Part shown: positions 1 through 64,000 of the stretch, one piece after another
Numbering within the stretch: position 1 is the stretch's first letter
Layout of the letters: each line of letters begins with the position of its first letter
Assembly: GCA_947034885.2 (NCBI GenBank)
Contig: OX344753.2
Location: 20,832,001 to 20,896,000, forward strand
DNA: 64,000 nt
Reading direction: 5' to 3'
Source of the DNA: Thuidium tamariscinum
Lineage: Eukaryota; Streptophyta; Bryopsida; Hypnales; Thuidiaceae
Translations under genes and position numbers: made by a program
Notes under the pieces: model-generated
Seen by the model: only the letters and a program-made list of their open reading frames with translations
Database searches by the model: none
Told to the model about the DNA's origin: nothing

Positions 1-686
1 AATAATGGTAAGCAGTTTGGTTTGCATCGGAGAACATAACTACACTCCAATCTCTATAAAAGTACTGTATCATTAGGCTGCCCTGAAATAAAAGGAAACA
101 ATCAATTGATGAGTTTAACCCGGCCTGAAAGGACGAGATAGCAATCGAGGTCATCTACTGTGCAATTATCATATGACCGGATGAAAACGTACATCTTGAT
201 GTCCCGCGACAACTCTATTTTGACACTCTTTGACCTACGCTAGCCAGTTCACATTTTCAATGGAAACATGCATTGGTTCGCTTCCAAGACCAAGTTTGAT
301 CAAACGAGAGATTCGTTCAATTGAAATAAGTCCGTAATCGTTTATGTTTGTACTCTCTCTCGGAGCTTACAAGAGGATGATTGAACCTCAGTCTGATTTA
401 ACACACATGAAGAGTAAAATGAAGAGGGGGGCACTTATTGGAATGACGAGGTTGTAATTGAAAATGACTTGACTGTGCAATTTAGAGGCTGGGTTTAGGG
501 TTGGAGCAATTCTGGGGGTCCAAAATCTGTGACATTAACCTCCACAGAGAGCTCTCAAAACTAGGACTGGTACAAATTTACTTTTTAAGCTCACCAACCT
601 TCACATGTGAAACGTTTCTAAGACGTGGAATTCCGCCAATTTAAAGAAACCAGTGGCATTTCTGCGGTTTAAATTGATTTGTGCAG
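1..686. other. Probable intron of the alpha2delta-like gene
   Basis: No coding stretch of its own is visible. The first seven bases are followed by a good splice donor (GTAAGC), so the window may open at the very end of an upstream exon. The block ends in a pyrimidine-rich tract and the TGTGCAG acceptor used by the first recognisable exon. I read it as intron; the upstream exons lie outside the window. Confidence 0.4.
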
Positions 687-3600
687 GCTCGCAGTGCTGA
701 AGACTGCACGGACTACGACCCACGCAACCGCCCTTGGTTCCGTACTTCCACGTCGGTGGTGAAGGTGGTGACGGTACTAATCGACTTGGCCGCGTCCATG
801 AATAGCGATCTGCCGCCGAGCTTTGGAGTTGGCAGCATGTTGGAAGCGGCCAAAACCATCGCCTCAAAGCTGCTCCCCACGCTCAGTGCGGACGATCACA
901 TCAACATGATTGTCTTCAACAGCACGGGAGCCTATCAACTTAGTCCTGAAGCAGTGCGTAATTCATTCCTCCACCCTCTCAGTGTCACCGCTGGCTGTTG
1001 CATTTGCATTCCACATCTCGACAATGCATGATCACACAGCCAGCTTCATGGAATCCCTTGTGTGCAAAATATGCATAGTGGGTACATGGTCTCATAGTAG
1101 TTGGTGTTGGAGACTCTGTGTATTCGTTTTTTTCGCATGGGGTATTCCACAGAAACTGACTGTGAGACTTATTAATTTAGTCTCGTGCTAGTCTCGCCTT
1201 ACATACGAAGCTGGGCAATTGAAGGCGCAACTCGTGCTAGATTTCGAGATTCAACTGCAAACTAGGTTAACTTTGGTATAGATCCTGAAGCATTACTTCG
1301 GTTTTTTTCAATGCTCTCGTCACCACTATTCCCTTTGAATTTTACATAGATCTCCACAATGACAGCTTACATTGAATCCTGGGTGAAAATTCTTTACTTG
1401 GGGCACGAGTTCCTATAATTGGACCGGCGTAGATTTTCTTTTTCATTGTGCCTGTATGAAAAAGTGTCAATGTCGGGAATTTCTGGATTCATCAAAATTG
1501 ATGTGAAGTTTAAATGATGTTGACTTGCACTGCTCAAGGTTGTCGTTCAAGGCTGAGTAAATAGTAGGGAGTCTTGGCCACACAAAACCCATTCACAGGC
1601 ATTTGATAGTTGAATAGGCAATGCAAAATTATGGACTGATTTTGGCTTGTTTTGTTCAAGAATAGATACGATGATTGTGTGCTATCACGTATTCCACTCT
1701 ATACCAGTCCAACTGTAGGACCGGTGCAGTATTAAATTGGCTTTGGACTTGCAGCTCTTGGTGTGGCATGCAATAACATCACAATGACTGAGAGATTCTA
1801 TTCAGGCAAATCAACATGTGTACCCTTGTGCACAACTTCCTATCAGCCCCCAAGTTTGCCGTTTATCAAGTTATTAGGTTAGCTTGACTTCAATGAAAGA
1901 GTGATGCCATTTTAATAAAAAGTTATTTTTATCTCTGCTATACAGATCGGCTCACTTGCCTCTGTGCTTTTGGCATGGAACAGATCTTGGTCCAGGACTA
2001 CAACAGCAGCGTTCAACCGGAGCTCCAACTTCTGCTTGGCGACTTGAATAACCAGGAGGTTGAGAGTCAGTATAGGCAGTCCGACCTTACGGCTGCCATT
2101 TTGACTGCCTTGCCCAATTTCGAATCAAATCCGTTTGCTGCGAAGGTGCGATCCATCCCAGTTTTTCTACTCAATTTTCTCGCATACCTTCATGGGACTA
2201 AATTAACTAACTCCTACTATGTCAGTGCTTGAACTCCAAATAGGCCGGGCATACCGACTCTGGAATCCAATAGTTGATTACAGTAACTTCCCAAGATGTT
2301 AGTAGGATAGAGGTTGTGATTCCTTCTTTTTACAAGTATTTGTTTACCCTTCAAAACCATGGCCATTAAGCTTCATAAATGATGTTCAACTTCCCTCGTA
2401 CGGTGTTAGCTAAACTGACTGAGTCTAGTGAAATTTCAGTGAAATGTCACACATACAGGATCTAGTTCCGTTCTAGTTTTTTGAACTTGTCTATATAAAT
2501 CCTAGTTTTGGGAACTTGGGGCATGCGGACATCACAATTTTAGCCTTTACGGTTGTTGATTTATCAATTCAATAGTGCACCTATGTCATGTAATTTTTTG
2601 TGCACTCAAGGATTTAAATATAGTGCACAATACATGATGAATGTAATGGCGGATAAACCAACATAAGTTGTTGTGAGTGAAGTACTGACATCATAGCATC
2701 GCTTGAATTTGGTACTGCAGGTGATCCTCGTCATAACTGACGGTGTGTTTGCGACTCTCGGAAACGTCACAATTCCGTCTGCAAGCTTGTCAGGTGTGAA
2801 AGTTTTTCTCTACAAGTTGCCGTGGAGTAATGACGAGGACATCTTTTTGGCAAACAGCACATTGATTCCGCAGCTGTGTGCCGTGGGCGGGCATTTCGAA
2901 CCGGTTCGGAAGAACCTGGAAAATCCCCTTCTGATGCTAAGCGAGTACTTCTCGTACTTGGCCAACCTGAAGAGGATTGAAACAGGTGGGAAGCCGCAGT
3001 ACAGTCCGATTTACCAGAGCTTTGAACAATTCGGGGGCAACTTGATCACTGCAGTCACCAAACCAAGTACAAGCCTTTCCATTTTCTAGTCTAAATTTTT
3101 TGCTTTCGGTATTTTACTTTCTAGAACCTTAGTTTGAACTATCGCTTCTTGTGGTTTGATAGCAGTAACGCAATGTTGACAGTCAAAATTGTATTGTATG
3201 TTTCTTTCAACGTCAATTTTGTTAACCTGATGCAATTAAATGGCGCTGTGGACTCGGAAGAAAAGAAAGGAAATGCACATTGTTGTGGATGTAATGTAAA
3301 TTGCATATGAATTTGCAAATGTATCAGCGCAGCAAGCTAAATAATGCACATTTCAAAATAGGGCATAGAATGCCGTCAGTTAAATAGAATTGACGTTTTG
3401 TGGTTGTGATCCTGGTCACGATAGGCGGGGAGAATCCGCCAATTAGTTTTTTAACTTCAATTCAAAACATTGGCATGTGAAAGCAGGCATATTGAAACCT
3501 AAATCTATATGTACTGGTCCTGGTTTTGGGGGCCTTTTACGAACTTTGCTGAATTGAGTCAATGAAATGGAATTGAATTTTTTTCTAACTTACATCGGAA

Positions 3601-4670
3601 TAATTAATAGTCCCTGCATACTAAATTGATGCTCTTGCATGTGTCCTTGTCTGTGTACAGCTTTCACTCCAGAGGGTGACCTGATAGGTGTTGCTGGAAT
3701 AACGCTCTACCTGGAATTGATGGGCAACTTGACAAATCCAGTCAAAAATGCTTTGCAAAGTAGGGTCACAGGATACAGTGCTCCTACAGAGTCAATCGTA
3801 CTGACTGCTGCCAATTGCACCGTAGTGGTAAGTGATGATCTCCAAAACCGTGCTGTCCAAATTTGCCACATTGGTGATTTTTGTGGCATCGGATCCCAAG
3901 GGTGAGTAGGAATGAGTATCGTATAAACTTGAGCTACATCTTAAGTTCACTGTCAATTGGGTTAATTAAATTGCCAAAAGCTTAACATTTCTACAAAATT
4001 TAAGGGACATAGTTAGAGCAGGTGAAAACGTTTTCGTCACATTCCTCTTATGTATTGTATCTATTGCCACTTCCAAGCTGAACCCTAGTCCGTAATATGA
4101 AGTACTCCGTAACATCTACATTGAAATTGAACTGCATTATGAAGCAAGTTCCACAACCTCTTGTAGATTTTCCGTTGCTCTCCTAGCGCGCGCGTAGCCC
4201 CTTGTTTCCTATCGATCGTAGCGCTTGCAGCTTCTTTGTTTCCTAACTTCGGTTTTTTTTCTGGGCAATTTCAGAACGAAACAACCCAACCATGCGGAGC
4301 GAGCAGCCAATACTACGCAGCGAATGGAGGTCTCTGTGAGAAAACGGACTTGACAAGCACCATCCAAGACCTGGCTTGTTGCGGAGCATGCAGTGTTGCC
4401 CGCGGTTCTGGCAAGTCCAATCTTGGAAAGGGTTTGATTATTGGGCTCGGTGTGGTCGGATCGCTGGCGGTCCTGGTGGCGTTGGGAGTGGGTGGTTATC
4501 TGTTTGTAACTTGGAGAAACAGAAAGAGAGAGAAACTCAAATCTGATGAGAATGTCCTCGTGTACCCTGGGCCTCCAGAAGAGCCTCCAGAGGAGCCCCG
4601 GTCTCTCGCTCGGTCTCCCGCTCGGTCTCCAGTTCGGCACTCTGCAAGGAGCTCACCAGCAAGACAGTGA
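687..4670 (+). CDS. Cav alpha2delta/CACHD1-like VWA-Cache membrane protein, 3' part
   Basis: Exons that keep frame: 687-957, 1946-2145, 2721-3066, 3661-3827, 4275-4670, giving 459 C-terminal residues; the 5' exons are outside the window. The first exon has YDPRNRPWF just before a von Willebrand A strand, the arrangement of voltage-gated calcium channel alpha2delta subunits. Exon 3 continues the VWA fold (VILVITDG). Exon 4 looks like a Cache segment (TPEGDLIGVAGI). The last exon has a Cys-rich stretch, one membrane span (GLIIGLGVVGSL onward, about 28 residues) and a short basic tail with repeated R-S-P-A-R. Several N-x-T/S sites fit an extracellular domain. The MIDAS motif is D-L-A-A-S instead of D-x-S-x-S, so metal binding may be weakened. 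In animals such proteins traffic and modulate channels; the plant role is unknown. Family call good, function inferred. The donor at 958 (GTAATT) is the weakest junction. Confidence 0.8.
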
Positions 4671-4812
4671 CGCAGATTTCTCTGTAACGCAAATCTGGTA
4701 AGAATGTATTCGTATTTCCTGGGGACTCTGGGACTCCATAGTAGCCTCGCTCTCCATTTCGAAGCTCTGCAAGGAGCCCACCAGCAACACAATACGCAGG
4801 TTTTACTGTACT
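4548..4812 (+). repeat. Imperfect tandem duplication of the gene's 3' coding tail
   Basis: The final coding segment (about 4548-4685) is repeated downstream of the stop codon (about 4688-4812). CAAATCTG-type starts, a TACCCTGGG/TTCCTGGGG block and a CTCTGCAAGGAGC block recur in the same order at a spacing of about 130-140 bases. The second copy lies in the 3' UTR or flank. Confidence 0.6.
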
Positions 4813-5545
4813 GTAGAAATCAACTTTGTGACATGCCACTTGAGGAGCAGGGATTTTCCTTTCATGTAATTTAGGCAGGGCGGAGAGCAATATTTGTTGG
4901 AGTGATGCAGTTGGTTCCATCTGTAGGAAAAGATGAAATGTGCAAAATGCAGATGAAACTTACATTATTCATCCAAGAAAGTGTACATTGATCCCGAAGA
5001 GTGTGATATTGTCCTTAGATAATGTAGCAAGTCAATGATTTCATCCACTAATAATAGTGAAATTTATTGCCTAATATTCCCTTAAAAAAATAGTAATGCT
5101 TTTTCAGAATGAAATATTGTTAAAAAAAAAGCACGTGGGATTTATCCTTGGTAGGACATTTAGATCAAAAAGTGGTCAATGGATGACTTTCTAGATGGCT
5201 ATATATAGAAATAAAAATGCATTTCTTAATTTATAAATTAGATCATTTTTGGCAAAATACCTTGGTAATAGGTTTTGTCTTTTCAAAATTATGAGGTGTG
5301 GATTTGGTTGGGGTTAATTCATCCATTAAAAGATACTAATAATGCATTAATATGCACAAAAATTTCTTGAGTACCTTGAGATTTTTCTTATACACTTGCA
5401 CAAATTCTTATTATTGGGGAAAAATTGTGATTTTACTAATGTTTTACAAGATTTGGAGCAAGTTCTCATTCAATTAAACTACCCTAACTCTCATTTTAAA
5501 CATTTATTAGAGAATTGTAGGTTGAGGCTTCATTTAAAACCATGC

Positions 5546-5775
5546 TTAACCCCTAAACAACGTTGGAGCTGTTTCTTGGTCAATGAACAGGCAAGCCTTT
5601 TGATGTATAGGACAAAAATGCAAGCATTCATCCTCAGAATTAGAGGTGGAGAAGAAAGATCTTCTACAGTTCTTTGACTTCAAATGTACACTTTTGGATT
5701 TTTTAATTCCAATGATTCCCACGGTTTCACAAAAGATGGTTTCCTGGATCACCCCCCGTGTCGTTTAAGGGTTAA
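5546..5775. mobile_element. Small TIR element, family H copy 1
   Basis: Starts TTAACCCCTAAAC and ends with the inverse (GTTTAAGGGTTAA). The interior shares blocks with 51909-52174 (GTTCTTTGACTTC, then ATTCCCACGGTT / ATTTCCACGGCT). About 230 bases, non-coding. I could not fix a target duplication. A 93-codon open frame across it looks fortuitous. Confidence 0.55.
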
Positions 5776-6592
5776 TCAAAGCACATTTCAATCTATAGGA
5801 TAATCTCAAGAATTGAGTGTAAGGACATTTTATATTGCCTATATAGATAAACATTTGGCTCTCATGGATTTTTCATTTTGTTCTAGATATTTAATTCTAA
5901 CTATAATCTTGAGATTAAATTTTTTTTTTGTATCTCAACAAAAAACTAGACAGTCATAAAGTCAATCACCTTCATCTTCATTTTGGCTTAAGTATTCATA
6001 CCTTAAACCCTAAATGCCCAAGGCACCAAAGTGTGGTGTTTGCAAAACTTTGAAGTTAAGTAAAACCTAATCAAGTTGCTATTTTGAATAGTTTGTATTT
6101 TTAGAGAATTATTTTCAAAGTCTACTTTAAGCATCAAAAATCCAATTGTGAAAATCATTGACTATGATTTTTCTATTCAAGATTTTGTGCAAGGGTACCT
6201 ATTGCTTCTCTAGTGTTGAGAGCTCTTGGAAATGAGCCTCAAATACACTAGACCTTGGAGAAAAAATCACATTAGAAATTCTTTAAAAAAAATTGTAGAG
6301 TAGATTTTGAGAAGCCATAAATTGATTAGAGTCATGCATGGTAGGTTCTTTTCACCTCATATTTTTTTGTTACCAACATTTTAAATTTGACTAGTGAAAA
6401 AAGGATTGAAATCTTTCTATGAGGCTCAATGCATAGGTTTTGTTTCATAGTATCCCAATTCATGGAAGAAAAGACATTTGAAGTTTTCTTGAATTAAAAA
6501 GTTATTTTTATTTTTATAGTTATTGTAGCAAAAGCATAAGGTACACTAGTCAATACTTTAAATTAGAATGCTTTTGTTTTCTTTGTTATCTT
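5776..6592. other. AT-rich spacer
   Basis: No gene or clear repeat is seen here. The stretch from 4813 to 5545 is similar: AT-rich, without coding signal. Confidence 0.5.
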
Positions 6593-6876
6593 AAGTTATT
6601 TTAGATTGTACATTTGTTGATTATATTCTCAATACCATTAGAATGCCCTCAACATAAATTAAAGAATTACAAAATCACTTTTACTTTTATCTTGGCAATG
6701 GCATATGGCACACTATACTAATTGTTTTGCCATTAAGTTATTTTAGATTGTACATTTGTTGATTATATTCTCAATACCATTAGAATGCCCTTGGTATAAA
6801 TTAAAGAATTACAAAATTATTTTTACTTTTATCTTGGCAATGGCATATGGCACACTATACTAATTGTTATGCCATT
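6593..6876. repeat. 142-bp direct tandem duplication (two copies)
   Basis: Units 6593-6734 and 6735-6876 match almost base for base (TTAGATTGTACATTTGTTG at 6601 and 6743; CATATGGCACACTATAC near the end of each). The few differences suggest a recent duplication. Confidence 0.85.
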
Positions 6877-6887
6877 GCCATTGTTAA

Positions 6888-7067
6888 ACACACCTCAAAA
6901 AGTTTGATGCATTTCTGAAAATCACCCGGAGTATATTTTAAGAAAAAAGATAACTCAAAATTTTTTAAAAACCTCGAACACACCTCAAAAAGTTTGATGC
7001 ATTTCTGAAAATCACCCGGAGTATATTTTAAGAAAAAAGATAACTGAAATTTTTTTTAAAACCACGA
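6888..7067. repeat. 90-bp direct tandem duplication next to the tRNA gene
   Basis: Units 6888-6977 and 6978-7067 are nearly identical (CACCTCAAAAAGTTTGATGC at 6891 and 6981). The second unit ends six bases before the tRNA 3' end and contains the T-run on the minus strand that would stop RNA polymerase III. Confidence 0.85.
7058..7061 (-). terminator. RNA polymerase III terminator of tRNA-Ala
   Basis: Four T residues on the minus strand, 12 bases past the tRNA 3' end. This is the first T4 run after the gene. It lies in the second 90-bp repeat unit. Confidence 0.6.
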
Positions 7068-7073
7068 ACAAAT

Positions 7074-7146
7074 TGGAGACGCCGGGTATCGATCCCGGTA
7101 CCTCTCGCATGCAAAGCGAGCGCTCTTCCATTTGAGCTACACCCCC
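7074..7146 (-). tRNA. tRNA-Ala (anticodon TGC)
   Basis: 73 bases, read on the minus strand from GGGGGTGTAGCTCAAATGG. The acceptor stem pairs GGGGGTG with CGTCTCC using three G-U pairs. The anticodon arm is CTCGC-TTTGCAT-GCGAG, the T arm has GGGATCGATACCC, and the discriminator is A. No intron and no encoded CCA, as in nuclear eukaryotic genes. A-box (TAGCTCAAATGG) and B-box (GATCGATACCC) are intact. It decodes GCA alanine codons. Confidence 0.92.
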
Positions 7147-7881
7147 GTGACACTGGGAATCATCATGATTACTACACAGCCGAAATTCGTGAGTTACCCA
7201 GAGCTTCAATGTACGATATTTAAATTTTTAAATCCTGTCCATAAATCACGAACACGTAATCGATAATCTACTTTACTGTTCCCTTACAAATTTCTGTTAC
7301 GCCAGACTATATATGGGCCAATTATTTCTTCACATAATTCCTTTAGCAAGCCAACACAGGTATATAAAATACTGCTCCAGATGTGAATACATAGCACTTG
7401 GCAGGTCGAATTTTCCCATAGAGAGCAGGCAAAGTTTTCGCAAATATTGACCAGAAGGCAGCCAGGGGTGGGGTGTCCTCTCGAGATGTAAAAGAGACAG
7501 CAAAAGTTTCACCGTATAAAACTTCAATTGGTCAGAACAACATGGCTGGTTGTCAAGGGGCATTGCTGACATTAAAAGAAATGTTAGGGTACGGAAACCT
7601 AAATTGTCTCACTCAGACGTTCAGTTTAGCATTACAAGGTAGCCAGTAAACCAGCAGTAGAAACCCACTTCTTTGGGGGAGGCCGGCGAGAATCGCGAGT
7701 CAACGAAGCAAACCATGTGACCATGTCAAGTTGATTTGGCTACATCTTCCACAAAAAGTGATGACCTGATGTACAAGGTGCAGAGGTGGCAAAGCACTCA
7801 ACAAAGTTGCCTTTAGTGTACACTCACACAGATGATTCACCTTTTAAGCAGTGTGGATTTCGATATACGAGGCCTAGGGAT
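7147..7881 (-). other. 3' flank of MTR4, probable 3' UTR plus spacer
   Basis: No independent gene is seen. Its MTR4-proximal part is less AT-rich than the spacers and is probably the helicase 3' UTR; the poly(A) site cannot be placed. Short open frames here show no family motif. Confidence 0.4.
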
Positions 7882-10800
7882 TCAAAGGTACAGCGAGTTG
7901 GCAAAGATGATACCACGTCGTATACTTTCACTCCCAAGCGCAAACTTGTTTTCCAAATCAGGATTTCCGATAGCCTGAGCAGCACCACGCAGCTGCGCAA
8001 TTCAAGCCAGTAACACAATTAACACTTACATTTAATCGCAAGTTAAGCCCGGAAGCCTGGGCGATTACCTGACCCGATTACATTCATCACAAATAAAGTA
8101 GATGACAAATCATACCTACACAACTATTTTCTTGGGTTGAAATACCGCCAAGCTAAGATTAAGAAAATTTACAGCAGGCTGACTGGCTTACGTACAGTAG
8201 TTAACTTCCAATCAATAAAATTCAACTGAAAAGAGCTCTGCGGATTTCAGAAACTCTCTCAGACATACCTGGTTCAGAAACTCGTCAAGCCTGCGTGCAG
8301 CACGAATAATGCTGCCTTCAAAAATGTCCGTCATCTCACAAATTTCAGAGAATGAGGAACCCTTCAATATTGAAACAAACAAATGTTAAAATTCTTTCTC
8401 CAGAAAAATATCTACAATGCAGACCAATGGACAGTACTTCGTCATTGCTTAAGAGATTCCTCGTCTTCTTCTAATATTCTGTAATTTGCGATCACAATAC
8501 TTATTGGAAATTGGAACACAGAACATCTAAGTAAAGAGATTGACTAGCAGAAACCTACACTAAGTAGAACAGATTCATTGATGAGAAATGCCATTTCCAC
8601 TCAACAAGGTAAAAGATGGTGTTAGAATTTGTGTTCCAAAGAAAAACCAACCTTTGACCAGCTGTAGATGACATCCATTAAAAACGGCTTGAATGATTCC
8701 GCATATTCTTCAACATCCACCTCCAGCTTGCATTCTTTTTGAATCTGATACACACCAACCCAAGTCAATCCAACGTGGAGATATCTAGAAGTTTTGCAAG
8801 TATCACAAACAACTGGTAATGCTCTGTGGCGTTCATAATATTAACTGATCACAACCTCTCGTGATGGACGACATTGTCCAGACAATAGCACAAGAGGAAT
8901 GCCAATAACACGTCAACAGAGATGTCATGGGATTACTGGAAAGGAGAATCTTGTCAAGAAGGCCTAGCAAAAATCCAAACCAACAACATCATACCTCCGC
9001 AAGCTGCTTGGCTGTTTCCTTGAGCTTTTCTAGAGGCCATGAAAGTTCATTCTTCAACCGCACTTGTTCATTCGATTTCTCGACTGGTAGAAAACAGCTC
9101 GCTACGGCCACAACTTGGTGATGATCTATGTCGTTAAATAAACCTGCTCCAACAAAGCGAATTTAGACATGAAAAAAATAAACAATCAAAACGAGCAAAT
9201 AAACTATCAAAATGCAGAGGTCAGAAAAGTACCATTAAACATGAGCTCGGTCACAAGAAGCTCATCGGCAGTATCTATCAGACAGGCAGCGCGACCCTTT
9301 GTTTGTACAACACCGTCAGCATTAATATGCCCAAGTCGCTTCAGTACCCTGGACCTGTTTTTCAATTCTTCCCTAAATTTTTGCAGCTGTCAAGATCAAT
9401 ATTCAATGTGTAAGCAGACACCAACACACATTCAGTATGCTTTAAAAACAGCATAGCTGTAAGAAACAGATGAATTTGATAAACATACCATTTCCCCAAC
9501 AGTTAGCAAGCACGAAATCAATAAAACGAAACAGCTATAAACCTGAAGCAGCTAACATCTTTCTAAGGGACTGTACTCCTAAAGATTCTAAGGAAAGAAT
9601 GAATATTGAAGGTTTGCAAACCTGTGAGTCTCGCATTCTAAGTTTCAATTCGTCAATCTCTACCATGAGTTCAGCCTTCCTTTGAAAGGCAGCAAAGCAA
9701 TCTGCCTCTTTCTCTGACTGCAGGTTCCAAAACCCAAAATAGTATCAGACGCGCAATCATGACATAAACGTTAAACTGATATCGAATTATAAGGTAAGAG
9801 TGCTCCATCTACATGTTCATACTACACATTCTATGAAACTGGGAAGTGCTTCAAACAGGCAGAACAAATACTCCTGGAAGAAAAAAACTGAACTCCGACA
9901 TCTGTTGCAGAAAAGGAACCTATTGTTTGCAAACATTAAATGGAACCACTGTATAAGACACTTCCCATGTTTTCTTATCCATATACCATAAGGACTCCTG
10001 TGCACCTCTTCCATGTCGCAACTTATTAACTTCATCCAGATATACTAAGAGCTTATCTGCTAGAGCGAAAATCTAACGCACATCCTTCAAGCGCAGTGGA
10101 CATCGCACCTGAAAAAGAGGGTGAGCAAGTAGCTTTTTTTCTTCAATTTCTATCTCCTTGACAATCTTCAAGAAGTTCTCATCATCAATACCCATATCCT
10201 GTAAGTCAAGACCACGTGCTACTGATAAGAGACATAAGAGACATAAGAGTCCTCGGAACAGGGCAGTGAGGATGTTTCTAACTTAAGGTCTTCCTGACGT
10301 GGACCAGAAATAACATCTCTGGAGACTAACAGCGCTCTGTAAGTTTGGCAAATTAAGAAAAAAGGAAAAATAAAACACAACCCTATTCGGATACGACATG
10401 TATCAATTCCAAGAGAAAGTGACAGCACGCAACACCTCCCAAGCAAGAAAGCACTCTAACCTCAATAGGATCGAGCTTAGGGAAGCCATCAGGGAAGCGA
10501 CGTCTGAGCTCATCGACAGCCATGAGAACGCTTTGGCGGGCCTCAGGGGGCCTAAGGTCATGCGGAGCTGCAACTCTTACGGCACTGATAGCACAGATCA
10601 AAGGCATGCGTACAGGGACCTTCACAAACGTGCAAACATCCAGATTTCCCATCATTTACCAGACATGCAAAAAGTAGCACAATGCCCCACTACAAAAAAC
10701 CTCGCACTCAAGTGAAGTTACTAAACTGTCAATATCACCAACAAGACCGTAGAAATCTACACAGTACAATGGAAGAATTCTAGTTAGCAAGATTCAGCTT

Positions 10801-13800
10801 TAGTTATCGTCCAGAGCAGCAGCATCCTCTGGTAATCAGTCAATGTAGCAAGGAATAACAGAACCCTCACTTGGACCCGAGCAACGATCAACCTCATGAC
10901 ATCAAATAGACGCTCTTACCACATGCATCTCCCCTTTCTCTCCTGGTGGGCATGGTCTCGGCCTTGGTCGCCTCCCTTCTTGAATTACTCCAGACGCACA
11001 GTGCAGAAGAACATCTACAATGTAAGAACTAGCTGGAGCACTGGTCAATGCAGCCGAGATTGTTCCCTGATTAGAAGTGGGTTTTTTAACTACATGCACG
11101 ACCACTCCCCAACCCCACTCATCTGCTCCATCCCTGATCTTCACCTACACAGAGTGCAGAAAGTATTTTATAATACGATATAGATTACCCAGAGTTCGAC
11201 AAATGACCTCCCACAAGGTCTGCAGAAAAGGCTGAAAAATGAGCAAGTTTGCCAGATCAAGTTTGAGCTGCCAGAAATACCAGAAAGAACTAAAAACTGC
11301 AGCTCCAACAAATTGAGCCATTTCGATAGTACAAGTTCAAAGTGCACTGAAGTGCAGGTAAGAAACAATAGAGAGCGATGAACATCTTCATTGCAACACT
11401 ACTAAAATGCACACAAAGATAGACGATGCATTACCAGTCTTCCAGGTTTTAAAAATAGAATTACACGTTCAGGGCGCAGAACTTCTGTCATCATCTGTTT
11501 TTCCAATTGAGCAAGCTTTATTCTTAATGCATGATATTCCGCCATAGAAGCCTACAAGCACATTTTACCAGTTAAGATAATTCCACACTGCAAAACATGT
11601 CCAATAATAGCATTTATGAGCATGTGAAGTAGATGCAGATATACAAAGCAAATAATTACGAAAATTCAAAGCATGTTGTCCAACAAATAGCGTGAATAAA
11701 CGCAGAACCAAAGTTAAAAAAAACGAAAAAAAACAACCGTAAATGAGATACTTCACAAATGGGGTTCTCATATTTTGACATACCTCCCCCGCAGAATCAA
11801 TTTTCGAGGCTTCAGCTTCCAACTTCTTTATGTCTTCTTCAACCTTGGGAAGTGCCTAGAAACCACAGAGACCTCATTTCAGTACATCACGCTTAGGGAA
11901 CCTATACTTCAAGACCAAAAGTTTCTGTACTACTCATTTTACAAGGGGTACACTGCAACATAAGAACAAGCTAGCACCAACACGTAGAACTGAAATCAAG
12001 ATGATGATTACCTTGTCATGCTGGAACTGGTGGAATGAATGACGAATAACATGCTCAGAGTTAAACTGTCCTTCAGCACGGCTCATAAGATTCAGAAGTG
12101 AGTAATAACTAAGACGGAAAGTGCTAACTAAAGGAGCTGCAGTTCCTTGTATCATCTCCTGGCATGTTTTCATTTCCATCTGCACAGTCAACCACAACTT
12201 TTAAGATAAAGCATTGTAGCTATCTATTTCCACGTACCAAAAATAAAAATAATTTCCAGACACATTTCCAGACTTAAAAACACCAGAGCCCTCAAATTCC
12301 GAAGGACTCTCCAACCTATTGCGATAACATGAAACAAAAGAACAGTAGCTAAAATTACAGACCTGGCTATCGATCATGATTATGCAAATGCCACGTAAAT
12401 CCTTTCCTCGTCGTCCTGCTCGTCCACTCATCTGCACCAACACAATGCTCTAGGTGACCATATGATTTTCAAGATACATTCGCAGCTCCGAAGAAAACCT
12501 ACATCAGAAGCTGTTCGCAAAGAGGTCACGTGCGAGTAAAACCTGTCATGTCTCAGCAGGACATTGCGCTCCAGAGCAAAAGTGGTTCATCTCAAGAAAG
12601 TCTCGAACATAACTGTTGATTCACATCACACTAAATCCAAATTCACACGGGAAAAGACCTGAATATATTCTCCAGATGACATCCATCGGTGGCTCTGTCC
12701 ATCCCATTTCCGAACATTTGTAAACACAACTGTTTTCGCTGGCATATTTAATCCCATCGCAAACTGCAACATCGAAGTCGATCAACATTACGAATTCAAT
12801 ATTCGTATCAAACTTGTACAGTAGCAGGAGTCAGAATGAAGAAAGCAGGGACCACCACCCTCGTGTAAGAAAGAGACTAATCGAGCCCTACCGAGTGGGA
12901 CACGTATACTTAGCTCACAATTGCTAAAATTTCGGCTCAATGAGACATCTACGTTTCCTTCGGAACAGTGTAAAATTCCTAATTCTAAGATCATAAAGAA
13001 AAAACAAATGAAAGGCTTCGAGAGTACATAATCCAGTGTTAAGGTAGGGCTATTGGGTTTGTGGGTGATTCTTAATCTCAGTAAAAAGTAATGATAAAAT
13101 TGGGCAGAGAAAAACTTACAGTTTCAGTGGCAAACAATGCCTTGCAAAGGCCTTCTTGAAACAAAAGTTCAACAACTTCCTTAAGGATGGGAAGAAGGCC
13201 CGAATGATGAACACCGATGCCTCGCTTTAACAGAGGTAAAAGCAGATTAATCGCTGGAAGACTCTGATCTTCCTCGTTCAGCACCTCAACAGCTTTCTTA
13301 AATATATCTTCAACAGCCTCCTTCTCATCATCTGTATTGAAGTCCAGCTTTGCCATGGCGGTAGCATACTGTTCACACTCTCGTCGACTGAAACTAAAGA
13401 CAATCACAGGCTGAAATTTTCGCTCCATTATCATCTGAAAAACAAAGCAAAGATAAGTCGGAAAGGTCATCATTGCTTTGAAATCCGGTACCCTTTTGAT
13501 GCATCCGAAAACGGAAATAGAGACACAAAACAGTCCATGTGACTTTGGTTCAAGAATTTAAAATATGCAAGGATAGCATAAACTATAGCCCGATGCATTG
13601 ATAGCTCCAGTCATGAAAAAAATTAGAACAAAAACTACACAAACTATGATACCTTGACAATTTTGTAAATGTCGTTGCCTGAGCCAGCTCCTTTATCTCC
13701 CCCTCTACCACCTCTTCCACCACCTCCGCGCCCACGAGCTCCTCGTCCTCCACGGCCCCCGCGTGTACTAGGGGAGTCTATTTCATTTCCGCCAACATCT

Positions 13801-16507
13801 TTCTTCTCAAAGGTAGCCTTCAATTTGTTAAAGCTTTCCTCCTTGAAATCCCCTTTCTCATCTACTACAAGATAGAGACCTGAACCGCCCATAGGAAAAG
13901 CATAGTGCTGCAATGGTGTAGGACGAAAGTCCGTGTATACTACGTGACATGGCTGTTTGTGCAAGTAACATATCCATTCAGCAAACTCTGTGGCATTGGA
14001 CATCGTGGCTGAGAGGAAGACCATCTTGATTTGAGGAGGAAGAAAAATTATGCTCTCTTCCCAAACGACCCCCCTCTCCCGATCACGCATATAATGAATC
14101 TCATCAAAAATGACCCATGCAACTTCTCTCAACACCTCTGAGCCTTTGTAGAGCATTCCACGCAGAATTTCTGTCGTCATCACAATGCAAGAAGCATTTG
14201 GTGAAATTGTGACATCTCCAGTCATTAAACCTACATCGGTAAATTCCTCGCTCAACTCCCTAAACTTCTGGTTGCTCAGAGCCTTCAACGGAGAAGTATA
14301 TATGACTCTTTGCTTGTCACGGAAGGCCATTGCAATGGCATACTCGGCAACTGCTGTCTTTCCTGCAGAAGTATGGGCTGACACCAGCACTGATTCGTCT
14401 CGTTCAAGACAAGAAACTGAAATCTCCTGAAAAGGGTCAAGAGTGAAAGGATATGTCTTTGCTCTAGGGCCTGTGTAGATAGGACTGTCGATTGTGCCGT
14501 AAATTGCCTCATCTTTACAAAGCGTAAACCCTGAAATAGGCCAAACGATCCCAAATAGTCAGATTCGTTACGAATCTACAGTCGTCGGGGTTGAAAATTA
14601 ACGGTTTAAAGAGGAGTATCAAACCAACCAGAATTTTTTTTCCCTCATACAGTGACAGATTGGCCTGAGTAGAATTGAAAAGGGTCGGGAAAAGCTGTAC
14701 TTGCACAAAGATATGAACCACGTGAACGCGGAATTCCATAACACACAACTCTACTACCAAAAAGGACGACAGGCTACCTCAATTCTTCCGCCAAACAGTC
14801 CACCATCATCCTACTAATTGAACTCAATACAACACCAACTGGTCTAAGTTGGGGCAGTAATGATGATCTTGGTACTGTATGAGTTCAGAAAACTTCAATA
14901 CTGCTCAACTTCTTCCCAACCTAATCTCAGACCAGATTGAACCCTGAGACACTGTAGAAATCAAGATTCCAAAGTGAAGAATATCAAAAGTTGGCACATG
15001 GTTATACCAGTTCCATGTGCCACGGTGGAATGAATACAGCCGTCAAGAGGTCAGCTGTAGGCCTCCAGCATGCTTTCAGACACCAGCCTGACACTGCACA
15101 TGCGCAGTTCCCCCAGAGCTATTACAATCCGCTACTCAATCAGACAATCAAGACAATAAACAGCGACAACACTTTTTCAAACAGCTAACATAAACACGGC
15201 ATGTCCATCTCAAACCCAGTGTCAATCCATTCAATGCCATCACGAATGCTGCACGAGTATATATTGTCCTAAACCTTCATGACTCCCTATGTCCACACAC
15301 GTAATTAAACATATCCATTATGTCCAGGTTCCGACAAAGTGGATAATTGTATCGGTGCACAAAGGATTCCCGACAGGTTTTACAATATTACAGATCAGTC
15401 ATACTTCTGATCATGCGCTCTATCGACAGATAAAAACCTTTACGACCAAAAAGAAAACCGATGACCTGCCAAGTACCCTTGCTACATAGTACAGCAAAAT
15501 CTGAATTCAGAGGGGATAATAAATGGTGTAAATTCAAATATCGATCCGTGCAAATCATCAGTTATTCGACATCTTCTCAACCGGAGGAAACACAAAATAC
15601 CCCTGAGTAAAACCTCAAGGCACAAGTTGACAACATTCTCTAAAAGAAGAAACTGATGCCATTAAGTAGCTTGAAATAGGTTGAAAAGAGGTGACTGGAT
15701 CTAGTCTAATACCCTAAGCCATTCTCAAGTTTCACTGAGAAATAAATCCTTGCCGAGATGAAGTAACTGGACAACGTAGAAGTGCAAATTCGGACCTTGA
15801 AACCCGACATCTACACATCCTCTGTATTAAGAACTGACGATGGACCACAGTAGTCGACAAACTGGACTTCCTCGAGCAAGAGTTGAAGAATCTCCATGGT
15901 TCCACGAGGGATACCTCTCGTAAATTTATAAAGACTGATCGGCTTCGACGAAGGCACCCTGTCCAAACCCTCCCTGTACTAAGTTCGTCCCACTCGCAAG
16001 AAAGAGGGGAAGAAGCATAAGCACATAGATTCTATTGAAAAGTATTAAATCACTGCCAAGGTGAAGAAACCGGATAAGGAATATAGGTTGACGTTCACTT
16101 TGGCACCTTAAAGTCCTCTGTATTAAGGAGTAGCAATGAACCACAGTAACCTAAAAAATGAAACCTCCAGCAGGACGTCACGGCTCCCCTAGCTCCATTA
16201 GGAATCTCTCTCATAACGATAGCTCAGCTTCAAAGAAGCCACTCTGCCAAGCCCTAAATTCGCCCGATTTGCAAAATCCTGATGCGGAGGAAAAAAAAGA
16301 GAAGAAAAAAGACTAATAGCGCACTGACCGAGCTTAAGTGAGCTAACCTGGAGGGAGAGCAACCTCATGAACACACGAGCGCGCAATAGTTCGCCGTTTG
16401 GCCTCGGGCGCTTCTTCGTCCGTTGCTGCTGGAGCTCCACCATTGCTGACAGGCTCCGGACTTTTCCGTTTCGCAGTATCATTCTCAGTCCCAACTGCGC
16501 CCGCCAT
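7882..16507 (-). CDS. MTR4: Exosome RNA helicase MTR4 (Ski2-like DExH)
   Basis: Seventeen exons keep frame and give 1017 residues, close to Arabidopsis MTR4. Exons, 5' to 3': 16507-16348, 14530-13653, 13434-13120, 12763-12659, 12431-12363, 12179-12012, 11855-11784, 11551-11435, 11144-10920, 10619-10461, 10198-10109, 9717-9622, 9386-9233, 9143-8995, 8744-8652, 8361-8269, 7992-7882. Walker A AHTSAGKT ends at residue 112, DEIH at 196-199, SAT at 227-229, and [10 protein letters not shown] begins at 486. The arch/KOW region (GWGVVVHVV) and the C-terminal helical bundle ending FANSLYL are complete. MTR4 unwinds RNA for the nuclear exosome in rRNA processing and RNA quality control. An Arg-Gly-rich insert (about 308-331) lies between the RecA domains, where Arabidopsis has a shorter Gly-rich stretch. 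The match is to MTR4 rather than HEN2 ([28 protein letters not shown]). All key residues are present. Intron 1 is 1.8 kb; the others are short. Confidence 0.97.
15740..16330 (-). repeat. Diverged ~297-bp tandem duplication in MTR4 intron 1
   Basis: Two copies, about 15740-16035 and 16037-16330, share ordered blocks: TCTGTATTAA at 15821 and 16117, then GGACCACAGTA / GAACCACAGTA, then CGAAGGCACCCTGTCCAAACCCT / AAAGAAGCCACTCTGCCAAGCCCT. The second copy ends close to the exon 1 donor. Confidence 0.55.
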
Positions 16508-16861
16508 TGGAGAAATACCTCGAAGTCCTAATTAAAACGTTCGCAAGCAAGCATGCCACATTCAACTCAAAATCCTCGAGAACCTCCGTCAACCTGCGAC
16601 ACCGCAAATCACAGCTTCTCCGCAACAATTCCTGAACCGCCTAATGCGTACAAAGTAGAGCGCGGCTGCGGAGAAGGAAATGCTTGAAACGCATTGACGT
16701 GAGATTAGGGTTTGAGAGTTTCTTCGCTGCAGGTCAATGAGAATGGAAGCATGAGACACACTTCGTTCTCGGAGGGAAGGCTCAGCCCTAATGAGTAATC
16801 ATTTGCTAACTTGGCGTCATTACAAATTAATGCAAGACGTTAACTCCTAACTTCCTTCAGA
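16508..16861 (-). promoter_or_regulatory. Upstream region of MTR4
   Basis: A less AT-rich stretch just upstream of the MTR4 start codon, before the AT-rich transposon begins; probably 5' UTR and core promoter. No specific box is clear enough to name. Confidence 0.35.
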
Positions 16862-19800
16862 ATTGACGTTTTGGGAAAAATCATCACAAAGTACTATTTG
16901 GAAGAATACTTTGGAATTCACATACAAATAGAAGTTGTAGATCTTGGGTTTTAGATTTCATCTTCATAGTGAGATTTACCACTGCTATTACCAATATTTT
17001 TCTATAAATTTTGGAAGAAAATTTTCAAAATTCCTTCTCCATTCAATTACAAGCAAAATATTATCATTTTTTGAGTAAATTTTGTTGGAATGGATTCAAA
17101 TGAGGTTCTCTTTGCATTGTGATTTTTGAAAAATTTTGTGTGCTTTATATTTATGACATTATTTTTGCAAATTCAATTTTGAACTAGAATCAATGCAATT
17201 TCAGCTTAGGCAACCACTTGTCATACTTCCATATTTGTATTTTTAAGAAAATAATTGTACTCTAATAATATTAAATCTAACCATTAGATAGGACAACAAA
17301 TTTATAAAGTATCTCCCCAAATTATGATGACTTTCAGTCAAGCAAAAATTGAAAGGAAAAATTGTTTTTTTTAGTTTATTCATTGTCTAGAAATTAGATA
17401 TTGAAGCGCTTTAGGATCAAAGTAGTCATTTAGAGCTAACATTTTTCATCTTGAGGAAAACACTAGATTCTTTAACCTATGATTTGTGATAAATTTAATT
17501 TTCAAATCTAAGCTTATAATAGCTTGTCTCATCTATACCCAAAACATTTGGATAGAGATGTTTATACACCAATTAATTATTGATTTATATTATCAAAATC
17601 TTACTATTATAAATAAATAAAATAAAATATAGACAATAATAGCATACTATCTATGAATAATGTTGTGATAATAGAAAACTTTAGATCTTGGTTGATTTAT
17701 TTTAAATATCTTCTCAAACACCACATTTAATTAGAGTTCAATTCCTAAATATTATAGCCTTTATGAAACCTTAGCAAAGAAAACAAACCTATATAAGTAG
17801 AACATTTGAAGTTCTCTTTTGTTCCATGGTTCTTTGAAAAAGTGAATGCTTCATAATTTTTAGCTTTAGATCAATGAAATTGTCAAGAATCACCTCAAAG
17901 AGATTCAAAATAGAAAGACATTGCTATATTTAGATGCATAAATATCTAAAAAAATTGGATTTATAAATGATAATCCAAATGTAATATGAATATATTTGGA
18001 TGCAATTAACAACATCACTCCAACCAAAAATAAAAATTAAGTACATTAATTTGTCCTATTTGTATAGATGGCATATATCTATCAAAGTCACGCTATTTGT
18101 AAAAGAATTAGATTGGTATAATTAAATTCTTTAAAGTATTACTCTATAGTAGTATGTTCAATTATTATTGTTGTTTTTTGAATTGTACTAATCCTAGTTT
18201 GTATATGACACTAAATTTACACCCTCACCTATACAACAAATCAATGTGGTACCCTAGAAAATAAAAAATGAAATTTGTGACTTTAAAGTACTCCCTAATC
18301 TATATAACAATGTAAAAAACAACTTTCAACATTCTTCTACCATAATTCTAAAAGAAAACAAGATAAACCTCCCACTATAACATGCAATCTTCTTTATAGC
18401 CATTAGAAAGGAATAAACAAATTTAAAACTAACTTCTCCACGCAAACCCTTCTTGCCCCAAAATCCTTTATAATGCTTTGGATACTTGAATGGTGTTTGC
18501 CTTATATTTGTAAAAAGTTCAATATTGAATGATGCTTGAATGAAGCTTCTATAATGACTACAATCAAGTTACTCTAATGTTATTAATTGTTGGCATTTGA
18601 TAAAGAGCTAAGAGATTTCTATTATATTATTCAAATAATTGATACATTTATATATTTGCATTTGTAATTTAGTAATTATTAGATATTCATGTCTATGCCT
18701 TTAAGATAACATTACATTTTAAGAATAGTCTCAATCTATACTATCTACTCAAAGTTAGTCTCACACAAGTGAGGTCACTCGTGCCTTGTGGTGTTGTAGT
18801 CCCTTCATCAATTGAAATTGATGCAATGTAGGTTTGTTTCACCAAATTCTAATTTAGTTGAACATACAATCTTATGATCTTTTGGTGCAAGTGTAGGTAG
18901 AGCAGAGTCATGTGGGAATTCATGGTCAAAGAATCTTATATGTAGCATGAAATACTATAGACTTGTTAAACCTCAAAAATTCAAGCAACTTTTGGATCTC
19001 AAATTTGTAAATTATGAAGAATTGAAGCTCAAAGGGAGATGAGTGATTTTTAGGTAAAATTAACTATAGGATCTGTAGAAAGCCAAGTCTTTTTTACCTA
19101 TAGAAAGTTTGGTTTCAATTCAACTCATAGATTGCAAGATAATAATATAAAAGTTAAGGTTACTTCAAAGAAATTCATGTTTGGGTGAAATTGAAATTGT
19201 ACTTTAATTGGCTCTTTTGGACACATTACATTTGAGAAAGTTGGCATCCTACACTTGTTCTCAAAGATCCACATGCATAGAAACAAGTCTTAGATTTTTA
19301 GGACCAAAAATGAGTGAGGAAATGGCCTTGCAATAGTAATTGTTTTAATGCTAAATTTTAAAAATACAAGAAAAATGAAAGATTTACTACAAATTTAGAG
19401 CCAAAAACCAAGGTCAAACATGTGAGACTAAAGGAACACATCAAAAGATGCTCAATGGAAAAATAAAATTTAAAAATGGCTCAAATCATTGGCTGCAATA
19501 AAAAATTAGGCACTTTGAATTTGTTTGAAGATGTCTCGGAGATAGACACATATGGTAATAGATCCCATACTACCCTTATCACAATTTTGATGAGGTCAAT
19601 ATGCAATGAGGGGGTTCTATTATTTTTGGCAATTTTAATATAATAGGTTCTCTTCTAGTTAGTAGAGATGCCTAATACTATTTACAACTTTCTTTCTACC
19701 ATGGTGATGGCCCCAACATTTAAGGGTTAAAGTTGCCCCCTATTTTTGAAGGAAAAATACATATGGAGGATATTCAAAATAATGTGCATTGCAAAGGCAA

Positions 19801-21329
19801 GTGTAAAGTGAAGTTTATGGTCATTTTGAATAGTGGACAATTCTATTTATAAATTAAAGGAGGTGGCAACCTTACAAGTGGTCTATTTTGGGTACACTTC
19901 TTATTGTTTTAACTTCTTCTCTAAGACATATTTCAATACTACTAGTAAGTGTGATTTCTTGATATGGCACCAAATGGATTTTTGCATCACCTACATAACT
20001 CTTTTACTTAGCACCCTATGCCTAGCATCTTTCAAAATTTGTAACTAAACCACAATGCACCCAAAAATTACAAAAACCACTTGCATTTTGATTCATTATC
20101 CTTCACCATTGTGCAAAAAATGTTATTTCATTTTCTAAAGCATATAAGTCATTTTGAAGAGCTTCCTGGTGCAACTGTAGGTGTAAGGTAAGAGGTCCTA
20201 TAATGGACCATCTAAGGGCTGAAACAGAATTTCAGGGAGGTAAAACCTCTAGAAATTTTTTTCAGTAAATTTTTCTTGAAAAACAAGTAGAATTGACATC
20301 TAACCCAAGTCGTTTCATATTTTTCTGAGCTTTTTTGAATTAGTTATCAAATTTTGAAGTTGAAAAGGCATAGGGCTGTAAAATGGTGCCCTAGCTACAA
20401 TGTACACTGTCAGTACATTGCTGAAGGCTATGAAAAAGCAACATGTACAGCTACTGTACATTTAAGATAGGGCACCATTTTAGAACCCGTTCCATTTAAG
20501 AACCCTCTACCTTAGTTACCATAATACTCGTGATAGCAAAATGTTTGGAAGTCACAACCTGATCATTGAACTTCCTGATTCCACACTACCTCAAAACGTG
20601 TCGCTCTTTCATTTTATGAAATAGCCACAAAATAAAGGGTGAGTGAATAAAGTCACACGACTTATCCTTGCACATGGGGTTTGTGGAATGATTGCAGCAA
20701 GAATGAATGGAATTTGGGAGCCAAAACTCTGCAATTGCTGTCTAAAGTCCACAGACTGAATTAGAAAAATAGAAAATAAAACAAAAATGTAAAAGTTGTT
20801 GAGGAGCTGACAGGAGTTGAAACCGGAATCTCATACATCGTCATCCTTCATTACAGCTTGGATGAAAGTCATCTAATTTGTAGTGATACTTCATCAAGTT
20901 TTTGTCCTATCTGTCGGTTGGATTTGGTGTTACTAGAGTTTATATTTTTCTAAAATTACAAATGTGGAAGTTTGTCAAGCCAAAAATTGCAATGATTTTA
21001 GTTCAAAATTGGGTTTGCAAAAATGAGGTCATAGATTGAAAGAACAAAAAAATTTCAAAAAATCAGCATATGAAGAGACCCTCATTTAAAATCCATTCCA
21101 ACAAGTTTCACTCAGAAAATGATAATATTTTGCTTGTAATTGAATTCAGAAGACATTCAGAATTTTCTTTTTCAAAATTTATAAATAAAAATTGATGATA
21201 GCATTGGTGAATCTAACTGTACAGATTGAATCTGAAATTCATAATCTACAACTTTTATTTGGACATCAAGTCCAAAATATTCCAACAAATAATACTTTAT
21301 AATGATTTTTCCAAAGTAGCCAATTTTGG
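16862..21329. mobile_element. 4.5-kb DNA element with terminal inverted repeats of ~480 bp
   Basis: About 16862-17360 is the diverged reverse complement of about 20850-21329. Shared blocks include AATTACAAGCAAAATATTATC (one base trimmed: AATTACAAGCAAAATATTAT), TGTTGGAATGGATT, TTTTTGCAAA, and AGATAGGACAA followed by GATGACTTTC. Outer ends read GAATTGACGTTTTGGGAAAAATCAT and AAATTGGCTACTTTGG. Long TIRs suggest a Mutator-like or foldback-type element. The 3.5-kb interior has no recognisable transposase, so it is non-autonomous or decayed, and it holds a family A MITE (20183-20515). No convincing target duplication was found; ends are good to about 10 bases. Confidence 0.6.
20183..20515 (-). mobile_element. 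MITE family A, copy 1 (inverted)
   Basis: About 333 bases with 25-base terminal inverted repeats: TAAGGTAAGAGGTCC at the left, CCCTCTACCTTA at the right. TA at both ends suggests a TA target. An inner inverted repeat (AAATGGTGCCCT ... AGGGCACCATTT) lies toward the right end. Related copies: 31243-31545, 48297-48626, 49251-49570. It sits inside the 4.5-kb long-TIR element, so it is younger. Confidence 0.7.
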
Positions 21330-21346
21330 AGATGGATCCAGACGTT

Positions 21347-21368
21347 CTAGGGTTAACCCTAGAACTCC
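21347..21368. repeat. Short perfect palindrome
   Basis: GTTCTAGGGTTAACCCTAGAAC is two telo-box-like AGGGTT/AACCCT halves back to back, just outside the long-TIR element. It could be a binding site or chance. Confidence 0.4.
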
Positions 21369-21619
21369 GGGAAGTGCAGTAAGTAGAAGGTTCATGTAGA
21401 GCTACCACAACGACGATCGACAGTCAACTTCAGTGCAGTGCTAAGGTACGCATAAAGACATGTGTACCCATAGTGGTCTCTCTGATCATTGCACATACTT
21501 AAGAGAGACTTGTCCATGTTTAGACTGATCCGATTTGCACTTTTTGGTTGCATTAGATTGGCAAATAAGAGAATTCTTCACACATATTTTGGTCATCTCA
21601 TTTTGCAATAAAAAAACAC

Positions 21620-21885
21620 ACATTAATGAATGTTACCACTGCTATTGAATGCTATGAAGAACCAAAATCTTCAGACCAAGGAGTATTGAATGTTAAGCAC
21701 TGCTTTTGAACATCATGAAGAACCAATATCCTCAATCCTCCAAGCAGAATTGAGTGCTACCACTACTAACGAATGTTACTATGAAGAACCCAAACCCTCA
21801 CACCACCAAGGAGTACTGAAAATTACCTTAGCTATTGAATATTATGAAGAACCCAATTCCTCAAACCACCAAGGAGTAAGCCGAC
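21620..21885 (-). repeat. Minisatellite of ~63-67 bp units overlapping the glycosyltransferase stop
   Basis: Four units recur (+ strand core ATGAAGAACC ... CCACCAAGGAGTA), starting near 21650, 21710, 21776 and 21842. On the minus strand the last codons and stop of the glycosyltransferase (residues Y-S-L-V-V, then TGA) lie in the first unit, and TACTCCTTGGT recurs downstream. Confidence 0.8.
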
Positions 21886-24247
21886 TCCACGTTTCGCAAA
21901 TCCAGCTGTCTCTGGATGCGCAGCAGTTGCTCCAGCACCACGTCGGCCACGACCTCCGGAGAGTATCGTTCCACCAGGTCCTGGCGAGCCCGTCGTCCTT
22001 TCTGCTTCCCCTCGCCCGGATTCTGCGCCACGCGCCTCATCAGCTTCATCAAGCGCGACTGCGATGGATCGGCCCAGAAATGACCGCTGAAAGGCCCCTG
22101 CACAATCTCCGACATGTCGCCCTTCTGCAAAGGGTAACTGTTCAGCTCGCTCATGTATTCGATCATGCCCGACCCATGCGTGGCAATCACGGGGAGCTCC
22201 ATGGCCATGGCTTCCACTATGGGACGACCCCACCCGTCTCCACGTGAAGGGAGCACGAAGCAGTCCGCGAATTTGTACAGACCCGGAAGCAGAGCTTGTG
22301 GGACTTCTTTATCAAGCACTCGAACCTGTCAAATTCCACTGATCCTGTTAGAAAAGAACGATGAAACACACTATGCAGTTTATTGGCTCAAAACTCTGTA
22401 GAATGACTAACCAACAAAACTCTGTAGAATGAGTAACCAATAGAACGATTTTGGAAATAAAAGTATGCTCAAACCTTTTTAGAAAGACTTACCAATAGAA
22501 ATTTTTTTGAAACAAAAGCACGGTCAAATCTCTTTAGAATGACTTACCAATAGAAAGATTTTGGAAATCAACGCACATTCAAACCTCTTCAGTAAGACCA
22601 TCGTGGAATATCCTGGACAGTTGCTGAGCTACCATTGCCTGTGGCAAAATTGTCACTCATTCAAACTAGGTGGAAGTGAAAAAGTTGGACCCAAAGTGAG
22701 GTTGTAAGAATCGAGAAGTTTGAGTGGTCTGTCCCTAACTTATATTCGTGCTTTTTGAGAAATATAATCATAAATTATTTAAGTACGTTGGTAAATATAT
22801 TGTGACTAACCTCAGCCCACCCACTCCTGGGCTCAGGCACATGCAGGGACCGGACGAACTCGCGGAGGACACGAAGAAAACCATCTGTGACATGCGAGCC
22901 CGGATTCGTAACAATATACAACACCACATTCTCATCTGCTGTGAACTCCTGTAAGAAAGCACTCAGGAGAACATCCCAGCCTTTCTGATTCTCCCTCTTG
23001 AAGATGCTCAGAAACACAAAAGGTCGACTTGGATGCCGAGTGTTGGTGAAGGGATGTAAGAGAATCTTACTCTCTGCTTGAATCTCGGATGAAGCCATCA
23101 CCTTGGCAGGGTTAAAGAAATGGGTGTCGACAGCTTGCACCACCTTCACCAATGACATTTTTGTGCACCACATAGTTAAAAAATACAATTCTTGGCTAGC
23201 TTCATTGAAGGAGTTTTTGCGAGCAATTAGCCAAAGGAGTGTAGGATTTATAACTACCCTAAAAGCCAAAAACGAGTCAGAAATTCAAAGTTGCTGCAAA
23301 TTATTGGAAAAACATTGAGAATATTTAGCCAAAATGGTAGCAATTTCCCTGACTTTGAAAAACAGATCAATAACACTGACCTTTACTATCTTGGCAGGGT
23401 GAACTCCAGCTTGCAGAAACTTCGCCACGTGAAACTCGGTGGGGACCCAGATCTCGTTCATTTTGTTGCACCTCTCCACGTGGTTCGAGTTTACAGTGCT
23501 GGTCTCCAAAATGGTGCGGCCGATGACATACCTGGGTGCTGTATACCCAGTTGGTGGACATGGAGCTGTTTGGATTAGGGGTGGATACCAGGCATCGGGC
23601 TCACTGTGACACACTACAATAGTATCGGCCAAATTGGTGTGGTCCCTGGAAAGCAGATACATCAAGGTCTTCCTCGTCTCCGGGGGTAAACCCTTCCAGA
23701 AGTCAAAATTCTCAGTATCACCATGGTGGTTGATCCGGAGTTCCTTCACCATTCGGGAGGAATTCAGTGCGTCCACAAACGTCAGAGCTTCGGAGCAGTA
23801 ACCGCCACCAGACAGGATGGGAGCCATCCACAAGAGCGAATACCGAAACGTCTCCTTGAGCCCAAACATTTGTGCCAGTCTGTAGAAACGAGAAGGGTCT
23901 CTGTGATGCATGAGCTTCAAGCCTGCACTCAAGGACACGACCAACAGACACAACAAAATCGACAACTTCGTGCTCAGAGGTGAGCTTGCAGTTTTTCTTC
24001 TCGGGGTGTCTTCGTTCGTTTCCTCGGTCTTCTCTCGTCGTCTCGAACGCCGGTCCTGTACGCTTGAAGAAGTCCCAAACGCGTTGATAATATCTCCAGA
24101 TGAAAACCCTCCAGTGTGAAGCGAAGGAATTGGAAGCCTACTCCTGGGTGTCCTGGGTGTCCTGGGCGAGCTTGCTGAACTCGGGGCAGAAGAGCCCCCC
24201 AAACCAGTGTAGGAGACTCCCAGACCTACTCGATCCTCTCTGCGCAT
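21861..24247 (-). CDS. GT4-type (GT-B fold) type II membrane glycosyltransferase
   Basis: Four exons, all phase 0: 24247-23381, 23143-22811, 22638-22585, 22325-21861; 572 residues. The N-terminus is Ser/Pro/Arg-rich and cytosolic-like, followed by one hydrophobic anchor (about 95-112, LSILLCLLVVSLSAGL), fitting a Golgi type II enzyme. The luminal part has paired Rossmann-like regions: RPFVFLSIFKRENQKGWDVL begins the C-terminal nucleotide-sugar domain, and FVLPSRGDGWGRPIVEAM is the donor-site signature. The usual E-x7-E reads D448-x7-E456, a conservative change. It resembles the plant 'glycosyl transferase family 1 / UDP-glycosyltransferase superfamily' proteins; donor and acceptor are unknown. 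The 3' end lies in a minisatellite, and intron 3 carries a tandem array that repeats the exon 3 donor. Start chosen as the first Met of a long open frame upstream of the anchor. Confidence 0.9.
22417..22592 (-). repeat. 55-bp tandem array in intron 3, repeating a splice-donor region
   Basis: Units start near 22417, 22472 and 22527, and a partial one near 22581 overlaps the end of exon 3. Each + strand unit begins AAA-CTCTG/CCTTTTT/TCTCTTT/CCTCTTC, then AGAA and ACCAATAGAA. On the minus strand each unit repeats the GAAGAG|GTTTGA exon-intron junction in degraded form. Confidence 0.75.
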
Positions 24248-26092
24248 TCTCGAAACTCAGATGGAGAACATATCAGACGTTGGTGTGGTTCCTTCCATAG
24301 GAACCGAAATGTAACCATCAATCTTCATAACATTCTCGAAGGGAGCTCCTCAACACCTTGCTTACGTTAACACCTTGCTAATTTTTCGAAGATTCAAGGT
24401 ATCCGATCATTGGCATCTGCTTTTTTTGACACTCATCTAGTTACACACTGAGTTCAAGGGTTTTGGAAGTCCCTGACATCAGTCACGTCCTGACAGCTCC
24501 AGGATCGACCGAGTGACCAAGCATACGCCCACCATTCTCAACCATTTTAATTGAATCCAGATCATAAGCAATTAAAAAATGTTATGTTTAAGATCTTCTG
24601 TCCTCAGAAGGAAGATATATAATCCTGTTCCAGAAAGCAAGCGGAACAGCTGCCACTCTTCCCGCTCGTGCTCCTAGGAAAGAACTCCCACACGTCAAAT
24701 CTATTCTCAATGACAAGTTTTTAGCAATCCAACACCGTCCATGAGCTTGTCATCTCGCATCAGAATGTATCAGTGGCTGTTGCCTCTGTGCTCGCAAAAT
24801 TACACGTTAGGATGGTGACTGAAATTTACAAAATCTTTCAGACATACAAAGTACAAACCAAGAACGAAGATTCAGGACTAATTTCCCAGCTTTGGCTTGT
24901 GAAACCCTATTTTGTGATAAAAACGCACTCACCAGCGACATGCCCAAATAACGACATTCCACGTACTTGGCCAAGCTTTTCCATGAGAAACTCCCTGACT
25001 TCAGAGGGAAGATGCATTACGTGAGAAGCCTAATGAAATACCGGTGTGCGAAACCAAAAGTACAATGAGCAACAGCAATTAAGTTTCCCTCTCTCTGGGA
25101 CCAAAATTCTGTCACCTAAAATGAAAGAACAAGGAAACCCAATACCTAATTTCTCACGATAATTCGCGCTAATGTTTTTTACACTTTCATCCAAGTCTCA
25201 AGCAACCCTAATCTGTAATACTGTACTCGAAAGCCAACATTCACAGTACTTTCTTCAATCTAAATAATTCTTCCTCGCATCAAGAATGTGGACCCAACTG
25301 AAAGTTCATACAAATTCTTAGAACTGACATGAATTTGACGTTTCATACATATGGTCTCATGAACAGGCACCGAAAGAATGGAAACAACGTCAACTCCAGC
25401 GTCGACAATTTAGGCACTTCACTCACCAATAATTCGTATGATAGTAAAAACACGATTATCGAGAAACCGAACAAGTACACTAAAATGAAAGAAATAGTGA
25501 GTAATAATCTAACGGTTAAAAACAACATTGGAATATGATAGCGAACTTGAAAGCGCCGCCTCCTCAGCACTGAAGGCACCACAATTTGTGACGAAATCCA
25601 CTGTACATGAACAAGATCATAGACTTCTTACAGAGTCTACAACTCCTCGCATATTAGACGAAGGGAAAAATAAGAGATTAGAAAACCGGAACATGCATTC
25701 TCAGGAAAGTAAATTCCGATAGGAGGCCACCGAGGCAATAAAGAGGTCGGCGTGTATGAAGTGGCCATAATTTACTACGTAACTCACATTTTATACACAA
25801 ATCATTTCGTGCATATGATTTATGAATAGCTTCATCAATGACTACTGTTGCCCATCAAATATGTTCCGTAAATTTGAATTGAAAACCAAGGCAGCGCTAA
25901 ACAAGAGATGACAACAATCATAAACGGCAGCCACAGTACTCATATTAACACAAAAGAAAAACGCATGAAAGAAACAAGTCATAAGAAATAAACTCCTTTC
26001 AACTTTAATTAACCCGAAATTGGCCACAGTACAGCGAACTTGGCACTTAAAGGTCATTGGAAGCCATCAAAAACGTCGACTATCACTAAGGT
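24248..26092. other. Spacer between glycosyltransferase promoter and RPL13 3' end
   Basis: The left part is presumably the glycosyltransferase 5' UTR and promoter; the right end is the RPL13 3' UTR. A doubtful two-exon small gene (24760-25017) is listed separately. Nothing else is recognisable. Confidence 0.45.
24760..25017 (-). CDS. Doubtful small two-exon gene, 47 codons
   Basis: On the minus strand an ATG at 25017 opens M-H-L-P-S-E-V-R-E-F-L-M-E-K-L-G and runs 85 bases to a consensus donor (GTGAGT, from 24932). An acceptor (TTTCAG) precedes 24818, and the joined frame closes with TGA at 24760. A possible acceptor (CATTAG) also lies just upstream of the ATG. I recognise no family, and the second exon looks weak. 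It could be a uORF-bearing leader exon of the neighbouring glycosyltransferase transcript or chance. Confidence 0.22.
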
Positions 26093-27648
26093 TTACTTCT
26101 TATCGTCCTTCTCGGCAGCCTCAGCCTTCTTCTTCCGGACACCAACCAACCTCTCGTTCATCCTCTCCTGGCGCAATTTGTAGTATCCCTTCTGGGCCTT
26201 CATCTCGTCAGAAATGGATACGATCTCTGCAGTGGGTCTGGGCTTCACAATCGGTAGGACTGGTCCAGCCAGTTGGGTGACGCTCGACAACTCCTCAGTG
26301 CTTGAATCCCCGGCCTGAAGAAAGAGAAAAATTGTGAAACCCGGGATAAGTTCAGTAAAAATTAAGACAATAAGACACACTGGGTGACACTCTTTCTGTA
26401 ATTACAGAAGCTTCTCAGACTTCATATCAAACTGGTCAAAACCTTGAATCAGAAAAATAGAGTCCCACTAAACATCGCGAGGGGCTTGCAACCTGAAGAA
26501 ACTAAAGAAACCTGGGGGAGAAGACCACGACAGGAATTTACATGTGGAGTTAATTCAAATCTCAGTTATGACAAGGCATTTAAGCATCCTCGGTCTTGAT
26601 TCTCATTAGGCTGACGACTGGAAGCGACATCTACTTGTAAATAGCCATAGATTCTCGTACCTTCGACTTTCGCGAGCGCCTGGGGAACACAACCAACTTG
26701 GCCCTGTAAGTGTTCAGCCGGTTGACATTCTCCTGAAGACTCTCCAGACACCGATTTTTTCGGCGATGATCAACGGCAATGCCGATTGTGGGTGCCAGTT
26801 TCTTTGGAATGCCGGCGGCCTGGTAAAACATGACGTTGAACTTTCAGAATACTTATTAATTTAACCAACGACGGAATAGCCGTTGGTACAGAATCTAAGG
26901 GCAGTTCCCGGTGAGTACCATTTCCCATCATAATGTGCACAAACGTCTACTTGCATGGTAATTCGAAAGACAAGATCACCCTCTCCGACACAGGTCAATT
27001 CCTCTGTGAGAAATTAAATCTTCGCATTCACGAGTCATCACATTCGGTAGCAAACACAGTTCATATGTTCCGGGAAATTCCGGGAAATTCCACCTAAACA
27101 ACATGACATTCTGTGACATAAAAAAGCTCTAAAATCTCCTTGACTGGCATGGGAGGGACCCCCAAGGAAAAAACTATATACCTTCAATTCCTCCAAAGTG
27201 AACCCGCGTCCAGAACGGATCTTCGCGTTGTACTTCAAGGTCTGCGAATGCACAACGGGTCGGAGGGGACCAGCACTAGGGCGTGGGAACACAGCCACGG
27301 CCTTCTTCTGGCGCACTGCACGATAGTTCCATGGCCAAGAAGATGTTGAGGGATTACCAAAAATATATAAGCACTCTCTAAAGGTGTACGTTTTGCTTTT
27401 CATTCAAACACTTTCAAAATTCCGATCAACTCTACCAACAGATGCTCCGAGTTATAATTTCTAAGGTTTAAGTTCACATTAGAGACCGTGAAGGAAAGTA
27501 CCCCGCGCGCCTACAAAAGAAAAGAACCCTGATACTTACCCGTTCTTCTTCTTTTCTTGCGGGCGGGCTGGTTGAACCAGGTCCTCACATAGCTCTGCCA
27601 GTCCTTCTTGAAGTGACCATTAGGGATGACGTTGTTATGCTTCACCAT
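26093..27648 (-). CDS. RPL13: Large-subunit ribosomal protein eL13
   Basis: Coding exons 27648-27540, 27315-27182, 26819-26661, 26314-26093 give 207 residues; plant eL13 is about 206. It begins [15 protein letters not shown], continues ARKKRRR and [14 protein letters not shown], has the family core [20 protein letters not shown], and ends in a Lys/Glu-rich tail. eL13 is a basic 60S protein bound to 25S rRNA. A non-coding leader exon (about 28050-27975) is joined by a leader intron (27974 to about 27659; donor CAG|GTACAA, acceptor TTTCAG ten bases before the ATG). That arrangement and a telo-box in the intron are typical of plant ribosomal protein genes. The gene looks intact. Confidence 0.97.
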
Positions 27649-27844
27649 GGTGCTAGCCCTGAAAGATACAAACCATAATAAATCTCATTGCTCCCAAATA
27701 CCTAACCCCTTAAATAAATTACGTTATCCCGAATAGATTCGGCGTTTCACAAAATCTGAGTAGCGAGCCGAAAGGAAAACTCTTCAAAAGACAAAGAACC
27801 AAACAGAACAAGTTGAACATAGAACAACAAAACATGGAAAAGAC

Positions 27845-27853
27845 AAACCCTAA
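27845..27853 (+). promoter_or_regulatory. Telo-box in the RPL13 leader intron
   Basis: AAACCCTAA, the plant telo-box that often accompanies genes of the translation apparatus, lies in the leader intron about 200 bases upstream of the start codon. Confidence 0.45.
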
Positions 27854-27974
27854 GAATCAAAAGTGCAGCTACAAAACAGCCCCGCGCATTATCACGAACG
27901 TTGCAAACCTGCCAAAGCCTCGGAACCCTAATAATCAGACAGGAATTCGGGAGGAGAACGTTTAGAAATTGTAC

Positions 27975-28050
27975 CTGGACAGTAGCGACTGAGCGGCAAG
28001 CTGGCGAAGAGGGCCAGGAGAGAAAGAGGTAGAGCGCAGCTCAATGCTCC
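27975..28050 (-). other. Non-coding leader exon of RPL13
   Basis: A pyrimidine-rich stretch on the minus strand (CTCTACCTCTTTCTCTCC) ends in a donor (CCAG|GTACAA at 27975/27974). The pyrimidine-rich start fits 5' UTRs of ribosomal protein mRNAs. The transcription start is approximate. Confidence 0.55.
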
Positions 28051-28817
28051 ACTATCAGAGAGCGTGACACCCTAATCTTGACGGCCACGATGTATCGGAA
28101 TCTGACGGTGATGCTTCGTTCGATTGTCGTAAGGTAATATGAAGTCAGCGTCGTTGGATGATCTTTTGGATATCTTCAGTTTCATTTGTTCCAACTGGAT
28201 GATCTTTTGCGATGGTGAAGCAACCCATTTATGAATTGAGCATAACTCACCTAGAGTGCGGATATGTTGAAGGGAAATGTTTCCCCATGCACACAAATAG
28301 ATTAAAAAGGATTTCATTTTTTTTCAAAGTTTATTTTCCAAAACAAAATTATTATAAATTTATTAGCTAATGATTCTATTTGTTCAAAACTAGTCATGCA
28401 GGTCATCATATTTCTAACCAAAGGTTGATGGTAAGATTAATAGTGCTCCATCCTAGCAATAGAAGATTGTAGCACCAATTGAGAGTGCTCATTGCCAAAT
28501 GCCACCTTACCAAATGAGAGTCTTGTTTTCAATTATGATGTGTCATAATTAATTGGAAATAGACTACCTTACCTTGCAAAAATCGAAGGCAAGTGATTAA
28601 GAATGGGTTGACTCCCATACTTTTATATATAAACTAGCATGCCTTTTGTTATTGCTAGAATAATTAATATGTTGTTTACAATTGCTACAATAGTGATGAC
28701 TAAGCCTTTTCTAAATTTTTTTTTATATCCAATTTTTGATTCTTTAAATATGAAAAATAATTGGTAGGATTCCTTGGTATCTAGATGGTCTTTTGAAATG
28801 TCTTGTTAAGTTGATGA
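28051..28817. other. RPL13 promoter and AT-rich spacer
   Basis: The first few hundred bases should include the RPL13 promoter. The rest is AT-rich and no gene is seen. The stretch 29562-30576 between two transposons is likewise empty. Confidence 0.4.
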
Positions 28818-29561
28818 GGGTCATTGCAAGAAACATTATCCATTTTTTGTAGCATTTTGGAATTGGATACTTTTTTCTTTGGGCGTACTATTTTATTTGA
28901 AAAACAATTTAAGATATATATAAAAATATGTTTAATGTATACACCTTAAAGAAGAAGGTACCTAATGAAGGAAAAGCTTGGGAAAATTCTCTAAGTAGGA
29001 GAATTAGAAAAGTGCAAAATCTCATGAAAATGGGCATATTTACATTTTTATTTAATTTGTAAAAAATAGAAAAAGTTATTTTTCTTAATTTTAAAAATTA
29101 GGTATTCAGGAAGAGTTGATGGTGATAAGATTTCACCAAAAAAATAATCTTAGCACCATGATTAATGTTCAGAAATTGCATCAATGAGAGTATCGTTTGC
29201 ACACATATGGAAGACATAAAATAATGTATTTTTTGATGTCCTTGGATAGGAATATGCTTTCCTACTATGCAAATGGCCTATGAAAATTTCAACTTTGGAT
29301 CATTAAATTTGGCAACTCCTAATGTAGTAAAAACCCTAAACCTTAGTTTGTGATAAATTAACAAAAATCAATTTTAAATATTAAATAATTATTTTTAATT
29401 TCTAAAAAATAAGGGATTTGAAAACCATCAAATTAGAAAGGTCCATTAATTATTTCATATTTCATATTCTAGGATCTTTTAATTCAAAAGTTATAGCAAA
29501 AATAAAAGAACATCACTCAAATTGTGATGGAAAATAGGACTAGTGTTTCTTGCAATCACCC
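28818..29561. mobile_element. TIR element family C, copy 1 (744 bp)
   Basis: Starts GGGTCATTGCAAGAAACA and ends TGTTTCTTGCAATCACCC, inverted copies of each other. Flanks read ATGA on both sides, a possible 4-base target duplication. Family C copies are 28818-29561, 52245-53004, 58806-59887 (enlarged by an insertion) and a truncated one near 61599. Non-coding. Confidence 0.7.
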
Positions 29562-30576
29562 ATGATCTTTGAAGTTTGTTCATAATTTTATTGATGACTT
29601 TTACACTAGTATCTCTCTATATATGAGTAAATTATCTCCAATATATGAGATTATTTTGTTATATTTTAAGTTGTAATAAAGTTTTACTCATCAAGGAGGT
29701 TCACATCATCATGCAAGGCAAGAAACTTAAGCTACAATGTTTTTATTTGTCCTATATCCTCTCAAGTCCTGAATGACTATTTCAAATTTCATCATTTTTT
29801 TATGTATCTTTTTTAACCATGATAAATTAGATTTGTAATCATTTGAACATCTCTACATTCATTTAAAATGCATTTGATTGCCACAGATTTTCATTTCTTA
29901 AAATTACATTTAAGAATTCTTTTTAGATATCAAGATTCTAAAAACCATCAAATCAATCATTGAAGTGTGGAAAAATGCAAAGTGCTAGATAATTTTGAAT
30001 TCTAATTTGTTGCCATCAACTTTAGCCCCTTAAAAACCAAGGGTAGTTTAGATTTCCAAATTGCGAAGATATATTATGACATGCAACTTAGAATAATAGT
30101 TTGAAGATGGCTTTTAAATAATAGTTGTAAACTATTATCCATAGATCTTATCAATATAGTTAGATCAAATAGTGCATAATTTGATATTTTTCAATAAAAT
30201 ATGAAGGCAAAAATTGAAAATCAATTATAGATTGGATATTTATTTATTTCATAGTAAATGTTTTTCCTCAAGTTCAAAGCGTTATGTTCTAATTATAGTA
30301 TTTTATGCTTACTAGTGATTTCAAAATGGGTTTAAGGTTTTTAGCCAAATGTTCATTTTAAGATGATTTTTAAAAATTAACATTGAAGACATGAAGAAAT
30401 TAAATAACATCTCAACAAAATTTAGATAATTTTGGGATCACTACTTTTATAGAATGAAGGAAGAAACAAAAATTTTAGTCGTAGCAACTTGCATATAAAA
30501 CATGGCCAACTAAGAATATACCAACAATGAGGCTTTTTGACCATGAAGAAGAAACACTCCCAATAATCTTAGAATT

Positions 30577-31116
30577 AAAGTAGGCCCCCTAAAAGTACCA
30601 TTGACTTCAAAGTACCATCTACAATCTGCATACATTTTCAAAATCAGTTATGTACCTATATGGAAAAAACATTAGGAGGGATTTGAGGACTCCAAAGGGC
30701 TGTTTCGGGATTGTTCCCAAAACTAGTTTGGGGAACAGCTGGCCACTATCAGGCCAGCATTTCTCAAAAAAAAAAAAATTAGGTCCTGAAATATGAAAAA
30801 AAGTCCAAATTTTTTTTAATGATGTGGCAGTCGCTCAACCACGTAGGATTCCTACAAAATTGCGTTCCCACGGCAGATTACGCGATTTCGGGCTGTGGGA
30901 ACTCACGAGCTCCTAGAGCCCTCAAATCTCTCCGAATGTGTTTTTCAAATCTAACTTTCTTACTTTATAACTTTTGTATATAGAACCCAAATGTTGCATT
31001 CTTTAGTGTGTTGGAACCTCTTTTCACTTGCCATCAAGAAAATAAAAAATTTCAACAGTCTAATAATAGTGATCATGTACAATAGCAATTAGTGGTGCTT
31101 TTGGGCTACCTACCTT
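30577..31116 (-). mobile_element. MITE family D, interrupted copy
   Basis: Outer ends AAAGTAGGCCCCCTAAAAGT and ACTTTTAGGTG-like TTTTGGGCTACCTACCTT. The interior at about 30950-31060 is the reverse complement of the interior of the intact copy at 47779-48052 (GGCAAGTGAAAAG / GGCAAGTAAAAG, CATTTGG, CAAAAGTTAT). A family B MITE (30670-30938) is inserted in it. Confidence 0.6.
30670..30938. mobile_element. MITE family B, copy nested in family D
   Basis: Terminal inverted repeats CATTAGGAGGGATTTGAGG and the complement of CATTCGGAGAGATTTGAGG. The interior has the family B blocks CTGTTTCGGGATTGTTCCC and GTGGCAGTCGCTCAACCACGT. About 269 bases, non-coding. Confidence 0.7.
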
Positions 31117-31242
31117 AATAAAGAACACACGTTGGTTGTATGCTTGTTGGACAATTGCTAGTTCCGTCCCTCTACATTAAAATAATGTAGTAAAAGCTAA
31201 TGTTATTATGTAGCATTGCTCATTGCAACTGTTGCTGCCTTG

Positions 31243-31545
31243 TATAAGGTAGAAAGCTCAAACTCCAACCGGGCATTAAAATGAACATGACTTAGAGGTA
31301 CATTTTGTTTTCTTCAATGTACCAAATCTACACATTTCAAGAGATGGTCACTTTTGACGACGACAAATGACCACTTCAAAATTTTGTAATTAATTCCACC
31401 AAGCTTGAAAAATAATGAAACAATTTGGGTTAGATGCTTATTCCACTTGTCTTTCAAAGAAAATTTACTAAAAAACACTTCGAGATGTTTTACCTCTCCA
31501 AAATTTAGTTCCATAAATTTGCATTTATAGGATAATATTACACCT
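31243..31545 (+). mobile_element. MITE family A, copy 2 (diverged)
   Basis: Begins TATAAGGTAGAAAGCTC, has the family block GCATTAAAATG, and shares a long central block with 49251-49570 (TTAGATG, then TTCCACTTGTCTTTCAA, then AAAATTTACT). The right end is worn and approximate. Confidence 0.6.
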
Positions 31546-31590
31546 CGAAGGTAACTTATTGGATTACATTTAATTTGAAAATGGGAATAT

Positions 31591-31901
31591 CATAAGAGGA
31601 TTTTCAGCTGGTTTACAAGACTGCGAGTTTCCAAATGCTAGGAACGCTGGAAACGCAGTGCTGATGTGGTCGAGCAACTGCCACATCAGAAAATACTAAT
31701 TAATTAATTAATTTTTTTTAAAATTAAAATTTTTTTTAATCATTTTCTTTCTTTTACAAACATTCGGAAATTCTTTGAATTTTTTCTTTTTTTTTCAAAA
31801 TTCAAAAATTCAGACCAATAAGGAGCTAGTCTACAACATTGGGAACAGTTTCTGGGAACACCCCTGAAACAATCTTCTTGGGGGCCAGAAATCCTCTTAT
31901 G
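31591..31901. mobile_element. MITE family B (311 bp)
   Basis: Ends CATAAGAGGATTTTCAG and the complement CATAAGAGGATTTCTGG. Interior blocks match the copy at 59073-59433 in inverted order (CAAATGCTAGGAACGC, GCTGATGTGGTCGAGC, TTCTGGGAACACCCCTGAAAC). Non-coding, with an AT-rich centre. Confidence 0.75.
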
Positions 31902-33334
31902 TGAGATGAAATTTGAGGCCTTTGGAAGATTGTCAGTTCTCAAATTGTAGGAATGTTGAATTATAGGAATCCTAAGTACACTACAAGAAGAAGGGTGTTT
32001 TTCAGTAAGACCGACTAGTACAAAATTATTGAAAGGTCTTCTGAATTACTGGAAGGTCAATGTGGACATGCACTTCTAGTAAAGCCGACTGGAAGATGCG
32101 CTGATCAGTCGCCTTCTTTGTCTCATTCCTCCACAAATGATTCCCTTCCTCAAACTGTTTGCGGTCTCTAAAGCACAGAGTGAGCCAAGCAAGGAGAAGG
32201 CTGTCTAGCATAGCCAACACAGAGGCAAAGAGATAGGAGCTTGCACTAGCACTTTAATTTCTTCTCTCGTGTTTGGTGCAGGCCGTGAGTCCGGAGGGTT
32301 GATTTGTTGCATCGGATTTGTCGGCCATGGCCGCCACAAACATGGCATGCTCTACGCTTCCAGGACCTCCTTCTCGGCTCCGACGTCCATTGCACACCGT
32401 TGCCTGAGCTTCCATCTTCGTCATAGCTAATGTTAATAGCACTCATTGCCATTCCTTTTCGCCTTTCACATCTGCTCAACCTCAATCTCTTTTTTTGCTT
32501 CTCTTTTCCTTGCGTTTGTCAAGATTTTTTGAACCAACTAAGCTACGCCATAGTCCAGCCGAAGCCAAGCCAACTTCAATCGTCATTTGAGGTAAGTTGG
32601 TTTCTTATCTACTTTGTTGGTTTATTTTTTGTTTCTAGCTTAGGAGTTCTTGTTTGTTTACTTTTTATTATTTATACACGACAAGAGAAAGGGTGATTTT
32701 AAGGATGCATTTTCAATATCATATTACTGGAATGCATCCCGCCTTGCCAGAAAGTAAGAGGACCTGAAGGGAATCAGTCAAGCGAAAGCTCTTTTTCCTA
32801 ATTGGTCACCTTTGTGCCTGTTGGTCCCTTCAAGTAGTAAGTTGCTTAGACGCTCAGGGAATGGGGTTTGTAAGAAGTGGTTTTAGGGTTTCAAGAAGCA
32901 GTTCTATTTTGGCACTACACGTAGCTGACTATTTGAATGGCCTCTGTGCAGGTTATTGTGGGATTTAAGGTTTCAAAGGAGGTTGTAATAGAGAGGATTT
33001 AGGTGTAGCGCGCAACGAGGATGCCACAACGAACGTCAAAAACCTCAACTCTCAGGTGAGATACTCACGGATGCATGTGTTCCGTGCTTCCTTCCTTCCC
33101 CCTTTGTCACTGACCACTAGTAGAAAATTATGTCCAAATCAACAAAAAATCAACAAAAACTTGTTGATTTGGGTACTGCATTGACCGTTTTTACAATTTT
33201 TTGTTGATTTGGACACGAGTTAACAAAATGGCTAACAAATTTTTGTTGATTTGAGCACTAGTGAACAAAATGGTTTAACAAATTTTTGTTCATTTGAATA
33301 GTGCAACAACCAAATCAACACATTTTTGTTGACT

Positions 33335-33785
33335 GTTTTTGGAGTGTTTGTGGACTGTTTTGGGGCTGTTTTGGGGTTGTTTTTGGGTTGTTTGTGGACT
33401 GTTTTGGGGCTGTTTTTGGAGTGTTTTTGGGTTGTTTGTGGACCGTTTTGGGGCTATTTTTGGAGTGTTTTTGGGCTGTTTTTGGAATGTTTTTGGAGTG
33501 TTTTCAGAATGTTTTTGGAATGTTTTTGAAATGTTCACGAAAAGTTTTTGAAATGTTTTTAGAATGTTGTTGAAATGTTTATGGAAAGTTTTTGAAATGT
33601 TTTTGGAATCTTTTTGGAATGATTTTGGAATGTTTTTGAAATGTTTATGGAAAGTTCTTGATATGTTTTTGGAATCTTTTTAGAATGATTTTGGAATGTT
33701 CTTGAAATGTTTACGAAAATTCTTGAAATGTTTTTGGAATCTTTTTAGAATGTTTTTGGATTGGTTTTGGAATTGTTTAGAACGT
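33335..33785. repeat. Degenerate 11-12-bp minisatellite
   Basis: Tandem variants of TGTTTTTGGAA / TGTTTTGGGGC run for about 450 bases, with higher-order blocks such as TTTGTGGACTGTTTTGGGGC repeated. Open frames here in all three + frames and one - frame are low-complexity (Phe/Gly/Cys/Trp-rich) by-products. Confidence 0.8.
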
Positions 33786-35256
33786 TTCAACAATTATGAA
33801 TTTAGAGTTCAAATTGTATTTTATTTTCAATTAGATTTTGAATTTGATTGGAGTTCTAATTACATTGAGAATGTAATTCAACTTTGATTCACATAATTTG
33901 ATTATATCAAATTTTTCAATCTTAAAATAATCAAATTTGAGTAGTTCAAAATTCAAATTGAACTACTAAAAAAATTTACTCAAATTTGAAGTATTAACCT
34001 CTATACTCTTTCATATGTTAAGGCCTATAATTGCTTTTAAATATTAGTCTTTAAAGCAAGGTTGATATCTTCATTTCTATTTATTTTTTCAACAAAATTA
34101 ACTAGATGATCTTGCTTGTACTTAATTTGACCTATTAATCCCTCTTGAAATTGTGAAATAACAAATTTTAGCAATTACAAGATCATGATGTTCGGATTTC
34201 AAAAAAGATAGTGTTCAATTCATCCCAAATGAATACATTTCATTTTTCCAACATTTTATACAAAAATTAATGTATATATCAATTCTACAATTTGCAACTT
34301 CCTACCATATGCTGGAAAAATATGTTAGAGAATATGTATTAGAAATTGCAACAAATAATATTTCATATTCATGCTTGGAAAAAATAGTAAGTTGACATGA
34401 ATTGAGAATTATTTAAAATATTCAATGAAAAGAATTGTAGTTATGAAACTAAAGATTTCCAAACCCAATGGTTGGAATGTACTAATGTACATGCCATAGT
34501 AAAGAATTTTCATCCTATTTTTCAAATTTTTTTGGAAAAATATTCAAAATTGCATTTACTAAAGAAATTTGAAGATTACTTTAGTGTAGAGATTCCACTT
34601 TGAATTGCAAAGTGAAATTCCTCATAAGTTTCACCTCCCTAATCTATATAGAACGATTTGAAACTTTTCACAAGATTAATATTTTAGAAAATCAATTTCA
34701 AATTCCTATTTATTTAAAAATTACATTCACATCTACCTAGTTTAGATGCACGCATAGCTCGAAAACCTATACACCATACAACAACTTTTTTATGATTTAA
34801 TCAAAAGTTATAAAAATTGTGAATCCTTCAAACTATCCCTGGATTACATGTTGTGTAATAATTTTAAGGGAAAAAAACCGGAAATTCAATTTCTAAATAC
34901 ATAACCAAAAACATTAGCTATATTGTCAAAAAAGGCAACTTTGTTCTCTAGGGGTCTAAATTCTAATTTTAAGTTTTTTAAATTATTCAAATTCTAAGTT
35001 CTTAAATATTTAAATTCTACATTAAGAATTTTCAAATTCTAATTTAGAACTATTGAAACTCTATGTTCTAAATTACAAAAACCTTAAATAAGAATTGTGA
35101 CCAAATCATCTCCTAGTAAAATATTTGCCAAATATTCATAATATCTTTAATTAAATTTTTATCACTAAAATTTCATGTGGGAAAAGTTTAAACCACCAAG
35201 TTTCACATTTATGTGCAATTAGAATATTTTTTATTAACTTACTAATTCACAATTCA

Positions 35257-35632
35257 GTGTTTTTCAACTCAGCAGACTTTGGAGGCTGTTTTCGCATAGT
35301 AAAGTACTTTTTTTCGGAAAACTTTGGACTAAGAAAAGTTGTTAAATCAAGTTAACTTTCATCTCCAACAATCCGTTTGTGATTTGGAGTCTCCAATTGA
35401 AAGTTATGGGCAAAATTCAGAGAGGGGTTGGAATGAAATTTTATTTTGACATTTGTAAACACTCTCTCTGAATTTTGCCCATAACTTTCAATTGGAGACT
35501 CCAAATCACAAACGGATTGTTGGAGATGAAATTTAACTTGATTTAACAACTTTTCTTAGTTCAAAGTTTTCCGAAAAAAAGTACTTTACTATGCGAAAAC
35601 AGCCTCCAAAGTCTGCTGAGTTGAAAAAACAC
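35257..35632. repeat. Near-perfect inverted repeat, 170-bp arms, 37-bp loop
   Basis: Arms 35257-35425 and 35463-35632 are reverse complements with only a few mismatches and one length change in an oligo-T run. Blocks include GCAGACTTTGGAGGCTG, TTTTCGCATAGTAAAGTAC and CCAACAATCCGTTTGTG. A transcript would fold into a long hairpin. It could be a foldback transposon inside the nested CACTA element. Near-identity of the arms implies youth or gene conversion. Confidence 0.9.
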
Positions 35633-35694
35633 ATCACAAAAGATTGGAAAAAGCAAATAAGTAGTAGTTTGTTCCACTTTATGTCAAGTGTACT

Positions 35695-35872
35695 TGTACA
35701 TGGTGCAATGGTTTGAACTTTGCACCCCTAAGCAAGGGGTGCAAGGTTCGGACCCCCTTGCACTCACGCCCGTGTGGCGGGGTTGCCACCTGGGCGGCCT
35801 GCCTGCGTGGTGGGCTATCGCGTGGCGGCCTTTTATTGGCCTATTTTGTTTTTATAATTTGAAAAAAAAATT
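35695..35872 (+). mobile_element. tRNA-derived SINE-like unit
   Basis: A tRNA-like head starts near 35698 with an A-box-like TGGTGCAATGG, an extended anticodon-type hairpin (GCACCCC-TAAGCAA-GGGGTGC) and a B-box-like GGTTCGGACCC. A GC-rich body (to about 35835) follows, unlike the AT-rich surroundings, then a short AT stretch and an A-run (35863-35871). The order pol III head, body, A-rich tail fits a SINE. Only one copy is in the window and no flanking duplication is obvious. Confidence 0.5.
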
Positions 35873-36121
35873 CAGAAATGATAAAAAAATTAACAAATAT
35901 TTGTTGAAATTGTTGTCAAAATCAACAAGTTTTAGTTGAAATTTTGTCCAAATCAACAAGTTTTTGAACAAGTTTTTGTTGAATTTTGTCCAAATCAACA
36001 AAAAATCAACAAAAACTTGTTGGACAATGTCCAAATCAACACGTCTAAATTAACAAAAAATTAAATTGTCCAAATCAACACTTTTTGGTCAATTTGGACG
36101 CTGATTTTTCTACTAGTGGAC

Positions 36122-36786
36122 CAAACCCTTTTTTTTTTTACTATTTCCTATAAAAAATTTGTTGTGCAAGCTTTCTCTGCAACTGTGCGACATGAAACAA
36201 TTAGAAGAATGCCAAGAATTCCATGGCCAGTGAGGTAAGGTAACCTAATGGTGGAGTAACTGTACTACTGGCGTCAGATGGGGTTGATAACTTTGGAAAC
36301 AAGGACCTAGGTGGAGCTTGTTCGGTCTTTGCAGTGTCTTTCCTGGAGGAAAATTAGTGTGCTTGAAGGCGATTTTGCCAGTGAAAAGTTAAGCTCTATG
36401 TGCAGTGAATTTTGTGAGTTCGTGTTCTGCGAGTTTGTGCCCCTTATTGTGCACGGTAACCTCTAAAGAATATGTTTTTTTATACAGGTTGGCGGCGTCC
36501 GTGTTTTTGAAGAGCTCGTTCTAAAATTTAAATTACGGTCGATTTTTTGTCTGTGATGTTAGATAGCGTAAACGTACATTATTTGGAGATTTGGAAGCTG
36601 TGATGTGTTAATTTGACCTTGAGAACTTATCAAAAATTTTGACGTTCATTTAAAAACGTTTTTTCTGTACGATTTCTTTGAATGAGTATCTCGTCGCTAT
36701 TTGGGAAGGCCAAGTTAACTTATGGGTTCAGGATTTTCTTTACAATGCCTTAAAATTGTCCAAGTATAGGGGAGCTGAATGGACAA
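36122..36786 (+). other. CACTA payload, unidentified
   Basis: Less AT-rich sequence between the nested CACTA element and the UBA2 fragment. It has a splice-donor-like GAG|GTAAGG near 36235 and could be 5' flank or leader captured with UBA2. Nothing codes clearly. Confidence 0.35.
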
Positions 36787-37717
36787 ATGGATGTCAACGA
36801 TGTTGAGGTATGTCTTACACTTCCTCTTGGGAGTTTTTTGTTTCTCCATTTTCGTTGTACACAAATCGATTTGAGCTGTAATAGAATCGTCTACTGGTGA
36901 AGTCATTGATTGGTTGTTGTCTAAAAACAGAGAGAGAAGGTGCTTATGGTGGGCGCTGGGGGCATCGGTTGTGAGCTGTTGAAGGTGCTAGTATTGACCG
37001 GCTTTAAGCACATTCACTTGGTCAGTTTTGTTGTGTGCATTCGGGCGGTTTCCTCTACTCATTTTAAGTTATTCGAGTATAGAATTGCTGGATGAACCGA
37101 GTTTGTGTATTCATGTCAAGATAAAATATTTCTAAGAAAGAAACGTAACATTCATTTGGACTGCAATTTCACTCCTACAGATTGATATGGATACCATAGA
37201 GGTGAGCAACCTCAACAAGCCATGTTGGGCAGTCTAAAGCCAAGGTACGTCGCAGTTCTTTGTGAAATATTTGTCGCTCTCGTTTAGATCTAGCCACGAT
37301 TTGGTGGTGAAATCTGAAAGCTTAAGAGGTGATCGGAGATATTGTTTCTAATTTGGACGACATTTTCTATCCCAGGTGGCCCGTGAAGTAGTATTTAAGT
37401 TTCGTCCTGGAGTGGAGATAGTTGCTCATCACGAAATGTGAAAAATCAAGAGTTTGACATTGACTTTTTTAAGCAGTTTAGTGTGGTTTTAAATGGTCTG
37501 GACAATTTGGAGGCATGGCGCCATGTGAACCGCATGTACTTGGCTGCTGGAGTTCCTTTGGTGGAAGTGGCACTACTGGTTACCTTGGTCAGGTAGGCAT
37601 TTTCTCATTTTTCTATATCTAGCAGCCCAGATTCTGATGAAAGTTTCTTGCTGTTTTCCTTAGATTCTTACACAAGAGTATGTTTCTCTTTGTAGGTTAC
37701 TGTACGCATTAATAGAG
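36787..37717 (+). pseudogene. UBA2: Captured fragment of SUMO-activating enzyme subunit 2 (UBA2/SAE2)
   Basis: Pieces with intron-like gaps: 36787-36807 (MDVNDVE, then GTATGT), 36931-37020 ([15 protein letters not shown]), 37181-37244 (IDMDTIEVSNLNK), 37376-37592 ([38 protein letters not shown]) and 37696-37717 (VTVRIN). This covers the ATP-binding adenylation part of UBA2, including GxGxxG and the DMD loop. It is broken: about 20 bases are lost after NLNK (the Q-F-L-F-R segment), and single-base losses occur at the HHE/NVKN junction and in the VESGTTG block. The C-terminal two-thirds, with the catalytic cysteine domain, is absent. Retained introns show capture from genomic DNA. UBA2 with SAE1 activates SUMO; this copy cannot. 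Confidence 0.88.
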
Positions 37718-37770
37718 TTGGTCTCTTCGATTATTCAACGTTGAAAGATTTTTCAGGGTTTACAGCCATG

Positions 37771-38129
37771 GCATCATCGAGAGCGGTATGTTACCTGCCT
37801 GTATTGCGTATCTCTCTCGTGAAGGAATTTCCTTGTTCCTGAATCATGGTATTCCATCTTTTTGAACAACTTGACTAGAGTATTGTTGACATGCAAATTA
37901 TTTGCAAAATTCCTTTGTTTGCATCGCAATGTTGTTGGACAACACTTGACTACTTGAGACCTTGCTCAATAGACCCATGTCTTTCCTGTCCTACTATCTG
38001 CACAAAATATTGTATAGGAGTCGGCAACGTGGATACTTGCAGCTCAACCTGCTTCTTGGGAAGTGGGCAGAAGAAACATCACCAATTTGGATGAGAAGCG
38101 GCTACAGGAACTTGTTGATTTGTTGGAAG
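37771..38129 (+). pseudogene. SDHAF2: Captured fragment of SDH assembly factor 2 (SDHAF2/SDH5)
   Basis: After an acceptor-like TATAG, 38018-38129 encodes SRQRGYLQLNLLLGKWAEE and then, one base out of frame, NITNLDEKRLQELVDLLE. This matches the conserved RQRG...LxLxLGxW and L-x-D-L-L-E stretch of the mitochondrial SDHAF2 family, which helps attach FAD to the SDHA subunit. A short upstream piece (37771-37785, MASSRA then GTATG) may be its first exon, which is uncertain. The DLWKWL motif expected next is missing, so the fragment is cut off there. Confidence 0.7.
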
Positions 38130-38175
38130 GGGTGATTATACCCTGTGTATTCAATTCAATAGTGGTTGGCTCCAG

Positions 38176-38372
38176 GATGCTATAAAATTGTACAAGGAAG
38201 CATTGTAGATGCATCCATAGTGTCCTTCTTTAGTTTGACTAGGACTTGGGTTATGTCATGTGCGCCTTGAATAGTTTATGAAAGCGCAGCAGGCCTTTGA
38301 TCTTGTGCTACAGCTCGAAGGGAATAACGTCAAAGCTTTGATTGCTTTTAGGGTTTTGGACCTAATCGCAGG
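38176..38372 (+). pseudogene. CTR9: Captured fragment of PAF1-complex TPR protein CTR9
   Basis: After an acceptor-like CCAG, one frame reads DAIKLYKEAL, MHP, CPSLV, LGLGLCHVRL, then FMKAQQAFDLVLQLEGNNVK, ALIAFRVLDLIA. It follows the CTR9 TPR region (YxxxLxxxPxCPxxVRLGxGLCxYKLGxxxKAxQAFxRVLQL...NVxAL). Four in-frame stops interrupt it; at least three fit CAG-to-TAG or CGA-to-TGA changes, as from deamination of methylated cytosines. No insertion or deletion is seen over about 65 codons, so decay here is by substitution. Confidence 0.75.
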
Positions 38373-38961
38373 CTAGGAGTAGGGGGTTTGTATTACAAAG
38401 CCATCTCCTGGAGAGTTGAAGACGCCTAGAGATTTCATTTAGCCTTCACCAACTAGAAATTTTAAAAGTCATATCTCTTTTTGTTGAAAAGACATGTTGT
38501 ACCCATTCAATAAGGTATATTAATGCTAGTCCTAGATACACGATTTTGTTGAAAAGACGAGACCTTTCAATATGTGTTTTTTTGACTGAAAATTGCAATT
38601 AAAACACTACTCAAATGTCCTTAAAAGTCATGTTTTGGACTTTGAGTATTGTCCTTTAATGCGCGTCCTAGACACAACATTTTAAGTAAAATTTACTTAA
38701 AAGACTTGCACTTTAAGTATGCATTTTTTGACTGAAAAACATTCTTAAAACACCCCTTCCTCTTGTAGTGGTAGTTGAGAGATTGCCACATTATTAATTT
38801 ATTTATTTTTGAATTTTTTTGGACTTTTTTTCACATTTTAGGATCACCCAAATTCAATTTTTTTTTGGTAAATGCTCACCTAACAATGGCTAGTGATATC
38901 AGGAACAGTTTTGGGAACAAATTTGAAACAGTCCTCTGGAGGCTTCAAATTTCATATAATG

Positions 38962-40380
38962 TTTTCAATCTATAGAAAAGAAAATCTAAAAAATGGTTGT
39001 TGTATGCTTGGGTATGCAACTTATATTATATGTAAGGATCATCAACATTAAAACAAGGTTAGAGATTGTAGAAAACATTATATTGCATATTTATTTAAGA
39101 AAATTCTTCACAATGTCTGTATGAAGAATTGAAACACCTATACATTATTTTTTTAAATCCATCTAAGAAGTTCCTCAAAATTCATATTCAAATTCACTCA
39201 TTGTGTTTTCTTTGTAATTAAAAAATCTTAAATTTTTATGAAGAAGCCCAAATAGATGGGTAGCTTGTTTGATAAAACATGTATTTAAAAAATTTGTATG
39301 ATTAGCTTTTTGATGCTATTATTGTCTTCAAAGAATATCCATTTGATATATATGATTACATTTTTGGATTCCTTATTAGAAGGGCAATTAGAATTTTTTA
39401 CATTAAAGAAAATAAAATAACCATTGATATTGGACTAAAATGCATTTTAATAACCTAAAGTTGAAAATTCAATTGGAATTTTGTTTATTTTTAGATAAAT
39501 TTTGACTAATATATGCTTGACAATATTATTTTTTGTAATAAAAATTTGGACCTATAAGTATGGTTTGAATTTTTTGTAAGGCAATAGAATTGAATCGGAT
39601 TTAAATTGAATGTAGAAGGAAGTATTTTTTTTTTATTAGACAAATCATATTTGAATATGGTGATGATTTTCAACTGAATTTGATATATATTAAAACAAAA
39701 CTTAAAATAGTTTTAATCAAATATGTGATTCTTGAAAAAAATTTATGTTTAAAAATTAATCTAATTTAATATATATTAGTCACATACTATTGTAATTAGA
39801 ACTCTCAATTTTTTTCTATATATAACTTTTAAACCAATTCAACCAATTCATTTATTTTTAGTTTCAAAACTCTTCTTTTTAGCTCTATATTATATCCTCG
39901 TAAGTAATGAAGACCAATAATTTTTTTCACTTGCATGAATCTTTGACCAAAAGTAAATCATGAAGACTAGTATGCAAAGGTAAAAGAAGTCATGCTAGGA
40001 ATCATATATATATATACACACCACAATCTAATATTCTATCTTTTTAGGATAAACATATAAGCCATTCAAAAGTGTATTTGTTGTATTTAAGACTTGATAT
40101 TTTTAAGCCATCATTTATGTATTTTTGAATTCTTTACACATCTCTAATTTGATTTGTGTTGGTCATTAGCCCAAAAGTCATCAAAAGTTCATCCTATACA
40201 CTAATCTTAAAAATGAAATATAGAATATAAATGGGCCTTAAAATAAAAGCAAAGAACTACATCATCAACCTAGTACAACTTGAAAAGTCTAATCATTTAT
40301 AAAAAAATTTAAAAAATTTAGAATTTGATAACAAAATACTAATTTTAGAGACATTCTACACGAAATCACTCTAGTAAACA
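38962..40380. other. AT-rich spacer
   Basis: No gene, tRNA or clear repeat is recognised. There is a short TATATATATA run near 40003. Confidence 0.45.
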
Positions 40381-40477
40381 TATGAGACCCCAATGGGGCC
40401 CACCTCCTGAATAGGAGTCAGCAATGCACAAGTTTGTCAATCAACGTTCATCAACAAGTCATCCCGTCCAACAAGGC

Positions 40478-40485
40478 TGACGTCA
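40478..40485. promoter_or_regulatory. TGACGTCA bZIP-type palindrome upstream of APX
   Basis: A perfect TGACGTCA (TGA/CRE-type bZIP site) lies about 165 bases upstream of the first leader ATG, in a GC-richer stretch (40385-40640) that is likely the APX promoter. TGA-type bZIP factors drive many redox genes; its use here is inferred. Confidence 0.4.
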
Positions 40486-40648
40486 GTGCAGTCGACCGCC
40501 TCATCCATCCAACCCATGCCCAACGGCATTCATCCACCACGAGTCTTCTTCATCACGGGCAATACTCAAACTGAACAGAATCCGTGAACTTCATTCATCC
40601 GCCTCACCGTCTCTCTGGCTGCTCTTCTTGTGTGGACTCTCTTCAGAC

Positions 40649-41621
40649 ATGGCGTCGAGAATTGTGCGCCGTGCTTTGCTTCCGCAGCCAGTTCAAGTTG
40701 TTGCATGTTTCCGAGCATTATCCAGGTCAGTCCAATCCACTCTTTTCACCGCCCTGTTTTCACCGTCTATTCCACGTTTTCTCTCCGAAGATTGCGCTAT
40801 TGATAACTTAGCGGTTGTAGGGCGCATCTATTTTCTGAGTGTGCCTCTCTTGTGTTTTAGCTCCAGGGAGTTCTTGTTCTAAGTTATATCGAGAAGTTCT
40901 TTAGTTTATTTGCTGCGTGTGGCAAAGGTGCGTCCGAGTCACTTGATTGCGGTGTGAGGCGTGCACTTTCGGTTCAGATTGTTCCTTGAGCATAGTTCGA
41001 TTAGACAATCTGTATGACATATCGTTGTAAACGGTTTCTGCAACGTTGTTTGCTACGACGATATTGTGATGCTTTAGTTTCGAATAATTTGAATGTGATT
41101 AGTTTTCACTCAATTTGATTTTTGCTGTTGTAGAAATTTGAGCTTTTTGCAGGTCAGTCCCATTCTCTTTGTTTTCACGGCTTTGGTTTTACTGTCTCTT
41201 CGAAGATTTTTGTTTCGACCATAGCGGTTTTAGGGAGTAGCTATTCTTTCTCGCGACGAAATGCAGTTGGCGGGGACTTTTTCATGGTTTCTGTAAAGTT
41301 GCTCCCTACGAGGGTTTTAATTTGAGCAGTTTCAATCGCTGTAGAAAATTGTGTTGTTGTGATTGTTGTTGGATTTGACTCTGAGTTAGGAAATCTGGTT
41401 TGCTAATCACAAGAGAAAATTCATAAATTCGTTTTGCATATTAGGGAATCGAAAAAAACTGCGTGTGCTTGGTTTTAATGTTTGGATAGCTTCGTGTGCC
41501 TTTGTGTGACCAATGTTTGGAGATTCTCGTATCTTTAATGGGGATTGTTGTGCAGATTAAGTAACACCGTGCGATCAAGATGCCGGCTCCGATTGTTGAC
41601 GATGAGTACAAGAGCTCCATA
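40649..41621 (+). other. Upstream reading frame overlapping the APX start (spliced)
   Basis: Leader exon 40649-40725 has an ATG and reads MASRIVRRALLPQPVQVV onward, Arg-rich and without acidic residues, like an organelle presequence. Joined from its GTCAGT donor to the acceptor before 41556, the frame continues 21 codons and stops at 41621, ending 42 bases past the APX ATG in another frame (47 codons in all). In the APX frame an in-frame TAA lies between acceptor and ATG, so it cannot be an APX N-terminal extension. It may be a uORF that lowers APX translation or part of an alternative transcript. Confidence 0.4.
40726..41410 (+). repeat. Diverged tandem duplication in the APX leader intron
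   Basis: About 40726-40850 and 41153-41280 share AG|GTCAGTCC, then TTTTCAC, CGTCT/TGTCT, TCTCCGAAGATT/TCTTCGAAGATT and TAGCGGTT. The donor itself is duplicated, and a TTGTAG acceptor 20 bases before the second copy could define a 19-base cassette exon (41134-41152). Confidence 0.5.
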
Positions 41622-44600
41622 GAGAAGGCTCGTCGGAATTTACGAGCATTTATTGCCGAGAAAAACTGTGCCCCTCTCATGCTCCGCCTTGCGTATGACT
41701 TCTTTGATAACCACTTTACATGTTGGATGCTGTGAAACAGCTACTTTCCTCTCTTTCTCCGTGCTTCAATTCTTTTTTCACTAAATGAGAGCTGAAGCAG
41801 GGTACTTCCTCATCAAGTTACTTATTCTTCTTGTTTGTCATGATGATGGCACTGTCACAACGAGGGTCGAGGAATTGTGTCTCCTTTAGTTTAGGCAAGA
41901 CTGCGAGGAAATGGATGTAGAGTTTCCAGTTACACCTACGCTGAACTACACTCTCAACATTCATAACGAAATATTCTATTTTCTAGACTGTTTTGGATTG
42001 CGATTGTTATTATTCCGTCACAGCAAGAGCTTCATTGTTCGAAGACTTCCGCCTGGTACTTTTGGGTGTTGAATAATCAGCAATGAAATTTATGAAGTTC
42101 CTGTTGTGTCTTATTATTTATTTTAATGTTTCAATTAGGTCATTGGGCGGTGTAGATTGGCTTGTGCAATTGAAATTGAGGCAGTACTTATGAACTAATC
42201 GTCTGATGAATACCTATTCTTAGCTGAACTACGCTAGAAGTTTAACGTGAAACATCAAATATATCCTTAAAACTGAGAACTTTGTAGTTGGTTTAAACTT
42301 TTAGTTTGCGACTATTAATCGACGATTATATTTGCAGATGGCACGATGCTGGCACGTACGATGCAAGCACTAGGACTGGAGGTCCTAACGGATCCATCCG
42401 TAGCGAGCGCGAGTATACCCATGGAGCAAACAATGGCCTCAAAATTGCAATAGATTTTTGCGGTAACTTATATCTTGCGTATCGGGCATTGCTTTGAAAA
42501 GTTTGAATTACTTGCTTCGTATTGAACAAGTTCCTCTATTAGTTATGATGAAATGGTTAGCGTTTCGTAGCTATGAATGCATCTTACATGTAGCTGATGC
42601 GCTCGTCTTTGAGACGCAGCAGAATGTTGAGTCGTTTCCCCTCTTTTGTGACAGAGGCCATCAAAGTGAAATATCCTGTCATCACATACGCAGATCTTTA
42701 CCAGGTGACATGTATTGATCTTTGTGACGATTTCTTTTCATCAGGGCTTGCTCCATTGTCTTCTGGATCATAGCCTGGTTTTAGCTTTCTGCCTTCATGA
42801 TCAATTTCGCTAGGATATCGAGGATCTGAATAAGGCCTCGGTGACAGCCCTTGGATTACCTACTCGTGGAATAGTTGTTGAAATAATTCAGGAGAGTATA
42901 TGTAACTCTACCTGAATTCGCTTCTGGCTGTGTATAGCTCGCAGGTGTGGTGGCCGTTGAAGTCACTGGAGGTCCTACTATCGAATTTATTCCCGGGCGG
43001 AAGGTAAACCCTATTATTGATAATTTTTCACTAACTGACGGACGTCAGTCTGCGGGCGACCTTGTATCTGAAAGATACCTTTTCATATTTTGAAGGATTC
43101 AAAAAGGTAAGTATAGCAAATGATTTAGTGTAAACATATTGATATGTTTTTGCATTGTTTCATAATTGCAGGACTCAGTAGCTACTCCACCTGAGGGAAG
43201 ATTGCCCGATGCTAGAAAAGGTATGTGATATTTCGATTGACTCCACCAGCGAGGACATTTGTCTTTTTTTAAATTATTAAAGCAGTTGTCTAAGCAAATA
43301 GCCCTGCTGACAGGTTAGGGTTAGTGCAACGCACCAGCATTGTTTCTTGTTCATGCTGTCATTTCTTTCTGCTTTACGAACTTTTCTCCTTTTTATTGTT
43401 GAGCAGGATCATCACATCTGAAAGACATCTTTTACCGGATGGGTTTGTCAGACAGAGAAATCGTCGCTCTGTCTGGTGCCCACACTCTGGTAAGTACATT
43501 ACCACTTTATCGACCGATTAGATTTCTACTTTGAAGGTTTTATCTGTGCTTCTAGGATCAACGAACATAAGATCTGTGTTCTTCAGATAAATCGATTCAA
43601 TTCTGAGTTGTGACGTACATTGCATGTTGTTAATGATGGATGAGCAGGGAAGAGCGCATAAGGAGAGGTCTGGCTTTGAAGGCCCATGGACGGCAAACCC
43701 ACTGAAGTTTGACAACTCCTACTTTCTGTAAGTGTTTTGGCACCGTTGAGTGCAGGATAGTTATTGGCCAGTGCAGTCTATGATAGTGAAGTGAATGCAT
43801 ATATCTATTCTCGCCTGAATTTCTCGCATTGGGGGACTAGAATTTTCCCGTTCATGGTCTTCGATAGCGACTTGTGAGGCGTGCTGTGATTCCCAATGTA
43901 TAGGTAGTTAGGTCTACCTTCACCTTATAAATGAAGTTCAACCCAGCGTCGAAGAAGTATTTTCTTGTGCACTTTGATTATGAGATGTACATGCTGGGTC
44001 TAGATTTCACATGGCATTTTATCCCGGTTTATCCTGTATTGTGGTCTAAAACTGTATTTGGCTTTTGTATGGTTGGTTGTAGGGAACTACTGAAGGGAGA
44101 GTCCGATGGTCTTTTGCTCCTCTCAACAGACAAGGCATTGTTGGAGGACCCTGCTTTTAGGCCATTTGTGGAGCTTTATGCCAGGGTAAAGCCGCTGTGA
44201 ACTCTATTGTTTCCCTTTTCCAGTTTGCTGTAGGCGATAGGCCTGCATGAGTTTCTGTGGGCCATTGTTATCCTGTCTTGCGTAGACCTAAGGCTGTTTT
44301 ACTACTGATAGTTTCTTCTTCGGCGAAGAGATGGTGTTGTGTATGTGTCAGTGGCGATATTTTCTTAAACAGTTATGTCATTATGACTAACTACGATTAT
44401 TATTTTATAGGATGAAGATGTTTTCTTCCGCGATTACGCTGAGAGTCATAAGAAGCTGTCAGAGCTGGGCTGCGTCCATACCTCGCCTGCATTTGCAACA
44501 CAGTCTGCAAATAGCAAATCAGCTACAGACGCCTATCAAAGTAACGCCGTCATTCTTGGACAAGCTGCAATTGGTGTCGGAGTTGCAGGTGTCGTTGTTG

Positions 44601-44644
44601 TCCTGAGCTACCTTTACGAAGCCAAACGAAGAATTCTCAAGTGA
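41580..44644 (+). CDS. APX3: Ascorbate peroxidase, tail-anchored peroxisomal/ER membrane type
   Basis: Nine coding exons: 41580-41692, 42338-42462, 42655-42704, 42938-43003, 43172-43220, 43407-43489, 43648-43727, 44083-44185, 44411-44644; 300 residues in frame. This heme enzyme reduces H2O2 with ascorbate. Distal residues Arg36, Trp39 and His40 are in LRLAWHDAG; proximal His160 is in LSGAHTLG; Trp176 is in [15 protein letters not shown]; Asp205 is in STDKALL. A C-terminal extension has one membrane span (about 269-291) and a basic end (AKRRILK), as in Arabidopsis APX3/APX5, which insert in peroxisomal membranes facing the cytosol. No chloroplast transit peptide is in frame. All catalytic residues are present. 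The start at 41580 is fixed by an upstream in-frame stop and homology ([19 protein letters not shown]). Symbol by closest subfamily. Confidence 0.95.
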
Positions 44645-46700
44645 AACTCACGCAAATCCTACTTTCGATGACGCGATCGGTACAGCCTATTACCTTCTTG
44701 TGCTTCAAGTGTAAGGAGCTCCGGAAATCTTCAGATTTGACCGGGGAGTCGCAAAGGATGTGTTGTTTAATACAGGTATAATATATTGAACGGATGTTGT
44801 GGTTTTCTAACAATTGAACTAGCAATCTTGTAATCCATATTTCTAGGTTGCCTCAACGATGAACCACTGGAATTCCTGCTGCTCTAGTGCTCAAGAACTT
44901 CATTGTAGAAACCAGGAGTTTAGAGGCTTAAATTATTCTTAATCGTACTAGTATTCTTACTGTTTGCTATCTGAACATTAAGTCAATTATGCTCATATTG
45001 GTTAATTGACTATGCGTCTGTGCTGAGCAATATTTGAGTACATGAAGGATGTGGACGTGTAAATTTGTTCTGTACTTAGGGAAATGCACGTGGAAAGTAC
45101 TGTACATATCTTTGTTTTACTGAACTCAGATCCTGCGACATACAGTGAAGGGTGACGATTTTCAATTACTAATTGGTCTTTATTAGTTTTGATCCCCAGA
45201 TTCTTGTCAAAAATACCCTGATTTAGAGTTTTCAAGTCTTGTTTGAGAATGGCTTCTTATATCGGAACGCAAGTCTTGCACTTTGATGCTTCTTAATATT
45301 AAGCCAAATGAATTGTTCTCAAAGAGATTGGCAAACAGAAGTGGTGTTCTTAATCCAGGGAGGCTTGGGTAGATGAGTCGGTTGGAACGACAACGATTGT
45401 GCGTGATTATGTAGCGACTGGTTGTGGTCCACAGTTTGGAACTTGTATAGTCTGGTCCAGAGTTTGCTATCAACAGACTCACTGCGAAATCTGAATTGAA
45501 TGGACTCTTAATGAAGCCAACCTTAGAAAGAGTGTCGGAAAGAGATGCAGGTTCTTCTCCACAGTTGCCTTAAGATACACTTTCATGTGCTGGTAAAATG
45601 TCAAAGCTCCAAGTAGTTTCTTAGGGTTGAGAAAGTGTGTAATTATGTTAAATATGTTGTAAATGAAAACAAGTAAAGTAAACTTGCCAATCACTACACA
45701 AACAAAATTTAAATCCTTCTCCACAATTTTGTAGAAACTTGCAAGCTTTGCTATGTTAAGATTCACTTCCAAAAAATAGAGAGCAAAAAGGTTTCCTCTT
45801 GCAAATTTCAATTTGAAGGTAGTAAGCTTGAAATCTTGAATGGAAAATTTTTTAGCCCTTCACTACACAATGTGATGAGCATCTATCTTTTTGTGTAGTG
45901 ATAGGGAAGTTTTTTGTGCAATGATTGAAAAGTCTCTTATGTGGTGATTAGAATTGTCCGGTGAATGGTGTGTTTACTATAGCATTGCTACAAGAGGTTC
46001 TGTCTTGGTGCATGAGCTCACTCTTTGAGTGAGATCCTATTCAAACTTCCTCACATGTAGCTTTTGTTGATGCAAAGCTTCCTTTTCAGTTCAAAATCAA
46101 TAAAGTTTTCATAGTTGATTATTTCTATGGAATGGAAATAAAGTGAAAAGTAGGATTGTTTTGTGAGGGAAATTTTTATATATATTGTGTTGATACTTAA
46201 AATGTATGTGCTATTCATTAATGGAGTCCTATAATTTTAGATTATTTACTAAATAAGACTTGTGATATATAGTACCAAGTAAAACTATGTGTAGTGTAAA
46301 AATGTCATTACAAGTGAATAAAAAATTTCTCACCCCAACATGCATCTAAAGGAAATGTTTTCTTTAAACTTCAAATACAATATGGGTTGCAAACTTCAAT
46401 TGCACACTAGAAGGTGAAAAGGGTCTACATTTTTCTACATATTCCCATAGTAGTCTAGTGTACCATGCCCCATGAGCCTTGTTGTCCCAATTAAAAGCAT
46501 TGAATCTTGTGTAGAAAGAGTTGTCTAAAGTTGCCCCCCAAAATTGCAATCCTATCACCTAATTCACCCTTGACATTTTCTTATTGAAATATACACTATA
46601 ATTTGATCATGAGATCTTAGGATCAATTTTGGATTCACCAAAAATCAGCACATTCAATAGTCATATGTATTCATATGAAGCCTAAAGAATTTATACACGA
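44645..46700. other. APX 3' flank and spacer
   Basis: The first 250 bases or so are probably the APX 3' UTR. CACTAC/GTAGTG motifs at 45690, 45858 and 45895 hint at worn CACTA termini, but flanks do not match. No gene is seen. Confidence 0.4.
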
Positions 46701-46701
46701 A

Positions 46702-47752
46702 GAACCTAGAATCATCATTTCAATTTCCAGCAAAATCTTTTTTTTAACCCCTAAAGTCCTAAACATCATTTTTTGAGATTATAAATTTTTTGGGCAGCTC
46801 ACTATGGATGGAGTTTTTATTTTTTTTCCTTGAAACTTTGATACAATGTGTGTCCGAGGAGTAGCTTTAAGGCCCGACAATTTCCATAACTTTTGACTTC
46901 ACAGTTAAAAAGTTATGACAGGATATGTTGTTTTCTTTACTCGGCGGGCAGCCCGGGCAGCTGAAAAAACTTCTTCAAAAAAACTTTTTTTTAAAAGTGA
47001 AATTTCAAATTGGTTCTTTAGGTTTATACAGACATGGGAAGCTTTGAATCAATCCATTCCGATCAATGAGTCAAAAGTTATGAAGGTTTTGAGTTTGGGG
47101 TAGTTTGCGGCTAGTTACAGAATCTCTACAGTGCAAAAAAAGTTTAAACTTCTTCATTTAATTCAATTTTTCATATTTTTGGAAAAAAATTTAAAAAGGT
47201 GTAGATTATTTATTACAACATTTTAACCATTGGAATTGAAAATTTTCAATTCCATGAATAAAATGTTCACAATTTAGTATTTTGGCTCATTTTTTACTTC
47301 TTTCTACTTACTTATTTTTTCCTATATGTTGTACAATTCCAAATGGTTTGAAATTTTTTGAGAATGTAGCCAACTTGCATTGAAGTATGAATTCAAAGAT
47401 TAACCACCATTTTGAATTTTTTTTCACACAAATGTAACCTTGTGAAGTGCAGCTGCCCGGATTTTCGCAGTGATAAAAAAACAATTTATGTCAATTCAAA
47501 TGCTTATATCTTGCAATCTACATGGTGGAAATTTCTGAAATTTTTTTCACATGTTTACAAACCACCTTACTACAAGATCCTATGGTTACATGAGTCAAAA
47601 ATGTGTTTTAAGAAAAATATTTGCACTTGTATTAGAAATGGCAGTTTTGGAGCATTTTTGGTGAAAACATAGTCAAAAACCTTTAGGAGTTAAATGAAAT
47701 GAGAAAAACCTAGGATCGTCATTTCAATTTCCAACAAAATCTTTTTTTTTTT
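46702..47752. mobile_element. TIR element family G (46745-47690) between ~45-bp direct repeats
   Basis: The element starts TTAACCCCTAAAGTCC and ends with the complement of TTAACTCCTAAAGG, about 946 bases. A second family copy is at 62787-63722. Direct repeats of about 45 bases, ending TTTCAATTTCCA-CAAAATC plus a T-run, lie at 46702-46746 and 47705-47752, too long for an ordinary target duplication. Non-coding. Confidence 0.5.
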
Positions 47753-47778
47753 AAAATGAAATGAAAAGAGCTGTGTTT

Positions 47779-48052
47779 AAGGTGGGTACACCTAAAAGTG
47801 CCACTTTTTGGTACTGTGCCTAGTAACTATTACTGGTCTGATCAAATTTTCATATAGTCTTCTTGGCAAGTAAAAGCATGTTCCAATGCACCAAAAAACG
47901 TAGCATTTGGATACAATATGCAAAAGTTATTAAGGTTCAAAGTCTGTTTCTAAAAGCGCTTCAGCCAAATAGGTACATAATGGAGTTCAAAAATGTACAG
48001 CAACTATAGATGGCACTTTTAGGTGAAGCGCAATTATAGGTGTACCCACCTT
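47779..48052 (+). mobile_element. MITE family D, intact copy (274 bp)
   Basis: Termini AAGGTGGGTACACCTA and the complement AAGGTGGGTACACCTA are perfect inverted repeats, with TA at the junctions. The subterminal block CACCTAAAAGTGCC is also inverted near both ends. It matches the interrupted copy at 30577-31116. Confidence 0.8.
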
Positions 48053-48296
48053 ATATGCTTATTTGAATACTTCAAAGAACGATTACCTTAGTGTGACTAA
48101 AAAAGAAAGTACAAAAGTGAACGGTAAGCGCTCTACTATACATGTACATGTAGGGTTGCTTATGCGTCCTATGAATGTGTACCAAATGTTACGCATGTGA
48201 CGAAGAGATGAACCCAATGCCTCTACAGTACGAGGTTGCTTGGTTGCCTCCCACCAGTTTCACGTTGGGAAAAAAACATCCTACAAGAATCAGCAC

Positions 48297-48626
48297 TAAG
48301 GGAGGTGGCTCGAAAACCGCTCAGGCTCGAAAACTGCTCACCTTCTAAAATGTATATTTTTGGTACATGATGCTTTTTGATCTTTACAGTAATGTACAAA
48401 CAGTGAACATTTGAAGGGGTGGGCGGTTTTGGAGCCCTATGCCATATTGACTTCAAAAATTCATAACTAACTCTACAGAGCTCCAAAAAATATGAAATGA
48501 CTTGGGCTAGATGCCTATTCAAGTTGTCTTTCAAGAAAAATTCACTGGAAAATATTTCAAGATGTTTGACCTGCCCAAAATTCTGTTCCAACCCTTAGAT
48601 GGGCGGTTTATGGACCTCCTCCCTTC
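48297..48626 (+). mobile_element. MITE family A, copy 3 (330 bp)
   Basis: Left CTAAGGGAGGTGGCTCG, right complement GAAGGGAGGAGGTCC. The interior matches the other A copies (GGAGCCCTATGCC, GATGCCTATTC, TTGTCTTTCAAG, CCCTTAGATGG). Confidence 0.7.
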
Positions 48627-48748
48627 CTGCACTACATTACTTCATAGTACGTACATCTACAAATCAATTAGGAGAAAGACTTCACGGAATACTGAAATTA
48701 TATAAACCGTGCAATGCTGTTTCACATGTACTAGACTCATCGCCATCA

Positions 48749-48815
48749 ATTCGAGTCATCCATAAATTTGAGTCATCCATAAATTCGAGTCATCCATAAA
48801 TTCGAGTCATCCATA
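48749..48815. repeat. 17-bp minisatellite, four copies
   Basis: ATTCGAGTCATCCATAA is repeated four times head to tail with one substitution and a slightly altered last unit. Confidence 0.9.
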
Positions 48816-49250
48816 CGTACCAAAAATCAGCATTTGAAGCTACGTGTTGAAAAAGAAGTTCTAAAATACTCTACGTTTGGTGAGGCTTGCATCATGCATA
48901 AAAGCAATAGAAATGATTGTAACATGCATAAAGCCATAGAAATGGTTTCTAGAAGCATCCCTTTCTAAATTTGAAATGAATGCTTGAATTAATGATTATT
49001 TCAGATTTTTCAAACCTTGTAAGAAGGTAGTTGAACAATGAATCCTTGTTTTGAATTAAATTAGTAGACACCTAACCAATTAGTTAGAAATGAACCCAAT
49101 GTGGCTCTTTAACCATCCATTGAAGAAGTGAAACTAAATCTTGATCAAGGTTCATTGTAATTTACAGTTCATTTTCCCACAATTCAAGTGTCCATTTTAC
49201 AGCTCCTACTGGACGGTTGAAAATGCCCACTCTGTTTTAGAGCCCTCTCC

Positions 49251-49570
49251 TATAAGGTAGGAGGTCTTTAAATGGAGCGAGCATTAAAATGGAGCCCTAT
49301 CTTAAATGTAGACAGTTTGTACATGTTTCTTTTTCATAGCCTTCAGTGGTGTAAAAACTGTGTACATTTTAGGCAATGCTCCATTTTAGAGCCGTATGCC
49401 ACTTCAACTTCAAAATTTGATAACTAATTCCACAAAGCTCCAAAAAGTATGAAACAAATTGGATTAGATGTCAATTCTACTTGTCTTTCAAGGAAAATTT
49501 GCTGAAAAATATTTCTAGAAGTTTTACTTCTCTGAAATTCAGTTTCAGCCCTTAGATGGTCCATACCTTA
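49251..49570 (+). mobile_element. MITE family A, copy 4 (320 bp)
   Basis: Left TATAAGGTAGGAGG, right TCCATACCTTAAT. It is the clear reverse complement of 20183-20515 over most of its length (CCCTATCTTAAATGTA, TGTACATGTT, TCTACTTGTCTTTCAAGG). TA at the ends suggests a TA target. Confidence 0.75.
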
Positions 49571-49827
49571 ATCCAGGCTCTTTACAAGGGAAACTGAAAC
49601 GCGTGACGAGAACGGGGGCGGAGGACATTTCTGTGCCGAAAGAGCATTGAATGCTGCGCTTCCCGTGGCACGGCAGCTTGGCAGCCTTTGTCTGGGCAGC
49701 GACGAAGCCGGGATGAGGCGGGCCTAGGCCGTGTGAATTGCTCGGTGGGGGTAGAACAGGGAAGACTTTTTGATGCACTACTACAGTATAGCAGTGGTGG
49801 TGCTGGCGGCAATAGGGAAGACTTTTG

Positions 49828-50093
49828 GCAGGACGCTAACTTCGTCCCACGAAGTGAGTCCAGTAGGGTAAAATTTGAGTTACCCGGGATAAAAGTGAAG
49901 AAGCCCCGTAGTTTTGTGCCGTGTTTCTGGGTTTGTGAAAGGCTTCTCCAGCTGATTTGGGGTCCCTGATTCCAAATATGAATTCAGAATTGAGAAAAAA
50001 ATAAGTTTGCAAAAAATAAAAAATTTCAGTGTTTACACCTGGGGTAAATCCAGCCCGCTGGTTGCACTTCGTGGAACGAAGTTAGCGTCCCGC
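49828..50093. mobile_element. Mutator-type MITE with 9-bp target duplication
   Basis: Ends GCAGGACGCTAACTTCGTCC and the complement GCGGGACGCTAACTTCGTTC, 29-base inverted repeats with two mismatches. The 9-base sequence AGACTTTTG flanks it exactly (49819-49827 and 50094-50102), the hallmark of Mutator-like elements. Length 266 bases. The TIR itself has an inner palindrome (ACTTCGT-CCACGAAGT). Confidence 0.85.
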
Positions 50094-50102
50094 AGACTTT
50101 TG

Positions 50103-50110
50103 TGACGTCA
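50103..50110. promoter_or_regulatory. TGACGTCA palindrome
   Basis: A perfect bZIP-type palindrome in the GC-richer stretch upstream of the orphan gene fragment. Its activity is unknown. Confidence 0.3.
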
Positions 50111-50424
50111 AAAAAGCCAAAAAAGTCTCGCGACGGTATCATTAATAGGGAAGACTTTTGTGACGCACTATTGTTAGTAGCAGTGGTGGTGCCATGTTTT
50201 GCACGCCAAGCTTCCCGAGAGAGTTAAGGGAACCCTCTCCTCGTGCTCCGACGTCGCTACCCCACTCACTCAGTCCGGAGTATTCTTGAGAAACGCTCTA
50301 AGCGCTGCCCCTCTCGCGAAGGCCGGTTTCAGGCTCCCCTGCGAATTTCGACTGGTGGGACGTGCGGATCGAGGTGAATTCTTCGCTCTCTTGGGCTTGC
50401 CGACAACTTGAAGTCCTCTTCGAC

Positions 50425-50765
50425 ATGAATGCACGAGAGCAGCTTGTATAGTGAGTTGTTGTTGCAGTTTCTGTCACAGGTTTCGTCGCCTGACGTTTCG
50501 CATCACGCTCTGGGCACTGAGGTCTTAGTGGTGTGGGAGTTCCAAGTTAGTGTCACAGGTTTCTTCGCCTGACGTTTCGCATCATGCTCTGGGCACTGAG
50601 GTCATAGTACTGTGGGAGTTCCAAGTTAGTGTTTCGGTTTTATGGTGTGCAGAAGTGGTATGCTCGATCTTGGGGACTAATTTGTGGCGATATTCTCTCT
50701 TGCAGAGCCGTGAAGCCATCGAGGGAAAAAAAGCCCGCAAGCTCCGTGCGAATTCTCACCTCAAG
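50425..50765 (+). pseudogene. Orphan 5' gene fragment, two short exons
   Basis: Exon-like 50425-50445 (MNAREQL, then GTATAG) and 50706-50765 (SREAIEGKKARKLRANSHLK, then GTACGA; preceded by TTGCAG) join in frame. A GC-rich stretch upstream (49570-50420) looks like a promoter/leader, and two AGGGAAGACTTTT blocks and a 79-base tandem repeat show it is rearranged. No continuation is found before the transposons beyond 51100. I do not recognise the family; it may be the broken start of a host gene, or a real gene with very distant exons. Confidence 0.35.
50474..50631. repeat. 79-bp tandem duplication
   Basis: Units 50474-50552 and 50553-50631 both read TCACAGGTTTC-TCGCCTGACG to CCAAGTTAGTG with four or five differences. 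It lies in the intron of the orphan fragment. Confidence 0.9.
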
Positions 50766-51114
50766 GTACGAGTGGCTACATTTGCATCTTTGGTGATATG
50801 GTTGGGACTGAGATGTTTGTCTTGATGGATTGATTGTAGTCTGCCTGATATTGGGAAAACAAGTTCTGATCGGTTGATATGCAACATGTTGATCTTCGAT
50901 ATCGTAATTAGTTGTAATTAGTTGGGTAGATTTTGCAGGGCTGGACTCAGCTAGTTTGGGATTTAGGATTGTCTAGTCAGAGTCAGAGGAGACTATGCAT
51001 TTGGACGAGGGAGTGATACTTGAATTATGAAGGTATGACACGAACTGGCGTGATGAAACACACCATTGGTCTGGTTTGTCGGTTCAGGCCTTGACCATAG
51101 ATGGTGAATTTTGT

Positions 51115-51367
51115 TAAAATGGCGGTTTCCTAATGCCATTTTTCAGACCGCACGGTTTGAACTAGAAACTGACATCTAAGAATGGTATAGATTTCAAACA
51201 TCTATGCCTCATGTAGATTTTCAAAATCTATGCCTCATTTAGATTTTAAATCGTGTGGTTTGAAACATCTTGGATAGGTGTAGATTTCAAATATCTATAA
51301 TACATGTAGATTTCAAAAATCTGTTTGAACTGTCAAAAGTGTCAAACTAATGGAATACCGCCACGTT
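51115..51367. mobile_element. Probable MITE with inner GTAGATTTCAAA repeats
   Basis: Left AAAATGGCGGTTTCCTAAT, right complement AAACGTGGCGGTATTCC, an imperfect inverted pair. The interior has about five copies of TAGATTTCAAA-ATCT and an inverted CGCACGGTTTGAA / CGTGTGGTTTGAA pair. Boundaries are approximate. Confidence 0.45.
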
Positions 51368-51908
51368 TGCCATATAGTGTTTTCTTCGTTTATGAACATA
51401 TGAAAATAATCAGAATATAATACGTGTCACTTTGTTGTGCAAGCATACTTTGACATTGTTCTTGTCTACTAGATTGAAGAGGGTCTTTTTGAAGAAGGTT
51501 GATGTATCAACTAACTCTCTTGTCCTTTGTTAAAGTATTTGGATTAGATGGCATTTGAGGGAAGGGGAAGGCTTCTTTCCTTTATTGTGAATGTGTAGTT
51601 GGTTGTTTGATTATTAAGTATTTGAAATTTTTTAGAAAGTTTAGAATTTTTTTGTGTTTTCTTTTAATTTAAAAGAAAGTTTTGAAAGTTTTTGGAAAAA
51701 ATAGTAGTTTTTAAATTTAAGAAAAAATTTTAAGTAAATTTTGGTTGATGTTTCTTGCTATTTGGGAATTTGCAATCTTATTCAAGTTTGAAAGAACATC
51801 TAATGGTTAGAGGATATTAGGATAGGGTCCTAGATTGTTGTGTTGATCACTTCTACATCATATAGACCAAGTTTATATGGTCAAAGCATTGTATTTGATC
51901 TTTAAACT

Positions 51909-52174
51909 TTAGCCCTTAAATGTTGAGGCAAACGTTTTGGGTGCAATAAATGACGATGAATCTAACCTTCTAGAATAGAAGAACAACTATTCATTTTTGG
52001 TATTAGGGTGGAAAGGGGAGATGTTCTACAATTCTTTGACTTCTAATGAATATATTTGGCTTATTCCAAGTAGATGATATCACGTAGTATCAAAATGCAT
52101 GATTTCCACGGCTACCGATTCATCCTTCAAGGTTTAAGGCAATATTCTTATATAATCCGTCCTTCAAGGGTTAA
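51909..52174. mobile_element. Small TIR element, family H copy 2
   Basis: Left TTAGCCCTTAAATG, right complement TTAACCCTTGAAGG. The interior matches 5546-5775 (GTTCTACAATTCTTTGACTTC). A partial duplication of the right end (CCTTCAAGG-TTAA) is present. Confidence 0.5.
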
Positions 52175-52244
52175 AGTAATATTTTTATGTACAAAGTTGT
52201 GAAGGCATTGAGGGGATCAAGTAGTGCATTGTGCAAATCCCCTA

Positions 52245-53004
52245 GGGTGATTGCAAGAAACACTTGTCCTATTTTTTGTCCCTTTGACCTCCAACAGGTA
52301 GTTTTTTGCACATAACTTTTACATATTTTGTTTATTTGGCTTGAAATTTGGAATGAAGGTGCCCACAAAAGTTTTAGATGTTGAGTAATTTTTTCAAAAT
52401 TTTCAAAATTATTTTACTATTTTTAACCTACTCCCAATAAAATGTCTACTTTGGCCATTTTGGGGGATTTTAGTCCTATTTTTGACCCAATAATCCGAAT
52501 TTGAAGTCACAAATTGGACAAGTTGGAGGTCTACTAACATTACAAGGATTGATGATGAATTTTTATGAAATTAGCAACATGTCTATTGCATACATGGGGT
52601 CAAAGTGACCTTCCTAGGTACAAAGGTTATGAAAAGGGAAAATATTTCTTAGAGGAATTTTTTATTTCAATGTAGCCACAATTTTGTTTAGAAAAATGAA
52701 TTTTTTAAAAGATTTTTTTAGATTTTTTTTAATTAATAAAAATGATAAGGTCCAAAAAAAACTTTTCTGTTGTTTTCTACTCCCAATGGCCTATGTAGTA
52801 CTTTGTAGTACTCTGTAGTACTACATGGTACTACAAAGTACTAAATCAACGGCCAAGATTTACAAGTGCCCCAAATCAACATCTAACAATGATAGGCATA
52901 ATGTAGAGGCACAATACTAGCAAGATTGCGTAGGATTGCCAGTCCTATGTTAAAAAACTGCATTTTTGAGACAAAAAGGTGTGAAGTGTTTCTTGCAATG
53001 GCCC
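52245..53004. mobile_element. TIR element family C, copy 2 (760 bp)
   Basis: Left GGGTGATTGCAAGAAACACTT, right complement GGGCCATTGCAAGAAACACTT. The interior has a palindromic cluster of TAGTACT-type repeats (52795-52850). Non-coding. No target duplication is clear. Confidence 0.75.
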
Positions 53005-54886
53005 TCAAGTTCAAGTTTTTGATAAAAGGCTACAGGCGTTTTAAGAATATTCTAGATGAAATTGATTGAAATAAGTTTTAGTCACATTCTAATTTTTCAA
53101 ATTGTCAATGTAGAGTGTTTGGTATTACAGGCAATTTCTATCAATAGTATTTAGTAGACTTTGTATAGAGTGTTTGGGAGTTTTTTGTTTGTAATTACAT
53201 GCAACTTTATTATAAGATAATTAAATGGCACCAAGTGATTTTTTTTAATTACTTTTTGTAATCACACCCTTGACATTGAAAATTGTTGGGAATCTTACCA
53301 TATGTAAATGATACTTTGGCATTTGCAAAGGAATTGGACATTGTACAAGTCTCTCAGATTCAGTAATCTCTCATATATTTGTCAATGAATTGTAATATAA
53401 CAATAATATTTCACTATAAAATCATGTATTAAACCTCTATTGCATTTGATACATTTGTAATATTTGATGCTATTTCATATTTTTATTACTATCAATTTTA
53501 TTTTTATTGTTGGATAATATCTTTTCATACATATAACAAGCTATAAGCATGTGATTGCATCACCTTTTGTTTTTTAGAAACTCTTCTTGAAAGCTAACTA
53601 TGAAAGTTGAGAGGCACTTTTTAGATGAATCTAGTATTAAGTGTAGGCTATCTTATGTTGTCAACATTAAGAACTTGTATACGAGAGGTAATTGTAAAAC
53701 CGTTTCATTTAGAATCTCTTAAGTTTGCTAATAATCTCATCAATTTTTAGGGTCATCCAACATTAAAGATAGTAGGACTAGAAAATTGTAGCTTATAGGT
53801 GATGTGACCTTAATTCATATTATCACATTTTTATAGAATTCTCTAAACTTTAAAAGATTTTATTCGCTGCAAAATGGTTATACATTTCTTTGGTCTAAAT
53901 GTAACCTTTTGAATTGTATTCAAATATCAATCTTATATTTTTAGTATGTGGTATTATGATAGATTGTCTATACTTGTAAATGAATTTAATTTAAATTGTG
54001 TAACATTGCCATCGTTATAATTTTCTAGGAAAATGTGAATACATTAATAAGTATAGCAACACAATTCCAATTAATATGACTTTTTTTAGGAGGTACAATT
54101 TAAAATAGAGATTGGTGTGAAGATTTATCAATCAATGTTTTTACCTAGATTTTTACACCTAAAAAAAACTTGTGATAATCTCTCTAAGTCAAATGTGACT
54201 CCACTAAGCTATATTTATCTTTTTTTTAATTGATGTATTTTCTATTGCTATTGAAATTCTTAGAGTTTTAGTAATGGAAAATAAATAAATCACTACTATT
54301 TCTAGAAGACCAAAGAATTAAATTTTAATCAATTTTTGTATACATTAGATTAATTTGGAATTTTTACTACAACAAAACAAATTTGAAGTTTTTATTGAAT
54401 AATATCAAATTTTGGACAAATTTCCTTTGATGCCAATATGGTGCATTAGAAAATTATTATGTGCTACTAGGTTAGAAATGAGGTAGGAAAGGATTTTTTT
54501 TAATGGTGATTCTCACATCAATCTTGTTTAATGTCTTATTGTCTTATTGTCTTAATGTGGGATTTATTTGAAGTAGTGTTTGAAACCTATGGCCATTTTT
54601 TTGACAATCTTTAACAATTTGCTTTTACTTAATATGTACAAGTGTTAAACTTTTGATTGAATTTGAGCTTCTTTCTTATGTTCTTTAGCATTTATGTTAG
54701 GTTTCTCAATCTCATTTTTGTACATAATCCATCCTTTTTAAAAAAAAAGGTTGAGTTCATGTTGCAAACAATTGTGAATGTGTTATATTATTTTGAGCAT
54801 TAAAACTAGGTGGTTGTAGCAGTTTCAAAACTACATTTGACAAGACTACATTTGGAGCATTTAATATTATAACAAAACAAGAGTTC
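53005..54886. other. AT-rich spacer upstream of the kinase gene
   Basis: Very AT-rich, with no coding or repeat signal I can support. The last few hundred bases should contain the kinase gene promoter. Confidence 0.4.
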
Positions 54887-57800
54887 ATGGATAACCAAGC
54901 TTCTTCATCAGCAACAAGGCTTCATGAAGGTACTTATCCTACCATTTAAAGCCATTTTTCTATTTAATTTGCACTACTAGTTCTACTTTCACAAATATAT
55001 AATTTTGTGTATTCATTTTTTTAAAGAACATGTGAGTACCATCCATTGTCAAGGAATTAATAGTAATGATTGTTGGTACATGAATGCCACTACCTGTAGA
55101 TATACTACAATGTTGATATGATATTCTTCTTCTTGAAATCTAAAGAATATCAACACAATGTAATGAATGTGTGTAGATGGCACTACAAGTCTTGAGAGGG
55201 AGTTGGATATCTACTCAAAACTTTTGGTGGCTTGTAATCAACGTGTGCAAATGATACATGCACCAATGTTCAACAACGAGCAATGTCAATATCTTCTTGA
55301 TAAACTCAATGAGATCATTGAAAGTTCAAGTGAATTTATGAAGACATCAAGTGAGGCACTCCTTGGATCATGTGCACCTCTAGAATTGGAAAAACATCTC
55401 TTCAGCTTCAAGCTACTCCTTGTATTGGCTACTGAAATTGAAAGATTTATTGAAGGGTGTAGCCAAGATGCATGGGTACCAATCGCAATGACATTGACAA
55501 ATGTCTTGGAGTTTGTTTCATCCATGGCATTTCATTTGGAGTTGTGTCAAGTTGCCTTGTCTCAAAAAAGTGAAGGGTCTAGAGGTCTAACCTTGGATCA
55601 AGTAGTAGACAAGAGCAAGGAGGTCTATGACATTGTCAAAACAAAGGCTTCTATGGACAAAGAAGCTCTTTTGAAGAAAATTTCATTGGCTTTGCCTTCG
55701 TTGCATGGAGATGAGAGGGATTTGGCAAGTTATTTGCTTCAAAGACTTTTGAGGGTTGCCCCAAGTCCAAACATTCCTTTACCAGAATCAAAATGGGATG
55801 TATCTCAATATTTGGCTTTTTGGAGAGGTACTTCTCAAAAGGTCAAAGAAGGGGTGTCTCTTGGAAGAGGGGCTTCAGCTACTGTATACAAAGCCATGTG
55901 GTTGGGAATGGAAGTTGCATTGAAGGTTTTTTATGGAACAAATAACCCGGAGTTCAAAAAAGAAGTTGATATCCTTATAGGATTGTACCATCCCAACATT
56001 ACATCCATGTTTTGTTACGCACAAGAGAGGCAAAAGTGTTCAATTTTCATGGAGTTGATGGATGGAGACCTCCATAGATTGATGGAAAAGAAGCTCGAAG
56101 TGAATCATGATTCTCCCCCTTTCAATATTTGGGAAGCAATTGACTTGATGCACCAAATAGCAGAAGGGGGAAAGTACCTTCATGAGCGAGGAATTGTGCA
56201 TAGGGACTTGAAGTCCATGAACATTCTTGTTAAAAGTGTGAAGACTCCATGGATGGATTTGGAATATATTCAAGCGAAGGTGGCGGACTTTAATGTATCC
56301 AAATTCAAGAAAAACAACATCACAAACACAACGCTTACACCGAATGTTGGAAGTAGCAATTGGATGGCACCTGAGATAATTCGACTGCAAAGTACAAGCA
56401 ATGAAATGAATGTTGGAACAAGCAATCAATCACTACCAAAGCATCCTTACAAATGTGATATTTACAGCTTTGCAATGGTGTGCTATGAAATATTGACTGG
56501 AAAATTGCCTTTTGGAGACATTGACAATCCAAAGAAGATGAAGGTAATGATATTGGACGGTGCTCGTCCCAAATTACCCACTCAATGTCCTTCTCAGCTA
56601 AGAGCTTTGATTGAAAAATGTTGGAATCCTGAGCCAAAAAGTCGTCCAACTTTTGATGACATTTGTCAAGAGTTGAAATATGTGAAGTATGTACTTATGA
56701 CAGGTTAGTATATGGACTTCCAAGGCTTTGAATTTCTCAATGTATGATATGTAGATATGTGGTTATAGTTTTTATTGTTGCTAACATGAAAGCTTGATAT
56801 CTATATTAAGTGCTATTAAAACTTTAATGTTTATAATTTGAATGTAGCATATTGTCATGTATGATAGTATTGTTTGTTGTTTAATGACATAGAAAATTGT
56901 CATATATAACACTGCAATTTTAAGTCCAAATGGTTATGTCTTTTGGGAGCTTTGTAGAATGAAACCATTGGGAAATCTTGAAAATAACTTCAATACTATG
57001 GAAATTGCAGATATCTCTTCCGCATCCAAGGTATGTTTGCATCTCACTAACAAAAAATTTAAGATTCTATAGAAATTGTTTGTACATTTCAAAAATTATA
57101 CAGGGTTTTTTTTGTACTTTGATTAAAAAAAATAATGCTCTTCATGTACTTTAGATTTGGATACAAATTCTTGCTAAATAAATCATAGGTGCACCATTGA
57201 ACTTAATACTTTTGTTTAGAAAATTATTATTATATAGTTTTTAATTAAAATTGTAGATTCAAGATTCTTTCCAAAAACAATGAGTAGAAAATGGTTTTGA
57301 CTATACATTGTAGATTAAAGATAATGGATTGGAGGACTTTCACAATATTGTTCAAAGATTGTTACAATTGAGGTTACTACTTTGAGGAATTGTGGGTAAT
57401 TCAAAAAGAATGATGGCTAATCTCTAGAAAATATATAGATTTATTGATGACTTGAGTAAGGGTGATGGATTTCAACCTAATGGTGCTTTGACATTGTAGA
57501 CTTACAAGGATGTGAATCCAATGATGAGCATGTACGCGGATGCGTCGGAGAATTTTGATGAGACAATTCAGATTGAGCCTAATGATGCTACAATATTGCA
57601 GCAACGTGTCACAATCAAGAGCACTGTGAAAAAATATGCAAATGCATTAGAGGACTTGAACAGGGCTATTGAACTTGAGCCCAATGATGTTGCGACATTG
57701 AAGATTCGTGGGCAAGCTAAGATGTTGATGGGCGAGTATGCAGATGCATTGGAGGACTTGAACAAGGCTAATGAATTTGAGCCTAATAATGCTATTACAC

Positions 57801-58249
57801 TAATGAGACTTGCAGCAGTCAAGTATGCAATGAAGATGCTTAGAGATGCATTGGAGGATTTGAACAAAGCCAATGAACTTGAACCCAACAATGTTGCAAT
57901 ATTAAAGATTCGTGGGGCAGTTAAGGATTCAATGGGTGAATATGTGGATGCACTAGAGGACTTGAATAAGGCTCATGAATTTGAGCCTAATGATGCTATA
58001 ATATTGCAACAACGTGGCAGAATCAAGAGCATAGTTGAAAAACATGCAGATGCACTAGAGGACTTGAACAAGGCTATCGAACTTGAGCCCAATGATATTG
58101 TAACATTGAAGATTCGTGCACAAGTTAATATGTTGATGGGTGAATATGTGGATGTACTAGAGGACTTGAATAAGGCTCATGAACTTGAGCCTAATGATGC
58201 TACAATATTAAGGTGGCGTGGAGAAGTTGTGCTGAAAATGTTAGATTAA
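54887..58249 (+). CDS. TKL-type protein kinase with C-terminal TPR array
   Basis: Exons 54887-54929, 55177-56703, 57011-57030 and 57500-58249 keep frame; 779 residues. Residues about 15-210 are predicted helical and could be a four-helix-bundle regulatory domain. The kinase domain (about 240-520) has P-loop GRGASATV (244-251), VALK lysine 264, HRDLKSMN (356-363), a DFG site that reads DFN (385-387), and APE (412-414). Catalytic Asp, Asn and metal-binding Asp are kept, so activity is possible despite Gly to Asn. About seven TPR units of 34 residues follow (ALEDLNKA-ELEPN). The TAA at 58247 interrupts the array: two more TPR units stay in frame to 58438. In plants such helical-kinase proteins include immune and cell-death regulators; a role here is inference. 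The 20-base exon 3 is supported by splice sites and phase only. Confidence 0.85.
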
Positions 58250-58438
58250 TATGAAGATGCATTGGAAGACTTCAATAAAGTTGTTGAACTTGAGCCCAAT
58301 TATGTTGTGACATTAAAGATGCATGTGGAAGGCAAAAAAGTGGTGGGCAAGTATATAGATGCATTAGAAGACTTGAAGAAGGCTATTAAACTTGAGTCCG
58401 ATTATGATTTGACATTGAGAAACTACCATGAAGTTTAA
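57512..58438 (+). repeat. 102-bp coding tandem repeats (TPR units)
   Basis: Nine units of 102 bases encode TPRs; GAGGACTTGAA(C/T)A(A/G)GGCT and CTTGAGCC(C/T)AATGATG recur at that spacing. Alternate units resemble each other more (MGEY type and LQQR/KST type), suggesting spread by duplication of 204-base pairs. The last two lie beyond the stop codon. Confidence 0.85.
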
Positions 58439-58715
58439 AGATTGATTATCCGAACTTGAAGTTGAAGAGCTAAACTAGGCAAATAAGTAGAAACTATTAT
58501 TTTGTTAATAGAATGTTGGGAAAGTGAAAAGAATGATTAAGAAGTTTTAAGAGCTATTAGAGTATTTGAACAAGGCTAATAAACTCCAGCCAATGATGCT
58601 TTCACTTTAAGGGGTTTCAAAGATTATTAAGAATGTTTGGCAAGTATTCATATGTTTATATACTATAGAAGACAATGGCAAGGCTTATGATCTTGAGTAT
58701 AATGATGCTTTTATT
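58250..58715 (+). pseudogene. Decaying tail of the TPR array
   Basis: 58250-58438 still encodes two TPR-like units in the kinase gene frame (YEDALEDFNKVVELEPN, YIDALEDLKKAIKLE). Further out, worn units at about 58545-58610 (YLNKANKLQP) and 58655-58715 (KAYDLEYNDAF) have lost frame. The array was once longer. Confidence 0.6.
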
Positions 58716-58805
58716 TTATCAAGTATTCATTGTTTACTTTTTGGTTCATATAGTTAATTGTAAATGATTGTTTATTGAATTGTGCTTGAAATTGGACATG
58801 ATGTT

Positions 58806-59887
58806 GGGTGATTGCAAGAAAGAATGGTCCTATTTGACATCACAATTTAAATGCTAGAGTTGTTATTAGCTATAACTTTTAGAGCATGAAGCTAATTGAC
58901 TTCAAATTCTTATCGAAGATGACCAATTTGATAGTAATGAGATTCTTTATTTTTTGAAAATATCCATAAAAACATTTTCTAACTAAATTTCAATTTGGCT
59001 AATTTATCAGACTCTAGGGTCTAGGGTTTTTTAGTATTGTAGATCACCTTAAATTTATGATGTAGACTTTAACATAAGAGAATTTTTGGGCCCCCAGAAG
59101 ACTGTTTCAGGGGTGTTCCCCGAAATTGTTTCCACTGCTGCAGACCAGCCCCTTGTTGGTCTGAATTTTTGAATTTTGAAAAAAAAAATTAAATTTTTTT
59201 TCCCAAAAACTTCAAAATGTACTAAAGAGAAAAAAAAATGATTTAAAAAAATAATTTTTTTTTCAAAAAAATATTTAATAAATATTTAATAATTAATTAA
59301 AATTAATCAAAATTTAGTATTTTTTGACATGGCAGTCGCTTGACCACATCAGCATCGCATTCCTAGAGTTCCCAATGCGTTCCCAGCATTTGGGAACTCA
59401 CAATCTTGTACAACAACTGAAAATCTTCTTATGATTTGTGTAGGCTATTCCTACACTAGATATGCATGTGCCTACCAAAAAGATATTAAAAAAGCATTAT
59501 TTTATATTTTCTACGTTTATGCAAACAAGGCTTTTTGCAAGTGCTATTTTGAACTTTGGAAATGGTTTCAAGATCATTCTTTTGGTGAAATCTCTTTTCC
59601 ATGAAGTCTTACACAATTGACAATTATTAGATTCTTTTAAAAAAATTCCCTATTTTTTACTAATCAAAACACCAAAGTACCAATTTTCATGAAATTTTAC
59701 ATTTTTCTAGTTCACCTAGTTAGAAAATTTTCCTGTGCTTTTCCTTCTTAGGATACCTTCTTAAAAGAGGTGTATATATGCAAATATTTTTCAAAAATTG
59801 TTTTTCTAATTTTAAAGTACTCCCTAAAAAATTATGAATATTGTAGAAAACATTACAAAAACCAATTGGTCTTTCTTGCAATGACCC
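58806..59887. mobile_element. TIR element family C, copy 3, with nested MITE
   Basis: Left GGGTGATTGCAAGAAAG, right complement GGGTCATTGCAAGAAAGACC. Length is 1082 bases, or about 721 without the family B MITE at 59073-59433, in line with the other C copies (744 and 760). Non-coding. Confidence 0.75.
59073..59433. mobile_element. MITE family B nested in family C
   Basis: Left CATAAGAGAATTTTTGGGC, right complement CATAAGAAGATTTTCAG. Interior blocks GACTGTTTCAGGGGTGTTCCC and GGCAGTCGCTTGACCACATC are shared with 30670-30938 and, inverted, with 31591-31901. The centre is A/T-only. Confidence 0.75.
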
Positions 59888-61130
59888 TATCATTTAAAAA
59901 ATCAAGCATTGCTATTAATATTTAGTTGATAGATTTTTGTCAATTGTTAAGTGATTGACTTAAATAATTAATGTTTTTGTATGAGTCTGATATTTTATCA
60001 TTTGATATTGAAAAACTTAATGTATTGTATGAAAAGATTCATATTTAATTATGGTATAGGAATTCACAATGAAATATTCAATAATTTGCTTTCAATATTT
60101 TTGTACTTTTTAGAAGTGTAGATGTTCAACTATTCAAACATAATAACAATATTTTGTTGATACTATTGTTTCTATATATCTTGATGGTGGTTTTAATGTT
60201 GAAGTACCTTATATATAATGGTGATACAAATTTAATTTAGAATTGGATAGTTTCCCTTACATATAATTTAAAGTTGTCATGTTTGATAAAAAATCAAGTC
60301 AGGCTGGGTGTCATATTGGACTTTTGACATTGCATGTTGTATTAAACTAGTATCAAATTTGTATAATATTTTTGTTGAATAGATTTTAGGTTTTTGAATT
60401 TTTTTTAATCCTATGGTTGTATGTTGTTGGCTATCAATAGTATGTAAAAAGTCTCAAGACAAGAAACTATAAGTGGGTGAAAGGAAAACCATGGGGTGGG
60501 CATGTGCAAGAAGTGAAAGGTTGCTTGTAGGTAGATGAATGCAAGTGGGCAAAGTAATGAATGTTTATAATTGAAGAAAAGGTTGTAGGTGTATCAAATG
60601 GGCACTTATAGGCGAGCTAAGGAATGAATGCATGTAGGTGAAGGGGCCTATAGGTGGATGAAAGACAACTATAGGAAGAAATAAATCCAATCTCCTTCAC
60701 AAAGGCAAAAATTGCAAAAATTAGGTGAAAACATGATAAGGATGAACCTTTGCAAATTGTTAATAATTTAAAAGAAATATTTACTTTAATCTTTGTTATT
60801 TATTTATTTATTTATTTAAATATCAAAGTGACAAATAATACATGATTTATTTACAAAGAATTTTTTTTAATTGCAAAATAAGAAAGATGGAAGTCCTTCT
60901 TGAAATCTTTATTTATTATTTATTATTTTTAAAGTCAGCATGACAAATAAATATGCCATATTCTACTATTTTTGGACTTTAGGGTTAAATTTGGACTTTG
61001 TCATGTTACTAACAAAAGATTTTTTTGATATAGTTAGGGTTTTAGAGACGACAATGCCTTTGAAAGTAGAAAGAAGAATATTGAATAGAGCATGTTCATA
61101 TACAAAAAGATGCCAAGAAAACATTTGAAT
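59888..61130. other. AT-rich spacer
   Basis: No gene is seen. A purine-rich stretch at 60470-60690 has loosely repeated TAGGTG-GAATGAATG motifs, and there is a (TTTA)n run at 60799-60820. Confidence 0.4.
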
Positions 61131-61360
61131 TAGAGAAGAGTACCCATACTTTGTTGATTTGTATGTAGTAATTGAGATGAATCATCAAGAGATTTCCCAA
61201 TGTAAGGGAATAGTACAAACTAGAGATTCTTGGGGTTGCAAGATCTAGAGAAGTACATCCATACTTTATTGATTTGTTTGTAGTAATTAGATGAATTATT
61301 AGAAGATTTCCCAATATAAAGAAATAGCACAAAATGGAGATTTCTAAAATTGCATTAAAC
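61131..61360. repeat. 115-bp tandem duplication
   Basis: Units 61131-61245 and 61246-61360 share AGAGAAG-TAC-CATACTTT-TTGATTTG and GATTTCCCAAT. A worn third piece is at 61455-61540 (GAATCATTGGGAGATTC, AAGGGAACACTACAAAATTG). Confidence 0.75.
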
Positions 61361-61598
61361 CAAGGATTGGAGATAATTTCAACTTAAATAATTCTAATTA
61401 GTATTGTTGACCCTATTGGATTTGCCCTCAAGCATACTACTTTTATTTGTATACAATAAGGAACATGAATCATTGGGAGATTCTTTTATGTAAGGGAACA
61501 CTACAAAATTGGAATTCTTAGGGTTGTCCTAAACCAATGAACTAAGGATTATTTCAACTCACATAATTGTAAGTATTACTTTTGGCTTGATTGAATTG

Positions 61599-61925
61599 AG
61601 GTGATTGCAAAAAACACTTGTACTATTTTACATCATACAATGTATACTGATCTATTTTTTGCCAATAACTTTTGTATTTTGGCTCTAAATGACTCAAGAT
61701 TCATTGGGAAGGTACTCATGACTATTACATACTTTGCCTAATTTTTTGTAATTTTAAAAAATAGTTAATTATTCAAAATTAGAGTCCAATTTAGATCTTC
61801 TCAATTGGCAATATACATACCTAGGATACATGTAAGGGATGATGTAGATCTTGTCAAATTGCTATGTCCTTACTATGTAGGAGTGAAAATGACTACTAGG
61901 GGGGAAATCTATTGGGAAAATCTAT
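61599..61925. mobile_element. Family C element, truncated
   Basis: The left end GAGGTGATTGCAAAAAACACTTGTACTATTTT matches family C, and the interior follows copy 52245-53004 for about 320 bases (TTTTGCCAATAACTTTTGTA, GGATGATGTAGAT, ACTACTAGG). No right terminus was found. Confidence 0.5.
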
Positions 61926-62378
61926 TGAAAATCTAGTGAGTAAAATTCCACAAACTACTATAAGATGGCAAGTGAAGAAGGATTGGAAAACCTCTACAAT
62001 AAAGTTAAAGATGAACCCCAAAATGAGGTAAGTCACTAACAACTCTAATTGATATTAATTTTTAAAATTAGTCTTTAAAATCATAGTGTTTAAATTAGAA
62101 GTCCAAACTAGAAGTCCAAGTCAGAGTAACCAAATACGAGTGAAAGTATGCTATACTTAAGCCATTTTAACAAAATCTTCCTCTACAATTATAAAGTCAA
62201 AATATAAAATAGTATTTCATATACTTTTTTGTAATTGATCTTTATTCTTGTTAAGGAATTGTCAAGGAATTTTTAATTATGAGGTAACAATTATGCTAAT
62301 TACAATGTGTGAAACTACAAAATCTACCCAACTAATTGAAATGGAATGTCTATGATAAAATGGTCAAGTTGCCATATT

Positions 62379-62619
62379 CACTACAAAAAATGACAATTTC
62401 TTAATCTTTAAGTTGACAGATTTTATATGACATCGAATATAGCAACCCATGTTTTCATGTTAGCAATGACATTCAATGTAACATCTTTATGTTACATTGG
62501 ACATCATTGCTAACATGAAAATAGTCATGGATTTTAATATTTGACATCACCTAAAATGTGTCAACTTAAAGATCAATTGCTATATTAAATGTCACCTAAA
62601 ACATGGTTTTCTTATAGTG
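62379..62619. mobile_element. CACTA-type foldback MITE (241 bp)
   Basis: Ends CACTACAAAAAATGACAA and the complement CACTATAAGAAAACCATG, flanked by ATT on both sides (62376-62378 and 62620-62622). Most of the element is an imperfect hairpin: TCATGTTAGCAATGA near the centre is mirrored by TCATTGCTAACATGA, and TAAGTTGACA by TGTCAACTTA. Confidence 0.8.
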
Positions 62620-62786
62620 ATTTAAATGATTCAATCAATTATTAATTGTATATATTAATAAGGTTGACTACCTTCATCAATGATGCATAGAACTTCTATT
62701 GGTTTGGAGCATTTGAAAGTTGAATTTGAACACACCACATGTCCTTTAAATTATTTATTTACTTGGTAGAGATTCAATCTAAGCTA

Positions 62787-63722
62787 CTTAACCCCGAAAG
62801 GACCAAGGCAATTTTCCTATCAAAAAACAATTTCAACTATCATTTCTATTACAAAAAATAAACAACTTTAAACTTTTTTTTTTTCATATCTAATTATAAG
62901 ATCTTATACTAAACTTGTATATGAATGTATGGAAGAAATTTTAAAAAACTTTGACCTTGTAGATTGTAAGATATTTATAGTCAAATTAAAGAAAATAAGT
63001 TTTTTTGTACCTTGCTTGACAAGATTTTTGGACTTTGAATCTCTTAAATTTTAAATTTTACACTATTGATTTTAATTTTCTGATTATTTTTGCTAAAGAA
63101 TTAATTCAAGTTGAAAATCTTTAAAAAGAATTCAAGAAAAAAAAAACTTTATTTTTCCCTTATCAAAAATTTATCAATAAGTAGAAGTTGATTCAAGATT
63201 GAAGAAAAAACTAAACTATTAATAGCTTTAAGATTGAATTGAATTGCAATAATTGCAGTAGTGAGGATGTTCTAGCAAACAAACATAATCTTATCTTACA
63301 ATTTTTTTGAAAGATTCTAGGAAATTTCATTCAAAATGAGTTCAAAAGATTATTTTTTCAAGAAGATGCTTAGATTGTCTGAAAAACTAAGATTGTCTAT
63401 AACTTTTTCAATATGAGTCCAAATAGAATGTATCAAAGATTCACATGTAGATAAAAATACAATCTCTGAAGATTAAAAATATGAAAATTTTATTTTGACT
63501 TTTTGTGACTTTTTTGGTATTGCTTGCAAATCTTCATTTCTGTGCCATAACTTTTGCTTTTGGACACCAATTCAAATAAAATTTATAAATCCAAATGCTC
63601 CTACAATGCTACATTGCCTAGTGCCTACACATCTCAAAGAAATTTCAAAATTTTTTACTTCAAATTGAGACTAAAGACCATTTGTCCTTCAAATTGAGAC
63701 AAATGGTCCTTTAGGGATTAAG
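62787..63722. mobile_element. TIR element family G, copy 2 (936 bp)
   Basis: Left CTTAACCCCGAAAGGACCAAG, right complement CTTAATCCCTAAAGGACCATT. The length matches 46745-47690. The interior is AT-rich and non-coding; near the right end ATTTGTCC and GACAAATGG form a small hairpin. Confidence 0.6.
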
Positions 63723-64000
63723 CGACAGATTTTGTTGCAATTTTTTCAAATTTTAGGATAAAATTTTGAATGAAATGATATACTATTTGAAACACTTAGT
63801 AATCGGATTTTTAAACATGTCTAAACTATTGCTTGCATAGAAGAACCAAATTAAATGAATTCATTGTCATTCAATCTATCCTACATTATTAGAATGACCT
63901 ACTCATTACTATATATATTTCATAAATTTGCAATTCATTCCCCAAATAAGAATGTTAGGATTTAGAGAACAATTTTCCTATTGAACAAACACATTGGAGA

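Follow-up and report, generated by a model that had tools for sequence, protein, structure and literature searches.

How did fragments resembling three host genes, UBA2, SDHAF2 and CTR9, which are housekeeping genes with no relation to one another, come to lie between the ends of one transposon, and is anything made of them? The window, the whole 64,000-nucleotide stretch of DNA that was analyzed, contains the transposon and a diverged copy of the repeat that flanks it. The features that define the insertion are:

31979–38770, plus strand: outer CACTA element, non-autonomous, 6,792 bp in total, nested element included
31979–32005, plus strand: left terminal inverted repeat, from end-to-end alignment
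38744–38770, plus strand: right terminal inverted repeat, from end-to-end alignment
31976–31978, no strand: left target site duplication GTA (related empty site)
38771–38773, no strand: right target site duplication GTA
30816–30857, minus strand: empty-site core, a copy of the flanking repeat that lacks the element; the gapped alignment extends over about 30632–30930

The outer element is of the CACTA type and is a single insertion bounded at 31979 and 38770. Its terminal inverted repeats start with the CACTA/CACTG end type of the CACTA superfamily (CMC), and GTA on each side is the 3-bp target site duplication that characterizes this superfamily. When the two ends are aligned, 22 of 24 columns agree; a single mismatch and a single gap make up the rest. 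The termini had been described as exact in an earlier note; this is correct for the borders and the GTA duplication, but the ends are imperfect repeats. A search for the 23-base left end that allowed up to 3 mismatches found it at one place in the window and in none of 100 shuffles. The joined flanks of the element align without gaps to 30816–30857 on the minus strand; the alignment spans the joint, and 36 of its 42 bases agree. In the control, 20 shuffles of the query scored 22–26 on one strand of window positions 1–30000. When the left flank's last 40 bases were aligned with gaps to the empty-site region, 9 of 300 shuffles scored as high, a weak result; the empty-site claim is carried by the ungapped test across the joint. 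The ends, the GTA duplication, the unique left end and the empty-site match across the joint together establish a single insertion with these borders. One 13-bp word is common to both subterminal regions outside the terminal repeats and does not form an array; in the control, a shared 12-mer arose in 4 of 2000 single-base shuffles. A 17-base left-end query matched 15 stretches in 15 viral contigs, on which no claim is built, and a longer left-end query gave no match in the bacterial and archaeal genomes searched.

The payload lies near the right end of the element.

36931–37020, plus strand: UBA2 exon 2 fragment, ThiF match at 1.6e-8
37181–37244, plus strand: UBA2 exon 3 fragment, carrying a deletion as well as a frameshift
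37376–37592, plus strand: UBA2 exon 4 fragment with two frameshifts, 7e-10 to SUMO-activating enzyme subunit 2
37696–37710, plus strand: start only of UBA2 exon 5; similarity stops at 37710
38004–38129, plus strand: likely SDHAF2 (Sdh5) fragment, frameshifted once; similarity begins at about 38004
38155–38372, plus strand: CTR9 fragment with four in-frame stops, at 38206, 38218, 38236 and 38272

Sequence similarity firmly assigns the first piece to UBA2. The read-through piece matches SUMO-activating enzyme subunit 2 (9dqb_B) with E=6e-47 and 82 of 124 residues identical, and its match to NEDD8 E1 is weaker (4.8e-25). The single open frames, unjoined, match Pfam ThiF at 8.7e-9 and 3e-5. The piece carries three frameshifts in total, and all three introns that have similarity on both flanks keep GT-AG. 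The CTR9 assignment is also firm: the piece matches 9eh1_Q at 1.9e-14 overall, and the best single stretch reaches 3.9e-9 and 39.5 bits with 27 of 64 residues identical. The top row of the CTR9 search was an engineered repeat protein whose score sums many weak repeats, the best printed at 8.6 bits. An origin of the CTR9 stops from C-to-T change at methylated sites finds no support in composition. The captured exons have a CpG observed/expected ratio of 0.54, below four and above two of the six gene segments in the window (range 0.27–0.94), and a CAG/CTG value of 1.08, above three and below three of them (range 0.37–1.62).

The middle piece is likely SDHAF2. The uninterrupted frame at 37950–38132 matches Pfam Sdh5 at 1.7e-4 (21.9 bits) and two joined frames at 7.4e-5 (23 bits), scores that stay below the curated cut-off of 27 bits; a shorter single-frame piece gives only 0.13. 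A spliced model that used a splice site at 38018 was dropped because this site is inside the Sdh5 similarity, which leaves both a 111-codon chimeric frame and a first SDHAF2 exon at 37768–37785 without support, and these were dropped with it. All pieces are on the plus strand, in agreement with the earlier description, which had UBA2 (with introns), SDHAF2 and CTR9 all facing the same way. The spacing of 20–60 bases given there holds roughly between SDHAF2 and CTR9 (14–25 bp) but not between UBA2 and SDHAF2, which are about 290 bp apart (37710 to about 38004). Coding disruptions are present in UBA2, SDHAF2 and CTR9 alike. DNA self-comparison found no second copy of the payload within the window.

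None of 37 stop-to-stop open reading frames of at least 55 amino acids matched a transposase domain (Pfam, E up to 0.1). There were weak matches below the Pfam cut-offs, such as EST1 (0.0087) and Mlp (0.0069), and a TEX13 zinc ribbon in the nested element (0.0026; 18 bits against a 17-bit cut-off; 16 residues) was taken as a chance match. Two features of Pack-CACTA or Pack-TYPE elements were thus found: the element is non-autonomous, having no transposase in frames of at least 55 amino acids, and host gene sequence, with SDHAF2 only likely, lies between its terminal inverted repeats. Gene capture by a CACTA element is well supported because the borders are backed by the empty site, the UBA2 introns are kept, and transposase is missing from 37 of 37 frames. 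We give a probability of about 0.88 to the reading that the outer element is a non-autonomous Pack-CACTA with captured UBA2, SDHAF2 and CTR9 pieces.

A second element, overlooked in the earlier note, makes up 44% of the outer-element span.

33115–36118, plus strand: nested CACTA element, 3,004 bp, with 13-bp perfect ends CACTAGTAGAAAA
33112–33114, no strand: left GAC target site duplication flanking the nested element
36119–36121, no strand: right GAC target site duplication flanking the nested element
35260–35628, no strand: inverted repeat in the nested element, arms 35260–35424 and 35464–35628, 165 nt, 99% complementary

The inverted repeat is predicted to form a strong hairpin. The nested element is younger than the outer element and sits inside it; therefore, before the nested insertion the outer element measured about 3.8 kb.

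The capture steps left no direct trace at the locus, so the mechanism can only be inferred. The pieces would have been taken up as genomic DNA when CACTA excision and repair proceeded aberrantly, either by excision of neighboring elements or by patchy copying from other loci in gap repair, and probably in two or more steps. The finished element may then have moved to its present site by transposase supplied in trans. After insertion the captured pieces would have decayed through frameshifts and stops, and the second CACTA element would have landed inside the outer element later. The element today is most likely an old and inert passenger, assumed to be silenced.

Captured pieces in maize Helitrons lie close together in a single transcriptional orientation, and the same arrangement here raises the idea that a Helitron or a Pack-MULE built the three-gene chimera and then inserted into the CACTA element. 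A scan for Helitron 3' sites in 38100–38770 of the plus strand returned two CTRR-T sites, at 38362 and 38526, which follow predicted stems of -6.4 and -4.0 kcal/mol. The site with the weak stem, 38526, lies beyond the payload as this idea would have it, but the better site falls within the CTR9 similarity. Six of the longest 25 of 99 inverted repeats frame the payload; these are the CACTA ends and five others that have their left arm in the later nested element, and therefore none of the five represents the ends of an older carrier. An earlier carrier is unlikely on these data. The outer element itself was rejected as a Helitron, since terminal inverted repeats and a target duplication are both present.

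A transcript of the Pack-CACTA could run through the following candidate exons:

32282–32591, plus strand: candidate non-coding exon A, consensus splice sites chosen by eye; overlapping open reading frames have no Pfam match
32952–33055, plus strand: candidate non-coding exon B, chosen by eye
36171–36234, plus strand: candidate non-coding exon C, chosen by eye
36488–36807, plus strand: candidate exon D, inferred UBA2 start at ATG 36787 (MDVNDVE), outside the similarity

A spliced chimeric RNA from the element is possible and would encode none of the three proteins. All pieces have the same orientation, so a transcript entering from the left would be sense, and the antisense role proposed earlier finds no support. 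One further reading combines a moss or other non-seed plant as host, which would make this the first multi-gene Pack-CACTA described there, with a captured UBA2 5' region that still drives a spliced chimeric RNA giving small RNAs against the three parent genes; taken as a whole, this combination is very unlikely. The RNA-family search returned tRNA-Ala only, which is uninformative on host lineage. A working chimeric gene, whose spliced RNA would either encode a new protein or regulate the parent genes, has in its favor the intact UBA2 splice sites, which would allow splicing to join a captured exon into an RNA, and the soybean precedent for transcribed and spliced captured exons (PMC1947982). 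This reading is highly improbable given that frameshifts or stops break all three pieces, that exons A–D were selected by eye, and that the 3.0-kb nested insertion lies within the predicted transcript.

Pack-MULEs carry intron-containing gene fragments flanked by terminal inverted repeats. The outer element resembles them in this arrangement and differs in its CACTA-type ends and 3-bp duplication. It shares with the Pack-CACTAs of Arabidopsis, rice and maize the form of a non-autonomous CACTA element with captured coding DNA (PMC8903248, PMC13317346). Maize Pack-TYPE elements often contain more than one locus, and Pack-CACTAs hold the most distinct loci; for rice, the same section reports multi-locus content for Pack-Mariners only, and Pack-CACTAs are described as mostly low-copy in rice and maize (PMC8903248). 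The novelty claimed earlier does not stand as worded, because multi-gene CACTA elements have precedents in soybean (PMC1947982) and maize (PMC8903248). Multi-gene capture by CACTA elements is already known from flowering plants, and the outer element is a further case. Because a related empty site is in the same window, the course of insertion, decay and nested insertion can be read cleanly from this one case. If the host is a non-seed plant, CACTA exon shuffling would not be confined to flowering plants; otherwise the element is an unremarkable instance of gene capture. Tgm-Express1, the soybean CACTA element of the wp allele described in 2007 with five host gene fragments, is likewise a CACTA element that carries both exon and intron sequence from several host genes unrelated to one another, and at 5.7 kb it is of similar size (PMC1947982). 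As described there, it holds five fragments compared to three identified genes here, and it lies within an F3H intron whereas the outer element has repeat surroundings. Tgm-Express1 is transcribed and alternatively spliced (PMC1947982), whereas the outer element has broken pieces and a second element nested inside it.

The outer element (31979-38770) is a real and clean Pack-CACTA element, and pieces of UBA2, CTR9 and probably SDHAF2 form its payload. A second CACTA element lies within it.

31979-38770, outer CACTA element, with inverted ends, a GTA duplication and a related empty site
33115-36118, nested CACTA element of 3,004 bp (44% of the outer span); its 13-bp ends CACTAGTAGAAAA are perfect, and GAC is duplicated around it
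33322-33779, array of short TGTTTTTGGA-type repeat units within the nested element
35260-35628, inverted repeat in the nested element, with 165-nt arms that are 99% complementary and spaced by 39 nt
36931-37020, 37181-37244, 37376-37592 and from 37696, UBA2 exon pieces with introns retained
38155-38372, CTR9 piece, matching residues 174-241 of the CTR9 homolog 9eh1_Q

The ends of the outer element are identical in 22 of 24 aligned columns (one mismatch, one gap), and GTA stands immediately outside both as a 3-bp target site duplication. The 23-base left end, allowing up to three mismatches, occurs at a single site in the 64 kb and was matched in none of 100 shuffles. A 13-bp word occurs in both subterminal regions (300 bases on either side, excluding the terminal repeats); a shared 12-mer arose in 4 of 2000 single-base shuffles. 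The strongest evidence for the borders is a related empty site inside the window. The flanking DNA is part of an old repeat, and a second, diverged copy lies nearby in inverted orientation. The flanks joined with one GTA match the minus strand at 30816-30857 in 36 of 42 bases, ungapped across the joint, compared to 22-26 for 20 shuffled queries on one strand of window positions 1-30000. The gapped alignment of the flanks to the inverted copy spans about 300 bases; the 40 left-flank bases nearest the element, taken by themselves, give a weak gapped score that 9 of 300 shuffles reached. The end alignment and the empty-site match bear out the borders and GTA duplication proposed in the earlier note. 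Old repeat blocks in opposite orientation, 69-73% alike, are found at 28812-29562, 31589-31902 and 58805-59892, and one of them adjoins the outer element on the left. Another dispersed repeat has four copies, 74-84% alike and in both orientations (20203-20514, 31373-31513, 48450-48590 and 49253-49564).

The UBA2 piece, read through its interruptions, matches SUMO-activating enzyme subunit 2 (9dqb_B, which we take to be the human protein) with E = 6e-47 and 82 of 124 residues identical. Other E1 enzymes score much weaker (NEDD8 E1, 4.8e-25; ubiquitin E1s, 8.7e-22 or weaker). Its single open frames match the Pfam domain ThiF at 8.7e-9, over the cut-off, and 3e-5, under it. All three introns flanked by similarity on both sides are GT-AG, and a GT and an AG are also present in the first intron, before 36931. 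We infer an exon upstream of that intron at 36787-36807 (MDVNDVE), where similarity coverage is absent. The similarity ends at 37710 and includes three frameshifts, the first with about six codons lost relative to 9dqb_B. Because introns are retained, the piece was copied from DNA, not mRNA.

The identity of the SDHAF2 piece from about 38004 is likely, as judged from similarity to its Pfam domain Sdh5. The uninterrupted frame 37950-38132 matches Sdh5 over frame residues 19-43 at 1.7e-4, scoring 21.9 bits where the cut-off is 27, and joining the following frame (38018-38129) gives 7.4e-5 and 23 bits. A shorter single-frame piece reaches only 0.13, and the sole match among solved structures is 1puz, a 'conserved hypothetical protein' (E = 0.18). 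The piece has one frameshift. A spliced model of the element with a 111-codon frame was dropped. Its splice site at 38018 falls within the stretch similar to Sdh5, which makes the last junction of the model wrong, and the frame is no evidence; exons A-C, possible non-coding exons in the 5' part of the element, were chosen by eye. The CTR9 piece matches 9eh1_Q with E = 1.9e-14 as a whole and 3.9e-9 in its best stretch (27 of 64 residues identical), and it has four in-frame stops. The top match in that search is an engineered repeat protein, whose score adds up weak repeats.

No transposase domain was detected in any of the 37 stop-to-stop ORFs of at least 55 aa overlapping the outer element (Pfam, E up to 0.1); the credible matches were ThiF and Sdh5, both payload. 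Compared with genes of the window, the captured exons are not consistently lower in CpG or CAG/CTG, so there is no clear sequence sign of methylation-driven decay. Pfam matches were found for four of the eight window ORFs compared: a DEAD helicase, a glycosyltransferase, a protein kinase and TPR repeats. These presumably resemble plant nuclear genes, the helicase MTR4. The kinase ORF (513 codons, 55167-56708) is followed by the TPR-repeat ORF (57500-58249), as one gene or two. On the minus strand, a gene for tRNA-Ala (TGC) at 7074-7146 adjoins short tandem duplications (6591-7070).

The earlier note described a single element; the outer one stands, and the nested CACTA element was overlooked. 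The only two exact matches to CACTAGTAGAAAA in the window are the ends of the nested element. Allowing two mismatches gives 5 sites where 2.8 are expected; the exact matches alone therefore count as evidence. The nested element is the younger because it lies inside the outer one. The nearly identical arms of its inverted repeat suggest a recent origin; the predicted fold is -296 kcal/mol across 411 nt, and the repeat would give a long hairpin RNA if transcribed.

In a published model of Pack-CACTA formation (PMC13317346, PMC8903248), neighboring insertions are excised aberrantly to give a hybrid element with the intervening DNA. Three unrelated genes would need several capture rounds, or several templates copied in a single gap repair. 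The three pieces share one orientation, so a left-to-right transcript would be sense to all of them. The antisense role suggested previously is not supported and would require a right-end promoter.

In our literature search, no listed title or abstract opening described gene-capturing CACTA elements in non-seed plants; subscription journals were largely uncovered, making this weak evidence of absence. The words moss, Physcomitr-, Selaginella and Marchantia are absent from the main text of PMC8903248, as are moss, bryophyte, fern, lycophyte and gymnosperm from a 2026 review (PMC13317346). CACTA elements are abundant in Sphagnum, at 6.8% of the genome (PMC9946827), so their presence in a moss is unsurprising. 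Captured exons are also described for TRIM retrotransposons of soybean and Medicago (PMC4717578). Pack-TYPE elements of maize often carry more than one locus, Pack-CACTAs having the most; among those of rice, a significant share was seen for Pack-Mariners only (PMC8903248). The novelty of the three-gene capture was overrated: Tgm-Express1, a CACTA element of soybean, holds exonic and intronic sequence from five unrelated genes and produces spliced chimeric RNAs (PMC1947982).
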